A stretch of 64,000 bases of DNA from Xanthomonas sp. NCPPB 1128 (GTDB lineage Bacteria > Pseudomonadota > Gammaproteobacteria > Xanthomonadales > Xanthomonadaceae): contig NZ_LFME01000001.1 in NCBI RefSeq assembly GCF_001043115.1, positions 186,001 to 250,000 on the forward strand, written 5' to 3'. Numbering within the stretch: the stretch's first letter is position 1; every line of letters begins with the position of its first letter. This document shows, in pieces, positions 1 through 64,000 of the stretch. The notes beneath the pieces were generated by a model. It searched no databases. It saw nothing but the letters and a program-made list of their open reading frames with translations, and was not told where the DNA came from. Both the position numbers and the translations under genes were made by a program.

Positions 1-50
1 ATTGACCCCGCCGCCCGTTATCGTGCCGTTACCTCCGCCGCGTACCGCGC

Positions 51-2237
51 ATGAACCACTCATCGGCCCCCGACGTCGTTTCTGCGCCGCTGCCCGCCGA
101 TGAAGCGGAGCGCCTGCGCGCGCTGGCCGAACTGGGCATGCTCGATACTTCGCAGGAGCCGGACTTCGACGATCTGATCTGGCTGACCAGCCAGCTGTGC
201 GATGCGCCGATCGCGCTGATCTCGCTGATCGACGAACGCCGGCAATGGCTCAAGGCCAGCTGCGGCCTGCCTGCCGGTACCACCGGCTATCCGCGTGAAC
301 TGGCCTTCTGTACCTATGCCTTGCTGTCGCCGCAGCTGCTGGAGGTGCCGGATACCACGCTGGACCCGCGCTTCGCCCGCAACCCGCTGGTGTGCGGTGC
401 GCCGCACCTGCGCTTCTATGCCGGCATGCCGTTGGTCGGCGACCAAGGCTATAGCTACGGCACGTTGTGCGTGATCGACATCCGTCCGCGGCAACTGGAC
501 GCGCGCCAACGCGAGAGCCTGCAACGGCTGGCCAGGCAGGTCACCGCGCAACTGGAAGCGCGCCGCGACGCGCGCATCGCCCATGACCAGGCCAAGACCC
601 TGAGCCTGCTGCTGGAAACCATGCCCGATGGCGTGGTGTCGTGCCTGGCCGACGGCACGCTGGGCGAATTCAATCAGGTGGCGCGGCAATGGCATGGGGC
701 CGATCCGCGCGCCTTGCCGCCCGAGCAGTGGCCGCAGTACTTCGACCTATTCGACGCCAGCGGCAAGCGCCTGCTGTCCAGCGAGGAAGTGCCGCTGGTC
801 CGCGCCTGGCGCGGCGAATCGGTGCGCGATGCGGAGATCGTGATCGCGGCCAAGGGGCAAGCGCCGCGCAGCGTGCTGTGCAATGCGGAACGGCTGGAGG
901 GGCGCGATGGACGCGGCCTGGGCGCGGTCTGCGTGATGCGCGATGTCAGCGCCGAACGCGCAGCGTCGCACGCGGCACTGCTGGCCGGGCAGCGCTTTTC
1001 CGGCGCGTTCTCGGCAGCCGCGCACGGCATGGCGCTGGTGTCGCTGGAAGGGCGCTGGCTGGACGTCAACGACGCCTTGTGCGCGATGCTCGGCTACAGC
1101 CGCGCGGAATTGCTGGAGCTGCGTTTCCAGGACCTGACCCATCCGGACGATCTTGCCGAGGACATGGCCCTGGTGGCGGAGCTGATCGCCGGTCGATGCA
1201 GCGACTACCGCATCGAAAAGCGCTATCGCCGGCGCGATGGCGGCCTGGTACGGACGCGTCTGGCGGTGTCGCTGGTGCGCGACGAACAGGAGCACCCACT
1301 GCATTTCGTCGCACATATCCAGGACATCAACGAGCAACACCTGGCCGAGCTGCGCCTGCGCCATAGCGAGGCGCAACTGCGTACCATCGCCGACAACGCG
1401 CCGGCGCTGATCGCCTACCTCGACCGCGACCTGCGCTACCAGTTCGTCAACCGGCCGTATGCGGCATGGTTCGCGCTGGCGCCGGAGCGCATCGTCGGCC
1501 GCCGCCTGCACGAGGTGCTGGACCCGCAGCAACTGGCGCTGCTGCAACCGCATCTGCCGACGGCGCTGCAGGGCGTGCCGGCGCAGTTCGACGCCGAGTT
1601 GTGCGATGCCGCCGATAGCCTGCGGATCATGCACTTCAGCCTGATCCCCGATGTGGCGCTGGCGCCGCAGCCGGTCGGACTGCACCTGATGATCAGCGAC
1701 ATCACCGGGCAGACCCGGCTGGCGCGGCTGCTGGAAGAGCGTGCGCTGCGCGACGAACTGACAGGGCTGCCGAACCGGATGGCCTGGAACCAGATCCTGC
1801 GGCGGCGCATGAACGAGCGCCGCGGCCAGGGCCAGGTGGCGGTGATGTTCCTGGATCTGAACGACTTCAAGAGCGTCAACGACCGCTTCGGCCATCACGT
1901 CGGCGATGCGCTGCTGGTGCACTTCGCGCGGTTGCTGCAGCGCTGCCTGCGCGGACAGGACAGCATCGCCCGGCTGGGCGGCGATGAGTTCGTGGTCCTG
2001 CTGGAGGGGCTGACCGACGCCAGGCACGAAGTGCTGGCGGCCGCGGCGCGGATCATGGAAGCGTGCGCGGTCGGCTGCGAGGTCAGCGGCCGGCATCTGC
2101 CGCTGCAACCGAGCATCGGCATCGCCGTGCAGACCGGGCCGGGTTTCGACCCGGTGCTGCTCACCCAGCGCGCCGACGAGGCCATGTACGTGGCCAAGCG
2201 CGATCCGCAGGCGCGGGTGCAGATCGCGGTGCTCTGA
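51..2237 (+). CDS. GAF-PAS-GGDEF diguanylate cyclase, 728 aa
   Basis: Sensor protein that probably makes the second messenger c-di-GMP from two GTP. Seen in order: an N-terminal GAF domain (about residues 20-170), two or three PAS-type segments (about 185-300, 310-430 and 440-555; the middle one is the clearest) and a C-terminal GGDEF domain (about 565-728). The catalytic signature GGDEF is intact at residues 643-647. An RxxD (RGQD, 634-637) lies at the right distance upstream to be the product-inhibition I-site. There is no signal peptide or membrane segment, so a cytoplasmic enzyme responding to a soluble ligand, redox or light cue is inferred. The ATG at 51 is followed closely by the GAF fold. 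No EAL domain is present. The signal cannot be read from the sequence. Confidence 0.92.
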   Translation: MNHSSAPDVVSAPLPADEAERLRALAELGMLDTSQEPDFDDLIWLTSQLCDAPIALISLIDERRQWLKASCGLPAGTTGYPRELAFCTYALLSPQLLEVPDTTLDPRFARNPLVCGAPHLRFYAGMPLVGDQGYSYGTLCVIDIRPRQLDARQRESLQRLARQVTAQLEARRDARIAHDQAKTLSLLLETMPDGVVSCLADGTLGEFNQVARQWHGADPRALPPEQWPQYFDLFDASGKRLLSSEEVPLVRAWRGESVRDAEIVIAAKGQAPRSVLCNAERLEGRDGRGLGAVCVMRDVSAERAASHAALLAGQRFSGAFSAAAHGMALVSLEGRWLDVNDALCAMLGYSRAELLELRFQDLTHPDDLAEDMALVAELIAGRCSDYRIEKRYRRRDGGLVRTRLAVSLVRDEQEHPLHFVAHIQDINEQHLAELRLRHSEAQLRTIADNAPALIAYLDRDLRYQFVNRPYAAWFALAPERIVGRRLHEVLDPQQLALLQPHLPTALQGVPAQFDAELCDAADSLRIMHFSLIPDVALAPQPVGLHLMISDITGQTRLARLLEERALRDELTGLPNRMAWNQILRRRMNERRGQGQVAVMFLDLNDFKSVNDRFGHHVGDALLVHFARLLQRCLRGQDSIARLGGDEFVVLLEGLTDARHEVLAAAARIMEACAVGCEVSGRHLPLQPSIGIAVQTGPGFDPVLLTQRADEAMYVAKRDPQARVQIAVL

Positions 2238-2263
2238 GCGCTGCGTGCCGTGCGCAGCGGACG

Positions 2264-3526
2264 TCAGTGCGCGGCTTGGCCCTGCAGCCAGGCCACTGCG
2301 CCGCGTCCGGCGCGCAGGCCGCTGGCGAAGCATGCCGTGAGCAAGTAGCCGCCGGTCGGCGCTTCCCAATCGAGCATTTCGCCGGCGCAGAACGTGCCCG
2401 GCAGCGCCCGCAGCATCAACTGCGCATCCAGCGCCTCCAGGCGCACGCCGCCGGCGCTGCTGATCGCCTCGGCCAGCGGGCGTGGGCGCTGCAGGGTCAG
2501 CGGCAGGCGCTTGAGCGTGGCCGCGGCCAGCGCCGGATCCTGGCCGGCCTGCTTGCCGAGGATCTCGAACAGCAAGGCCGCCTTGACCCCGTCGATGCCG
2601 GCCTGGCGACGCAGGTGCTCGCCGAAGCTGCGGCCGCCGCGCGGCTTGCCGAGTTCGGCCTGCAGCCGCGGCAGGTCCCGGCCCGGCGCCAGGTCCAGCC
2701 ACAGCGTGGTCGGGCCGTGTGCGGCGGTGGCCTCGCGCAGGTCCGCGGCCAGCGCATAGATCAGGCTGCCCTCGATACCGTGTTCGCCGACCACGCATTC
2801 GCCCTGCAGCGACTGCGGCCGGCCCTGCGCATCGTGCCAGTGCGCGACCACCGGCTTCAGCGGCGCGCCGGCGTGACGGTCGCGGAAATGCGCGCTCCAG
2901 TCCACGTCGAAACCGCAGTTGGCCGGCTGCAGCGGCGCCACCTCTACGCCGCGGGCGCGCAGCGTGTCCTGCCACGTGCCGTCTGAGCCGAGCTGCGGCC
3001 AGCTGCCGCCACCCAGCGCCAGCACGCAGGCATCGGCCTGCACCCGCCGCTCACCGTCGGCACCGGCGAAGCGCAGCGCACCGTCCGCGTTCCAGCCCAG
3101 CCAGCGGTGCTGCACGTGGAAGCGCACGCCGGCGTCCTTCAATCGCCGTACCCAGCCGCGCAGCAGCGGCGCGGCCTTGCGGTCCAGTGGGAACACCCGC
3201 CCGGAGCTGCCGACATAGGTGTCCACGCCCTGCGCCTGCGCCCAGGCGCGCAGCGCGTCGGCATCGAAGTCGGCCAGCCAGTCGCCGACCGCCGTCGCGC
3301 GTTCGCGATAGCGGCTGACGAAACGGTCGAACGGATCGGAGTGGGTCAGGTTGAGACCGCCCTTGCCGGCGATCAGGAACTTGCGTCCCACCGAACCCTT
3401 GGCCTCGTACACATCGACCTCGGCGCCGGCGGCGCGCGCGGTCTCGGCGGCGATCAGCCCGGCCGGGCCGCCGCCGACGATGGCGAGACGGCCGCGCACC
3501 GGTGCGGCGTGTTTGACGGCGGACAT
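2264..3526 (-). CDS. FAD-dependent BaiN/HI0933-family oxidoreductase, 420 aa
   Basis: Flavoprotein with an N-terminal Rossmann FAD-binding motif (VGGGPAGLIAAETA) and a downstream segment typical of the HI0933/BaiN family (RKFLIAGKGGLNLTHS). Length fits the family (about 400 aa). The physiological substrate is not established for most members; a dehydrogenase-type reaction is only an inference. The start at 3526 is chosen because it leaves a 13-base gap after the upstream FKBP gene; an in-frame ATG at 3556 would add ten residues and overlap that gene by 17 bases, and neither start has a strong ribosome site. It is probably co-transcribed with the FKBP gene. Confidence 0.85.
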   Translation of the reverse strand: MSAVKHAAPVRGRLAIVGGGPAGLIAAETARAAGAEVDVYEAKGSVGRKFLIAGKGGLNLTHSDPFDRFVSRYRERATAVGDWLADFDADALRAWAQAQGVDTYVGSSGRVFPLDRKAAPLLRGWVRRLKDAGVRFHVQHRWLGWNADGALRFAGADGERRVQADACVLALGGGSWPQLGSDGTWQDTLRARGVEVAPLQPANCGFDVDWSAHFRDRHAGAPLKPVVAHWHDAQGRPQSLQGECVVGEHGIEGSLIYALAADLREATAAHGPTTLWLDLAPGRDLPRLQAELGKPRGGRSFGEHLRRQAGIDGVKAALLFEILGKQAGQDPALAAATLKRLPLTLQRPRPLAEAISSAGGVRLEALDAQLMLRALPGTFCAGEMLDWEAPTGGYLLTACFASGLRAGRGAVAWLQGQAAH

Positions 3527-3539
3527 CGGCGGGTGCGGC

Positions 3540-3983
3540 TCAACGCGGCTGGACATCGAGCAGTTCGACCTCGAACACCAGCGAGGCGCCCGGCGGGATC
3601 ACCCCGCCGGCGCCGTTGGCGCCGTAGCCGTAGTCCGAGGGCAGCATCAGCAGGCGCTTGCCGCCCACGCGCATGCCGGCCACGCCGTCGTCCCAGCCGC
3701 GAATCACCTGGCCGGCGCCGAGCAAGAAGCTGAAGGGCTGGCCGTGGTCGGCGGAGGCATCGAACTTCTCGCCGCGCTTGTCCTTGGCGTGCTCGTCGTA
3801 CAGCCAGCCGGTGTAGTGCACGGTGACCCGGCTGCCGGGGCGGGCCTCGGCGCCATCGCCGACGCGCTCGTCGGTAGCCTGGAACGCGGCGATGCTGCCG
3901 CCGGGTGGCGGGCCCGGCGGCGTGCAGCCGCTCAGCAGCCACGCCGGCAACGACAGGCTCAACAGCAGCAGGATTCGGCGCAT
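3540..3983 (-). CDS. lipoprotein FKBP-type peptidyl-prolyl isomerase, 147 aa
   Basis: Predicted periplasm-facing lipoprotein: a short hydrophobic signal ends in a lipobox (LLSGC, Cys at about residue 20), followed by a Pro/Gly linker and one complete FKBP domain (about 45-147). Recognisable FKBP signatures are VTVHYTGWLYD, the FLLGAGQVIRGWDDG core and the PSDYGYG flap, so catalysis of cis/trans prolyl isomerisation is likely. The start at 3983 is the only one that places the signal peptide at the N-terminus; a longer reading frame extends far upstream but lies antisense to trhO and the DUF6164 gene. It probably assists folding of envelope proteins. The BaiN-like gene follows on the same strand. 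Confidence 0.92.
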   Translation of the reverse strand: MRRILLLLSLSLPAWLLSGCTPPGPPPGGSIAAFQATDERVGDGAEARPGSRVTVHYTGWLYDEHAKDKRGEKFDASADHGQPFSFLLGAGQVIRGWDDGVAGMRVGGKRLLMLPSDYGYGANGAGGVIPPGASLVFEVELLDVQPR

Positions 3984-4049
3984 GCGGGATGTCCAGGCGG
4001 GCAGGGCGTGCAAGGGTAGCGCATCGCCGCAGCGGCTATCATGCGGCGC

Positions 4050-4415
4050 ATGGCCAAACTGCTGCTCAACCTGCGCCACGTGCCCGACGACGAACGCGCC
4101 GAGGTCTGCGCGCTGCTCGACGCCGCCGGCATCGGCTACTACGAAACCCGCGCCGGGACCTTCGGCATTTCCGCCGGCGGCATCTGGCTGCGCGAGGACG
4201 CCGAGCAGACGCGGGCCAAGGCGCTGCTGGCCGAGTACCAGGCCCGACGCGGCGAGCGTGCCCGCGCCGAGCGCGCCGCGGCGCTGCGCGACGGCAGCGC
4301 CGAGACCTTCGCCAGCCTGCTGCGGCGACGTCCGCTGTTCGTACTGGCGACGCTGCTGGGCATGCTGCTGGTTGCCTCGCTGGTGCTGCTGCCGTTCCTG
4401 CTGCTGCGCGGCTAG
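4050..4415 (+). CDS. DUF6164-like membrane-anchored protein, 121 aa
   Basis: Small protein with an N-terminal soluble part (MAKLLLNLRHVPDDE, then an Ile/Tyr/Thr-rich alpha-beta segment) and one strongly hydrophobic helix at the C-terminus (about residues 97-117). It resembles the Xanthomonadaceae proteins annotated DUF6164; the fold of the N-terminal half is reminiscent of DUF2007-type signal-transducing domains. Function is unknown. ATG at 4041 in the same frame would add three residues; 4050 is preferred because MAKLL is the usual beginning of the family. It is a monocistronic plus-strand gene between divergent neighbours. Confidence 0.75.
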   Translation: MAKLLLNLRHVPDDERAEVCALLDAAGIGYYETRAGTFGISAGGIWLREDAEQTRAKALLAEYQARRGERARAERAAALRDGSAETFASLLRRRPLFVLATLLGMLLVASLVLLPFLLLRG

Positions 4416-4523
4416 GGGCCCGGCGTTGGGTGCGTGTCTCGGTGCGCTGAGTCCAGGCGCCGGTGCGCAACGGGGGAGCGTGTTCCGGCAGCGGTCGCGC
4501 GTCGCAGGCCCTAAAATGCGCCG

Positions 4524-5261
4524 ATGATCGCCAACACCGCCGCCTACCACTTCGTCGCCATCGCCGACCCCGACGCGCTCGCCGCGCAATTGCACGCCTG
4601 GGCGCAGGCCGGCGCCCTGCGCGGCACGATCCTGGTGGCGGGCGAGGGCATCAACCTGTTCCTGGCGGGTAGGCCAGCGGCGATCGACGCCTTCTATGTG
4701 CAGCTGCGCGCGGACACGCACTTCGCCGATCTGCGCATCAAGACCAGCGCCAGTGCGCAGCAGCCATTCGCGCGGCTGAAGGTCAAGGTCAAGCCGGAGA
4801 TCATCAGCTTCCGCCGCGATGCGGCGTCGCCGCTGGAGGCCGAACGCGCGCCGGCGGTGGCGCCGGCCACGCTGCAGCGCTGGCTGCGCCAGGGCCACGA
4901 CGACGCCGGCCGGCGCGTGGTGCTGCTGGACACGCGCAATGCGCAGGAAGTGGTCTACGGCACCTTCGCCGGCGCGCTGACCCTGCCGATCGTCAAGTTC
5001 ACCGACCTGCCGGAAGCGTTGGCCCCGCACCGCGCGGCCCTGGCCGACGCCACCGTGGTCAGCTTCTGCACCGGCGGCATCCGCTGCGAGAAGGCGGCGC
5101 TGTGGATGCGCGCCGACGGCATGGACAACGTGCTGCAACTGGACGGCGGCATCCTCGGCTACTTCGAGGAGGTGGGCGGCGAAGGCTACGACGGCCGCTG
5201 TTTCGTCTTCGACGAACGCGTGGCGCTGGATCCGCAGTTGGAGCCGCTGGTGGGCGGCTGA
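4524..5261 (+). CDS. trhO: tRNA uridine-34 hydroxylase TrhO (rhodanese-like), 245 aa
   Basis: Member of the YceA/UPF0176 family, which carries out oxygen-dependent 5-hydroxylation of uridine 34 in tRNA, the first step towards cmo5U/mo5U. Seen: an N-terminal ferredoxin-like region and a rhodanese domain from about residue 110, with the family signature CTGGIRCEKA placing the conserved cysteines at residues 182 and 187. Length equals that of other short gammaproteobacterial members. The start is the ATG at 4524. The protein is cytoplasmic. It stands alone, followed by a repeat-bearing intergenic region. Confidence 0.9.
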   Translation: MIANTAAYHFVAIADPDALAAQLHAWAQAGALRGTILVAGEGINLFLAGRPAAIDAFYVQLRADTHFADLRIKTSASAQQPFARLKVKVKPEIISFRRDAASPLEAERAPAVAPATLQRWLRQGHDDAGRRVVLLDTRNAQEVVYGTFAGALTLPIVKFTDLPEALAPHRAALADATVVSFCTGGIRCEKAALWMRADGMDNVLQLDGGILGYFEEVGGEGYDGRCFVFDERVALDPQLEPLVGG

Positions 5262-5621
5262 TTGCCGCGGGATTGGGGAGTCGGGATTGGGGATTGGCGA
5301 AGGCGGGCTGCCTCGCGACTGCCGGAAGACTCGCGCCCTATGAGTTGGGTTTCGGCTCGCTGCATGCCGCCGCGTCCCCTCGGAGCTTCAAAGGAATCCG
5401 CTCCAGCGAATCCCCCATCGCGAATCTCGGAAGCAGTTCTGGCCTGGAAAGTGCCTGAGCACTCCGAGCCGTACGGTGTTTGCCAGCGTAGCGAGCCAGT
5501 GGCCGGATGGCGCACTCGGCCCTTCAGATGAGGCAACAGCCGCTTTAACGACTCCCCAATCCCGACTCCCCAATCCCAGCGCTTTAGCGAATCCCCAATC
5601 CCAACTCCCCAATCCCCGCCC
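5262..5621. repeat. gene-free 360-bp spacer with G-rich/C-rich inverted tracts
   Basis: No credible gene is visible. The left end carries the tract GATTGGGGAGTCGGGATTGG (from 5271), and 5550-5617 carries several copies of its complement (ACTCCCCAATCCC-type units), so the two ends can pair. Such GGGATTGGGGA tracts recur in Xanthomonas intergenic regions, and a related pair occurs at 12488-12720. This may serve as a convergent terminator between trhO and the SDR gene, or be a remnant of short dispersed repeats. Confidence 0.6.
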
Positions 5622-6428
5622 TCAGGCGTACTGCATCTTGCGCGTCATCCCGCCATCGACCACGAACTCCTGGCCGGTGATGAAGCCGGCCTGCGCCGAC
5701 AGCAGATAGACCGCCAGCGCGCCGATGTCCGGCGGCGTGCCGACCCGCCCGGCCGGGTGCTGCGCATGGTCCTGCCGCGACAGCGTGGGCGTGCGTCGCG
5801 CGTTCGGCTTGCGCCAGGCGTCGGTGGCGATCCAGCCGGGGCTGATGCAGTTGACCCGCACCGCCGGACCGGCGCTGATCGCCAGCGCATGGGTGAAGGC
5901 CACCAGCCCGCCCTTGGACGCGGCGTAGGCCTCGGTGTCCGGTTCGGACTGCTGCGCGCGGGTGGAGGCGATGTTGACGATGGCACCGCCGTCGCGGCTC
6001 TCGCGCAGCGCCGGCAGGGCATGCTTGCTGCACAGGAACGCACCGCCCAGGCTCGCCCCGAGCCGTCGGTTCCATTCGCGCAGCGACAGCCGCTCCAGCG
6101 GGCCGGTATGCGGATCGGCGATGCCGGCATTGTTGACCAGACCGTCTATGCGACCGAAGCGGGCCAGCGCGGCGTCGATGAAGCGGTGCACGCTGGCCTC
6201 GGCGGCCACGTCGACGCGGCGGAACAGCAGGCGCTCGCCGGCATCCAGCTCGGCCACGCAGGCACGGCCGGCATCGGCGTCGAGATCGCAGAAGGCAACC
6301 CGGCCGCCAGCGCCCAGCACCGCCTGCACCACACCGCGGCCGATGCCTTGGGCGCCGCCGGTGACCAGCACCACGCGGTCTTGCAAGGGCAGCGCGGGAA
6401 CCGGGGCAGGTGGTGGGATCAGCGACAT
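5622..6428 (-). CDS. SDR-family oxidoreductase, 268 aa
   Basis: Classical short-chain dehydrogenase/reductase. The N-terminal cofactor motif TGGAQGIG (about residues 22-29), the NNAG motif, the serine in VNIASTRA and the YAASKGG catalytic Tyr/Lys motif are all present, and the C-terminus ends with the usual ITGQEFVVDGGMT. It is expected to be a cytoplasmic NAD(P)H-dependent oxidoreductase; the substrate is unknown. The start at 6428 gives a normal SDR length; an upstream in-frame extension to 6707 would translate the dispersed repeat and is rejected. It is transcribed alone on the minus strand. Confidence 0.88.
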   Translation of the reverse strand: MSLIPPPAPVPALPLQDRVVLVTGGAQGIGRGVVQAVLGAGGRVAFCDLDADAGRACVAELDAGERLLFRRVDVAAEASVHRFIDAALARFGRIDGLVNNAGIADPHTGPLERLSLREWNRRLGASLGGAFLCSKHALPALRESRDGGAIVNIASTRAQQSEPDTEAYAASKGGLVAFTHALAISAGPAVRVNCISPGWIATDAWRKPNARRTPTLSRQDHAQHPAGRVGTPPDIGALAVYLLSAQAGFITGQEFVVDGGMTRKMQYA

Positions 6429-6510
6429 GGCGACGACCAGGCGAGTGCGGGCTGTCCAGCGTAGCCAGCGCGCCGTGCAACCCGCGTGGTAGTGCGGTGC
6501 AGGCAACCAA

Positions 6511-6835
6511 AGCCCCTCTCCCATCGGGAGAGGGGTTGGGGTGAGGGTTAGGGGCGCGTAGCGCCTGTCACTCATCTGGTTGCGCGAGGCTTCGCCCGTA
6601 CCCTCATCCGCCCCTGCGGGGCACCTTCTCCCGGAGGGAGAAGGGAAAGCCGGAGCCCCTCTCCCACCGGGAGAGGGGGCGGGGTGAGGGTAGGGGGCGC
6701 GTAGCACCTGTCACTGATCTGGTTGCGCGAGGCTTCGCCCGTACCCTCATCCGCCCCTTCGGGGCACCTTCTCCCGGTGGGAGAAGGGAAGTCAAAGCCC
6801 CTCTCCCACCGGGAGAGGGGTTGGGGTGAGGGTAT
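6511..6835. repeat. tandem ~143-bp repeat array, about 2.3 copies
   Basis: Starts of the unit at 6511, 6654 and 6796 give a period of 142-143 bases. Each unit starts with a hairpin (CCCCTCTCCCAC/CGGGAGAGGGG), followed by GGGGTGAGGGT, a unique stretch with GCGCGAGGCTTCGCCCGTACC, then CTCATCCGCCCC and a second hairpin (CACCTTCTCCC/GGGAGAAGGG). The third copy is truncated after the first hairpin. The same building blocks occur at 19767-20037 downstream of pyrG. The array lies in the otherwise gene-free 6429-6979 spacer between the SDR gene and the divergent monooxygenase gene. It is a dispersed Xanthomonas-type intergenic repeat of unknown function. Confidence 0.85.
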
Positions 6836-6979
6836 GACCGCCAGCCGAGCGTCCTGCCTCGTAGCTACACCCAAACCCACACTCACACCCAGCGCAAATC
6901 AGCGTTCCGGTCGCAGCCGCTGCAATCGCCGGCCCATGTCCCCACTTCGATCGCATCGCCTGCAGGAAACCGCCTTACC

Positions 6980-7978
6980 ATGATGCCGATCTCCATCCTC
7001 GACCTCGCCCCGGTCTGCGAAGGCAGCGACACCGCTGGTGCCTTCGCCAACATGCTGGACCTGGCCCAGCATGCCGAACGCTGGGGCTACCACCGTTACT
7101 GGCTGGCCGAGCACCACAACATGCCGGGCATCGCCAGCGCCGCCACCGCGGTGCTGATCGGGCATGTGGCCGGCGGCACCAAGCGCATCCGTGTCGGCGC
7201 CGGCGGCATCATGCTTCCCAACCATGCGCCGCTGCAGGTGGCCGAACAGTTCGGCACCCTGGCCTCGCTGTATCCGGGACGCATCGACCTGGGCCTGGGC
7301 CGCGCGCCCGGGACCGACCAGGCCACCGCGCGCGCGTTGCGTCGCTACTTCGACAGCGCCGACCAGTTCCCGCACGACGTGGCCGAACTGCTCCGCTACT
7401 TCGAGCCGGCGGTGGATGGGCAACTGGTGCGCGCCGTGCCGGGTGCCGGCATCGAGGTGCCGGTGTGGCTGCTCGGTTCCAGCCTGTTCAGTGCGCGCCT
7501 GGCCGCGGCGATGGGGCTGCCGTTCGCCTTCGCCTCGCATTTCGCGCCGGACGCGATGGACGAGGCGCTGGCGGTGTATCGCCGCGAGTTCCGCGCGTCG
7601 TCGCGGCTGCAGGCGCCGTATGCGGTACTGGCGTTGAACGTGGTGGCCGCCGCGTCCACGGCCGAAGCGCGGCGCTTGTTCACCACCCAGCAGCAGAGCT
7701 TCGTCAACCTGCGCCGCGGCCGCCCGGGGCTGATTCCGCCGCCGATCGACGATATCGAGGCGTTCTGGGCGCCGCACGAGAAGCTGGGCGTGGAGCGCGC
7801 GCTGGCCTGTACCGTGCTCGGCGATCCCGAAACGGTCGCACAGGGCCTGGCCGATTTCGTCGCGCGGCATCGTCCGGACGAGTTGCTGTTCACTGCGAAC
7901 ATCCACGATCACGCCGCACGTTTGCGCTCGTTCCAACTCGCGGCGGACGCATGGATGCAGGTCGCTGCAGCGGCCTGA
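6980..7978 (+). CDS. luciferase-like (LLM class) flavin monooxygenase, 332 aa
   Basis: TIM-barrel flavin-dependent oxidoreductase of the bacterial luciferase superfamily, resembling the E. coli YhbW type. Visible family signatures are [17 protein letters not shown] near the N-terminus, [20 protein letters not shown] and the [10 protein letters not shown] loop. Length (332 aa) is typical. Substrate is unknown; it probably uses FMNH2 supplied by a separate reductase. The start at 6980 has a second ATG directly behind it (6983) and an AGGAAA ribosome site at 6963-6968. It is cytoplasmic and monocistronic. Confidence 0.9.
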
Positions 7979-8042
7979 TGCACGCGTCTGCGCACGTGTC
8001 TACAAGCGCAGACGCGCTTTCGCGAAGAACGCCGCATTTGTA

Positions 8043-8056
8043 TTGATGTGCATCAC
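8043..8056 (+). promoter_or_regulatory. candidate CRP/FNR-family operator
   Basis: TTGATGTGCATCAC matches the FNR-type consensus TTGAT-N4-ATCAA at nine of ten positions, and also contains a partial CRP/Clp-type half-site (TCACA). It lies about 119 bases upstream of the small gene at 8175. Binding by an FNR/Anr-like or Clp-like regulator is inferred from sequence only. Confidence 0.5.
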
Positions 8057-8174
8057 ACCAGGCACTGCTTTCACGATGTCTTGATTTTCCCGGGTATGTC
8101 ATCGTTTCACGCCGCGCATCAGCGTGGCGCCCGGCCCGGATATGGCCGGACAACGATGTAAACAGGGGGCAGCA

Positions 8175-8363
8175 ATGAACGCACAGCATCCGATGGCGCC
8201 GGCCCACGAGTGTGGGCTGGAAGCGGCCTTGCAACAGATGAGCAAATGTCTGGAGCGCGTGCGCGGCCGCGCGACCGAACGGACGACGCAGACGGCGTCG
8301 CCGCGTCCGTCGCACATGCGCAATGTGTTCGCCAACGATGCGGCGCTGTATCTGGTGAAGTGA
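8175..8363 (+). CDS. small hypothetical protein, 62 aa
   Basis: Short reading frame with a good ribosome site (CAGGGGGC, 8163-8170) just before the ATG at 8175 and a stop at 8361-8363. The product is soluble, with two cysteines and one amphipathic helix (GLEAALQQMSKCLERVRGRA), and ends FANDAALYLVK. It is not recognised as a known family. The strong ribosome site and the FNR/CRP-like operator 119 bases upstream support its being a real regulated gene. A longer in-frame start at 8124 lacks such a site. Confidence 0.55.
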   Translation: MNAQHPMAPAHECGLEAALQQMSKCLERVRGRATERTTQTASPRPSHMRNVFANDAALYLVK

Positions 8364-8399
8364 GGCAGGCAGCGGCGCAGTTCCGCTGCGGTCGCGCGA

Positions 8400-9062
8400 T
8401 CAGCGCAGCTTCTGCATCCATTCCCGGCCCAGGTCGACCACCTGATCCGAGGCCAATCCCAGGCTCAGCGCCACCGCGACGCTGCCCAGCCAGGACAGCA
8501 GCATCAGCCCGCCGTCGCGCTCCAGCAAGGCCAGCGCGAACAGCAGCAACATCGCGCCGAACGCGTAGTTGGTGAACGGGATCGGCAGCGACAGCAGGAT
8601 CCCCAGCACGATCAGCAGCAGGCCGCTGAACGCGCGCGCCGGCAGGGTGTCGACCAACGCCGACAGGCGCGGCTTCAGTAGCCGGTCCAGGCGCCGCAGC
8701 CAGGGCGCGATACGGCCGACGAAGCGCTGCATGGTGCGGCGGCGCGGCCCGCGCTCGCCGATGAAGCGCGGCAGCCATGGCTTGCGCAGGCCGATCAGCA
8801 TCTGCAGGCCGATCAGCGTCACCAGCGGCCCGCTGATGCCGCCGGCCAGGCCCGGCACCGGCAGGAACGCCGGCAGGATCGCCACGAACAGGAACACGCC
8901 GAACGCGCTCTGCTGCAGATCGGCGAGGATCAGCCGCAGCCGCAGGTGTTCTTCCGGGTCGCCGAGGACGAAAGTATCGAGCAGGGTGCGGATGCCCTCG
9001 GCGCTGTAGCCGTGGTCGCGCGCGTGCGGCGCACCGCCGGGTGCGTCACCCGGTGATGTCAT
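8400..9062 (-). CDS. ExoD-family membrane protein, 220 aa
   Basis: Integral inner-membrane protein of the exopolysaccharide synthesis ExoD family (PF06055). Seen: a soluble N-terminus (EGIRTLLDTF...GDPEEHLRLRLILADLQQSAFGVFLF), then hydrophobic pairs around residues 55-90 and 145-205, with the FTNY/LPIPF segment common in the family. Members influence exopolysaccharide production or alkali tolerance, but the biochemical role is unknown. The start at 9062 overlaps the end of the upstream CNNM gene by 17 bases, suggesting translational coupling; a longer frame begins at 9113 but would overlap more. Confidence 0.85.
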   Translation of the reverse strand: MTSPGDAPGGAPHARDHGYSAEGIRTLLDTFVLGDPEEHLRLRLILADLQQSAFGVFLFVAILPAFLPVPGLAGGISGPLVTLIGLQMLIGLRKPWLPRFIGERGPRRRTMQRFVGRIAPWLRRLDRLLKPRLSALVDTLPARAFSGLLLIVLGILLSLPIPFTNYAFGAMLLLFALALLERDGGLMLLSWLGSVAVALSLGLASDQVVDLGREWMQKLR

Positions 9063-10389
9063 CGCTGTTCTCGTCCTGCAGCTTGCGCAGCAGCAGCTTG
9101 TCCACGCGCGCACCGTCCAGGTCGACGATCTCGATGCGCCAGCCGGCCCAGTCGAAGAACTCGCCCGCGTGCGGGATGCGTCCGAAGTAATAGATGCACA
9201 GGCCGGCCAGGGTGTTGTAGTCGCCCTCCTCGGCGCTGGGCAGCTCGGCGCCGCCCAGCAGTTCGCGCAGGTCCTCGATCGCCAGCGAGCCGTCGATCAG
9301 CAGCGAGCCGTCGGCGCGGGTCACCACCAGCGCGTCCTCGTCGGCGTTGTCGGCCGACTGCAGGCGTCCGACCACCGCGCCCATCAGGTCGCTGATCGTG
9401 ACCAGGCCCTGGATCTCGCCGTACTCGTCCACCACCAGCGCCATCGACTGCTGCTCCTCGCGGAAGATCTCCAGCAGCTTCATCGCGTGGGTAGACTCGG
9501 ACACGAACAAGGTGTCGCGCAGGCTCTGGAACAGCTGGGTGGCGTCGCCGTCCATGCGCGTGACCAGCGATTTCACTTCCAGCACGCCGGCGATGTCCTG
9601 GTCGCTGCCGCGGTACACCGGGTAGCGGGAGAATTCGTGTTCGCGCATCACCTGCAGGTTGCGCTGCGGCTCGGCGTTGGCATCGAGCCAGGCGATGCGG
9701 TTGCGCGGGGTCATCAGGCTGTCGGCGGTGCGGTCGCCCAGGCGCATGACCCGGTTCATCATGTCGCGCTCGTGCGCGTCGATCACGCCGGCCTCGTGGC
9801 TCTCGGCCACCAGCATGCGGATCTCCTCTTCGGTCACCGACGCCGATTCCTCCTTGCCCAGGCCGAACAGGCGCAGGACCAGCCGGGTCGAGCGCGACAG
9901 CACCCACACGAACGGCGCGGCGATCCAGGCCAGCCAGCCCATCGGCATGGCGACGAAGCTGGCGATGGTCTCCGAACGGGTCAGCGCCAGGCGCTTGGGC
10001 ACCAGTTCGCCGAAGATCAGCGTCAGGAAGGTGATCAGCACGATCGCCAGGGTCTTGCCGATCAGCGCCGACCAGGGTTGCGGGTCGCCGAACAGGGTGA
10101 AGTTGGCCGCCAGCGCCGGGAACAGCGCCTGCAGCTTGGCCGCGATCGCCACGCCGATGGCCTCGCCGCCGAACACGCCGGTCAGGATGCCGATCGCGGT
10201 GATGCCGATCTGCACGGTGGACAGGAAGTGCTCGGGGTTCTCGGCCAGCGCCAGCGCCTTGGACGCGCGGGTGCTGGTCTGCGCCATCTGCTTCAGGCGG
10301 CTCTTGCGCGAGGTCATCAGCGACATCTCGGACATCGCGAAGAAGCCGTTCAGCAGCACCAGGGCTGCCACGATCAACAGTTCAAGCAT
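9046..10389 (-). CDS. CNNM/CorC (HlyC) family transporter, 447 aa
   Basis: Membrane protein with an N-terminal DUF21/CNNM domain of about four hydrophobic segments (residues 1-200; MLELLIVAALVLLNGFFAMS at the start), a pair of CBS domains (about 215-340) and a C-terminal CorC/HlyC domain (about 350-440). Family members are linked to Mg2+/Co2+ efflux or membrane-damage resistance; transport direction here is inferred. The start at 10389 places the first membrane helix at the N-terminus; an ORF extension to 10533 adds an unlikely Pro/Arg leader. It precedes and overlaps the ExoD-like gene in one operon. Confidence 0.9.
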   Translation of the reverse strand: MLELLIVAALVLLNGFFAMSEMSLMTSRKSRLKQMAQTSTRASKALALAENPEHFLSTVQIGITAIGILTGVFGGEAIGVAIAAKLQALFPALAANFTLFGDPQPWSALIGKTLAIVLITFLTLIFGELVPKRLALTRSETIASFVAMPMGWLAWIAAPFVWVLSRSTRLVLRLFGLGKEESASVTEEEIRMLVAESHEAGVIDAHERDMMNRVMRLGDRTADSLMTPRNRIAWLDANAEPQRNLQVMREHEFSRYPVYRGSDQDIAGVLEVKSLVTRMDGDATQLFQSLRDTLFVSESTHAMKLLEIFREEQQSMALVVDEYGEIQGLVTISDLMGAVVGRLQSADNADEDALVVTRADGSLLIDGSLAIEDLRELLGGAELPSAEEGDYNTLAGLCIYYFGRIPHAGEFFDWAGWRIEIVDLDGARVDKLLLRKLQDENSDDITG

Positions 10390-10647
10390 GCGCGCGCTCC
10401 TTGGCGCCAAGGAAAGCGGGGACATGGGCGCCGTTGCGGCGCGGGGAAGGGGGGCTAGGGTGGTCGTCCATAGGGTGCGCCCACGAAGGGCGCGGCGGGG
10501 ATGGTAACAAACCCGGGAGGGGGCCGCTTCCACGCGGCGCCCACGCCCGCGGGCGCCCTGCCGGGCCGCGACTACCCGCAGGTGTCAGCAAACAGTCATA
10601 ATTCCGCCCCAGTGCCGTCCTTCCCGCGACGGCGGGAAGCGCGTTGC

Positions 10648-11274
10648 ATGTTTTCGTTGCAGACCATCTTCGGTTCCGGCAAGCAGTTCTACACCCTGCT
10701 CGACGAGGCGGCACAGGCCGCCTACGACAGCACCAAGGCCCTGCACGCGATGATGCGCGAGTCCGACCGGCAGCCGGCGCTGGACGGCTTCAAGCTGGCG
10801 CGCCTGCGCGAGCGCGCGGCCTCCGACAAGATCGGCCAGGCGCTGGTGGACAGCTTCATGACCCCGATCGAGCGCGAGGACATCGAGGCGCTGGGCTCGG
10901 CCCTGTACAAGATCCCCAAGCAGGTGGAGAAGTTCGCCGATCGCTATTCGCTGGCGATCCAGCACCTGGAGCACATCGATTTCGCGCCGCGCTCGGCGAT
11001 GCTGGAGCAGGCCGCGGCGGTGGTGGTGGAGATGGTCCACGACCTGCGCCACATGAACCTGGACCGGATGAGCGCGCTCAACGACAAGCTGCGTTCGCTG
11101 GAGAACGAGGCCGACCGGCTGATGCTGGAGCTGTACCGCGACATCTACTCCGGGCGCCTGGACAACCTGCAGATGTTCCTGCTCAAGGAGTTCTTCGAAA
11201 TCCTGGAGAAGGCCATCGACCGTTGCCGCGAGGCCGGCGTGGTGGTCTACCAGATCGTGCTGAAGAACTCCTGA
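10648..11274 (+). CDS. DUF47/PhoU-like phosphate transport accessory protein, 208 aa
   Basis: All-helical TIGR00153/DUF47 protein, related to PhoU, almost always encoded beside a Pit phosphate permease, as it is here (pit begins 83 bases downstream). The family is thought to regulate the permease. The characteristic N-terminal phrase FGSGKQFYTLLDEAA and the FMTPIERED motif are visible. The start at 10648 gives the normal length; the upstream in-frame ATG at 10501 would translate a Pro/Gly-rich spacer. It is cytoplasmic. Confidence 0.92.
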   Translation: MFSLQTIFGSGKQFYTLLDEAAQAAYDSTKALHAMMRESDRQPALDGFKLARLRERAASDKIGQALVDSFMTPIEREDIEALGSALYKIPKQVEKFADRYSLAIQHLEHIDFAPRSAMLEQAAAVVVEMVHDLRHMNLDRMSALNDKLRSLENEADRLMLELYRDIYSGRLDNLQMFLLKEFFEILEKAIDRCREAGVVVYQIVLKNS

Positions 11275-11356
11275 TGGACGCGCTGCGGAGTTGCTGCCTG
11301 CGCGGCCGTAGCGCCCTGCGCGCGCCCGCCGCCGCCGCGTGCGTGGAGGCGCGCCG

Positions 11357-12478
11357 ATGCTGACCCTGGTCCTGATCGTGATCCTGGCGGCGCTGGTGTT
11401 CGAATTCATCAACGGCTTCCACGACACCGCCAACTCGATCGCCACGGTGGTCGCCACCAAGGTGCTCAGCCCCGGCTGGGCGGTGATGCTGGCCGCGGCG
11501 ATGAACCTGGTCGGCGCGCTGACCGGCACCGCCGTGGCGATGACCATCGCCTCCGGCCTGCTCAACACCGACGTGGTCGCGGTGACACCGCAGGTGGTGC
11601 TGTGCGCGCTGCTCGGCGGCATCGTCTGGAACCTGATCACCTGGTGGAAGGGCCTGCCGTCCTCGTCCTCGCACGCGTTGATCGGCGGCCTGTGCGGCGC
11701 CGGCCTGGCTGCCGCGCACAACAACTGGGGCGCGCTGATCTGGTCGCAGAACCTCGGCGACTGGGCCAAGAACAAGGGCCTGCTGTGGAAGGTGTTCGTG
11801 CCGATGGTCACCTCGCCGATCGCCGGCTTCCTGCTCGGCATCGCGGTGATGCTGCTGCTATGGGCGGCGATCGCCGGCCTGGCCAAGCTGGGCGGGCCGC
11901 TCGGGCGGCTGGCGCGGCCGCGCTGGGTCAATGCCTTCTTCGGCAAGGCGCAGATCGCCTCGGCCGCGTACATGGGCTATGCGCACGGCCACAACGACGC
12001 GCAGAAGACCATGGGCATCATCGCCATGACCCTGATCGGCGCGCAGAGCACCGGCGCCCTGGACGACCTGCCGTCGTGGCTGGCGTTCCTGCATCCCGAC
12101 GCCAGCCAGGGGCAGGGCATCGCCACCTGGATCGTGCTGACCTGCGCGGTGGTGATGGCCGCCGGCACCGCCTCCGGCGGCTGGAAGATCATCAAGACCC
12201 TGGGCCACAAGATGGTCAAGCTGCACCCGATCCACGGCTTCGCCGCGGAGACCAGCTCGGCCACGATCCTGACCCTGGCCGCGCACTTCGGCATGCCGGT
12301 GTCCACCACCCACAGCATCTCCACCGCGATCATGGGCGTGGGCTTCGCCAAGAACCCGCGCTCGCTGCGCTTCGGCGTCATCGAACGCATCGTCTGGGCC
12401 TGGATCCTGACGATCCCGGCCGCTGCCGGCGTGGCGTATCTGATTTTCCGCGGGTTTGCGCTGGCTGGGTGGGTGTAA
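11357..12478 (+). CDS. pit: Pit-family inorganic phosphate transporter, 373 aa
   Basis: Inner-membrane phosphate permease of the PiT/PHO4 family, importing metal-phosphate complexes in symport with protons. Both signature repeats are visible: FINGFHDTANSIATVVATKV near the N-terminus and ETSSATILTLAAHFGMPVSTTHS towards the C-terminus. About ten hydrophobic helices are spread over the protein, with a second GHNDAQKTMG segment in the middle loop. The start at 11357 is supported by GGAGG at 11345-11349 with 7-base spacing; the in-frame ATG at 11339 is less likely. It forms an operon with the DUF47 gene. Confidence 0.93.
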   Translation: MLTLVLIVILAALVFEFINGFHDTANSIATVVATKVLSPGWAVMLAAAMNLVGALTGTAVAMTIASGLLNTDVVAVTPQVVLCALLGGIVWNLITWWKGLPSSSSHALIGGLCGAGLAAAHNNWGALIWSQNLGDWAKNKGLLWKVFVPMVTSPIAGFLLGIAVMLLLWAAIAGLAKLGGPLGRLARPRWVNAFFGKAQIASAAYMGYAHGHNDAQKTMGIIAMTLIGAQSTGALDDLPSWLAFLHPDASQGQGIATWIVLTCAVVMAAGTASGGWKIIKTLGHKMVKLHPIHGFAAETSSATILTLAAHFGMPVSTTHSISTAIMGVGFAKNPRSLRFGVIERIVWAWILTIPAAAGVAYLIFRGFALAGWV

Positions 12479-12487
12479 GGGATAGCC

Positions 12488-12720
12488 GGGAATCGGGAAT
12501 GGGGAAAAGGGAATCGTAAAAGCGTGGCTTCCCGGCGAATGGTGCCGATGTTGCGGTGTTGGTTCGTCCCACTTTCCTCGCGCCGCAACGAGGGCCAACT
12601 TTGGACTAGGGTAGTCGCATAGCGCTACCGCGTAACACTCCCGAATCACGCAGGTCGGGGTATTGGCTCGACGACTGGGGAACCGCTTTTGCGATTCCCC
12701 ATTCCCAATTCCCCATTCCC
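12488..12720. repeat. inverted GGGAATCGGGAATGGGG tracts
   Basis: A tract of GGGAATCGGGAATGGGGA type running into CGTAAAAGCG (12488-12524) is mirrored by its near complement at 12684-12720 (CGCTTTTGCGATTCCCC and following). The two arms lie between the convergent pit and S10 peptidase genes. They could form a bidirectional terminator or be the ends of a dispersed repeat. No gene is visible in between. Confidence 0.6.
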
Positions 12721-12721
12721 A

Positions 12722-14224
12722 TCAATTCGCCCGATACATCGCCAAAACGTCCTGCCGCAGCGCGCGCTGGCTGTCGGCGCGGTTGTAGAACATGTGGCCG
12801 CCGGGGTAGTTCTTGACCTGCACGCGGGTGGGGTCGTTGCCCATCACCGGCATCTGTTCCACGGTCAGCACCGAGCCCATGAACGGGCACGACAGGTCGT
12901 TCCAGCCGTGCACGATCAGCACGCGCAGCTTCGGGTCGATCGCCACCGCCTGGCGCAGTTCGGTCACCGAGCCCTTGCGCAGTTCGTCGTCCCAGTCCCA
13001 CAGCCGGTTCACGTCGTAGTTCAGCGCCTCGTAGCGGGCGTCGACCTTCCAACCGACCACGCGGGTCACGAAATCGACCATCGCGGTGGTGGTGGGGGCG
13101 ATGATGCTGTCCAGCAGCGGGTCGTTGGCGCGCTGCTCGGGGGCGTTGGGGAACGGGTCGAAGGCGGTGACGTTGGAGTCGTAGCGGCTGCCCAGTTCGC
13201 CCTTGTCGCGGAACACCTCGCGCAGATAGGCCTGGGTCTCCAGGCGGCCGCCGGCGCGGCGCACGAAGGCCGGATCCAATCCGGTCATCGCGGTTACCTG
13301 CTGGATCATGCGGGTCGTGCCGGCCGGGTCGGAGCGCCCGCGCAGCAGCGCGGTGACGTAGTCGCCGCGGGTGTAGTCGATCACCTGGCGCATCGCTTCC
13401 GGAGTCAGCTTGCCCTCGCGTTCCAGGCGTGCGGCGGTGATCGACGGCAGGGTCAGCATCCACGGCAGCGGCGAGACGTCGCCGTTGTCGTCCAGGGTCG
13501 GGTTCAGATACGGCGAGACCAGGACCACGCCGTTCATCGCCACGCCGAGCTTGGTCTGCAGGTAGTGGGTGATGCGCGGGCCGCGGAAGCCGCCGTAGCT
13601 TTCGCCGACCAGGTACTTGCGCGACTGCAGGCGCTGGTTCTTCAGCAGCCAGTCGTAGATGGTGCGCGAGAGGTACTCGATGTCGGCCTGCGGGTTGTAG
13701 AACTGCTTCTTGGCCTGCTCGTCGGGCACGCGCGAGCGGCTGAAGCCGGTGCCGACCGGGTCGATGAACACCAGGTCGGTGAAGTCCAGCCAGGTGCCGG
13801 GGTTGTCGCGCAGCTGCGCCGGCGCCGAGGCGCTGTCGCCCTCGCTGCCGAACGCCACCACCTTCGGTCCGATCGCGCCCAGGTTGAGGTACACCGAGGC
13901 TGCGCCGGGACCGCCGTTGAGCGCGAAGGTGACCGGACGGTCCTTGCCGTCCATGGTGTAGGCGGTATAGACCACGTCGGCGACGACCTTGCCCTGCTTG
14001 TCCTTCACCGGCAGCGTGCCGACCTTGACCGTGTAGCGCAGGGTGCGGCCATCGAGCTGGGTGGATTGGCTGGTCTGCGCGTCGGCCGGCAGCGGTGCCG
14101 GTTCGGCGGCGGCGGGCTTGTCGCCCTTGTCGGCATTGCCCGCATCGGCATCGGCGGCCAGCGCCGCGGTCATCGGCATCGCCGCCAGCAGCACGGCCAG
14201 CAGCACGGAAGGAAAGGTCGGCAC
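12722..14224 (-). CDS. secreted S10-family serine carboxypeptidase-like protein, 500 aa
   Basis: Exported alpha/beta-hydrolase of peptidase family S10. An N-terminal signal peptide (FPSVLLAVLLAAMPMTAALA) is followed by an Asp/Lys/Ala-rich linker and the catalytic domain. Catalytic residues fit a Ser209 (GESYGG), Asp443 (HGWNDLSCP) and His477 (GGHMFYN) triad, and the oxyanion/substrate motif NGGPGAAS is present. It probably trims C-terminal residues from peptides in the periplasm or outside. The start is a GTG at 14224, chosen because it begins the signal peptide; no ATG upstream gives a sensible leader, and the ribosome site is weak. Confidence 0.88.
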   Translation of the reverse strand: MPTFPSVLLAVLLAAMPMTAALAADADAGNADKGDKPAAAEPAPLPADAQTSQSTQLDGRTLRYTVKVGTLPVKDKQGKVVADVVYTAYTMDGKDRPVTFALNGGPGAASVYLNLGAIGPKVVAFGSEGDSASAPAQLRDNPGTWLDFTDLVFIDPVGTGFSRSRVPDEQAKKQFYNPQADIEYLSRTIYDWLLKNQRLQSRKYLVGESYGGFRGPRITHYLQTKLGVAMNGVVLVSPYLNPTLDDNGDVSPLPWMLTLPSITAARLEREGKLTPEAMRQVIDYTRGDYVTALLRGRSDPAGTTRMIQQVTAMTGLDPAFVRRAGGRLETQAYLREVFRDKGELGSRYDSNVTAFDPFPNAPEQRANDPLLDSIIAPTTTAMVDFVTRVVGWKVDARYEALNYDVNRLWDWDDELRKGSVTELRQAVAIDPKLRVLIVHGWNDLSCPFMGSVLTVEQMPVMGNDPTRVQVKNYPGGHMFYNRADSQRALRQDVLAMYRAN

Positions 14225-14315
14225 GGGCGGTCGCTCGCAGGGAGGGAGCCGGCATGCTAGGCCGCGGCGCCGGCGCGGCGGATGTGCACAAAGCCATGGT
14301 CGGTGGCGGCGCGGC

Positions 14316-14586
14316 CTAGGGCGTGTCACCCATCCCCGAGTATGCCGCGTTGGGTCTGGCAGGCGCGCTGCCGGCGTTGCGTGGCGCAGCGCCTGACTGG
14401 CCGTCAGGTCAAGCCGCGCGGCGCCGGCAGCGCGCCTGCCAGGCCCAACCCGAAGGGCCGCGGTTGCGCGCGCCCATGGCCGCGTCATCGCTCGGGCGTG
14501 GACGGACGTCCACTTCCTCGCTCTTCCTTGCCACAGGCACGCGCAATCGCGGCGCGGCATGCTCGGGGATGGGTGACGCGCCCTAG
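14316..14586. mobile_element. 271-bp MITE-like inverted-repeat element
   Basis: A 271-base segment bounded by CTAG has terminal inverted repeats of about 30 bases: the left end reads CTAGGGCGTGTCACCCATCC and the right end (complement) CTAGGGCGCGTCACCCATCC, continuing into CCCGAG-ATGCCGCG on both sides. A second, nested inverted pair (TGGGTCTGGCAGGCGCGCTG near 14354 and its near complement ending near 14452) sits inside. It has no coding capacity, and CTAG ends suggest a target duplication or recognition site. It fills most of the 14225-14648 spacer between two divergent genes. A non-autonomous element mobilised by another transposase is inferred. Confidence 0.6.
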
Positions 14587-14648
14587 TCATGCCGGTTCAT
14601 CGGCGCTGGCTACAATCGCCGGTCCGTCCCGTGTCCGGTCCGCTGCGC

Positions 14649-15467
14649 ATGCCCGTCCTTCGTTCCCGCCTGCCGCTAAGCCTGTTGCTGGCGGCGTTGC
14701 TGGCCGGCTGCGCCAGCGTGCCATCGCCGCCGCCCGTGGCCGAGTCGCCGGCGGCGCACGATCCGCATGCCCATGATCGCCAGCGCCTGTGGCGGCTGCT
14801 GAGCACGCGCTGCCTGCCGCAGGCGCGCGCCGGTGCCGATCCGGCCCCTTGCAGCGAAGTGCATGCCGAGCCCGGCCAACGCTATGCCTTGATGAAGGAC
14901 CTACGCGGCGACTACCAGTACCTGCTGATTCCGACGGTGCCGGTGAGTGGCATCGAAGATCCGCGCGCGCGCGCCGCCGGTGCGCCGAACTGGCTGGACC
15001 TGGCCTGGCAGGCACGCAGCCGGGTCGAGCGGTTGCTGAACCGGCCGCTGCCGCGCGAGCTGACCAGCCTGACGATCAACCCGCCCTCGGCGCGGTCGCA
15101 GGACCAGTTGCATGTCCACATCGATTGCCTGGCGCCGCAGGTGCGCGACCAACTGCAGGCGATGCAGGCGTCGATCGGCCCGACCTGGGCGCCGCTGCCG
15201 CAGCCATTGCACGGCCACGCCTATCGGGCGATGCGCGTGGAGGGCGAAGAACTGGATGCGAATCCGCTGACGCTGCTGGCGCGCAGCCTGCCGCCGCAGC
15301 AGAGCATGGTGCACCAGACCCTGGCGGTGGTCGGCGCGGAGTTCGATGGCCGCCCCGGCTTCGTGCTGCTGGCCGCTACGGCACTTCCTGGCGATGGGGT
15401 CGGTGCGGAAGAACTGCAGGATCACGACTGCACGGGCGTGATGCCGGAGGCGCCTGCGCGCGGCTGA
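14649..15467 (+). CDS. cdh: CDP-diacylglycerol pyrophosphatase, lipoprotein-like, 272 aa
   Basis: Cdh family (PF02611): hydrolyses CDP-diacylglycerol to CMP and phosphatidate at the membrane. The diagnostic HIT-like phrase QDQLHVHIDCL is visible in the middle, along with NPPSARS before it and the expected length of about 250-270 aa. The N-terminus is a signal with lipobox-like LLAGC (Cys at about residue 21), whereas E. coli Cdh has a plain membrane anchor, so lipoprotein anchoring here is inferred. The start at 14649 is preferred over 14589 because it begins the signal directly. Confidence 0.85.
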   Translation: MPVLRSRLPLSLLLAALLAGCASVPSPPPVAESPAAHDPHAHDRQRLWRLLSTRCLPQARAGADPAPCSEVHAEPGQRYALMKDLRGDYQYLLIPTVPVSGIEDPRARAAGAPNWLDLAWQARSRVERLLNRPLPRELTSLTINPPSARSQDQLHVHIDCLAPQVRDQLQAMQASIGPTWAPLPQPLHGHAYRAMRVEGEELDANPLTLLARSLPPQQSMVHQTLAVVGAEFDGRPGFVLLAATALPGDGVGAEELQDHDCTGVMPEAPARG

Positions 15468-15551
15468 CGTTCCGGGCTGCAGTCGATCGCCAGACGGCCG
15501 ACGTGACGCACGGGGATGCCGGTGCGTAAGCCCGGCATGCTGTCGTCGTCT

Positions 15552-15625
15552 GTCGTAGGAGCGGCTTCAGCCGCGACAGGGCTTTCCCGACAACGCCGGG
15601 TCGCGGCTAAAGCCGCTCCTACGAC
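15552..15625. repeat. GTAGGAGCGGCTTCAGCCGCG stem-loop, copy 1
   Basis: Near-perfect 26-base inverted repeat: GTCGTAGGAGCGGCTTCAGC continuing to CGCGAC, a 22-base loop, then its complement with one mismatch. Further copies are at 31181-31245 and 35382-35450, and a diverged one at 45288-45364. It lies between convergent cdh and parE and may act as a bidirectional terminator or be a REP-like dispersed element. Confidence 0.85.
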
Positions 15626-15653
15626 GGCAGCAAGCAGCAGCGCTTGCGTCGCC

Positions 15654-17543
15654 TCAGACCTCCAGCGACGCCAGGTCGCCCTTGGTCTCCAGCCACTGCT
15701 TGCGATCGCCGGCGCGCTTCTTGGCCAGCAGCATGTCCATCAGCGAGCGGGTCTGCTCGCCGTCGTCCACGGTCAGCTGCACCAGGCGCCGGGTGTCCGG
15801 GTGGATGGTGGATTCGCGCAGCTGCTGCGGATTCATCTCGCCCAGGCCCTTGAAGCGGGTGACGCTGACCTGGCCCTTGATCTTCTCGCGTTCGATCTTG
15901 TCCAGCAGCGAGCGCTTCTCTTCCTCGTCCAGCGCGTAGAACACCTGCTTGCCCACGTCCACGCGGAACAGCGGCGGCATCGCCACGAACACGTGGCCGG
16001 CGCGCACCAGGGCGGGGAAGTGGCGCAGGAACAGCGCGGTCAGCAGGGTCGCGATGTGCAGGCCGTCGGAGTCGGCGTCGGCCAGGATCACCACCTTGCC
16101 GTAGCGCAGGCCGTCGATCTCTTCCTTGCCCGGGTCGCAGCCGATCGCGATCGCCAGGTTGTGCACTTCCTCCGAGGCCAGCACGCTGCCGGAGGCCACT
16201 TCCCAGGTGTTGAGGATCTTGCCGCGCAGCGGCAGGATCGCCTGGAAATCCTTGTCGCGGGCCTGCTTGGCGCTGCCGCCCGCCGAGTCGCCCTCGACCA
16301 GGAACAGTTCGGTGCGCGAGAGGTCCTGGCTGATGCAGTCGGCCAGTTTGCCCGGCAGCGCCGGACCCTGGGTGACCTTCTTGCGCACGATCTGCTTCTC
16401 GGTCTTCAGCCGCGCGCTGGCGCGGTCGATGGCGATCTGCGCGATGCGCGTGCCGGTCTCCACGTTCTGGTTCAGCCACAGGCTGAAGGCATCGTGCGCG
16501 GCGCCTTCGATGAAGCCGGCGGCCTGGCGCGAGGACAGGCGTTCCTTGGTCTGGCCGCTGAACTGCGGGTCGGTCATCTTCAGCGACAGCACGAACGCCA
16601 CGCGGTCCCACACGTCTTCCGGCGCGAGCTTCACGCCGCGCGGCAGCAGATTGCGGAAATCGCAGAACTCGCGCAGCGCGTCGGTGAGGCCGCTGCGCAG
16701 GCCGTTGACGTGGGTGCCGTGCTGCGCGGTGGGGATCAGGTTGACGTAGCTCTCCTGCACCAGTTCGCCTCCCACCACCCAGGCCACCGCCCAGTCGACG
16801 ATCTCGCGATCCTTCTTCAGGCTGCCGACGAACAGCTCGGCCGGCAGCAGCTCGCGCTCGGCCAGCTCGCCGCGCAGGTAGTCGCGCAGGCCGTCCTCGA
16901 AGTACCAGGTATCCTGCTCGCCGGTGGCTTCGTCGTGCAGCTTGACGGTCAGGCCGGGACACAGCACCGCCTTGGCGCGCAGCAGGTGGCGCAGTGCGCG
17001 CACCGCGAACTTCGGCGTGTCGAAATACTTCGGATCCGGCCAGAAGCGCAGACGCGTGCCGGTGTTCTTCTTGCCGACGCTGCCGACGATCTCCAGCTTG
17101 GAGGCGGCGTGTCCGTCGGCGAAGGCCATGCGGTACTCGTTGCCTTCGCGCTTGATGAACAGTTCCACCCGATTGGACAGCGCATTGACCACGCTGACGC
17201 CGACGCCGTGCAGGCCGCCGCTGAAGGTGTAGTTGCGGTCGCTGAACTTGCCGCCGGCATGCAGCCGGGTGAGGATCAGTTCGACGCCGGAGATCTTCTC
17301 TTCCGGGTGGATGTCCACCGGCATGCCGCGGCCGTCGTCGGACACCTCGCAACTGCCGTCCTTGTACAGCGTCACCTCGATGTGCCGGGCGTGGCCGGCC
17401 AGCGCCTCGTCCAGCGCGTTGTCGATGACTTCCTGGGCCAGATGATTCGGCCGTGCGGTGTCGGTGTACATGCCGGGCCGGCGCTTGACCGGGTCCAGGC
17501 CAGAGAGAACTTCGATGTCGGCGGCGTTGTAGCGGGTATTCAT
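15654..17543 (-). CDS. parE: DNA topoisomerase IV subunit B, 629 aa
   Basis: ATPase subunit of topoisomerase IV, which decatenates daughter chromosomes together with ParC. Seen: the GHKL ATP-binding motifs (NALDEAL, DDGRGMPVD, GGLHGVGVSVVNAL), the transducer domain, then the TOPRIM motif VEGDSAGGSAKQARD and the DADSDGLHI metal site, ending with the GLGEMNPQQLRE C-terminal domain. A length of 629 aa fits ParE; GyrB would be about 800. The start at 17543 (MNTRYNAADIEVL) is the family's usual start; the upstream extension to 18053 is antisense to another gene. It is divergent from the small gene at 17709. Confidence 0.97.
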   Translation of the reverse strand: MNTRYNAADIEVLSGLDPVKRRPGMYTDTARPNHLAQEVIDNALDEALAGHARHIEVTLYKDGSCEVSDDGRGMPVDIHPEEKISGVELILTRLHAGGKFSDRNYTFSGGLHGVGVSVVNALSNRVELFIKREGNEYRMAFADGHAASKLEIVGSVGKKNTGTRLRFWPDPKYFDTPKFAVRALRHLLRAKAVLCPGLTVKLHDEATGEQDTWYFEDGLRDYLRGELAERELLPAELFVGSLKKDREIVDWAVAWVVGGELVQESYVNLIPTAQHGTHVNGLRSGLTDALREFCDFRNLLPRGVKLAPEDVWDRVAFVLSLKMTDPQFSGQTKERLSSRQAAGFIEGAAHDAFSLWLNQNVETGTRIAQIAIDRASARLKTEKQIVRKKVTQGPALPGKLADCISQDLSRTELFLVEGDSAGGSAKQARDKDFQAILPLRGKILNTWEVASGSVLASEEVHNLAIAIGCDPGKEEIDGLRYGKVVILADADSDGLHIATLLTALFLRHFPALVRAGHVFVAMPPLFRVDVGKQVFYALDEEEKRSLLDKIEREKIKGQVSVTRFKGLGEMNPQQLRESTIHPDTRRLVQLTVDDGEQTRSLMDMLLAKKRAGDRKQWLETKGDLASLEV

Positions 17544-17708
17544 GCGTCTCAGCAGGTGGCGCGAAGCAGATCCGGAAGTGTGCGGTCTGCGGCGCTTTTT
17601 TGCACGTCGCCGGTGTTCAGGGCAGGTGCGGCGGCGCCGCGCTACGCTGGCCCTGGAAAAACCGCGACGTCGCCCACATCTTCGTCGCACGTCCCAAAGG
17701 AGTCCGCC

Positions 17709-17963
17709 ATGAACGTTCGCAAGCTGTTGACCCTGGCCGCCCTGGTCGCCGCCGCGGTGGCCGTGCCGGTCGCGATGGCCCAGGCGCAGAGCGCCGATCC
17801 GGCCGCCTCCGGTGCCGCCGCCTATGAGGCGCAGGTCGCCAAGGAAAAGGCCGAGGCCGATGCCAAGGCCAAGCGCCGCGCCGCCGCGGCCGCCGAGCAC
17901 AAGGCCGGCAAGGATGCGGCCGCGCCGAAGAAGGAAGAGGAAGAGGAAGCGCGCAAGCCCTGA
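17709..17963 (+). CDS. small exported Ala/Lys/Glu-rich protein, 84 aa
   Basis: Short protein with a clear signal peptide (LLTLAALVAAAVAVPVAMAQA, cleavage after AQA likely) and a highly charged mature part rich in Ala, Lys and Glu, ending in KKEEEEEARKP. It has the look of a flexible helical periplasmic protein; no family was recognised and no enzymatic motif is visible. The ribosome site AAAGGAG (17697-17703) precedes the ATG at 17709. It is followed by a strong terminator, so it is a separate transcription unit between parE and pyrG. Confidence 0.7.
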   Translation: MNVRKLLTLAALVAAAVAVPVAMAQAQSADPAASGAAAYEAQVAKEKAEADAKAKRRAAAAAEHKAGKDAAAPKKEEEEEARKP

Positions 17964-17987
17964 GCTTTCGCGCGGTTTCCTGCATAC

Positions 17988-18018
17988 GACGCCCCGGTCG
18001 CCCGGGGCGTCGCTTTTT
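17988..18018 (+). terminator. rho-independent terminator
   Basis: Perfect 10-base-pair hairpin GACGCCCCGG / CCGGGGCGTC with a four-base loop, followed by GCTTTTTT. It ends the transcript of the small gene at 17709. Confidence 0.92.
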
Positions 18019-18045
18019 TGTGGGGCGGCTGTTGCGCGAAAGCGC

Positions 18046-18074
18046 TTGGGCAAATCCGCTTCACCCGTTAAACT
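18046..18074 (+). promoter_or_regulatory. candidate sigma-70 promoter of pyrG
   Basis: TTGGGC (18046-18051) and TAAACT (18069-18074) are separated by exactly 17 bases and lie just downstream of the terminator and 26 bases before the pyrG start. Inferred from match to the -35/-10 consensus only. Confidence 0.5.
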
Positions 18075-18097
18075 ATGGCTTTCCGGGAGGCCTTTGA

Positions 18098-19765
<1,668 letters not shown>

Positions 19766-19766
19766 T

Positions 19767-20037
19767 TCCTTCTCCCATCGGGACCATGGCCCCCTTTTTG
19801 GGGGAAGGTGGCGCGAAGCGCCGGATGAGGGTACGGGGCGAAGCCTCGCGAAGTCGAATTCCCTAGGCTCCGCCCGGACCCTCACCCCAACCCCTCTCCC
19901 GGTGGGAGAGGGGCTTGATTCCATGAGGCTTCGTCCGGACCCTCACCCCAACCCCTCTCCCGGTGGAAGAGGGGCTTGATTCCATGAGGCTTCGCCCGGA
20001 CCCTCACCCCCGACCCCTCTCCCGGTGGGAGAGGGGA
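19767..20037. repeat. dispersed-repeat array with 61-bp tandem units
   Basis: Gene-free spacer between pyrG and kdsA. From about 19867, three units with a 61-base period contain CCCGGACCCTCACCCC, then the hairpin CCCCTCTCCCGGTGGGAGAG, then GGGCTTGATTCCATGAGGCT; the third is truncated. The preceding part (19767-19866) has an inverted version of the same modules seen at 6511-6835. Possible roles are transcription termination or messenger stability; the kdsA ribosome site lies after the array. Confidence 0.8.
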
Positions 20038-20095
20038 GTAACCTCGCCCCAATCTCGTGCCTCAACGGCGCGGGGCTCAACCGATAGGTGATGCA

Positions 20096-20926
20096 ATGAA
20101 ACTGTGTGGCTTCGATGTCGGCCTGGACCAGCCGCTGTTCCTGATCGCCGGCCCGTGCGTGATCGAGTCGATGCAGCTGCAGCTCGACGTCGCCGGCCGG
20201 CTCAAGGAGATCACTGGCCGGCTTGGCATCAACTTCATCTTCAAGTCCAGCTTCGACAAGGCCAACCGCACCTCCGGTACCAGCTTCCGCGGCCCGGGCC
20301 TGGAGGAGGGCCTGAAGGTGCTGGACGCGGTGAAGACCCAGATCGGCGTGCCGGTGCTGACCGACGTGCACGAATACACGCCGATGCATGAGGTGGCGGC
20401 GGTGGTCGACGTGCTGCAGACCCCGGCGTTCCTGGTGCGGCAGACCGATTTCATCAAGAACGTGTGCGCCGCCGGCAAGCCGGTCAACATCAAGAAAGGC
20501 CAGTTCCTGTCGCCGTGGGACATGAAGCCGGTGGTGGACAAGGCCAAGTCCACCGGCAACGAGCAGATCATGGTCTGCGAGCGCGGCGCCAGCTTCGGCT
20601 ACAACAATCTGGTCAGCGACATGCGCTCGCTGAGCGTGATGCGCGAGACCGGCTGCCCGGTGGTGTTCGACGCCACCCATTCGGTGCAGTTGCCGGGCGG
20701 GCAGGGCGGCAGTTCCGGCGGCCAGCGCGAGTTCGTGCCGGTGCTGGCGCGCGCGGCGGTCGCGGTGGGCGTGTCCGGCCTGTTCGCCGAGACCCACCCG
20801 GATCCGTCCAAGGCGCTGTCCGATGGCCCCAATGCGTGGCCGTTGGACCAGATGGAAGCGCTGCTGGAAACGCTGATGGAACTGGATGCGGTCACCAAGA
20901 AGCACGGGTTCTCGCGTTTCGCGTGA
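20096..20926 (+). CDS. kdsA: 3-deoxy-8-phosphooctulonate (KDO8P) synthase, 276 aa
   Basis: Condenses phosphoenolpyruvate with arabinose-5-phosphate to KDO-8-phosphate, the precursor of the inner-core sugar of lipopolysaccharide. The family phrases [30 protein letters not shown] and [11 protein letters not shown] are intact. Length is close to that of E. coli KdsA (284 aa). The start at 20096 has AGGTG before it; an in-frame ATG at 20057 would add 13 unlikely residues. Cytoplasmic; followed by a small membrane-protein gene and eno. Confidence 0.97.
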
Positions 20927-21011
20927 GGTCTCGGCTGCATCTGCGGCATCCGCGCGACGCTTGACGGGGAGTGGCCTGGCGGGCGTCTGCCTGCGCGACG
21001 GGCCGCGGGCG

Positions 21012-21347
21012 ATGAGCCCGCGTGGCCAGATCCACGCCCACGCCTGGGGGCTGTGCGCGCTACTGCTGTCGCTGCTGGCCTGGGCGGCGTTGGGCGTGGT
21101 GCTGTTCGCCTTCCTCCGCGCGATCGGTGCGCCCGGCGATGGCGATCACGGCATCCTGGCCATGCAGCCCTGGATCGTCGGCGGCCTGCTGGTGCTGGCG
21201 GTCGCCGCACTGGGCACCTTGATCGCCGCCGCGCTGGGCTGGGCGCTGCGGCGCGGCCGCCTCCTGGCCGGCATCGCCGCCGGCCTGCTGCTGGCGATGA
21301 TGTCCCTGATCCTGCTGTTCCTCGGCGGGATCCCGCTCCTCGGCTGA
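21012..21347 (+). CDS. hypothetical small membrane protein, 111 aa
   Basis: Three hydrophobic helices (about residues 12-36, 53-77 and 84-108) separated by short loops, with RRGR between helices two and three suggesting a cytoplasmic loop. No recognised family. The start at 21012 places the first helix close to the N-terminus; a longer frame opens inside kdsA at 20886 and is unlikely. It lies between kdsA and eno on the same strand, so co-transcription with kdsA is plausible. Confidence 0.6.
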   Translation: MSPRGQIHAHAWGLCALLLSLLAWAALGVVLFAFLRAIGAPGDGDHGILAMQPWIVGGLLVLAVAALGTLIAAALGWALRRGRLLAGIAAGLLLAMMSLILLFLGGIPLLG

Positions 21348-21383
21348 GGCGGCATTTGGCAAGGAACGGGCGGCCGGGGATAA

Positions 21384-22727
<1,344 letters not shown>

Positions 22728-22730
22728 GCC

Positions 22731-23093
22731 GTGCGCAACTGGCGCTGGCTGCTGCTGGTGCTGGCGGGATTGCTGGCGTGGCTGCAGTACCGTTTCTGGC
22801 TCGGCCCGGGCAATTCCGGCGAAGTGCTGGTGCTCGAAAGCCAGGTCGAGCACCAGAAGCGCGACAACGAAGGGCTGCAGCAACGCAACGCCGCGCTCGC
22901 CGCCGAGGTCAAGGACCTCAAGGACGGCGAGGCGGCGATCGAGGAGCGCGCGCGTAGCGAACTGGGCATGATCAAACCGGGCGAAAAGTTCTACCGCGTG
23001 GTCGAGAACGCGCCGGTGTCGACCGCGCCGGCCGGTACGGCAGCCGGCGCGCAGCCGGCGCCTGTGACGCCGGCGCCGGGCGAGCAACCCTGA
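22731..23093 (+). CDS. ftsB: cell division protein FtsB, 120 aa
   Basis: Bitopic inner-membrane division protein acting with FtsL and FtsQ. A single N-terminal membrane helix ([20 protein letters not shown]) is followed by a periplasmic coiled coil ([20 protein letters not shown] and onward) and the conserved [20 protein letters not shown] segment. The tail after residue 95 is an extra Ala/Pro-rich extension relative to E. coli FtsB (103 aa). The start is GTG at 22731, three bases after the eno stop. Its stop overlaps the ispD start (TGATG). Confidence 0.95.
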
Positions 23094-23791
23094 TGGCCAC
23101 CGTCTGGGCCGTGGTCCCGGCGGCCGGCCGCGGCACCCGTTTCGGCGGCGCCACCCCCAAGCAGTATCTGCAGGCGGGCGGGCGCCCGTTGCTGGCGCAT
23201 GCCTTGGAAGCGCTGCTGGCGCATCCGGCGGTGGCCGGGGCGATGGTCGCGCTGGGCGCCGACGATACGCAGTGGCCGGGCTGGACCGAACTGACCGGCA
23301 AGCCGGTGCTGACCTGCCTGGGCGCCGGCAGCCGCGCCGGCTCGGTGCTGGCCGCGTTGCATGCATTGCCGGAATCGGTAAAGGCCGATGATTTCGTGCT
23401 GGTGCACGACGCGGCGCGGCCGAACCTGGCGCTGGCCGACCTGGACCGGCTGCTGGAGGCGGGGCGCGGCGATCCGGTCGGCGCGATCCTGGCCGCGCCG
23501 GTGCGCGACACGCTCAAGCGCGCCGGCGACGACGGCGGCATCGACGGCACCGAACCGCGCGAGCGCCTGTGGCGCGCGCTGACCCCGCAGTTGTTCCGGC
23601 GCATGCAGCTGAGCCGCGCCCTGGAGCAGGCCGCCGCGGCCGGCGTCGAGGTCACCGACGACGCGATGGCGATGGAATTGCTGGGGCTACGGCCGCTGCT
23701 GGTCGAGGGCGCCGAAGACAATTTCAAGGTCACCACGCCTGCCGACCTGGCGCGTTTCGAGTTCGAACTGTTCCAGCGGCAGGGCGGCTGA
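23093..23791 (+). CDS. ispD: 2-C-methyl-D-erythritol 4-phosphate cytidylyltransferase, 232 aa
   Basis: Third enzyme of the MEP isoprenoid pathway: transfers CMP from CTP to methylerythritol phosphate. The glycine-rich CTP-binding N-terminus ([12 protein letters not shown]), the [10 protein letters not shown] motif and the [15 protein letters not shown] tail are present. Length is normal. Start ATG overlaps the ftsB stop by one base and the gene stop overlaps the next start in the same way, so it is translationally coupled at both ends. Confidence 0.96.
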
Positions 23792-24261
23792 TGCGGTTCG
23801 AGGACTCGGTGGCGCACGCCTGGCTGCAGCAGGTCGCGGACGCTGTGATCGTGATCGATGGCGACGACATCCAGCACGAGGCGAATGCCAACCTATGGGC
23901 GTTCTCGCCGCGCGACGCGCAATCCACGGGCATCGACGTCGCGAGCGTGACGCGGTTCGTGGAGGCGGTCGCCGACCATCGCCAGGCCACGCTGCGCGCG
24001 CAGGGAGCGCCGGCGATGACCTTCTATTGCTGGCACGACGGGCAGGCGCGGCAGTTGCGCTTCAGCCTGGTGTCGTCGGTGCACGGCCGCCTGCCGTTCC
24101 GCGTGCCGATCCAGCAGACGCCGTTGCCGGCGATCGTCGAACGCATCGTCCAGGCCGACTGGCTCAACCCGCAGTGGGGCGCAGCCGACGCCGAAGACGA
24201 CGCGATGCAGGCGTCCGAGGCCCTGCCGGTTTACGTGCGCACGCTGCACCCCGGCGTCTGA
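23791..24261 (+). CDS. hypothetical protein inside the ispD-ispF operon, 156 aa
   Basis: Soluble protein of unknown function without signal or membrane segments; begins [20 protein letters not shown] and is acidic in the C-terminal third. Start ATG shares a base with the ispD stop, and ispF follows 39 bases later, so it is certainly part of the operon. No enzymatic motif is recognised. The ORF can be read further upstream in frame, but that region is inside ispD. Its retention between two MEP-pathway genes suggests a real product; a direct role in that pathway is not supported by sequence. Confidence 0.75.
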   Translation: MRFEDSVAHAWLQQVADAVIVIDGDDIQHEANANLWAFSPRDAQSTGIDVASVTRFVEAVADHRQATLRAQGAPAMTFYCWHDGQARQLRFSLVSSVHGRLPFRVPIQQTPLPAIVERIVQADWLNPQWGAADAEDDAMQASEALPVYVRTLHPGV

Positions 24262-24300
24262 CCGCCAGACGGCGTCGCCGCTTTTAAGAACAGGATTCCC

Positions 24301-24804
24301 ATGTCACACGATTCCCTTTCCGCTCCTCCCTTCCGCATCGGCCAGGGCTACGACGTGCACGCCTTCGGCGAGGGCGACCACATCATGCTCGGCGGCATGC
24401 GCGTGGCGCACGAGCGCGGTGTGCTCGCCCACAGCGATGGCGACGTGGTGATTCACGCCTTGTGCGACGCCCTGCTCGGCGCGCTGGCGTTGGGCGACAT
24501 CGGCCAGCATTTCCCGCCGTCCGATCCGCGCTGGAAGGGCGCCGACAGCGCGCAGTTCCTCGATCACTGCGTTGGCCTGCTGCGTACGCGCGGCTGGCGC
24601 CTGGGCAATGCCGACATCACCGTGATCTGCGAACGGCCCAAGGTCGGCCCGCATGCGCTGGCGATGCGCGAACGCCTGGCGGCGCTGCTGCAGGTCGAAC
24701 TGGATTGCGTCAGCGTCAAGGCCACCACCAGCGAAAAGCTCGGTTTCACCGGCCGCGGCGAAGGTATCGCGGCGCAGGCCGTGGCCCTGCTGGTGGCGTT
24801 GTGA
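24301..24804 (+). CDS. ispF: 2-C-methyl-D-erythritol 2,4-cyclodiphosphate synthase, 167 aa
   Basis: Converts CDP-methylerythritol phosphate to the cyclodiphosphate, releasing CMP; the fifth step of the MEP pathway. The zinc-binding GYDVHAF motif, [18 protein letters not shown] and the [20 protein letters not shown] tail are intact. Length is about ten residues more than E. coli IspF. ATG at 24301 has AGGA a few bases upstream. The stop overlaps the GTG start of truD. Confidence 0.97.
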
Positions 24805-25850
24805 GCGAGTTGCCGCGTGCGTTCGGTGCCGCGCCGTTGCAGGCGCGCATGCGCAGCAGCGCCGAGGATTTCCAGGTCGACGAGCTGCCTGCATTCGCGC
24901 CGACCGGCGAGGGCGAGCACCTGCTGCTGACGGTGCGCAAGCGCGGCATGAATACTGCCTTCGCCGCGCGCCGCCTGGCGCAATGGGCCGGGGTGGCGGA
25001 ACTGGCGATCGGCTACGCCGGCATGAAGGATCGCCATGCGGTCACCACCCAGCGCTTCTCTGTGCACCTGCCCAAGCGCGTGGCGCCGGCGCTGGAGAGC
25101 CTGCAGGATGCCGATCTGCAGGTGCTGGAGGCGCATTGGCACAACCGCAAGCTGCCGCGCGGCGCGCTGGCCGGCAACGGCTTCGTGCTGGTGTTGCGCG
25201 AGGTGCGCGGCGAGCGCGCGGCGATCGAGATGCGGCTGGCGCAGATCGCGGCGCGCGGGATTCCCAACTGGTTCGGCGAGCAACGTTTCGGCCGCGACGG
25301 CGGCAACGTCGCGGCCGCGCTGGTGATGTTCGGCGGCCGCCGGGTGCGGCGCGAACAGCGCTCGCTGCTGTTGTCGGCCGCCCGTTCGGAGCTGTTCAAC
25401 CGGGTGCTGGCCGCACGCGTGGCCGCCGGCAACTGGGACAGCGCGCTGGACGGCGAGGTGTGGATGCTCGACGGCAGCCGCAGCGTGTTCGGTCCGGAGT
25501 CCTGGTCGGCGGCGCTGGCCGAACGCCTGCAGCGCTTCGATATCCATCCGTCCGCACCGCTGTGGGGCGCAGGTGAGCTGCGTAGCGCCGAGGCGTGCCG
25601 TGCCCTGGAACTCGCGGCGCTGGACGAGGCGGTCGCGCTGCGCCTGCGCGAAGGCCTGGAGCGCGAGGGGTTGAAGCAGGAGCGGCGTGCGACCCGCCTG
25701 CGCGTGGCCGACCTGCAGTGGCGCTGGCTGGATGGGCAGGGCGACGCGCTGGAGCTGCGCTTCGCCCTGCCGCCGGGCAGCTACGCCACCGCGTTTCTGC
25801 ACGAGCTCGGCCAGGTCGAAGAGGCGCCGCAGGCGTCCACCGAGGTATGA
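24801..25850 (+). CDS. truD: tRNA pseudouridine-13 synthase TruD, 349 aa
   Basis: Isomerises uridine 13 of tRNA-Glu to pseudouridine. The catalytic aspartate is Asp77 in [14 protein letters not shown], and the family's [12 protein letters not shown] and the AxFLHELG C-terminal motifs are visible. The start is GTG at 24801, overlapping the ispF stop by four bases (GTGA), which places [11 protein letters not shown] at the expected position. Length matches E. coli TruD (349 aa). It ends the operon; instead of surE, a minus-strand iron-uptake locus follows. Confidence 0.94.
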
Positions 25851-25875
25851 GCGCGGGACGGACGTCCCGCGCGCG

Positions 25876-28317
25876 CTAGAACCGGTAGGTGCCGGTCAGC
25901 AGCAGGCTGCGGCTGTCCGGCAGGGGCACGAAGGTCTCGTCGAAATCGTCCGCGTACAATCGCCGGTCGAAGACGTTGCGCATGCCCACGGTCACGCCCC
26001 AGGTGTCGGTGCGGTACGACACGTTCGCGTCGACGCTGGCTTGCCCGGGAATCTTGAAGTAGCCACCGGCCAGGCGGCGGCCCAGGGTGTGATCGCGCGC
26101 GAGGATGCCGCCGGCCACGCCCCAGCCGCTCCAGCGGCTGTCCTGGAACTGATAGCTGCTCCATAGGGTGAAGCGCAAGCGCGGCACGCCGGTGGTGGGC
26201 GTGCCGTCGCGTCGGCCGATGCGTGCCAGCGCCAGGCTGCTGCTCAGTTCCAGGCCCGGAGCGAGCGCGCCGACGAAATCCAGGTCCAGCCCGCGGTTGC
26301 TCTGGCTGTCGATCGGCCTGGCGAAATACGACGGATGCGCCAGTACCAGGTCGAAACTGCGATCGACAGTGATCTGGTAGTACGCGACGTTGAGCCGCGC
26401 CCGGTGGTCGAACAGATCGATCTTCGCCCCCACCTCCACCTGCTGCGACAGCGCGGGCGGCAGTGGCCGGCCGTTCTTGCCGAGCACGGCGCTCGGCGCG
26501 AAGCCGTTCATGGTGCTGGCGTACAGCGCCGCATCCGGACTCAGCTTGTAGACCACGCCCATGTTGGGCACCCAGCGGCGCCGGCGCAACTGGCGTAGCT
26601 TGCCCCTGGCGTCGTAGTTGGAGATCTCGTACGCGGAGCGGCGCAGCGCCAGCGACACGTCCCAGCGTTCGCCCACGCTGATCTGGTCCTGCAGCAGGAT
26701 GCCGCTGCGGCTCGACCAGGGACTGCCGGGGTAATGCAGGATGCCGCGCCGCGAATGCGGCCAGTGCACCGGTCCCAGCTGCGCGTCGCCGAACACGTCG
26801 TAGCGGTTGCGGTGCATGCGGATGAAGTAGTCGCTGCTGCCCAGGCGCGCACGCGTGTAATCCAGGCCCAGGGTCACGGTCTGCTGCAGCGGCCCGTCGC
26901 CGAAGCTGCCGACCAGGTCGTTCTGGATGGTGTAGTACGCCGTCGTATTGCGATAGGCCTCGGCATAGGCGCGCACAACGCCCTTGGGCGAAGGCGACAG
27001 CATGCCCCAGTTGCGCGCGTCGACCGCCTGGGTCACGTACTGCCCGCGGCTGCGCAACTGCCAGCGGTCGCTGAGCCGCTGATCGAGCAGGTAGTAGGCG
27101 CGTTGGGTCCGGTAGGCGGTGTGGTCCTGCGGGTTGCCGAGGCGCAGGGACCTGGGCGTCATCGCCGACACGTGATTGCGCAGCAGCAGCGCGTGATCGG
27201 CGGCCGGCTGGCGGTCGGTCACGCGCTGCACGCCGAGCACCAGACGGGTGTCCTCGCTCTGCCAGGCGATCGAGGGCGCCAGGTAGGCCGCGTTGCGCGG
27301 GCCGTAGCCCTGCGCCGTGGCATCGGCATGCTGGCCGGAGACGACGAGCCGGTAACTCAGCGGCGTGGTGCCGATCGGTCCGGTCGCATCGAGCCCGGCC
27401 TGCATGTCGCCGCGTTCGCCGAGGGCGTAGCTCAGTTCGCGCTGCGGCCTGCGCAGCGGCTGCTTGGTGACGACGTTGATCAGTCCGCTCATGTCGCCGC
27501 CGTTGCTGTCGCCGAGGATCGATTCCGGGCCCTTGAGCACCTCGACCCGCTCCACGCCGATCATCGGCGGATAGCCGCCGAGCCCGACAAAACTGTTCGG
27601 CATCCCGTCGGTCATGCCGTTGCCGGTGTAGATGCCGCGGATCTTGAACAGCGGCGCCCGCAACGGGTTTTCGATGTGCTGCACGCTGGCCACGTTGCGC
27701 AGCGCGTCGGCGACGGTGCGGACCTGCTGCGTTGCCATCAGGTGCGGGGCGACGACGTTGACCGACTGCGGCACCGCGATGGAGTCGGCGGCATAGCGCA
27801 GCGCGTCGCTGGCATAGGCGGGGACGTCGCCCATGGCGTGCTCGGTCAGCACCGCGGCGTCGACCTGTTCCAGCAGCTTGGGCGGCGTGCCGGCGCGATG
27901 GTCATCGGCGGCAGCCGCAGGATCGACCGGCGCCGGCGCGGCGGGCGTGATGGCCACCGTGTTCGCATCGAGCACGCTGTACGCCAGGCCACTCGATTGC
28001 AGCAGGCGCTGCAGCGCCGCGTCCGGGGTGAGCACGCCTTGCAGCCCGTCGCTGCGCAGCCCGGCCAAAGTCGGACTGGCGGTGAGCACCTGCACGTTGG
28101 CCTGCTTGCCGTAGGCGATCAGTGCGGTGGACAGCGCCTGTGGCGGGATCGAGAAGGAGACCCGGCGTGCGTCGGACGCGAGTGGCAGGGCGAGGGCGCG
28201 ATTCCAGGGTACGAGCTGCAGTGCCAGGCTGCCGCAGATGATCAGTCGCCTCAGCCCACGCACTGCCCGTCGCCCCCCAGCGGAAGCGCGAATTATGCCA
28301 TGCGCGGCATCGCCCAC
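25876..28317 (-). CDS. TonB-dependent siderophore receptor with STN signalling domain, 813 aa
   Basis: Outer-membrane receptor of the FpvA/FecA transducer type. Order: hydrophobic signal region (about 22-45), a secretin/TonB N-terminal (STN) domain (about 50-115; FSIPPQALSTALIAYGKQAN), a plug domain (about 165-290; AVPQSVNVVAPHL, RIEVLKGPES-like GVERVEVLKGPESIL) and a 22-strand barrel ending in LLLTGTYRF with the terminal Phe. The STN domain indicates it signals to the FecR and sigma genes just upstream. The siderophore is unknown. It lies 57 bases after fecR in one transcript. Confidence 0.93.
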   Translation of the reverse strand: MGDAAHGIIRASAGGRRAVRGLRRLIICGSLALQLVPWNRALALPLASDARRVSFSIPPQALSTALIAYGKQANVQVLTASPTLAGLRSDGLQGVLTPDAALQRLLQSSGLAYSVLDANTVAITPAAPAPVDPAAAADDHRAGTPPKLLEQVDAAVLTEHAMGDVPAYASDALRYAADSIAVPQSVNVVAPHLMATQQVRTVADALRNVASVQHIENPLRAPLFKIRGIYTGNGMTDGMPNSFVGLGGYPPMIGVERVEVLKGPESILGDSNGGDMSGLINVVTKQPLRRPQRELSYALGERGDMQAGLDATGPIGTTPLSYRLVVSGQHADATAQGYGPRNAAYLAPSIAWQSEDTRLVLGVQRVTDRQPAADHALLLRNHVSAMTPRSLRLGNPQDHTAYRTQRAYYLLDQRLSDRWQLRSRGQYVTQAVDARNWGMLSPSPKGVVRAYAEAYRNTTAYYTIQNDLVGSFGDGPLQQTVTLGLDYTRARLGSSDYFIRMHRNRYDVFGDAQLGPVHWPHSRRGILHYPGSPWSSRSGILLQDQISVGERWDVSLALRRSAYEISNYDARGKLRQLRRRRWVPNMGVVYKLSPDAALYASTMNGFAPSAVLGKNGRPLPPALSQQVEVGAKIDLFDHRARLNVAYYQITVDRSFDLVLAHPSYFARPIDSQSNRGLDLDFVGALAPGLELSSSLALARIGRRDGTPTTGVPRLRFTLWSSYQFQDSRWSGWGVAGGILARDHTLGRRLAGGYFKIPGQASVDANVSYRTDTWGVTVGMRNVFDRRLYADDFDETFVPLPDSRSLLLTGTYRF

Positions 28318-28374
28318 GCGTGCCGCGCGCGCGACTGCCGCCTGGGCGGGGACCGGGGTGGAGGGCGATACCGC

Positions 28375-29343
28375 CTATCGGCGGCTCAGCACGATCTCGT
28401 CCTTGCCCTGGCGCACCCGCAGCGGGAACACCTGCGGCAGGGCTTCGACCCACTGTGCGGTCGCCTGGGTGTCCACGGTGCCGGTGAAACTCAGCCGCGC
28501 AAGCGCCGGATCGGCCAGGCGCAGCGGCCTATCGCTGTAGCGGTTGACCCGGGCGATCACCGTGTCCAGCGGCGTATCGACGAATTCCAGCCGGTGATCG
28601 CGCCAGGCGATGGCCCGCGCCACGTCGACCTGGCTGACCTGCAGCGTGGGCTTGGCCGGGTCATAGGACACGCGCTGTCCGGCCACCGCTTCCAGCCCGC
28701 CGCTGCCGTCGGCCGGCACCTGGCCGGCGCCGTAGATGCGGACCCGGCCCTCGGTGACCGCGACTTCGACGCGTTCGCCGTCGCGGCTGACATCGAAGGC
28801 GGTGCCCACGTCCAGGATCGACACGCCGCCGGCGTCGACCACGAATGGACGCCCGGCGTGATGTGTCACTTCGAAGAAGGCCTCGCCGGCGATCAGGTCC
28901 ACGTGGCGTTGCGCCGCGCTGAAGCGGGTGCTCAGCCGCGATGCGCCGCCGAGCGCGATCCTGGACCCGTCCGCCAGCACGATGTCCTGGTGGCGGTTGG
29001 TCGCGCTGCTGTAGACCTGGGTGACCGGCGGCGCGCTCAGCTGCCGCCAGGCGAGGGCGCCGCCGAGCGCCAGCACGCCGGCGCAGGCCGCCACCTGCAG
29101 CGGCCGCCAGCGCGAACGCGGCGGCGCGAACCTGCGCACCACCTCGTCCCGCGCGGCCGCATCCAGCGTTGCCAGATCGCCGCCGAGCGCATTGATGCGT
29201 TCGAACGCCCGCAGGTGCCGCGGGTCGGCCGCGGTCCAGTCCAGCCAGCGCGCCACGGTGTCCTCGTTGCTGTCGGGTTCGCGCAGCAGGGTCCACCAGC
29301 GCGCGGCGTCGTCGAGGATGTGTTGGTCGATGCCGCTGTCCAT
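28375..29343 (-). CDS. FecR-family anti-sigma/sensor protein, 322 aa
   Basis: Inner-membrane regulator that relays receptor occupancy to the ECF sigma factor. A cytoplasmic N-terminus (about 1-90; DDAARWWTLLREPDSNEDT, RWLDWTAADPRHLRAFERI, the DUF4880 type) is followed by one membrane helix (about 92-112) and a periplasmic FecR domain (IVLADGSRIALGGASRLS, GEAFFEVTH, FVVDAGGVSILDVGTAFDVS). The ATG at 29343 shares one base with the sigma stop, so translation is coupled. A longer in-frame start at 29379 would lie inside the sigma gene and is disfavoured. Confidence 0.92.
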   Translation of the reverse strand: MDSGIDQHILDDAARWWTLLREPDSNEDTVARWLDWTAADPRHLRAFERINALGGDLATLDAAARDEVVRRFAPPRSRWRPLQVAACAGVLALGGALAWRQLSAPPVTQVYSSATNRHQDIVLADGSRIALGGASRLSTRFSAAQRHVDLIAGEAFFEVTHHAGRPFVVDAGGVSILDVGTAFDVSRDGERVEVAVTEGRVRIYGAGQVPADGSGGLEAVAGQRVSYDPAKPTLQVSQVDVARAIAWRDHRLEFVDTPLDTVIARVNRYSDRPLRLADPALARLSFTGTVDTQATAQWVEALPQVFPLRVRQGKDEIVLSRR

Positions 29344-29891
29344 TACGGGATCTCCGCTTCGTCGAAGCGTTTGCGGCAATGCGCGAGCGCGTTGGCCACA
29401 TGGTAGCGGACCATCCGTTCGCTCACGTTCATCGCCTTGGCGATCATGCCGAAGTCCTTGCCTTCGATCACGTGCAGCACGAATGCGCGGCTGGTCTTGG
29501 CGGGAAGTTCCTTCAATGCCCGGGTCAGCGCGCGCAGTTGTTCGCTGGCCGTGGCGTGCCGCTCCGGAATCGGCGGTAGCGGCAGGTCGTGCTCCGGCAG
29601 CTCCACCGCGGCGTTTTCGCGGACCTTGCGCATGCGCAGCCGGTCCACCGCCAGGTTGGAGGCGACATGGAACAGGTAGGCGCGCGGCGATGCCAGCGCG
29701 TCGGGACGCTCAAGCGTCACGATGCGCATGTACGCCTCCTGCGCCACGTCCTGCGCGTCCGCCATCGAGCCGAGCTTGCAGTGCAGGAAGGCGAGCAGGG
29801 CGCGGTGATGTTCCTTGAACAGCGCGTCGACCTGGTGCGCAGGCGCCTGCTCCGGCGACGGTGCGCCCTCGGTGTGCTCGGGCCGACTCAC
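29343..29891 (-). CDS. ECF sigma factor, FecI-like, 182 aa
   Basis: Sigma-70 factor of the iron-starvation ECF type. Region 2 (about residues 20-90; FKEHHRALLAFLHCKLGSMA, DVAQEAYMRIV, RAYLFHVASNLAVDRLR) and region 4 (about 120-175; LKELPAKTSRAFVLHVIEGK, then SERMVRYHVANALAHCRKRF) are present; the region-3 linker is short as in ECF factors. It probably drives transcription of the receptor under control of FecR. It lies 48 bases after the VirK/YbjX-like gene and is coupled to fecR. A Fur box was not recognised. Confidence 0.92.
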   Translation of the reverse strand: MSRPEHTEGAPSPEQAPAHQVDALFKEHHRALLAFLHCKLGSMADAQDVAQEAYMRIVTLERPDALASPRAYLFHVASNLAVDRLRMRKVRENAAVELPEHDLPLPPIPERHATASEQLRALTRALKELPAKTSRAFVLHVIEGKDFGMIAKAMNVSERMVRYHVANALAHCRKRFDEAEIP

Positions 29892-29939
29892 GACTGCTGG
29901 TGCTCCTGGAGGGAAGCGGCCGCGGCAGTATAGCCAGGC

Positions 29940-31013
29940 TCACTGGCCGCCACGCGACGCGGCGGCGCACGCCGTCGGCAGCGCGGCGGCCAGCAAGCCC
30001 TCGGCGTGTGCGCGCAATGCTTCGCGGCGGCGAAACGCCGCGCGATGCTGGCTGGGGACGTCGGCCGCGGTCTTGCGCGCCGGGGTCAGCGGCAACGCGA
30101 ACCAGCCATCGGCGATGGGCGTACCGCCTTGCTCGATCCAGAACGCGTCGTAGTTGGCCAGGAACACCTCCCGCTTGCGTTGCAGCGGATGGGCGGCATT
30201 GCAGACGGCATGGATCGCACGCGCGCCGATGCGCTCGGCAAAGGTGCAGGCCAGCGTCAGCATCAGTTGCTTGGGCCGCAGCCCATGCATCTGCTTGGTG
30301 AGCATGCGCACCACGTCCCGCGCATCGCCGCCGCTGGGGCCCTGCAGGCAGCCGATCAGCACTGTCGGGTGGACATCGTCACCGCTCACGGTCAGCACCA
30401 GGCGATACAGCTGGCGGCCCGCCGCGTCGCTCAGCTGCAGCCACAGTTCGCCTTCGCAACTCATCGGCGCCGGCGGCAGCAGGGACAGCGTCAACGCGCT
30501 GCCATCGTGCAGCGGCAGCGTCCCGAGGTCCGCCTGGCCTTGCCGATAGATGGCGTCGAACAACGCCGCAGGCAGGCGCTCGAGCATCAGTCGATAGTGT
30601 TGCTGGAGATGGTGCAGCCGCACCGCACGGCTCCAGCGGGTGTTGACGAAGCGGTGCAGGTGGCGCTCGAGCAGGCGTGGATCGCGTTCGGCGTAGCCGC
30701 GCATCCGCGGGTCGCGGCGCAGTGCGTCAAGGAAACGCCCGTGTTCGGTCGGCATGCTCAACGCACGCAGCAGATACTTGGCCGCCTTGATCCCGCGCTG
30801 CAGGCGGTTGCCGTGCCAGTCCGTCCGCCCCTGGAACGATGCCAGGAGCAGCGGCCACCACCGGGACGGTGCGGCGCTGTCGCTTGGCCGGGGCGGCGCC
30901 GGCGGCACCGGTCGGGCCAAGCGCGCCGGCGCTGTCTCGAACGCCGCGGCGCTCGTGGAAACGTCCACCAGATCAGTGGGTTGCAGGAAGAATTCGGTGG
31001 TTGCTTCGGTCAC
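29940..31013 (-). CDS. VirK/YbjX-family (DUF535) protein, 357 aa
   Basis: Member of DUF535, which includes Salmonella/Shigella VirK and E. coli YbjX. Visible: the family's RFVNTRWSRAVRLHHLQQHY segment and the C-terminal KREVFLANYDAFWIEQGG motif with DGWFALPL following. The first 55 residues are Ala/Pro-rich and not conserved. No signal peptide or membrane helix is evident. The molecular function is not established; homologues have been tied to envelope defence or virulence. It heads the minus-strand block with the sigma, FecR and receptor genes. Confidence 0.85.
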   Translation of the reverse strand: MTEATTEFFLQPTDLVDVSTSAAAFETAPARLARPVPPAPPRPSDSAAPSRWWPLLLASFQGRTDWHGNRLQRGIKAAKYLLRALSMPTEHGRFLDALRRDPRMRGYAERDPRLLERHLHRFVNTRWSRAVRLHHLQQHYRLMLERLPAALFDAIYRQGQADLGTLPLHDGSALTLSLLPPAPMSCEGELWLQLSDAAGRQLYRLVLTVSGDDVHPTVLIGCLQGPSGGDARDVVRMLTKQMHGLRPKQLMLTLACTFAERIGARAIHAVCNAAHPLQRKREVFLANYDAFWIEQGGTPIADGWFALPLTPARKTAADVPSQHRAAFRRREALRAHAEGLLAAALPTACAAASRGGQ

Positions 31014-31367
31014 GTTCGGCTCGCAGAGGGGCGGTACTCTCTGACAAGACGTTTCAGCGGGCGAAAATTGAAATGGGTCCGCATGCGAAGTGGCCGGTCG
31101 TGCAACCGGCGTCCTGGCCCGACCGGGCTGGGGTCGGGCCAGGCGTGGGTGCGCGTGACATCACGTGCATGCGCTGACGCAGGAGCGGCTTCAGCCGCGA
31201 CGGGCTTTTCCGTTCACGCCGGTCGCGGCTGAAGCTGCTCCTACACGGGCGTTACAGGTCAGTGCGCGGTGCAGGGTTCGCGTGGAGACGATCCGGCGCC
31301 CACGACCTTGGCCACTGCAAGGATCCTTTCTGGGGCGAGCGTCATGGTGCCCGCGGCTGCCGAGCCG
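31014..31367. repeat. gene-free spacer with stem-loop repeat copy 2
   Basis: The only clear structure is the dispersed stem-loop at 31181-31245 (AGGAGCGGCTTCAGCCGCGA and its near complement, one mismatch in GAAGCTGC), a relative of those at 15552 and 35382. The minus-strand promoter of the VirK-like gene should lie at the left edge (31014-31090), but no convincing -10/-35 pair or Fur box was seen. The right side holds the end of the Smr gene; no gene is visible. Confidence 0.75.
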
Positions 31368-31901
31368 TCAGCGCCGCGCCAGCAGCACCAGCATCGCGCC
31401 GGTGCCGCCTTGCGCGGTTGGCGCCGAATGGAAGGCCAGCACGTCGTTGCGTTGGCGCAGCAGGCGGTCCACCAGGTTCTTCAGCAGCGGCACGCCACCC
31501 GATTGCAGGCCTTTGCCGTGCACGATCCGCACGCAGCCGAACTCGTGCGCGTGCGCTTCGGCCAGGAACTGGCGCAGCAGCGTCTCGGCCTGCGCCGCGG
31601 TGGCGCCGTGCAGGTCCAGTTCGTCCTGGGCCGAGAACTGGCCCTTGCGCAGGCGCTGGAATACCCGCGCCGGCACATGCTCGCGGCGATAGCTGGCGAC
31701 ATCGCCGGCTTCCAGCGGCGCGCTCTGGCGCAGCAGTTGCTGAAACTCGCCTTGCGCCTCGGCGTCGTCGCGTTCGGCCATGCGTGCGCGTGGCTTGGGG
31801 CGCGGCTTGGCATTGGCCGGCGGCGTCGCGTTGAGCGGGGCCACCTTGCCGATGGCCGCGCGGAACAGCGCGGCGGGATCTTCGTCGTCGGAATGCGCCA
31901 T
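31368..31901 (-). CDS. Smr-domain protein, 177 aa
   Basis: Small MutS-related domain protein. The C-terminal Smr domain (about 90-175) has the characteristic DLHG motif ([13 protein letters not shown]) and HGKG motif ([12 protein letters not shown]); stand-alone Smr proteins are nucleases acting on branched DNA or on RNA in stalled-ribosome rescue. The N-terminal half is charged and low in conservation. The start at 31901 is an ATG; a GTG two codons upstream (31907) is possible. It is divergent from surE. Confidence 0.88.
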
Positions 31902-32129
31902 GCGCACAGCTTAGAGCGTGCTGCGTGGTTTGAGGTGAGGGCGGGTACGGCATCGGCTTGTAACGTTCCGCGATGGGGCACGGTGCTGACGGCGCAGTGG
32001 GGGGGCGCGATCGCCAGGCGCAGCGCCGGCACGGCGTCCCGCGCGACGGCCACCATCGCGATCGTCGGCCCGCTGTCAGCGACCTGGCCGGACGCATCCG
32101 GTATCATGCACCGGTTTTCGAGGAGCACC

Positions 32130-32909
32130 ATGCGCGTATTAGTGAGCAACGACGATGGCGTCGACGCCCCCGGCATTCGCATGCTGGCCGAGCAGCTGCG
32201 CGGCGCCGGCCATGAAGTGACGGTGGTCGCACCCGATCGCGACCGGTCCGGCGCCAGCAATTCGCTGACCCTGGATCTGCCGATCCGGCTCAAGCGCATC
32301 GACCATTACACCTGCAGCGTCGCCGGCACGCCGACCGACTGCGTGCATCTGGCGCTCACCGGCATGCTGGAGTTCGATCCGGACATCGTCGTCTCCGGCA
32401 TCAACAATTCCGCCAATCTCGGCGACGACGTGATCTATTCGGGCACCGTGTCGGCGGCGATGGAAGGCCGCTTCCTCGGCCTGCCGGCGGTGGCGGTGTC
32501 GCTGGTCACCCACAACCACGAACCCAGGCATTTCCAGACCGCCGCGCGCGCCGCGGTGGAGATCGTGGCGCAGCTCAAGGCCGATCCGCTGCCGGCCGAC
32601 ACCATCCTCAACGTCAACGTGCCCGACCTGCCATGGCAGGAGCTCAAGGGCTTCGAAGTCACCCGGCTCGGCAATCGCCATCGCTCCGAACCGTGCCTGC
32701 CGCAGACCGACCCGCGCGGCGGCACCGTCTACTGGATCGGCCCGGCCGGGCGCGAACAGGATGCCGGTCCCGGCACCGACTTCCACGCGGTGCGCACCGG
32801 TTTCATCTCGATCACCCCGATCCAGGTCGACCTGACCCGCTACCAGGCGTTGGAAAAGGTCGCCAGTTGGGTCGGCGGCCTGACCGCCGCGCTGGACCGC
32901 CCGGCATGA
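32130..32909 (+). CDS. surE: 5'/3'-nucleotidase SurE, 259 aa
   Basis: Metal-dependent phosphatase acting on nucleoside monophosphates and short polyphosphate; linked to stationary-phase survival. The metal-binding N-terminus [15 protein letters not shown], the [14 protein letters not shown] loop and the [20 protein letters not shown] motif are all intact. The ribosome site AGGAG at 32121-32125 supports the ATG at 32130. Its stop overlaps the pcm start (ATGA), as in many gammaproteobacteria. Confidence 0.96.
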
Positions 32910-33583
32910 CCCCGCGGTTGCGCCTGCAGCCGGAAGCGATCGGCATCGGCATGACCTCGCAGCGCGTGCGCGACCGCCTGGTGGAGCGCCTGCGCGAAGC
33001 CGGCATCCGCGACGAGAGCGTGCTCAACGCGGTGCGCACCGTGCCGCGGCATCTGTTCATCGACGAGGCGCTGGCCTCGCGCGCCTACGAGGACACCGCG
33101 CTGCCGATCGGCCACGGCCAGACCATCTCGCAACCGTGGGTGGTGGCGCGCATGACCGAGACGGTGCTCGAAGCGGCGCCGAAGAAGGTGCTGGAAGTCG
33201 GCACCGGCTCCGGCTACCAGGCAGCGATCCTGGCCGCGCAGGGCCTGGAGGTGCATACCGTCGAGCGCATCGGCGACCTGCTGCGGCAGGCGCGCAAGCG
33301 CTTCCGCCAGCTCGGCATGAACGTGCGCAGCAAGCACGACGACGGTCGCATCGGCTGGCCCGAACACGGCCCCTTCGATGCGATCGTGGTCACCGCCGCG
33401 GCGCCTGCACTGGTCGATGCCCTGATCGAGCAGTTGGCCCCCGGCGGCTGCCTGGTGGCGCCGGTCGGCGGTCCGTCCGCGCAATCGCTGATCCGCCTGC
33501 GCCGCGCCACCGATGGCCAGATCGAACAAGACGTCCTGGCGCCGGTGACCTTCGTCCCGTTGCTGTCGGGCATGCTGGATTGA
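32906..33583 (+). CDS. pcm: protein-L-isoaspartate O-methyltransferase, 225 aa
   Basis: Repairs damaged proteins by methylating L-isoaspartyl residues with S-adenosylmethionine. Seen: [22 protein letters not shown], the substrate motif [17 protein letters not shown] and the SAM-binding [13 protein letters not shown]. Length is normal. The start overlaps surE by four bases (ATGA), so translation is coupled. Cytoplasmic. Confidence 0.95.
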
Positions 33584-33602
33584 CCTCTCGGAGCCGCATT
33601 GG

Positions 33603-34217
33603 ATGAAGATTTTCGGGCCGTTGTACGAACGCGCCATCGGCTGGTCGCGGCATCGCCGCGCGCCGGCCCTGCTGACCGGGCTCAGTTTCGCCGAGGCCAT
33701 CGTGTTCCCGGTGCCGCCGGAGGTGATGCTGGCGCCGATGTCGCTGGCGCAGCCGCGGCGCGCGCTGTGGTTCGCCACGTTGAGCCTGCTCGGTTCGCTG
33801 GCCGGTGCGGTGATCGGCTACCTGCTCGGCCATTTCGCCTTCGCCGCGGTGCAGCCACTGATCGAATGGCTGGGGTGGACGCAGAAGATCGATGCGCAGG
33901 TGAACCACTTGCGCGAGGTGATCGCCGAGTCGCCGTGGCGCGCATTCTGGCTGCTGGTGCTGGCCGGCTTCACCCCAATCCCGCTGAAGATATTCACCTG
34001 GGCCTCAGGCATCGTGGGAGTGCCGCTGCTACCGTTCCTGGCGAGCATGCTGGTGGGGCGCGGCAAGCGCGTGTACCTGGTGGCCGGTGCGATCCGCCTC
34101 GGCGGGCCGCGCGCGGAAGCCGCGTTGCGCCGCTGGATCGAGCCGCTCGGCTGGGTCGCCTCGGCGATCCTGGCGCTGCTGGTGGTGTGGGTCATATGGA
34201 GAGCGAAGGTCGGATGA
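33603..34217 (+). CDS. YqaA/DedA-type (VTT domain) membrane protein, 204 aa
   Basis: Inner-membrane protein of the SNARE-associated/DedA superfamily, YqaA branch. Hydrophobic stretches lie around residues 20-45, 55-85, 115-150 and 178-200; the family phrases FAEAIVFPVPPEVMLAPM and LAGFTPIPLKIFTWASG are visible. The role is unclear; relatives act in membrane-lipid scrambling or homeostasis. It sits between pcm (19 bases upstream) and nlpD, whose start overlaps its stop by four bases, so all four genes probably form one operon. Confidence 0.88.
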   Translation: MKIFGPLYERAIGWSRHRRAPALLTGLSFAEAIVFPVPPEVMLAPMSLAQPRRALWFATLSLLGSLAGAVIGYLLGHFAFAAVQPLIEWLGWTQKIDAQVNHLREVIAESPWRAFWLLVLAGFTPIPLKIFTWASGIVGVPLLPFLASMLVGRGKRVYLVAGAIRLGGPRAEAALRRWIEPLGWVASAILALLVVWVIWRAKVG

Positions 34218-35014
34218 GTGTCGATCGGGTGGTGCGGAACGGCCTGCGTTGCGGCCTGGGTATGCTGGTCGCAGTGGCGCTCGGCGCCTGCAGCAGCGCC
34301 ACGGTGGTCCGTACGCCCGGCGGTGCGCCCGTGCGCGGTACCGCGGCCGCGTCGGCACCGCGGGTCTCCGTGCCCAAGCCTGGCGTCAGTGCCACCGTGC
34401 GCCGTGGAGACACGCTGTACGCGATCGCCCGCGCCAACAACATCACCCCGCAGGACCTGGCCGGCTGGAACGGCCTGCAGCCGCCGTACACCATCTATCC
34501 GGGGCAGTCGCTGAAGCTGTATCCGCCGGGTGGGGCGGTCGCCGCGCGGCCCGGTAGCGGTCCGGTGACGCCGCCGCCGGCATCCGGCGCTGGCGCCGCC
34601 GCTCGGCCACCGTCCGTCCCGGCACCGGCCCCGGTCAGCAGCGGCTTCTCCTGGCGTTGGCCGGCCGATGGCGTGGTGGTCAGCCGTTTCGTCGGCGGTG
34701 AGGCGACCAAGCAGGGCATCGACATCGGCGGCAGCAACGGCGAAGCGGTGCGCGCCGCGGCCGACGGTGTGGTGGTCTATTCCGGCGCCGGCCTGGTCGG
34801 CTATGGCGAACTGATCATCGTCAAGCACAACGAACAGTGGCTGTCGGCCTACGGCCACAACCGCAAGCGCCTGGTCAACGAGGGCCAGAACGTCAAGGCC
34901 GGCCAGCAGATCGCCGAGATGGGCCACAGCGGCGCGGCCCGCGACATGCTGCACTTCGAGATCCGCTACAACGGCAAACCGGTCGACCCGCTGCTGTACC
35001 TGCCGCCGAAGTAA
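34214..35014 (+). CDS. nlpD: NlpD-like lipoprotein, murein hydrolase activator, 266 aa
   Basis: Envelope lipoprotein with lipobox LGAC (Cys at about residue 26), a LysM peptidoglycan-binding domain (about 60-105; VRRGDTLYAIARANNITPQD), a Pro/Ala linker, and a C-terminal LytM/M23 domain (about 150-266; WRWPADGVVVSRF, GIDIGGSNGEAVRAAADGVV, HFEIRYNGKPVDPLLYL). As in other NlpD proteins, the zinc ligands appear incomplete (GIDIGG instead of GxDxxx with an H), so it is probably an amidase activator rather than an enzyme. The start overlaps yqaA (ATGA). The last 49 bases are repeated twice downstream. Confidence 0.92.
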   Translation: MSVDRVVRNGLRCGLGMLVAVALGACSSATVVRTPGGAPVRGTAAASAPRVSVPKPGVSATVRRGDTLYAIARANNITPQDLAGWNGLQPPYTIYPGQSLKLYPPGGAVAARPGSGPVTPPPASGAGAAARPPSVPAPAPVSSGFSWRWPADGVVVSRFVGGEATKQGIDIGGSNGEAVRAAADGVVVYSGAGLVGYGELIIVKHNEQWLSAYGHNRKRLVNEGQNVKAGQQIAEMGHSGAARDMLHFEIRYNGKPVDPLLYLPPK

Positions 35015-35316
35015 CCGGTCGCGTCGCTGCGTGGGCGGATCCCCGGCCCGGCGCAGCGCGCCGGGCGTTCGCCATCGGCGCGGCCCAATGGGCCGCAAGC
35101 GCCGCCGGCTCACCCACTACAACGGCAAGCCGGTCGACCCGCTGCTGTACCTGCCGCCGAAGTAACCGGTCGCGTCGCTGCGTGGGCGGATCCCCGGCCC
35201 GGCGCAGCGCGCCGGGCGTTCGCCATCGGCGCGGCCCAATGGGCCGCAAGCGCCGCCGGCTCACCCACTACAACGGCAAGCCGGTCGACCCGCTGCTGTA
35301 CCTGCCGCCGAAGTAA
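34966..35316 (+). repeat. tandem triplication of the nlpD 3' end, 151-bp period
   Basis: The last 49 bases of nlpD (34966-35014, ending in TAA) recur at 35117-35165 and 35268-35316, each preceded by an apparently identical 102-base spacer; the stop codons at 35012, 35163 and 35314 are exactly 151 bases apart. The original differs from the copies by one base (AAA versus AAG Lys codon). Each spacer carries two perfect hairpins, CCCGGCGC/GCGCCGGG and GCGGCCC/GGGCCGC. The two extra copies are pseudogene fragments encoding only YNGKPVDPLLYLPPK. Confidence 0.92.
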
Positions 35317-35505
35317 AGCCGGCGCGACCAATGGGCTGCCGCCCTGACGCAGCGTGTAGCCGGTCTCCATCTACGGCTTTTGTAGGAGCGGCTTCAGCCG
35401 CGACCGCGTTTCTAGGGAATGTCACAGGTCGCGGCTGAAGCCGCTCCTACGGGAGTGAATGTCTGCGGAGTGGGTGGAACGTGTCCGCAGAGACGCCGCC
35501 CTGGC
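35317..35505. repeat. spacer with stem-loop repeat copy 3
   Basis: Holds the dispersed stem-loop at 35382-35450 (GTAGGAGCGGCTTCAGCCGC, about 25-base loop, complement), located between the nlpD triplication and the convergent Mth938-like gene. No gene is visible. The structure could terminate transcription from either side. Confidence 0.8.
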
Positions 35506-35880
35506 TCAGCCTTCGAGCAGGAACCCGACCGCCACGCGCCGGCCTTCGGCGGCCAGCACGTTGTAGGTGCGCGCCGCGGCAGCGTTGTTCATCACCTCGA
35601 TGCCGATGCCGCGGGTCAGGAACAGCGCCATCACCGCCGCGGCGGGGAACACCTGGCGCTCGCCGGTGCCAAGGATCACCAGGGCCGGGTTGAGCTCCAG
35701 CAGCGGCTGCAGGTGCTGCGGCTGCAGGTCGCCGGCCGGCGGCGTCTGCCAGTCCTCGACCAGGGTGTCCGGCGCGAGGATGAAGCTGCGGGTCAGCAGC
35801 CGGTCGTTCACCTTGGCCTGGCGGCCGTCGGCCATGCGCAGGGCGTAGGCGTAGTCGGGCAGGTCCTGGGTCAGTTGCAT
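35506..35880 (-). CDS. Mth938-like domain (DUF498/NDUFAF3 family) protein, 124 aa
   Basis: Single-domain protein of the MTH938-like fold, homologous to mitochondrial complex I assembly factor NDUFAF3. Visible: the family's ILAPDTLVEDW near the N-terminus and LVILGTGERQVFPAAAVMALFLTRGIGIEVMNN-type core with the N(A)AAARTYN segment. Function in bacteria is not established. The start at 35880 gives the full domain. It follows yhbY on the minus strand with a gap of 19 bases. Confidence 0.88.
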   Translation of the reverse strand: MQLTQDLPDYAYALRMADGRQAKVNDRLLTRSFILAPDTLVEDWQTPPAGDLQPQHLQPLLELNPALVILGTGERQVFPAAAVMALFLTRGIGIEVMNNAAAARTYNVLAAEGRRVAVGFLLEG

Positions 35881-35899
35881 GGGATCACCGAAGGCGCGC

Positions 35900-36205
35900 T
35901 CAGGCGCGCGGCAGCACGATCTGCCGGTCTTCCTTGGCCGGGCGATACAGGATCGCGGTATGGCCGATCCGCTGCACCAGCACGCTGTGCGACTGTTCCA
36001 CCAGGCTGCCGATGGCGGCGTCGCGGGCCTCGCGGTCGTCGCCGCCGACCTTCACCTTGACCAGTTCGTGGCGCTCCAGCACCTCGTCCAGTTCGGCCAG
36101 GAAGGCCGGGGTGACGCCCTTGCTGCCGATCTGCAACAGGGGTTTGAGGTCGTGGGCCAGGCCGCGCAGGAAGCGGTTCTGGGCCGAGGTCAGGCTGATC
36201 GACAT
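35900..36205 (-). CDS. yhbY: YhbY-type CRM-domain RNA-binding protein, 101 aa
   Basis: Ribosome-assembly-associated protein that binds pre-50S particles. The CRM domain is seen as LTSAQNRFLRGLAHDLKPLL, the GxxG loop (IGSKGVTP) and VLERHELVKVKV. Length equals E. coli YhbY. The start at 36205 is the usual family start (MSISLTSAQ). It is divergent from rlmE, a pairing conserved in many gammaproteobacteria, with a 66-base shared upstream region. Confidence 0.94.
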   Translation of the reverse strand: MSISLTSAQNRFLRGLAHDLKPLLQIGSKGVTPAFLAELDEVLERHELVKVKVGGDDREARDAAIGSLVEQSHSVLVQRIGHTAILYRPAKEDRQIVLPRA

Positions 36206-36271
36206 GCAGGTGGGAGCAGGGTTGGCAAGGGCGATCAGGGTATCATGGCCGCCCCTTCCGACCGTGCGTCC

Positions 36272-36904
36272 ATGGCCACCCGCAGCAAAAGCAGCCAACG
36301 CTGGCTCCGCGAACATTTCGCCGATCCCTTCGTGAAGAAGGCCCAGGCCGAGGGCATGCGCTCGCGCGCGGCCTACAAGCTGGAGGAGTTGCTGCAGCGC
36401 GACAGACTGCTCAAGCCGGACATGGTGGTGGTCGATCTCGGCGCCGCCCCGGGCGGCTGGTCACAGCAGGTGCGCAAGTCGATGGGCGACCGCGGCCGGG
36501 TACTGGCCCTGGACATCCTGGAGATGCCGCCGCTGGCTGGCGTGGAGTTCCTTCACGGTGACTTCAGGGAGGACGCGGTGCTATCGCAATTCGAGGCCAT
36601 GCTGGGGGAGACCCCGGTGGACCTTGTGCTGTCGGATATGGCCCCCAATAAAAGCGGAATGGATGCGGTCGACCAGCCGCGGATGATGCATCTGGCGGAA
36701 CTGGCGATGGCGTTCGCCGACAGCCACCTGAAGCCGAACGGCGCGTTCCTGATCAAGCTGTTCCAGGGCGTGGGGTTCGACGACTACATCCGCGACATGC
36801 GCCGCCGCTATGAGAAGGTGACCATCCGCAAGCCGGCCGCGTCGCGCAAGCGCTCGCCGGAGGTCTACGCCCTTGGACAGGGCAAGCGCGCCCAGATCAA
36901 GTAA
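36272..36904 (+). CDS. rlmE: 23S rRNA 2'-O-ribose U2552 methyltransferase, 210 aa
   Basis: RrmJ/FtsJ methylates U2552 in the A-loop of 23S rRNA. The SAM-binding VVVDLGAAPGGWSQQ motif, the LSDMAPNKSG catalytic region and the FLIKLFQG C-terminal motif form the K-D-K-E tetrad context. The start at 36272 (MATRSKSSQRWL) matches the family; an ATG at 36245 would add nine residues. It precedes ftsH, as in E. coli. Confidence 0.96.
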   Translation: MATRSKSSQRWLREHFADPFVKKAQAEGMRSRAAYKLEELLQRDRLLKPDMVVVDLGAAPGGWSQQVRKSMGDRGRVLALDILEMPPLAGVEFLHGDFREDAVLSQFEAMLGETPVDLVLSDMAPNKSGMDAVDQPRMMHLAELAMAFADSHLKPNGAFLIKLFQGVGFDDYIRDMRRRYEKVTIRKPAASRKRSPEVYALGQGKRAQIK

Positions 36905-36975
36905 GCTGAACGCAAGGCTGAACCCGAAATGCCACGCATCGAGACAGAGTTGAAGGGACACCGGAGCCAATGAGG

Positions 36976-38910
36976 ATGAACGACTTGACCAAGAATTTGC
37001 TGTTGTGGGTAGTCGTCGCCGTCGTGCTGATGGTGGTGTTCAATAGCTTTTCGCCGCGCCTCGCGGGCGGCCCGGGCAGCGACAACGTCACCTACTCCCA
37101 GTTCCTGAAGGACGTGGATGCCGGACGGGTGAAGTCGGTCGATTTCACCGACGCCACCAACCTGTCGGTCAACGCGATCCGCTTCAAGCGCGCCGACGGC
37201 AGCGAGGGTTCGGTCTATGGCCCGAGCGACGACAAGCTGATCGATGTGCTGTACAGCAAGAACGTGGACATCACCCGGCAGAAGCCCGACAACGGCCCGA
37301 GCTTCTGGTCGTTGGTACTGAACTTCCTGCCGGTCATCCTGATCATCGGCTTCTGGCTGTTCATCATGCGCCAGATGCAGGGCGGTGGCGGTGGCGCCAA
37401 GGGCGCCATGTCCTTCGGCAAGTCGCGGGCCAAGCTGCAGGGCGAGGACCAGATCAAGATCACCTTCGCCGACGTCGCCGGCTGCGACGAGGCCAAGGAG
37501 GAGGTCGGCGAACTGGTCGACTTCCTGCGCGACCCCACCAAGTTCACCAAGCTCGGCGGCAAGATCCCGCGCGGCGTGCTGATGGTCGGCCCGCCGGGCA
37601 CCGGCAAGACCCTGCTGGCCAAGGCCATCGCCGGCGAGGCCAAGGTGCCGTTCTTCAGCATCTCCGGTTCGGACTTCGTGGAAATGTTCGTGGGCGTCGG
37701 CGCCAGCCGCGTGCGCGACATGTTCGAGCAGGCCAAGAAGCACGCGCCATGCATCATCTTCATCGACGAAATCGATGCGGTCGGCCGTCACCGTGGCGCC
37801 GGCCTGGGTGGCGGTCATGACGAGCGCGAGCAGACCCTCAACCAGCTGCTGGTGGAGATGGACGGCTTCGAGGGTGGCGAGGGCGTGATCGTGATCGCCG
37901 CGACCAACCGTCCGGACGTGCTGGATCCGGCGCTGTTGCGCCCGGGTCGCTTCGACCGCCAGGTCGTGGTGGGCCTGCCGGACGTGCGCGGCCGCGAGCA
38001 GATCCTCAAGGTGCACATGCGCAAGCTGCCGCTGGCCGACGACATCGAACCGATGGTGATCGCGCGCGGCACGCCGGGCTTCTCCGGCGCCGACCTGGCC
38101 AACCTGTGCAACGAGGCGGCCCTGTTCGCCGCGCGCGAGTCGGTCAAGGAAGTGCGCATGGACCACTTCGACCGCGCCCGCGACAAGATCCTGATGGGTG
38201 CCGAGCGTCGTTCGATGGCGATGAGCGAGGACGAGAAGACGCTCACCGCCTACCACGAGGCCGGCCACGCCATCGTCGGCCGCCTGGTGCCCGAGCACGA
38301 CCCGGTCTACAAGGTCACGATCATCCCGCGCGGCCGCGCGCTGGGCGTGACCATGTACCTGCCCGAAGGCGACAAGTACTCGATGAACCGCGTGGCGATC
38401 GAGTCGCAGCTGTGTTCGCTGTACGGCGGCCGCGTGGCCGAGGAACTGATCTTCGGTACCGACAAGGTCACCACCGGTGCGTCCAACGACATCGAGCGTG
38501 CGACCAAGATGGCGCGCAACATGGTCACCAAGTGGGGCCTGTCCGACGAGCTCGGCCCGATCGCCTACGGCGAGGAGGACGACGAGGTGTTCCTGGGCCG
38601 TTCGGTGACCCAGCACAAGAGCGTCTCCGACGACACCGCGCGGCGCATCGACGAAGTCGTGCGGTCGATCCTCGACAAGGCGTATGCGAAGACCACCCAG
38701 ATCCTCACCGAGAATCTGGACAAGCTGCACACCATGTCGCAGTTGCTGCTGCAGTACGAGACCATCGACGCGCCGCAGATCGACGCGATCATGGAGGGCC
38801 GCGATCCGCCGCCGCCGATGGGCTGGAATCGGTCCGGCAAGGACGGCGGCAACGACAAGGGCAATTCGCGGCCGCTGCCGCCGATCGCCGGGCCTGCCGA
38901 GCAGGTGTAA
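36976..38910 (+). CDS. ftsH: ATP-dependent zinc metalloprotease FtsH, 644 aa
   Basis: Membrane-anchored AAA+ protease that degrades unassembled membrane proteins and regulators such as LpxC. Two membrane helices (about 5-24 and 100-120) flank a periplasmic domain; then the AAA module with Walker A GPPGTGKT (205-212), Walker [10 protein letters not shown] and the second region of homology, and the zinc protease motif HEAGH (427-431). Start 36976 is preferred for its spacing from GGAG (36963-36966); an in-frame ATG two codons earlier (36970) is possible. A terminator follows. Confidence 0.97.
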
Positions 38911-38937
38911 GTGCTAGACAGCGCTTCATGCACCGAA

Positions 38938-38964
38938 AGCCAGGGAGCGATCCCTGGCTTTTTT
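38938..38964 (+). terminator. rho-independent terminator after ftsH
   Basis: Perfect nine-base-pair hairpin AGCCAGGGA / TCCCTGGCT with a GCGA loop followed by a T run, 28 bases after the ftsH stop. The remaining spacer to folP (to 39195) shows no gene. Confidence 0.92.
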
Positions 38965-39195
38965 GTTGGCGGCGGTGTGGAGCCGGTCGCATCGTCCGAT
39001 GCCGACTCGCCGCCTGCGCGCGCGTAGGCGACAATGGCACTGCGCTGGCCGCACGTTGCCGCGTCGATGCGATGTGCCGAGTAGACGTCGCGCACGCCGC
39101 TGCCGCCCTGCGCGTGCGGCGGATGCCGCATGGCGCTGCCCAGCGCCGTGCCGCCGTCCCGCCGCCTGCCACGGCCACCACCAGGAGACTCACCG

Positions 39196-41446
<2,251 letters not shown>

Positions 41447-41472
41447 TTCGGTGGCCAAGCGCGGAGCGGCGG

Positions 41473-42798
41473 GTGTTTGATCGGTCCCGCCGCGGCGAGC
41501 ACGCACTGCTGATCCAGCCCTACGCGGGCGGTCCATTGGAAGACGATGTGCTGGAGGAGTTCGCCGACCTGGCGCGCTCGGCCGGCGCCAGCATCGCCGC
41601 CACCGTGACCGCGCGCATCGACAAGCCGAGTCCGTCGACCTTCATCGGCAGCGGCAAGCTGGAGGAGGTCAAGGCCGCCGCCGACGCCAGCGGCGCCGAT
41701 CTGGTCCTGGTCAACCACGCGCTCAGCCCGGGCCAGGAGCGCAACCTGGAGAAGTACCTGGAGCGGCGGGTGATCGACCGCACCGGGCTGATCCTGGACA
41801 TCTTCGCCCAGCGTGCGCGCAGCCACGAAGGCAAGCTGCAGGTGGAACTGGCCCAGTTGCGCCACATGGCTACGCGGCTGGTGCGCGGCTGGACCCATCT
41901 GGAGCGCCAGCGCGGCGGTTCGATCGGCCTGCGCGGCCCCGGCGAAACCCAGCTGGAAACCGATCGCCGCCTGCTGCAGAAGCGGGTGGAGCAGCTGCAG
42001 AAGCGGCTGGAGAAGGTCGAGGTGCAGCACACCCAGATGCGCCGTGCGCGGGTGCGCAGCGAACTGCCGCGGATCGCGGTGGTGGGCTACACCAACGCCG
42101 GCAAGTCGACCCTGTTCAACGCGCTGACCGGCGCCGAGGCCTACGCCGCCGACCAGTTGTTCGCGACCCTGGACCCGACCGTGCGCCGCATCGCGCTGCC
42201 CGGCGGCAACGCCATGCTGGCCGATACCGTCGGTTTCGTGCGCAACCTGCCGCACGAACTGGTGGCGGCGTTCCGCTCGACCCTGTCCGAGGCGCGCGAG
42301 GCCGATCTGCTGCTGCACGTGGTCGACGCCGCCGATCCGCTGCGCGAGGAGCGCATCGCCCAGGTCGACGAGGTGCTGCAGGCGGTCGGTGCCGGCGAAC
42401 TGCCGCAGTTGCTGGTGTTCAACAAGATCGACCGCATCGAAGGCGCCGAGGTGCGCCACGACGCGCAGGATGGCGTGCCGGACACCGCGCGGCGCGAGCG
42501 GGTATGGATCTCCGCACGCGACGAACGCGGCCTGGACCTGCTGCAGCAGGTGCTCGGCCAGCGCCTGGGCCTGCGCCACGTGCAGGGCAGCCTGCGCCTG
42601 CCGCCGAGCGCCGGGCGCCTGCGTTCGCAACTGCACCAGTTGCAGGTGATCCGCAGCGAGCAGGCCGACGAGGAGGGCTGGCTGCTGCAGGTGGACATTC
42701 CGATCACCGAGGCCGAGCGCCTGGCCGCCGCGGCCGACGGCGCGCCGATCCGCGCGCTGCTGCCGCCGCGCGAGCAGGAGGAGTGGCAACAGCGCTGA
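41473..42798 (+). CDS. hflX: ribosome-associated GTPase HflX, 441 aa
   Basis: GTPase that rescues or splits stalled 70S ribosomes. An N-terminal HflX domain (about 1-190; SGKLEEVKAAA, RTGLILDIFAQRARSHEGKL, RGPGETQLETDRR) precedes the G domain with G1 GYTNAGKST, G3 DTVGF and G4 NKID. The start is GTG at 41473 with GGAG six bases upstream. Length is close to E. coli HflX (426 aa). Confidence 0.95.
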   Translation: MFDRSRRGEHALLIQPYAGGPLEDDVLEEFADLARSAGASIAATVTARIDKPSPSTFIGSGKLEEVKAAADASGADLVLVNHALSPGQERNLEKYLERRVIDRTGLILDIFAQRARSHEGKLQVELAQLRHMATRLVRGWTHLERQRGGSIGLRGPGETQLETDRRLLQKRVEQLQKRLEKVEVQHTQMRRARVRSELPRIAVVGYTNAGKSTLFNALTGAEAYAADQLFATLDPTVRRIALPGGNAMLADTVGFVRNLPHELVAAFRSTLSEAREADLLLHVVDAADPLREERIAQVDEVLQAVGAGELPQLLVFNKIDRIEGAEVRHDAQDGVPDTARRERVWISARDERGLDLLQQVLGQRLGLRHVQGSLRLPPSAGRLRSQLHQLQVIRSEQADEEGWLLQVDIPITEAERLAAAADGAPIRALLPPREQEEWQQR

Positions 42799-42957
42799 GC
42801 GGCGCCTCGGCGTCGACAAGGTCGATGCCGATTGTCTGGCCGCGTGGCAGCGACACATGCGCCACGTTGGCTGACGGCCGGCCATCCGCCGGCGCGCACA
42901 GGCGCGACAGCCACGGCGAATTGGGCTACAAAGCGCACTGGTTTCCCGAGCTGTGCC

Positions 42958-43452
42958 ATGACGCTTCCCACCGATTCGGAGTTGTTGCAACAGGCCACCG
43001 CGCTCAGCGACCGCTTGCGCACCGCGCGCGAGCGCCTGGTCACCGCCGAAAGCTGCAGCGGTGGCTGGATCGCCAAGGTGATGACCGATGTCGCCGGTTC
43101 CTCCGCCTGGTTCGACTGCGGCATCGTCGCCTACAGCTACGAGGCCAAGCAGGCGCTGCTGGGCGTGCGCCCGCAGACGCTGGAGCATCACGGCGCGGTC
43201 AGCCGCGAGACGGTGATCGAAATGGTGTCCGGCGCGCTGGTCAATTCCGGCGCCAGCGTCGCGGTCGCGGTGACCGGCATCGCCGGCCCCGGCGGCGGTT
43301 CCCCGGACAAGCCGGTCGGCAGCGTGTGGCTGGGCTGGAAGCGCCGCGGCGGCTACGCCAGCGCGCAGTTGTTCCACTTCCCGGGCGACCGCGACGCGGT
43401 GCGCCGGCAGACCGTGGCGGCGGCCTTGCGCGGTTTGGACGCGCTGCTGTGA
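42958..43452 (+). CDS. pncC: CinA C-terminal-domain nicotinamide-nucleotide amidase, 164 aa
   Basis: Stand-alone PncC domain that deamidates nicotinamide mononucleotide in NAD recycling. Family motifs: LVTAESCSGGWIAK at the N-terminus, YSYEAKQALLGV and the VTGIAGPGGGSPDKPVGSVW core. Length matches the short, single-domain form. The ATG at 42958 gives this start; the longer frame from 42832 is unlikely. It stands upstream of lexA-recA, as in related genomes, but an ABC1-kinase gene intervenes. Confidence 0.92.
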   Translation: MTLPTDSELLQQATALSDRLRTARERLVTAESCSGGWIAKVMTDVAGSSAWFDCGIVAYSYEAKQALLGVRPQTLEHHGAVSRETVIEMVSGALVNSGASVAVAVTGIAGPGGGSPDKPVGSVWLGWKRRGGYASAQLFHFPGDRDAVRRQTVAAALRGLDALL

Positions 43453-43477
43453 CTGCGGTCGCGCGCCTGCTCCGAGG

Positions 43478-45163
43478 ATGAGCGCGATGTGGGAGGCGTT
43501 GAGCACCGTCCGCGACCTGGGACGCCTGCAGGAAATCGCCTCGGTCCTGATCCGTTACGGCTTCGGCGACGTGGTCCGGCGCATCGGCATGGCCGACGTG
43601 CTGGAACGTGCCGGGCGCCTGCTGCACTGGCACAACGCCGAAGAGATGCTGCGCATGTCGGCGCCGCAGCGGGTGCGGCGCGCGCTGCAGGACCTCGGCC
43701 CGACCTTCGTCAAGCTCGGCCAGGTGCTGGCCACACGCGTGGACCTGCTGCCGCCGGAGTGGATCGACGAACTGGGCGAACTGCAGAACGCCGCGCCGGC
43801 GCTGGACTACGTGCAGATCCTGCCGCAACTGATCGAGGCGCTCGGCGAGGAACCGACGGCGATCTTCGCCAGGCTCGAGGAAACCCCGCTGGCCGCCGCC
43901 TCGCTGGCGCAGACCCATCGCGCCTGGCTGCACGACGGCACCGCAGTGGTGATCAAGGTGCGTCGCCCCGGCATCCGCGAGGTGATCGAGGCCGACCTGC
44001 GGCTGCTGGCGCGACTGGCGGAGATCGTCGAAGCGCGCGCGCCGGACCTCAAGCGCTACCACCCGGCCGCGGTGGTGCAGCAATTCACCCTGTCGCTGCG
44101 CCGCGAGCTCGATTTCGCTGGCGAATGCCGCAACGCCGAGCGCATCGCGGCCAACTTCCAGGGACACGACGAGATCGTGATCCCGCGGGTGCACTGGCAG
44201 TGGACCTGCGAAACCTTGAACGTGCAGGACTTCGTCGACGGCATCGGCGGCCGCGACCTGGCCGGGGTCGAGGCCGCTGGCCTGGACCGTCGCCAGTTGG
44301 CGCGCACCGGTGCCGACATCGTGCTGAAGATGGTGCTGGAGGACGGCTGCTTCCACGCCGATCCGCATCCGGGCAACATCTTCTACCTGCCCGGCGAGCG
44401 CATCGCGGTGATCGACTTCGGCATGGTCGGGCGCATTTCCGAGCAGCGCCGCTACCAGGTGGTGCAGCTGCTGCACGGGTTGGTCACCCAGGACGCAGAG
44501 GCGGTGGCCGACATCCTGCTGGAGTGGACCGACGGCGAGGTCGAGGTCGACGAGGCGCGCCTGCAACTGGAGATCGCCGCCTTCGTCGACCAGTACCGCG
44601 GCGTGCCGCTGAAGGACCTGCGGGTCGGCGCCATGCTCGGCGACGTCACCGCGCTGCTGCGCCAGCACGCGCTGGCCTTGCCGGCCGACCTGGCGCTGAT
44701 GATCAAGACCTTCCTGACCCTGGAAGGCGTCGGGCGCCAGCTCGATCCGGACTTCGACATGGCCGGCGCCGCCGCGCCATACCTGGAGCGGGTGATGCTG
44801 CAGCGGTTCGCGCCGCGGGCGATGGCCCGGCGCGGCCGCCGCACCGTGCTGGGCGCGCTGGAACTGCTCGGCGACCTGCCGCGCGATACCCGCCGGCTAC
44901 TGCAGGCGGCGCGGCGGGGGCGCCTGCAGTTGAACGTGGAGACTGGCTCGCTGAAGGGCTTCGGCGACCAGGTCAACCGTGCCGCCAACCGCCTGACCAT
45001 GGGCATCGTCACCGCCGCGCTGATCATCGGCTCGTCGATCGTGATGAACAGCGTCGGCGGCATTTCCAGCCGCTGGCTGCTGGCCATCGGCGTCTGCGGC
45101 TTCGTCGGCGCGGCGCTGTCGGGCGTGTGGATCCTGTTCTCGATCTGGCGCAGCGGGCGCTGA
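43478..45163 (+). CDS. ABC1/AarF/UbiB-family atypical kinase, 561 aa
   Basis: Protein-kinase-like ATPase of the UbiB family, associated with ubiquinone biosynthesis or lipid transport. The diagnostic KxGQ motif (FVKLGQVLATR, about residue 78), the SLAQTHRA Ala-rich loop, VVIKVRRPGI (lysine), the catalytic ADPHPGN and DFGMVGR motifs are seen. Two hydrophobic helices end the protein (about 505-525 and 530-552), as in UbiB. The start at 43478 (MSAMWEAL) is 25 bases after pncC. Whether this is the Q-biosynthesis UbiB or a paralogue cannot be decided. Confidence 0.9.
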   Translation: MSAMWEALSTVRDLGRLQEIASVLIRYGFGDVVRRIGMADVLERAGRLLHWHNAEEMLRMSAPQRVRRALQDLGPTFVKLGQVLATRVDLLPPEWIDELGELQNAAPALDYVQILPQLIEALGEEPTAIFARLEETPLAAASLAQTHRAWLHDGTAVVIKVRRPGIREVIEADLRLLARLAEIVEARAPDLKRYHPAAVVQQFTLSLRRELDFAGECRNAERIAANFQGHDEIVIPRVHWQWTCETLNVQDFVDGIGGRDLAGVEAAGLDRRQLARTGADIVLKMVLEDGCFHADPHPGNIFYLPGERIAVIDFGMVGRISEQRRYQVVQLLHGLVTQDAEAVADILLEWTDGEVEVDEARLQLEIAAFVDQYRGVPLKDLRVGAMLGDVTALLRQHALALPADLALMIKTFLTLEGVGRQLDPDFDMAGAAAPYLERVMLQRFAPRAMARRGRRTVLGALELLGDLPRDTRRLLQAARRGRLQLNVETGSLKGFGDQVNRAANRLTMGIVTAALIIGSSIVMNSVGGISSRWLLAIGVCGFVGAALSGVWILFSIWRSGR

Positions 45164-45528
45164 GCGCGGCGCGCTTCGGCGCTCTTTGGCCTGTATCGCC
45201 GAAGGTCGGGATGGGCTCATCGTCAATCCGCCGCGATTGCAGGTGCGCTTTCGCGCAAGGAATTCCCAGTGCAGACCTAGTCCACTGGTGGGAGGGGCTT
45301 CAGCCCCGACGCGATGCACCCGATCGCTCGGCGCACATGGCCTCGGCGTCGGGAGGGACGTAGGACCCAAGAAGTAGAGGCTGCGACGTGCCTGCCAATA
45401 GGCCGCATTCCCGCCGCAACAGCCGTCGCGCCGACCAGCCAATGCGGCAGACGCGGATGCGCTTGGCGGCCCCATGCATCGCACGCGCCAGTTGCTCGCC
45501 CAACGATTTAGTAGTATTACTACTAACC
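45164..45528. other. 365-bp spacer upstream of lexA
   Basis: No gene is seen. It contains a diverged member of the dispersed stem-loop family (GGGAGGGGCTTCAGCCCCGA at 45290-45309; a degenerate partner near 45345-45364) and, at its right end, the lexA operator. A short open frame of 63 codons (from 45186) looks like chance. Confidence 0.6.
45508..45526. promoter_or_regulatory. LexA operator (SOS box)
   Basis: TTAGTAGTATTACTACTAA is a perfect palindrome around its central base and matches the Xanthomonas-type LexA motif. It ends only two bases before the lexA start codon, so LexA bound here would block its own initiation region. Self-repression of lexA is known from established SOS biology. 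Confidence 0.93.
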
Positions 45529-46164
45529 ATGGACCTGACCGAAACCCAGCAGGCGATCCTCGACCTGATCGCCGAGCGCATCGAACACGATGGCGTGCCG
45601 CCGTCGCAGACCGAGATTGCCCGCGCCTTCGGCTTCAAAGGCGTGCGCGCGGCTCAGTACCACCTGGAAGCGCTGGAACAGGCCGGGGCGATCCGCCGCG
45701 TGCCCGGGCAGGCGCGCGGCATCCGCCTGCTCGGTGGGGCGGCCGCGCCGGCCCCTGTGCCGCAGGTGGACAGCGCCGACGTGTTGCGCCTGCCGGTACT
45801 GGGACGCGTCGCGGCCGGCCTGCCGATCGGCGCGGACATCGGCTCCGACGACTTCGTGGTGCTGGACCGGGTGTTCTTCTCGCCCGCGCCGGACTACCTG
45901 CTGAAGGTGCAGGGCGACTCCATGCGCGACGAAGGCATCTTCGATGGCGACCTGATCGGCGTGCACCGCACCCGCGATGCCCGCTCCGGGCAGATCGTGG
46001 TGGCGCGCATCGACGAGGAGATCACGGTCAAGCTGCTGAAGATCGGCAAGGACCGCATCCGCCTGCTGCCGCGCAATCCGGACTATGCGCCGATCGAGGT
46101 GTTGCCGGACCAGGAGTTCGCCATCGAAGGCCTGTATTGCGGCCTGCTGCGCCCCAACCGCTGA
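45529..46164 (+). CDS. lexA: SOS repressor LexA, 211 aa
   Basis: Transcriptional repressor of DNA-damage genes, cleaved when RecA filaments form. Winged helix DNA-binding domain (1-70; [20 protein letters not shown]) and S24 peptidase domain; the cleavage bond is Ala96-Gly97 ([10 protein letters not shown]), catalytic Ser131 (QGDSMRDEG) and Lys168. The start at 45529 fits the family start ([11 protein letters not shown]) but leaves no ribosome site because the LexA box abuts it, so leaderless or weak initiation is possible. recA follows 196 bases downstream. Confidence 0.95.
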
Positions 46165-46360
46165 TGCCGCGCGTGGAGCAGGGCATGCACTACAGTGCCG
46201 GCCGGACTTTCCCGACCCCAGACATCGCCATTCGCCGCTGCCGCAGCCCGGTCCGGACGAATTATTTTCATCTCGCCACGCACTGTCTCAGTCCGTGCGA
46301 TACCAGGCCCTTACATTGACCTCACTCCGCAAATCCTCCTCACCTTCCAAGGACACCACA

Positions 46361-47398
<1,038 letters not shown>

Positions 47399-47512
47399 TG
47401 GTTTTCTGCCGGGGGAGCGGTGGAGTCAGTGCCGCTCGTCTCCCTCGGCAGTCTTGAGCAAGCCAGGAGGACGCGCGCCAGGGACGGCGCAACTGAATGG
47501 GGTGCATCGCCC

Positions 47513-48010
47513 ATGAGCGACGAACAGGCACACGAAGAAGCGCCACGTCGGCGCCGCCGGCAGCAGGAGCAGACTCCGCTGCAGAAAGCGCTGGGCTTGC
47601 TGGTGCGGCGGGAGCATTCGCGTAAGGAATTGACCCGCAAGCTGCGTGCGCGTGGGGTGGAAGCGGACGCTGCCGCGGAAGCGGTGGAACGCCTGAGCGG
47701 CGAGGGCTGGCAGGACGATGGCCGCTTCGCCGAACTGCTGGTGCGCAGCCGCGCCGGGGCAGGGTATGGCCCGCTGCATATCCGTGCCGAGCTTGGCACC
47801 CACGGCCTGGACAGCGAGGCCGTCGCCACTGCGATGGCTGCCTTCGAGGGCGACTGGACCGAAAACGCCCGCGATCTGGTCAGGCGCCGCTTCGGCGCTG
47901 CCGGGGCGATGGACCTGCCGCAGCGGCGCAAGGCTGCCGATCTGCTGGCGCGGCGCGGTTTCGATGGCGACAGCATCCGCGCCGCGGTGCGTGACGCTGC
48001 GGAGGACTGA
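47513..48010 (+). CDS. recX: RecA regulator RecX, 165 aa
   Basis: Binds RecA filaments and modulates strand exchange. Seen: three-helix repeats ([57 protein letters not shown]) typical of RecX, after a short charged N-terminus. Length matches the family. The start at 47513 is chosen; upstream in-frame ATGs from 47420 lie in the spacer. It is 114 bases downstream of recA and probably shares its transcript. Confidence 0.93.
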
Positions 48011-48116
48011 GCGGGCCGGGCCTGCTACCCTTGGCGAGTTGTCTTGTCCGGTTTCCGTGGCGCCCTCATCTACGAGGGAGTTCCAGGAAGCCCGTCCGCT
48101 CGTCTATAGCCAGCCC

Positions 48117-50768
<2,652 letters not shown>

Positions 50769-50904
50769 ACATACGAGCGGCGCGCCTTGCTGGCAGGGCG
50801 CGGCTTCCCGTAACATCACCCCTCTTTTCACTTTCATTATGGGGCGTGCCGCAGCGCGGGCGCCGTGCCGGTGAGACCCACTGGTTCCCTGGAGAATTTT
50901 AAAA

Positions 50905-51117
50905 ATGTTGATCCTGACTCGCCGGGTAGGCGAAACCTTGATGATCGGCGATTCGGTCACCGTGACGGTGCTTGGGGTCAAGGGCAATCAAGTGCGTATC
51001 GGCATCACCGCGCCCAAGGACGTGGCGGTGCATCGCGAAGAGATCTACCAGCGCATCCAGCGCGGCGACGAGCCGAACTCCCATGGCGGCGGTCACGGCG
51101 ATCAATCTGCCGATTGA
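50905..51117 (+). CDS. csrA: carbon storage/translation regulator CsrA (RsmA), 70 aa
   Basis: Dimeric RNA-binding protein that blocks translation at GGA motifs; in Xanthomonas, RsmA controls virulence and exopolysaccharide. The canonical [16 protein letters not shown] and [22 protein letters not shown] are complete, with a short His/Gly tail. GGAG at 50891-50894 precedes the ATG at 50905. It is followed by tRNA-Ser. Confidence 0.97.
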
Positions 51118-51206
51118 TGCGTCGAAAGGGTTTACCTGAGACCCCACAACCCGGTATTCTTCGCGCCCGGTCGCGGAAATATCCGCAGCCCGCAGCGCAG
51201 AAATCC

Positions 51207-51299
51207 GGAGTGATGCCCGAGTGGCTGAAGGGGCTCCCCTGCTAAGGGAGTATAGGGTCAAAAGCTCTATCGAGGGTTCGAATCCCTCTCACTCCGCCA
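51207..51299 (+). tRNA. tRNA-Ser(GCU)
   Basis: A 93-base cloverleaf: acceptor GGAGTGA pairing with TCACTCC, a type II long variable arm, anticodon stem CTCCC/GGGAG with loop CTGCTAA so the anticodon is GCT (51241-51243), T-loop GTTCGAATC, discriminator G and encoded CCA at 51297-51299. Type II structure with GCU identifies tRNA-Ser. It marks the junction with the accessory PKS region. Confidence 0.97.
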
Positions 51300-51308
51300 G
51301 TGTCAAGA

Positions 51309-51345
51309 AACGCCCGCAAATCAACGATTTGCGGGCGTTTTTCTT
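51309..51345 (+). terminator. rho-independent terminator after tRNA-Ser
   Basis: Perfect 14-base-pair hairpin AACGCCCGCAAATC / GATTTGCGGGCGTT with loop AAC and a T-rich tail, ten bases after the tRNA. Confidence 0.93.
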
Positions 51346-52805
51346 TTGGGCGACCTTTGCACTTTCGTGCGAGTCGCGCACTCTCCCGTGCGCGGGGAGG
51401 TCGGCCGCTACGATGCTCGGTCGCGCCTCGGTCGCGCTTCGGCGCAAGTTGGGAAAGCGCACTACACGCACGAGGTGTGATCGCGCCCGCGCTTGGCAAC
51501 GCGCTGCTGCAGCGCTCGCTGGCATCAGGAACGGCAATGCGGGCTCAGCGGCTGGAGTCGCTCCTGAGGAGTCCGGAACAGGGTTTCCTCATCCCGGTTG
51601 ATATCCAAGGCATGAAGCCGCCGGGCGGCGTCTGCTGTGCTGGGGGCGGATGGTGCGAAGCTGTGCGCCGTGTGGCCGCACGATAGCTGATGCCGACGAA
51701 TCCCCGCTCTGCTGACCTTCCATGCTCTCAATCCCTGTCTGTCGCATACGCCCAAGTTGAGAATGCTCAGCATCGCCGCTCAATGCTGGTAGTGAAGGTT
51801 CGGATCTTGGGGTGTCTGGAGACTTGGGCTGGCGCGGTGCAAAGCGAACATTGGTGCTGCTGATTGAGCTGGGAAATCTCAGCGACGTTGCAGGAGTAGT
51901 CGTCAGCCGAGCTGGTGAGCCACCGGTGCTTTGCCGTGGTCCGCTGACAGTCGGATGTGCCACCTCGGTTCCAGGCCCGTCTCCTAGCGCAACGGCCGAG
52001 CATCCTGGCTCAAGCGACAGGACTCGCCAGCATCGCTATTGATGTCTGCAATGGATGTTCGAGCCGAAACGAATAGGGAAACCCTTACGGTTGGTGCGCG
52101 CTGATCTATGCAATGCCAGTCAAGCTGAGCGAGGAAGGGGCATTGGTCTGCTGGAGAGTTGCGTAGGGATATCCAGAGTCTCGTGCCAACCAAGTTGCGA
52201 GGATGAAATGAGGCGCAACGATGCGGCCGAAGTATCACGTGGTTGTGCAGGTGCAGTAGCCAGGTCTGGTGCTGATTGCTGCTTGGATAATTATCTAGTG
52301 GCGTAATGAAGTGGTGTCCTGAGGTCTGACCTAGGATGCATATTGTAATTTTATTTACTTTGTTGCATGTTTTTCTTATTTAAAAATAACTTTTCTACGA
52401 TATTCAAAATTTTGTGGGGCGTGATTTGGTGGCGTCGCACAACTTCTGCGATGTCTTTTCGTAGAAGCCTAAGCAACTCTATTGCGCGTATCATTCATTC
52501 GCGAGGTTAACAACCCGAACAACTGCTCACGGCATCATCGCCTACGTGGCAAGTGGATTCTTTCGAACTAGGTAGTCCAGGCGGGCTCCATGTGCGATTG
52601 GACAAGAAATGAGTCCATCCGTAGCGTCGGCCTTGCTTGATTTCTCATCTGTCTACGGATTTTCCCGGTGGGTGTGCTATCAAGCAGAGTATTGATGGGT
52701 GATCCGCTCAAGTTCAGATGATCCTCTGTGGGGACAGAAGGATGTCGTCATTCTCTAAAGGAATGACGCCGGCACCATCGCGATACAGAAGAAGTTTGGG
52801 GCGAT
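51346..52805. other. 1.46-kb gene-poor junction between tRNA-Ser and the PKS gene
   Basis: No convincing gene is visible; the short open frames (for example 51589-51963 minus and 51812-52042 plus) have no domain or ribosome site. Base composition changes along it: GC-rich at the left, then strongly AT-rich at about 52270-52500 (TTTTATTTACTTTG, TTATTTAAAAATAAC), unlike anything else in the window. The right end carries the putative operator at 52746-52768 and the start of the PKS gene. No exact repeat of the tRNA 3' end was noticed within the window. The region is likely an island boundary with eroded sequences plus a regulatory leader. Confidence 0.6.
52746..52768. promoter_or_regulatory. inverted repeat upstream of the PKS gene
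   Basis: CGTCATTC-N7-GAATGACG forms a perfect eight-base inverted repeat, 37 bases before the PKS start codon. No T run follows, so a terminator is unlikely; an operator for a dimeric regulator or a leader hairpin is inferred. Confidence 0.45.
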
Positions 52806-55800
52806 ATGGATACCGCGATTATTGGAATGGCATTCCGATTTCCAGGGGCGAACGACACTGCGACGTTCTGGAAAAATTTGATTGACCGTAAATCGAGTGT
52901 GACCGAGATTCCATCGCAACGCTGGGATTGGCGTAGTGTATGGGGCGATCCAAAGAGCACTATCAACAAGACTGATAGCAAATGGGGCGGATTCATCGAC
53001 GCGGTCGACGCGTTCGATCATGAATTCTTCGGTTTCCTGCCCAAGGTTGTGCAGTCCATGGATCCGCAGCAGCGGATCATGCTCGAGCTTGCCTGGAATT
53101 GCATGGAAGACGCTGGTGTAGCGCCTTCGAGCGTGCGCGGGCGCAAGATCGCCGTTGTCGTCGGGGTCTTCAATCACGACTACAAGGAGTTGCAGGAGCG
53201 CGACGAAATTTCGATCGAAGCGCATCATTCCACCGGTACCGCGACGGCAGTGATCGCCAATCGCGTGTCGCATTACTTCGACTTGCGCGGACCTAGCGTT
53301 CCGATCGATACGGCGTGTTCAAGTTCGCTCAATGCGATCCACAGCGCCATCCAGGCCTTGCAGTACGACAATTGCGAGATGGCGCTCGCCGGTGGCATTA
53401 ATCTGATGTTGACGCCCACCCGACATATTTCTTTCTCGAAGATGGGCATGCTCTCGCCGAGCGGCATCTGTAACACCTTCGACGATGCTGCTGACGGTTA
53501 CGTGCGCGGCGAAGGCGCGGCGTTTTTGCTGCTCAAGCCGCTGGAGCGCGCTATCGCCGACGGCGACGCGATCCATGGCGTAATCAAGGGCTCCGCGGTC
53601 AATCACTGCGGTAGCACCTATACCTTGACTTACCCGAGTCCGCAGGCGCAGGCCGAGGTCATCATGGCCGCGCACCAGCGCGCCGGCGTGGCCGTCGACA
53701 GTCTTGGATTCGTCGAACTGCACGGCACTGGCACGCCGAAGGGTGACCCGATCGAATTCGAAGGTCTGCTGCAGGCTTTCGGTGGCTTGGCGCGCAAGCA
53801 GGGCATCGAACTGCCGTCCGCATACTGCGGCGTGAGCTCGGTGAAAACCAATATCGGCCATCTCGAAGCGGCCGCCGGCGTGGCCGGCGTGATTAAGGTG
53901 TTGCTGGCGATGCGGCATCGTCGTCTGCCGCCGTTCCAGAATTTCGCCCGGCTCAACCACCGTATTGCTATGGATGGCACGCCGTTCTATGTCCTCGATG
54001 CCAGCCGCCCCTGGCTGCCACTTGCGCCAGGACAGCCGCTACGCGCCGGTGTGAGTTCGTTCGGATTCGGCGGCACCAATGCTCACGTGATTCTGGAGGA
54101 GGCGCCGGCGGTGCCGGTCCGGCGCGGCGTCGGCCGTCTTCGCAGCGATGAACCCGTGTTGATCGCCTTGTCGGCCAAGACCGCCCCGGCCCTGCAGCGT
54201 CGCATCGCGACGCTGCGCGATTGGGCGCGTGACGATGCAGGACGGACGCGGCTGACCGATGTCAGCCAGACCTTGCTAATGGGTCGCGACGCGTTGGCTT
54301 GCCGGTTCGCTTGCGTGGTGGATAGCCCGGCGGCATTGCTGGATGCACTGAATCAAGCGATGGATGTGGATACCCATGGCGCCGCCACGCCAGATAGTGC
54401 GGACGCCGAAGCGCTGCAGGCGCTGCTGTCGAAATGGCCAAAGCTGAAGAAGCAGGCGCGCATCGACGCGATGAGTGCTCTGGCGAACGCTTTCCGTGGC
54501 GGCGCGAAGCTGTCGTGGTCGCCGTTGTTCGCTGGCGTGTCGGCGCAGTCCGTGCGACTGCCCGGCTACCCTTTCAAGGGCGCGACCTTCTGGACGCCCG
54601 CGTCGATCACAGCGGATTTGCGCGGCGAGGCCCAGGCCGAAGCTCGCCTGCATCCGCTGCTGCACCGGAACGTGTCCGTCCTCGGTCAGCAGCGCTTCCG
54701 CTCGACCTTCGGCGGTCGCGAATTCTTCCTTGCCGATCACGTCGTCGATGGCCGCTCGATCCTGCCTGGCGTGGCATACCTGGAAATGGCGCGTGCCGGC
54801 GCGAATCTTGCGCTGGCCAATGCTGCCGATGCGGGGGCCGGATCCACTGTCAGCTTGCACGATGTGGTCTGGCAGCGGCCGCTCGAAGTGAAGGACGCCG
54901 AGGTGTCGGTCGAGTTGGAGTTGGACGCATCCGACGACGGTATGGCACAGAGCGCCGCCCCGGCCCATCTGCGGTTTCGCGTCGTTGACACGCAAACGCG
55001 GGAATCGGCGCATGTGTACTGCCAGGGTCGCCTGCATGTCGATCGGGATGCCGGCGAAATGCTGGTGGATGTCGAAGCGATCGGCAACGACTGCATGGCC
55101 GGCCTTGTCGACTCGGTCGCCTGCTACCGTGGCCTGGCCGGCTTGCAATTGCAATACGGACCGATGCACCAGGCGATCGTCGATGTGCGCCTCGGCGCCG
55201 GTCAGTGCCTGGCGCGGATCGTGTCGCCCACACAGCGTTCGGGCGGCGACGCGGCGTTCGTCGTGCATCCGAGTACAGCCGATGCGGCGCTGCAGGCGGC
55301 AGTGGTACTCGCGTCCGCCATCGACGCGACCAGCGCACCGCGCGCGCATGCGCCGTGCCTGCCGTTCGCCTTGGATCGCCTGGATGTTGTGGATGCGGGG
55401 AAGGGTTGCAATCCGAGTGCAACCGAACTGTACGCTTGGGCGCGATTCGCGCCGACCTCATCCAGCGGCGAGCGAGTTTCCCGTCTCGATATCGATCTGA
55501 TCGAGTGCGTGCCTGGCCAGTCCGTCGGCCGCGTGCGACTGGCGTTCCGTGGGTTGAGCTTGCGCCCGCGCATGGCGCAAACCTCGCCGGTGCAGGCTCC
55601 CAAGGCATCTGCGATGCGTCTTCCATCCGAATCGATTGCCGGTGATCTGTACGCGCCGTTGTGGGTGCGGGCGGCGATACCGAGCGCGGCGCAGGCGCCT
55701 GCGATGGTGGTGATGATCGGCGAGCGGGAGGATCTGGACAGCCTGCATACGGTGCTCGCGCGATCTCCGCGGTTCGCCGGCACGAGTTTCGAACGCTTGC

Positions 55801-58800
55801 CGGTTCTGGCCGCGGGCGCCGGACTGGCACCGGAGGAGCAGGGCAACGCCCTTCGCGCCGGATCGCTCGCCGATGCCGAGGCCGCGATCGGGGCCTGGAA
55901 AGCCCGCGGCGCACAATTGGAATACTTCGTTTGGGTCGCGCCGAAGCCTAGCGAGAACCTGTCCGTGCAGGCGCGCATCGACGCTGGCGCGCGTACCGTG
56001 TTCGCGCTGGTCAAGGCGATGCTGCGCGGTCCAAAGCGCGCACGCTTTGTGCATCTGAACCACTGGGACATCGATGGCGCGCCCGACCGCAACGGCCTCG
56101 GCGCCACCGACGTCATCGCGCTGGCCGGGTTCTACAAGACGCTGGCGATCGAAAAGCCGAGTTTCAGCGGACGCGTCGTGCAATGCCCGACCGATAGCGC
56201 TAGCTGGGCCGACCTGGTCGCCGACGAATTGCTCGCCGACGATAAAGTCACCGACGTGCGCTATCGCAACGGCCTGCGCGAGACGCGCCGGTTCGCGTCC
56301 GTGCATTCGAGCCTGTTGCCGGCCGCGGTGCATACGGGCAGCACGGACTTTCGAACGGAGGGCGCGTATCTCATTACCGGCGGATTGGGGGCGCTTGGCC
56401 TGATCGTCGCCCGCCATCTGTGCGAGCGCTATCGGGCCACGGTATACCTGACCGGTCGCAAGCCGCTGTCCGAGGCGCAGCGGCCGACGCTCGAGGCATT
56501 GGCCGGCCTGGGCGGTCGCGCGATGTATTTCGCCTGCGATATCACCGATCGCGATGCGGTGCGGCAGGTCTTTGCGACGATCCGCGAGGATCTGCGTCAG
56601 CACGATCAAGTGCTGAATGGCGTGCTGCACTCGGCCGGGGTCATCGAAGACGATTTCCTGCTGCGCAAGCCCGCCGAAGCGTTCGCGCGGGTCATTGCAC
56701 CCAAGACCCTGGGCGTCTGGTGCCTGGATCAGGAAACGCAGCACGATCCGCTGGATCTGTTCGTGTTGTTTTCATCCGTTACCGGCGTGCTGGGCAATGT
56801 CGGGCAGAGCGACTATGCGTTCGGCAATGCGTTCGAGGATGCGTTTTCGGCGATGCGCGAGACGCTGGTCGCAGACGGCCAACGCAGCGGCAAGTCGGTG
56901 TCGATCAACTGGCCGTACTGGCAGGACGGCGGCATGCGCCTTGGCGAAAAGGAAGAGGAAGCCTTGCAGCGCAGTTTCGGGATCGTGCCGTTGACGACTC
57001 AGCGCGGTATCGAGGTGCTGGACTACGCGATCGCGCAGGCGCAGCCGCAAGTCGTGGTGATGCCGGCTGGCGATATCCATAAGGTGCGTGAAGTGCTCGG
57101 CGTGATCGCCGAGGATCGCCAGCCAGCGGCCCCTTCGATCGCCATCGCTGCGTCCCCCGGCGAGGGGCATGCCGATGACGCTCCTTCCAACTGGCATGCG
57201 CTGACATCGAGTTTTCTCGCGAATCTGTTCGCCTCGCAGCTTGGAATTTCCGCCGACTTCGAGCCCGAGCGCTCGTTCAAGGAGTACGGCTTCGATTCGG
57301 TGGTGATGATCGATCTCATCGCCGATCTGGAAAAATCCTTCGGCACGCTGCCGAAGACCCTGTTCTTCGAATACCAGACGCTGGGTGAACTCAGCGGTTA
57401 CTTCATCGAACACCATCCGGACCGGTGCCGCGCGATCGCGCGCCCCACGCAAGCCGTCGTCGACATCGGCGTGGCAACGAGTGCATACGCGGCCTCTAAC
57501 GCGCCGCCTGCGCCGGTCGTCGCGCACGACTCAGGGCGCGCTGCCGCCTACGCGGTGTCGTCGCCAAGCCGCAGCCGTGCCACAGAGCCGGCAGCCCCGC
57601 CACACCGCGACGACATCGCGATCATCGGTCTGGCAGGCCGCTATCCGCAGGCGGAAACGCTGGAGGCGTTCTGGGACAACCTGCGGCTGGGCCGCGACTG
57701 CGTCGAGGAGATTCCTGCCGAGAGGCCGGATCTGGCGGCGAAGTTCCGTTTCCAGCCGGGCGAAGCGACGCGCGCCAACAGCTACAGCCGTTGGGGCGGT
57801 TTCCTGCGCGGCGTCGACCAGTTCGATCCGCTGTTCTTCAATATCTCGCCCAAAGAAGCAGAGAACATCGATCCAAACGAACGCCTTTTCCTGGAGATCG
57901 CCTCGCAGGCGATCGAGGATGCCGGCTATACGCCGGACACGCTGGCGCAGGCGCGTGGCCATCGCGAAAACCCGGTCGGCGTGTATGCCGGTCTGATGTG
58001 GGGCGATTACCAGCTGCATGGCGTGGATCGTCCACGCGACAGCTGGGTTGTGCCGCACAGCTTCTATTGGGCTGTCGCCAATCGGGTTTCGTATCAGTTC
58101 AATTTTTCCGGTCCGAGTCTGACCATCGACACCGCCTGTTCGTCCTCGTTGACCGCGATCCATCTCGCCTGCCAGGCGATCGGCGTGGGCGAGATCGACG
58201 TTGCCATCGCCGGTGCGGTCAACCTGTCGCTGCATCCGAACAAGTACAACCTGCTCTCGGACATGCATTTCCTGTCCAGTGACGGCCGCTGCCGCGCTTT
58301 CGGCGAGGGTGGCAACGGCTATGTGCCCGGCGAAGGTGTCGGCGCGGTGGTGTTGAAATCCCTGGCTCAGGCGCGTCGCGACGGCGACCACATCTACGGC
58401 ATCATCCGCGGCTCGTCGATCAACCACGGTGGCAAGGCCTCAGGTTTCACCGTGCCAAATCCCAAGCGTCAAGCGGCGCTGGTGCAAGAGGCGCTGGATG
58501 CGGCGGGCGTGGATCCGCGCCATGTCAGCTATGTCGAGGCGCATGGCACCGGCACGAGCCTGGGCGATCCGATCGAGGTCGCAGGCTTGACCAGGGCCTT
58601 CGCCCAAAACGAGCATCAGTACTGTGCGATCGGTTCGGCCAAGTCCAATCTGGGCCATCTCGAGGCAGCGGCCGGCATCGCCGGCTTGACCAAGGTGCTG
58701 CTGCAGATGCGGCATCGCAGTCTGGTGCCATCGATACATTCCGATACCCCCAATCCCTACATCGACTTCGCGCATAGTCCGTTCCGCGTGCAGCGCAGCT

Positions 58801-61800
58801 TGCAGCCGTGGTTGCGTCCGGTCGTCGAACAGGCCGGAACGCGCAGGGAACTGCCGCGACTGGCGGGCATCAGCTCGTTCGGTGCCGGCGGCAGCAACGG
58901 CCATCTGATCGTCGAAGAATACGTCGAGGAGGCTCGCGGCGACTCCGGCGCCGATGCACCGGTCGTCGTCGTGCTGTCCGCGCGTCGCGACGCTGCCTTG
59001 CGCGAAATGGCCGGGGGGTTGGCCCAGCGTTTGCAGGACGATCCGACCATCGGTTTGCAGGATGCGGCGTATACCTTGCAGATCGGCCGCATCGCGATGG
59101 AAGTCCGCGTTGCTTTCGTCGCGGCATCGCGGCGCGAGTTGCTGGATGCGCTGCGCCTGTATGCGGAGAAGGGGCTGCTGGCCACGCAAGCCTGGTCCGG
59201 TCATCGCGATGCCGCCAAACGCGACCCTGCGGTAGCCGCGCGCGGCGCCGCCGCTGCGGCGCGGCTGTCGGAATCGCTGGCCGCTCGCGATCTGGCCGCT
59301 CTGGCGCAGGCCTGGGTGGACGGCGTATCGATCGATTGGCGTGCGTTGCATGTCGCCGGCAGCCGGCGTCGCGTGCCATTGCCGGGATATGCATTCCAAC
59401 GCCAACGTTACTGGGTCGAGACATCGGACGCCGATGCCAGCGGTGAGGGTGGTGTCGCCGCATTGCATCCGTTGATCGACGCCAATGTGTCCACCCTGGA
59501 AGAACAGGCCTTCCTGAAGACGTTTCGTTCCGACGCGTTCTATCTGCGCGATCACCGTTTGGGCGATAACCGTGTCCTGCCGGGTGTGGTGTATCTCGAA
59601 CAGGCCTTGCAGGCGGCACGTCTGGCCGCGCCCGGCCGGGTGGTGATGGCGATCGAGGACGTGCATTGGTATAGGCCGATCATCGTCAACGATTTGCCAC
59701 AGACCGTGCGGATTTCGCTGCTGCCTGAGCGTGGAACGGTGGCTTTCGCTATCGATGCCTTCGGCGGTGATGCGCAGCAACCGTATGCCGATGGCGCGAT
59801 CGTGCTCGGCGATGCTTTCGTGGCTGGCGAGGTCGCAGGCGTGGATTTGGCCGCGATTTCGGCTCGAACGGCCGCACTCGACGGCGTCGACGTGGAGGCG
59901 GTGTTCTCGGCCATGGGCTTCTCCTTCGGCGAAAGCTTCCGGGTCTTCGAAAGTCTGCGTCACAATGCCGACGAGGCACTGGGCGTGATGCGCCTGCCGC
60001 GTATTGTCGGCGTGGAGGCGGGCGATTTCGTGCTGCATCCGGCGCTGATCGACGGCGCCATCCGGGTCAGTCTCGGTGTCGGCGGGTTCAGCGCGAGCAC
60101 CGGTGGTATCCGCGTACCGGTACGGTTACGCCGGATCGAGATCCTCGCGGTCCCGGGCGAACAGGTGTTCGTGCATGCGCGCAGGAGCGGGGTCGTGCAG
60201 GGGACAACGACGCCTGAGCAGTCGCACTTCGACCTGAGCGTATGCGATGCGCAGGGGCGGGTCATGGTGCGCATCGAACAGCTCACCATTCAGTCTGCGC
60301 CGCAGCTGTCGCTGCTCGCACGTGCGCGTACGGCGCCGAAACCGATGACGACCAAGGTCCTGCCGGCGACGATGCAGTCGCCCGCGGTCACGTCGGCGGC
60401 CACCACGCTTGTGCCGCAAGCGCTGCAGGCGACCGCGACCGCGCGCCTGGTCGAATTGCTTGCCAACGTCACCAAGCTTGCGCCAGCGCAGATCGATCCG
60501 CATGCGCCGCTGGAAAACTACGGCATCGATTCGGTCATGATCGCGGGCTTGAACCGCGAGTTGGAGCTGCGTTTCGGAGAAGTGCCCAAGACGCTGTTCT
60601 TCGAGTACCAGGAACTGTCCGGCATCGCCGGCTACCTTGCGGAAAATCACGCCGAGATATTGAGCGCGATGGCGCCGGCCGTGGAGATACAGGTGCCAAC
60701 GACGCAAGCCGTCGCTGTAGCGCAAGTACCGCTTATCTCTGCAGGTGCCCCGAGACTCGCCGCGCAGGAGTTCTTGCGCCGCATCCTGGGGGAAACGGTT
60801 GGCCTGGGTCCACACGACATCGATCCGCATGCACCGCTGGAGCACTACGGCATCGATTCGGTGATGATCGTCAAACTGACAGGGCGTCTAGAGGCGGCCT
60901 TCGGCGCGGTCTCCAAAACGCTGTTCTTCGAATACCAGGACGTCGCCAGTTTGGCTGAGCATTTGGCCGAGACCTTCCCGGAGGCCGCTCAGTCCTTGGC
61001 CGGAGCCGGCTCCGCGGCCGCGCCGACCGCATCGATCGCGTCCGCCAGCCCGAGCGGCGAAGTGCCGTCGGCCGCGGAAGGCGACGATATGGGCGTGCAG
61101 GACCATCTGTTCCGGCAACTGCGGCGGATTCTCGGCGCGGAAGCCGCGAACTGCGGCATCGGCACGCCCATCGCGCATTGGCCGCTGGATGCGGTCAATA
61201 TTCTCATGGTGCTGCATGCCTTGGCGCAGGATTTCGAAGGCGTGGACGCGTCCGCTCCCTACCGCCACGACACGCTGGCCGATTGGGCTGCCGAACTGCA
61301 TTGGCGGGACGGACGCGCTGAGCAGATCCGCGCGGAACTCCATGCGCAGACAAGCGCACCGAATCCGATGCCCGTGCGAGGGCGCGCGCTCACCGCTTCC
61401 GGCGAATTCCGCCGTCTGCGCGGCGGTTCGGATCGCGTCGAGCCGGAAGACATCGCCATCGTCGGCCTCAGCGGCCGCTATCCCGGTGCGAACGATCTGC
61501 ACGCGTTCTGGCAGAACCTCTCGTCCGGCTGCGACAGCATCAGCGAGATTCCGCTATCGCGATGGGACCATGGCCGTTACTTCCACCCCGATCGCACGCT
61601 CAAGGGCGCGGTCTACAGCAAGTGGGGCGGATTCATCGACGGCGTGGATCAGTTCGATGCGCGCTTCTTCAATATTTCCGCGCGCGAGGCCGAACTGATC
61701 GATCCGCAGGAACGCTTGTTCCTGCAGACCGCGTGGGAGTGCGTCGAGGACGCCTGCCAGACCCGGCAGTCGCTCAAGGGCCGGTCGGTCGGCGTGTACG

Positions 61801-64000
61801 TTGGGGTGATGTGGGGCTACTACGCTCAGATCGACGTCACCGACGAGCAGCTCAAGTCGGGTCGGCCGAATCCGCCGTTTTCCTCGATCGCCAACCGCGT
61901 TTCGTACTTCATGAATTTCAACGGCCCGAGCATGGCCGTCGATACGATGTGCTCCTCGTCGCTGACCGCGATCCATTTGGCATGCCGCGCTATCCGCAAT
62001 GGCGATTGCGAGATGGCGATCGCCGGTGGCGTCAACGTGATCGTGCATCCTAACAAGTATCAGACGTTGTCCGCCGCGCAGTTCCTGTCCAGCGACGGCC
62101 GCTGCCGCGCGTTCGGCGCCAACGGCGACGGTTACGTGCCGGGGGAGGGCGTCGGCGCGATAATGCTCAAGCGCTTGAGTCAGGCGATCCAGGACGGCGA
62201 CCACGTCTACGGCGTGATCAAGGCGACCAGCCTCAACCACGGCGGAAAGACCAACGGCTACACCGTGCCGAATCAGGTCGGGCAGACCAATGTGATCGGC
62301 AAGGCGCTCAGCCAGGCCGGTTGGGACCCACAAAGCATCGATTACATCGAAGCGCACGGTACCGGCACGTCCTTGGGCGATCCGATCGAGATCGCCGGGC
62401 TGACCCGCGCATTCGATACGGCATCCGCATCCTTCGGCCGCGGTGCGGAATCGGGTCGCCAGAAATGCCGCATCGGTTCGGTCAAGTCCAACGTCGGCCA
62501 TCTGGAGTCGGCCGCGGCGATCGCCGGATTGACCAAGATCCTGCTGCAGTTCCGCCACGATGCCATCGCGCCGTCATTGCACGCTTCGCCGGCGAATCCG
62601 AACATCGACTTCGCCCAGGCGCCTTTCCGCGTAGTTCAACAACAAGAGCCCTGGATCGCGATCGGCTCGCGCAGCCCGCGCCGCGCCGGCTTGAGCTCCT
62701 TCGGTGCGGGCGGCGCCAACGCGCATTGCCTGATCGAGGATCATCCACGAACCTTGCCGGCGGCCGCCGACGGCCGGCCGGTGCTGTTCGTGCTGTCGGC
62801 CGATGGGGAAGAGCGCCTGATGCGCTACGTCGATCGCATGATCGCATTCCTGGAGCGCGGCGGCGATCCGGATGTCGGCCTGGACCTTCGTTCGCTCGCC
62901 TATTCCTCGCAGATCGGCCGCGAGGCGATGGACGAGCGCCTCGCGGTCGTCGCGACCAGCGTTGCCGATTTGCTGGATGCGCTGCGCGCTTGTCGCGCTG
63001 GCTCCAGCGCCGAGGGCGTTCTGCGCGGGTCGCCACGCCGTCAAGGCGAGAAGCTCGAAGCCATCGTCGGGGAAGGCGAGCGCGACGCGATCATCCGTGG
63101 CTTGATCGCTGGCGGCCGCTTGCCGCAGTTGGCGCGCGCCTGGGTGTCGATGCTCGACGTGGATTGGGCGCGCTATGTCGACCTCTTGTATCCGCTCGCT
63201 GATGGGGGCGCCCGACCGTATCGCATGCCGTTCCCGACCATGCCCTTTGTCACGCAGCGTTACTGGGTCGACGAGAGGCGCAGCGATGCGGTTGCCGATG
63301 CTCCACATCCGCTGATCGACCGCAACCATTCCACTCTCGCCGCGCAGATCTACCGCAAGCGCTTCGATGGCCAGGAATTCTATCTGCGCGACCATATCGT
63401 CCATACCGATCGCGACCGCAAGATTCTGCCTGGCGTGGCCTATCTGGAAATGGCGCGTGCGGCCGGCGATCTCTCCGCGGGAGAAGGCTGGCGCGTGTCA
63501 CGTATCCGCAATTTCGCCTGGCGGCAGCCGTTCGAAATCGTCGGCATGCCCGATGCGCTGACGATCCGCATGCACAGCGACGAGACCGGATTGCAGTTCG
63601 ACATCCTGCGTGAGTCCGATGCTGCGATCTGCGCGGACGGCGAACTGGTATTCCAGGGTGCCGACGACGAGGTCGCCGACGAATGGCTGGATATTCAAGC
63701 CATCGTCGCACGCGGGGTCCGCATCGAACGCGATTCGGAAGAGATCTACTCGGCATTCCGTCGCATGGGGTTCCATTTCGGCCCATCCTTCCAGGTCACC
63801 CAGGCTCGCTATCGACTGGCCGAAGGCGCGCTATGCGAACTGCGCCTGCCTGCGCATCTGCGCTCGGGCATGAGTCAGTTCGGTCTGCACCCTTCCTTGC
63901 TCGATGCGGCGTTGCGCGCTGGGCTGGCGGTCGAAGTGGCCGGTAGCGGCGATCCGGTCGTGCCGATCGTGCCGTTCGCGTTGGACGAAATGGAGATTCG
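52806..64000 (+). CDS. giant trans-AT type modular polyketide synthase, partial, >3,731 aa
   Basis: One open frame from the ATG at 52806 to the window edge. Visible domains: KS1 (1-430; Cys171, His306, His352), DH1 (about 610-900; His645, Asp826), KR (about 1185-1420; TGGLGALG at 1191, Tyr1337), ACP1 (Ser1498), KS2 (about 1600-2040; Cys1778, His1913, His1951), DH2 (about 2215-2490; His2250, Asp2416), ACP2 (Ser2576), ACP3 (Ser2685), a third carrier-like domain with Ala2796 in place of Ser, KS3 (about 2880-3320; Cys3049, His3184, His3232), DH3 (from 3500; His3530, Asp3700). Between KS and DH only a short linker ending in LPGYPF/LPGYAF is seen, with no GHSxG acyltransferase, so malonyl units should come from a separate AT. 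The only KR carries GVIEDD and no type-A Trp, suggesting a B-type (D-hydroxyl) product. No loading domain precedes KS1. The product is unknown. Confidence 0.95.
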   Translation, partial: MDTAIIGMAFRFPGANDTATFWKNLIDRKSSVTEIPSQRWDWRSVWGDPKSTINKTDSKWGGFIDAVDAFDHEFFGFLPKVVQSMDPQQRIMLELAWNCMEDAGVAPSSVRGRKIAVVVGVFNHDYKELQERDEISIEAHHSTGTATAVIANRVSHYFDLRGPSVPIDTACSSSLNAIHSAIQALQYDNCEMALAGGINLMLTPTRHISFSKMGMLSPSGICNTFDDAADGYVRGEGAAFLLLKPLERAIADGDAIHGVIKGSAVNHCGSTYTLTYPSPQAQAEVIMAAHQRAGVAVDSLGFVELHGTGTPKGDPIEFEGLLQAFGGLARKQGIELPSAYCGVSSVKTNIGHLEAAAGVAGVIKVLLAMRHRRLPPFQNFARLNHRIAMDGTPFYVLDASRPWLPLAPGQPLRAGVSSFGFGGTNAHVILEEAPAVPVRRGVGRLRSDEPVLIALSAKTAPALQRRIATLRDWARDDAGRTRLTDVSQTLLMGRDALACRFACVVDSPAALLDALNQAMDVDTHGAATPDSADAEALQALLSKWPKLKKQARIDAMSALANAFRGGAKLSWSPLFAGVSAQSVRLPGYPFKGATFWTPASITADLRGEAQAEARLHPLLHRNVSVLGQQRFRSTFGGREFFLADHVVDGRSILPGVAYLEMARAGANLALANAADAGAGSTVSLHDVVWQRPLEVKDAEVSVELELDASDDGMAQSAAPAHLRFRVVDTQTRESAHVYCQGRLHVDRDAGEMLVDVEAIGNDCMAGLVDSVACYRGLAGLQLQYGPMHQAIVDVRLGAGQCLARIVSPTQRSGGDAAFVVHPSTADAALQAAVVLASAIDATSAPRAHAPCLPFALDRLDVVDAGKGCNPSATELYAWARFAPTSSSGERVSRLDIDLIECVPGQSVGRVRLAFRGLSLRPRMAQTSPVQAPKASAMRLPSESIAGDLYAPLWVRAAIPSAAQAPAMVVMIGEREDLDSLHTVLARSPRFAGTSFERLPVLAAGAGLAPEEQGNALRAGSLADAEAAIGAWKARGAQLEYFVWVAPKPSENLSVQARIDAGARTVFALVKAMLRGPKRARFVHLNHWDIDGAPDRNGLGATDVIALAGFYKTLAIEKPSFSGRVVQCPTDSASWADLVADELLADDKVTDVRYRNGLRETRRFASVHSSLLPAAVHTGSTDFRTEGAYLITGGLGALGLIVARHLCERYRATVYLTGRKPLSEAQRPTLEALAGLGGRAMYFACDITDRDAVRQVFATIREDLRQHDQVLNGVLHSAGVIEDDFLLRKPAEAFARVIAPKTLGVWCLDQETQHDPLDLFVLFSSVTGVLGNVGQSDYAFGNAFEDAFSAMRETLVADGQRSGKSVSINWPYWQDGGMRLGEKEEEALQRSFGIVPLTTQRGIEVLDYAIAQAQPQVVVMPAGDIHKVREVLGVIAEDRQPAAPSIAIAASPGEGHADDAPSNWHALTSSFLANLFASQLGISADFEPERSFKEYGFDSVVMIDLIADLEKSFGTLPKTLFFEYQTLGELSGYFIEHHPDRCRAIARPTQAVVDIGVATSAYAASNAPPAPVVAHDSGRAAAYAVSSPSRSRATEPAAPPHRDDIAIIGLAGRYPQAETLEAFWDNLRLGRDCVEEIPAERPDLAAKFRFQPGEATRANSYSRWGGFLRGVDQFDPLFFNISPKEAENIDPNERLFLEIASQAIEDAGYTPDTLAQARGHRENPVGVYAGLMWGDYQLHGVDRPRDSWVVPHSFYWAVANRVSYQFNFSGPSLTIDTACSSSLTAIHLACQAIGVGEIDVAIAGAVNLSLHPNKYNLLSDMHFLSSDGRCRAFGEGGNGYVPGEGVGAVVLKSLAQARRDGDHIYGIIRGSSINHGGKASGFTVPNPKRQAALVQEALDAAGVDPRHVSYVEAHGTGTSLGDPIEVAGLTRAFAQNEHQYCAIGSAKSNLGHLEAAAGIAGLTKVLLQMRHRSLVPSIHSDTPNPYIDFAHSPFRVQRSLQPWLRPVVEQAGTRRELPRLAGISSFGAGGSNGHLIVEEYVEEARGDSGADAPVVVVLSARRDAALREMAGGLAQRLQDDPTIGLQDAAYTLQIGRIAMEVRVAFVAASRRELLDALRLYAEKGLLATQAWSGHRDAAKRDPAVAARGAAAAARLSESLAARDLAALAQAWVDGVSIDWRALHVAGSRRRVPLPGYAFQRQRYWVETSDADASGEGGVAALHPLIDANVSTLEEQAFLKTFRSDAFYLRDHRLGDNRVLPGVVYLEQALQAARLAAPGRVVMAIEDVHWYRPIIVNDLPQTVRISLLPERGTVAFAIDAFGGDAQQPYADGAIVLGDAFVAGEVAGVDLAAISARTAALDGVDVEAVFSAMGFSFGESFRVFESLRHNADEALGVMRLPRIVGVEAGDFVLHPALIDGAIRVSLGVGGFSASTGGIRVPVRLRRIEILAVPGEQVFVHARRSGVVQGTTTPEQSHFDLSVCDAQGRVMVRIEQLTIQSAPQLSLLARARTAPKPMTTKVLPATMQSPAVTSAATTLVPQALQATATARLVELLANVTKLAPAQIDPHAPLENYGIDSVMIAGLNRELELRFGEVPKTLFFEYQELSGIAGYLAENHAEILSAMAPAVEIQVPTTQAVAVAQVPLISAGAPRLAAQEFLRRILGETVGLGPHDIDPHAPLEHYGIDSVMIVKLTGRLEAAFGAVSKTLFFEYQDVASLAEHLAETFPEAAQSLAGAGSAAAPTASIASASPSGEVPSAAEGDDMGVQDHLFRQLRRILGAEAANCGIGTPIAHWPLDAVNILMVLHALAQDFEGVDASAPYRHDTLADWAAELHWRDGRAEQIRAELHAQTSAPNPMPVRGRALTASGEFRRLRGGSDRVEPEDIAIVGLSGRYPGANDLHAFWQNLSSGCDSISEIPLSRWDHGRYFHPDRTLKGAVYSKWGGFIDGVDQFDARFFNISAREAELIDPQERLFLQTAWECVEDACQTRQSLKGRSVGVYVGVMWGYYAQIDVTDEQLKSGRPNPPFSSIANRVSYFMNFNGPSMAVDTMCSSSLTAIHLACRAIRNGDCEMAIAGGVNVIVHPNKYQTLSAAQFLSSDGRCRAFGANGDGYVPGEGVGAIMLKRLSQAIQDGDHVYGVIKATSLNHGGKTNGYTVPNQVGQTNVIGKALSQAGWDPQSIDYIEAHGTGTSLGDPIEIAGLTRAFDTASASFGRGAESGRQKCRIGSVKSNVGHLESAAAIAGLTKILLQFRHDAIAPSLHASPANPNIDFAQAPFRVVQQQEPWIAIGSRSPRRAGLSSFGAGGANAHCLIEDHPRTLPAAADGRPVLFVLSADGEERLMRYVDRMIAFLERGGDPDVGLDLRSLAYSSQIGREAMDERLAVVATSVADLLDALRACRAGSSAEGVLRGSPRRQGEKLEAIVGEGERDAIIRGLIAGGRLPQLARAWVSMLDVDWARYVDLLYPLADGGARPYRMPFPTMPFVTQRYWVDERRSDAVADAPHPLIDRNHSTLAAQIYRKRFDGQEFYLRDHIVHTDRDRKILPGVAYLEMARAAGDLSAGEGWRVSRIRNFAWRQPFEIVGMPDALTIRMHSDETGLQFDILRESDAAICADGELVFQGADDEVADEWLDIQAIVARGVRIERDSEEIYSAFRRMGFHFGPSFQVTQARYRLAEGALCELRLPAHLRSGMSQFGLHPSLLDAALRAGLAVEVAGSGDPVVPIVPFALDEMEI

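Follow-up and report, generated by a model that had tools for sequence, protein, structure and literature searches.

A solanimycin-type PKS-NRPS cluster beside tRNA-Ser in a Xanthomonas strain may work by way of a free polyene amino acid

The window analysed here, a stretch of 64,000 nucleotides from Xanthomonas sp. NCPPB 1128 (positions 186001-250000 of contig C1; the genome, 4.95 Mb, is split into 71 contigs), holds the first gene of a solanimycin-type hybrid cluster that would work by a polyene amino acid monomer route. We place the probability of this reading at roughly 0.6 and infer the chemistry from sequence. That the cluster belongs to the solanimycin (sol) core is nearly certain. The wider proposal, which we hold to be only a little better than an even bet, is that the trans-AT polyketide synthase (PKS) line, an alpha-oxoamine synthase (AOS) and an SDR form a portable unit that supplies a free polyene beta-hydroxy-alpha-amino acid. 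A dedicated clade of adenylation (A) domains would insert this residue at one or several internal positions, even shared between two NRPS lines of one genome, so that a diffusible monomer, in place of chain transfer, would link PKS and NRPS. Both the starter chemistry and the NRPS loading of solanimycin, a potent antifungal, are unsolved. Should the core make a free amino acid, a single enzyme and a single A domain would suffice to test the loading step. If the proposal is true, the P450 step could be taken out of the published scheme or placed elsewhere in it, the A-domain code flags polyene-amino-acid peptides in Lysobacter, Collimonas, Cellvibrio and Xanthomonas-type genomes, and a trans-AT PKS serves as an amino acid supplier. 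The precedents known to us for a PKS in that role are fungal only, for example the Bmt residue of cyclosporin.

Coordinates are C1 positions minus 186000, a numbering carried past 64000 as extended positions; 80 kb was read rightward. The SolA-like PKS gene runs on the forward strand from an ATG at 52806 in an open frame to the window end at 64000 and on to extended 68996 (5,396 aa), which bears out the sequence-only reading of a single PKS gene longer than 11 kb. The layout given there for the three modules was also right by Pfam and sequence, all domains lying on the forward strand. Module 1 consists of KS1 (52806-54095; Pfam and motifs; best PDB match 7ZMA), DH1 (54651-55595), KR1 (56361-56927) and ACP1 (57213-57410; GFDSV), the last three by Pfam. 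Module 2 has no KR and comprises KS2 (57609-58910), DH2 (59463-60335) with altered HxxxGxxxxP and D/Q motifs, ACP2a and ACP2b (60438-60980; GIDSV; Pfam), and a degenerate third ACP (61083-61295) with Ala for the serine of its DSL motif (LDAV; PLDAVNIL). KS3 (61446-62750) is followed by DH3 (63303-64000, by Pfam), which is cut by the window edge. The complete Cys-His-His triad described for the three KS domains in the window is present (DTACSSSL, DTACSSSL and DTMCSSSL; ELHGTG/EAHGTG; NxGHLE). Past the edge the gene continues with KR-ACP-KS4 and a half condensation domain. The Cys and both His residues are kept in all four KS domains; KS4 has a variant TACSGG motif, lacks the usual Asn preceding the second His and has no ACP behind it. 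Pfam gives no acyltransferase match in the full 5,396-aa protein and a discrete AT-AT gene lies downstream, in agreement with the earlier assignment as a trans-AT PKS. The C-terminal tail that follows the half condensation domain, LxMRxKxExRxxFWK, is kept in 12 clusters, is looser in two Cellvibrio rows, and is a possible docking element.

Most of the cluster lies past the right edge, as had been anticipated, with its end near extended 91,600. The PKS gene is followed by a SolB-like SDR (extended 68997-69983), a SolC-like AOS (extended 70046-71290; 412 aa), a SolD-like free ACP (extended 71385-71642) and a SolE-like tandem AT (AT-AT, extended 71663-73507), the discrete AT scoring 383.7 bits against the fabD model (cut-off 260.9). 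Next come an NRPS-ABC fusion (extended 73565-85009), an ABC-2 permease (extended 85006-86073), HlyD (extended 86539-87594), RND (extended 87665-90718) and an Sfp-type PPTase (extended 90761-91588). Both the trans-AT and the PPTase that the sequence-only reading had proposed to look for on the right are therefore in place; no thioesterase is found among the Pfam matches of the NRPS. A broken gene between PKS and AOS was considered and rejected, the SDR there being intact.

Genes 1-5 correspond to solA-solE in order and in domain layout. One of the two findings that the sequence-only reading had named as refuting it, near identity with a cluster whose product is known, is thereby largely in hand. 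Table 1 of PMC9765074 gives SolA as KS-DH-KR-T-KS-DH-T-T-KS-DH-KR-T-KS, followed by SolB (epimerase/dehydratase), SolC ('aminotransferase'), SolD (ACP) and SolE (AT-AH). The Xanthomonas PKS has the same layout with one extra degenerate T in module 2, and the solB-solC-solD-solE order is the same. Identity to the cluster of Rouxiella badensis DSM 100043, which PMC9765074 names as a carrier of the solanimycin cluster together with Pantoea sp. A4 and Erwinia sp. ErVv1, is 44.8% for SolA (5,480 columns), 53% for SolB, 73% for SolC, 50% for SolD and 51% for SolE. SolA domain order and solA-solE gene order are thus shared with Dickeya solani MK10, Pantoea sp. A4, Erwinia sp. ErVv1 and Rouxiella badensis as described in PMC9765074 and PMC10204066. 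The shared features extend to the domain at the end of SolA, given as unknown in the published description and a half condensation domain by hhalign, and to a half condensation domain at the start of the NRPS. The remainder differs. By A-domain codes there is no SolF/G/H-type NRPS with Gly (FMO), Ser and Val modules; the published line is X-Gly(FMO)-Ser-Val, whereas here it would be Ala-Ths-Ser-Ala-Ths-X, where Ths is the polyene residue. SolI P450 and the other tailoring genes are absent from the cluster, with no SolI orthologue in the genome and no adjoining SolJ, SolK or MATE gene; the ABC-fused NRPS, HlyD/RND and PPTase stand in place of SolJ, SolK and MATE. Since NRPS and tailoring genes differ, the product would be a relative of solanimycin and not solanimycin itself. 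The compound had been called unpredictable. This no longer applies to the PKS part, for which PMC10204066 points to a polyene amino-hydroxy-acyl unit as in solanimycin, while the peptide part does differ.

The C1 copy of the NRPS has three modules and is joined in frame by an Ala/Pro-rich linker to its ABC ATPase (extended 84000-85009). This three-module form is probably a collapsed assembly repeat, judging from contig C58 (L091; 9,090 bp), which would carry the inner modules. Its frame is open throughout and reads A2-half, T, C, Ser-type A, T, C, Ala-type A, T, C, A2-half. Both ends of C58 lie inside A2 and are exact matches to C1 for at least 127 bp, with about 410 bp between them (extended 78077-78489). 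Along its whole length C58 shares 90% identity with the inner modules of G018, the other carrier in the genus. The collapse would have occurred at A2 because the two A2 domains are nearly identical. With C1 and C58 read as separate pieces, the modules in nature probably run Ala - Ths - Ser-like - Ala - Ths - unknown (DMKDYGMVDK), the arrangement found in G018, a single-contig genome; the residue names are predictions from codes. A loss of three modules by the NRPS was rejected, as the modules are present on C58. In G018 the two A2 domains differ by less than 1% in protein by branch lengths, as if kept alike by conversion. The NRPS-ABC fusion also occurs in G018 (cluster 42936-43892) and on contig C12 of G092; in Collimonas the ABC ATPase is a separate gene overlapping the NRPS.

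Comparison by hhalign with a profile (template length 460) built on 19 C-type domains from the clusters places the SolA end at template 195-450 only (probability 99.1) and the NRPS start at 192-438 only (probability 99.9). The HHxxxDG motif is at template position 141, outside both ranges, and both domains are therefore C-lobes without the catalytic half. The absence of a catalytic C domain ahead of the first NRPS module fits an A-T starting module. The terminal domain of the NRPS aligns to template 1-422 (probability 90.1) and keeps a DHLISDG motif.

These parts suggest the following mechanism. The three-module PKS and the trans-AT would build the C14 hexaenoyl chain that is known from shunt products in the solanimycin work, and KS4 and the free ACP would offer it to the AOS. 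The AOS would join the chain to a small amino donor, for which aminomalonate would fit, giving a 2-amino-3-keto acid that the SDR would reduce to the polyene beta-hydroxy-alpha-amino acid called 'Ths' in the solanimycin paper. The dedicated A-domain clade, with its unusually roomy pocket, would activate Ths and load it on NRPS modules, at positions 2 and 5 of six in the Xanthomonas line. The terminal condensation-like domain would release the product, which the ABC and RND systems would export. The identity of the monomer in the Xanthomonas strain is assumed from the conserved core.

SolC, although published as an aminotransferase, is by its best-scoring models and catalytic residues a member of the AOS family. 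AOS enzymes form a C-C bond between an acyl thioester and an amino acid. The protein matches 15 NCBIfam families, the best being bioF, BioF/Kbl, glycine C-acetyltransferase and serine palmitoyltransferase, and none of them reaches its cut-off. All 50 of 50 PDB sequences matched at E <= 1e-20 are named as AOS-type enzymes, and the catalytic His, Asp and Lys (H150, D227 and K260, counted along the 412-aa query) do not vary in any of the 17 sequences compared. The SgaAB sphinganine pathway of Pseudomonas fluorescens MYb115, as outlined in PMC12134224, likewise uses an AOS to join a polyketide acyl chain to an amino acid, the ketone presumably being reduced by an SDR; it differs in its iterative single-module PKS, serine partner and two-gene cluster.

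The authors of PMC10204066 propose another route, in which the chain is extended and stays on its carrier, the P450 SolI oxidises C2, SolC transaminates, SolB reduces C3 and the acyl unit is handed directly to the NRPS as an N-terminal cap. We consider this unlikely, though two results in the solanimycin papers speak for it. Deletion of solI abolishes activity in Dickeya (PMC9765074), and deletion of solF yields tetradecahexaenal (PMC9765074, PMC10204066), an aldehyde and not a free acid, for which reason activation of the free acid by the first A domain of SolF (A1) was weighed and disfavoured (PMC10204066). The genes solB, solC, solD and solI are all described as essential (PMC9765074, PMC10204066). 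For solE the accounts differ, with no loss in PMC9765074 and much reduced activity in PMC10204066. A transaminase role sits poorly with the AOS assignment of SolC, and the P450 does not belong to the core that the carriers share. We searched 15 genomes, 12 of them with the sol core, with PF00067 at E <= 1e-10; the core carriers G020 and G026 gave no match at this threshold, with two and one first-look candidates below it. Eleven of 14 core carriers have no SolI orthologue. The three that do (80-100% identity) include R. badensis, where the match has one internal TGA; eight of the 14 have no SolI match at E <= 1e-5, and the non-enterobacterial carriers G021, G022 and G023 have only 25-29% matches elsewhere in the genome. 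The P450-transaminase route therefore cannot serve all carriers, if all make the same unit.

The monomer route agrees with two shunt products, the hexaenal and the aminomethyl ketone formed on deletion of solB (PMC9765074, PMC10204066). With aminomalonate as donor, the product would be precisely the keto acid from which this ketone arises by loss of CO2. Sphingofungin is reportedly a precedent for aminomalonate as donor. No aminomalonyl genes were seen in the Xanthomonas cluster, and the authors of PMC10204066 state the same for the solanimycin cluster. According to that paper labelled glycine is absent from the N-terminal unit of solanimycin and labelled serine is hardly incorporated, so that glycine is excluded as donor in solanimycin and aminomalonate derived from serine or glycine is disfavoured. 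These label results count against the monomer route, as do the aldehyde from solF deletion, the requirement for solI in Dickeya, the distant P450s in G021, G022 and G023 and the two in G000, and the lack of an ACP behind KS4.

The A domains speak for a free monomer. PMC10204066 reports no clear predicted substrate for the first A domain of SolF. We read ten-letter codes by anchor positions, and modules 2-4 of three enterobacterial clusters, used as control, gave Gly (DILQLGLIWK), Ser (DVWH[VM]SLIDK) and Val (DALWFGGTFK) as published; one code position varies between readings through alignment shifts. Outside the Xanthomonas-type genus, A1 reads DA[GA]A[LMV]A[GA][IV][LM]K in all 11 of 11 clusters (G020, G022, G026-G030, G316, L021, L023 and L025, some closely related). 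In G000 and G018 it is the second A domain that reads DAGALAGILK, the first being of Ala type (DLYNNALTYK). This internal placement behind an Ala-type module, in both Xanthomonas-type clusters, is hard to reconcile with the published hand-over of an N-terminal cap. The special domain occurs twice in G018, G020, G022, G026, G030, G316 and the C12 cluster of G092, and once in the three enterobacterial clusters. The 22 special domains form one clade, with support 100/100, in a tree of 79 A domains, and the summed side-chain volume of their pockets (859-943) is the smallest, the others with a full code having at least 967.

Restriction of this clade to sol-core carriers points the same way. An A-domain search of the family matched 116 of 395 genomes; among the 30 loci read, one per genome, seven had the code, all from AOS carriers, and none of the 23 without it came from an AOS carrier. 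The eighth AOS carrier of the family, G300 (the same as G030 by coordinates), has the special domain and lies outside the 30 loci. In a phylum sample 37 of 398 genomes matched with the A domain, and the code was found in none of the 29 loci read besides our own one. The clade (DA[GA]A-A[GA]) serves as a mark of sol-core carriers: it turned up in none of the 52 control loci, whose A domains, the only ones read from those genomes, were aligned to A2 for the code, so that an individual letter may be wrong. A very stringent search of the class matched our own genome only among 369 and was left out of the controls.

A further carrier, the 99% complete metagenome-assembled genome G092, has one AOS match (E <= 1e-130) and a full sol-type cluster on C12. 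A second NRPS with seven modules is encoded with ABC transporter genes at C33:48756-71393 (L128, L094, L129). It contains a DAGALAGILK domain 67% identical to the Xanthomonas one, and in the 60 kb read of this 160-kb contig nothing scores above 45 bits as KS, AOS or AT. For a PKS-free NRPS with the special A domain, hand-over of a PKS chain at the N-terminus, as in the published route, is not an easy explanation, and a shared free amino acid can be one.

The clade might instead activate some ordinary amino acid, or an unrelated one, with the PKS product as no more than an N-terminal cap and the co-occurrence a matter of common descent. The same code at position 1 could indeed reflect descent and not use, and descent alone could explain why the clade is seen only with the core. 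We regard this as more doubtful still than the published route, given that the measured structure of solanimycin leaves A1 no residue of its own except the polyene unit, that the code with its very small pocket residues is conserved across distant genera, and that second copies exist as well as one in a separate NRPS. Very improbable is the usual AOS reaction, in which the amino acid loses its carboxyl and the aminoketone is reduced by the SDR to an amino alcohol joined to the peptide through a carbonyl (urea-like): its elemental composition, as counted, equals that of the proposed unit, decarboxylative chemistry is normal for the family and the solB deletion strain does contain the aminomethyl ketone, yet no glycine label reached this portion of solanimycin, no carbonyl-inserting enzyme was seen and the A-domain clade is left unexplained. 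Release of the PKS chain as a sphingoid amino alcohol on the terminal C domain of the NRPS was dropped after the solanimycin data. A spliceostatin-type cluster, known from Xanthomonas cannabis and likewise a trans-AT PKS in Xanthomonas, was rejected, as it has 13 modules compared with three here (PMC7930024).

A scan of GTDB species genomes with the AOS (SolC) returned 22 loci. Twelve (L019-L030), from Lysobacter, Lysobacterales, Collimonas, Gynuella, Cellvibrio, Rouxiella, Erwinia and Pantoea, are 72-88% identical and all 12 have the order PKS end - AOS - AT as far as each stretch reaches; eight clusters read further have the core in common. The uncharacterised Lysobacter, Collimonas and Cellvibrio clusters share the full core, with AOS 74-86% identical, the special A domain twice in G020, G022, G026 and G030, and a terminal C domain and exporters in some, but differ in NRPS length and in the other residues. 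PMC9765074 names L. enzymogenes GLE_2101-2102 and C. arenae LT85_1869 as best matches, and the uncharacterised trans-AT PKS-NRPS clusters reported in a Lysobacter genome-mining preprint (PMC11451712) may include the Lysobacter sol-type ones. Three loci (L031-L033; Chitiniphilus, Lautropia) have an AOS at 55-62% next to an ABC gene and an NRPS whose A code is DVAAIGVV[LM]K, with no matching PKS within the stretch examined; they possibly make a related amino acid from another acyl source. The remaining seven (L034-L040) are distant at 34-37% and form another branch, which we take to be of the PigH type, and a prodigiosin-type PigH reading of SolC was rejected. Within the genus, a SolC homologue is present in two of 20 genomes at 99-100%, and three further genomes match at 39% only, which led us to reject a host housekeeping role for the AOS. 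In the family, eight of 395 genomes have one (E <= 1e-130). A plasmid search with the AOS gave 685 matching records, all below 60% identity. Among the open-access papers searched, we recognised none on this Xanthomonas cluster; 'Xanthomonas' is absent from the main text of PMC9765074, and those papers that name both solanimycin and Xanthomonas do so incidentally.

The cluster sits beside a tRNA gene, as the sequence-only reading had claimed: tRNA-Ser(GCT) at 51207-51299 on the forward strand forms its left border, with the PKS start at 52806. The Xanthomonas-type host named there fits as well, and genomes of the same family include named Lysobacter records. The 1.5 kb between tRNA and PKS (51300-52805) has 55% G+C; no convincing gene was found in it, and Rfam matched nothing other than the tRNA. 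Homology with cluster-free relatives stops at 51363 (G011) and 51347 (G012), 48-64 bp past the tRNA, and returns at 92431 and 92443, respectively; G011 has one 80-bp homologous patch near 51433 inside the otherwise non-matching stretch. G+C content is 49% at both cluster borders compared with 69% in the flanks. A search for exact same-strand repeats of the tRNA end (12-25 bp, downstream to extended 144,000) found none at the far border. The cluster occupies the tRNA 3' end in some genomes, including the same tRNA-Ser site in G018, and is absent from others, as for a tRNA-borne island. In other genomes of the genus this site holds different inserts, and a second copy of the tRNA 3' end is present in seven relatives (G002-G004, G009, G010, G014 and G015). 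The tRNA-Ser site (51207-51363) looks like an integration hotspot.
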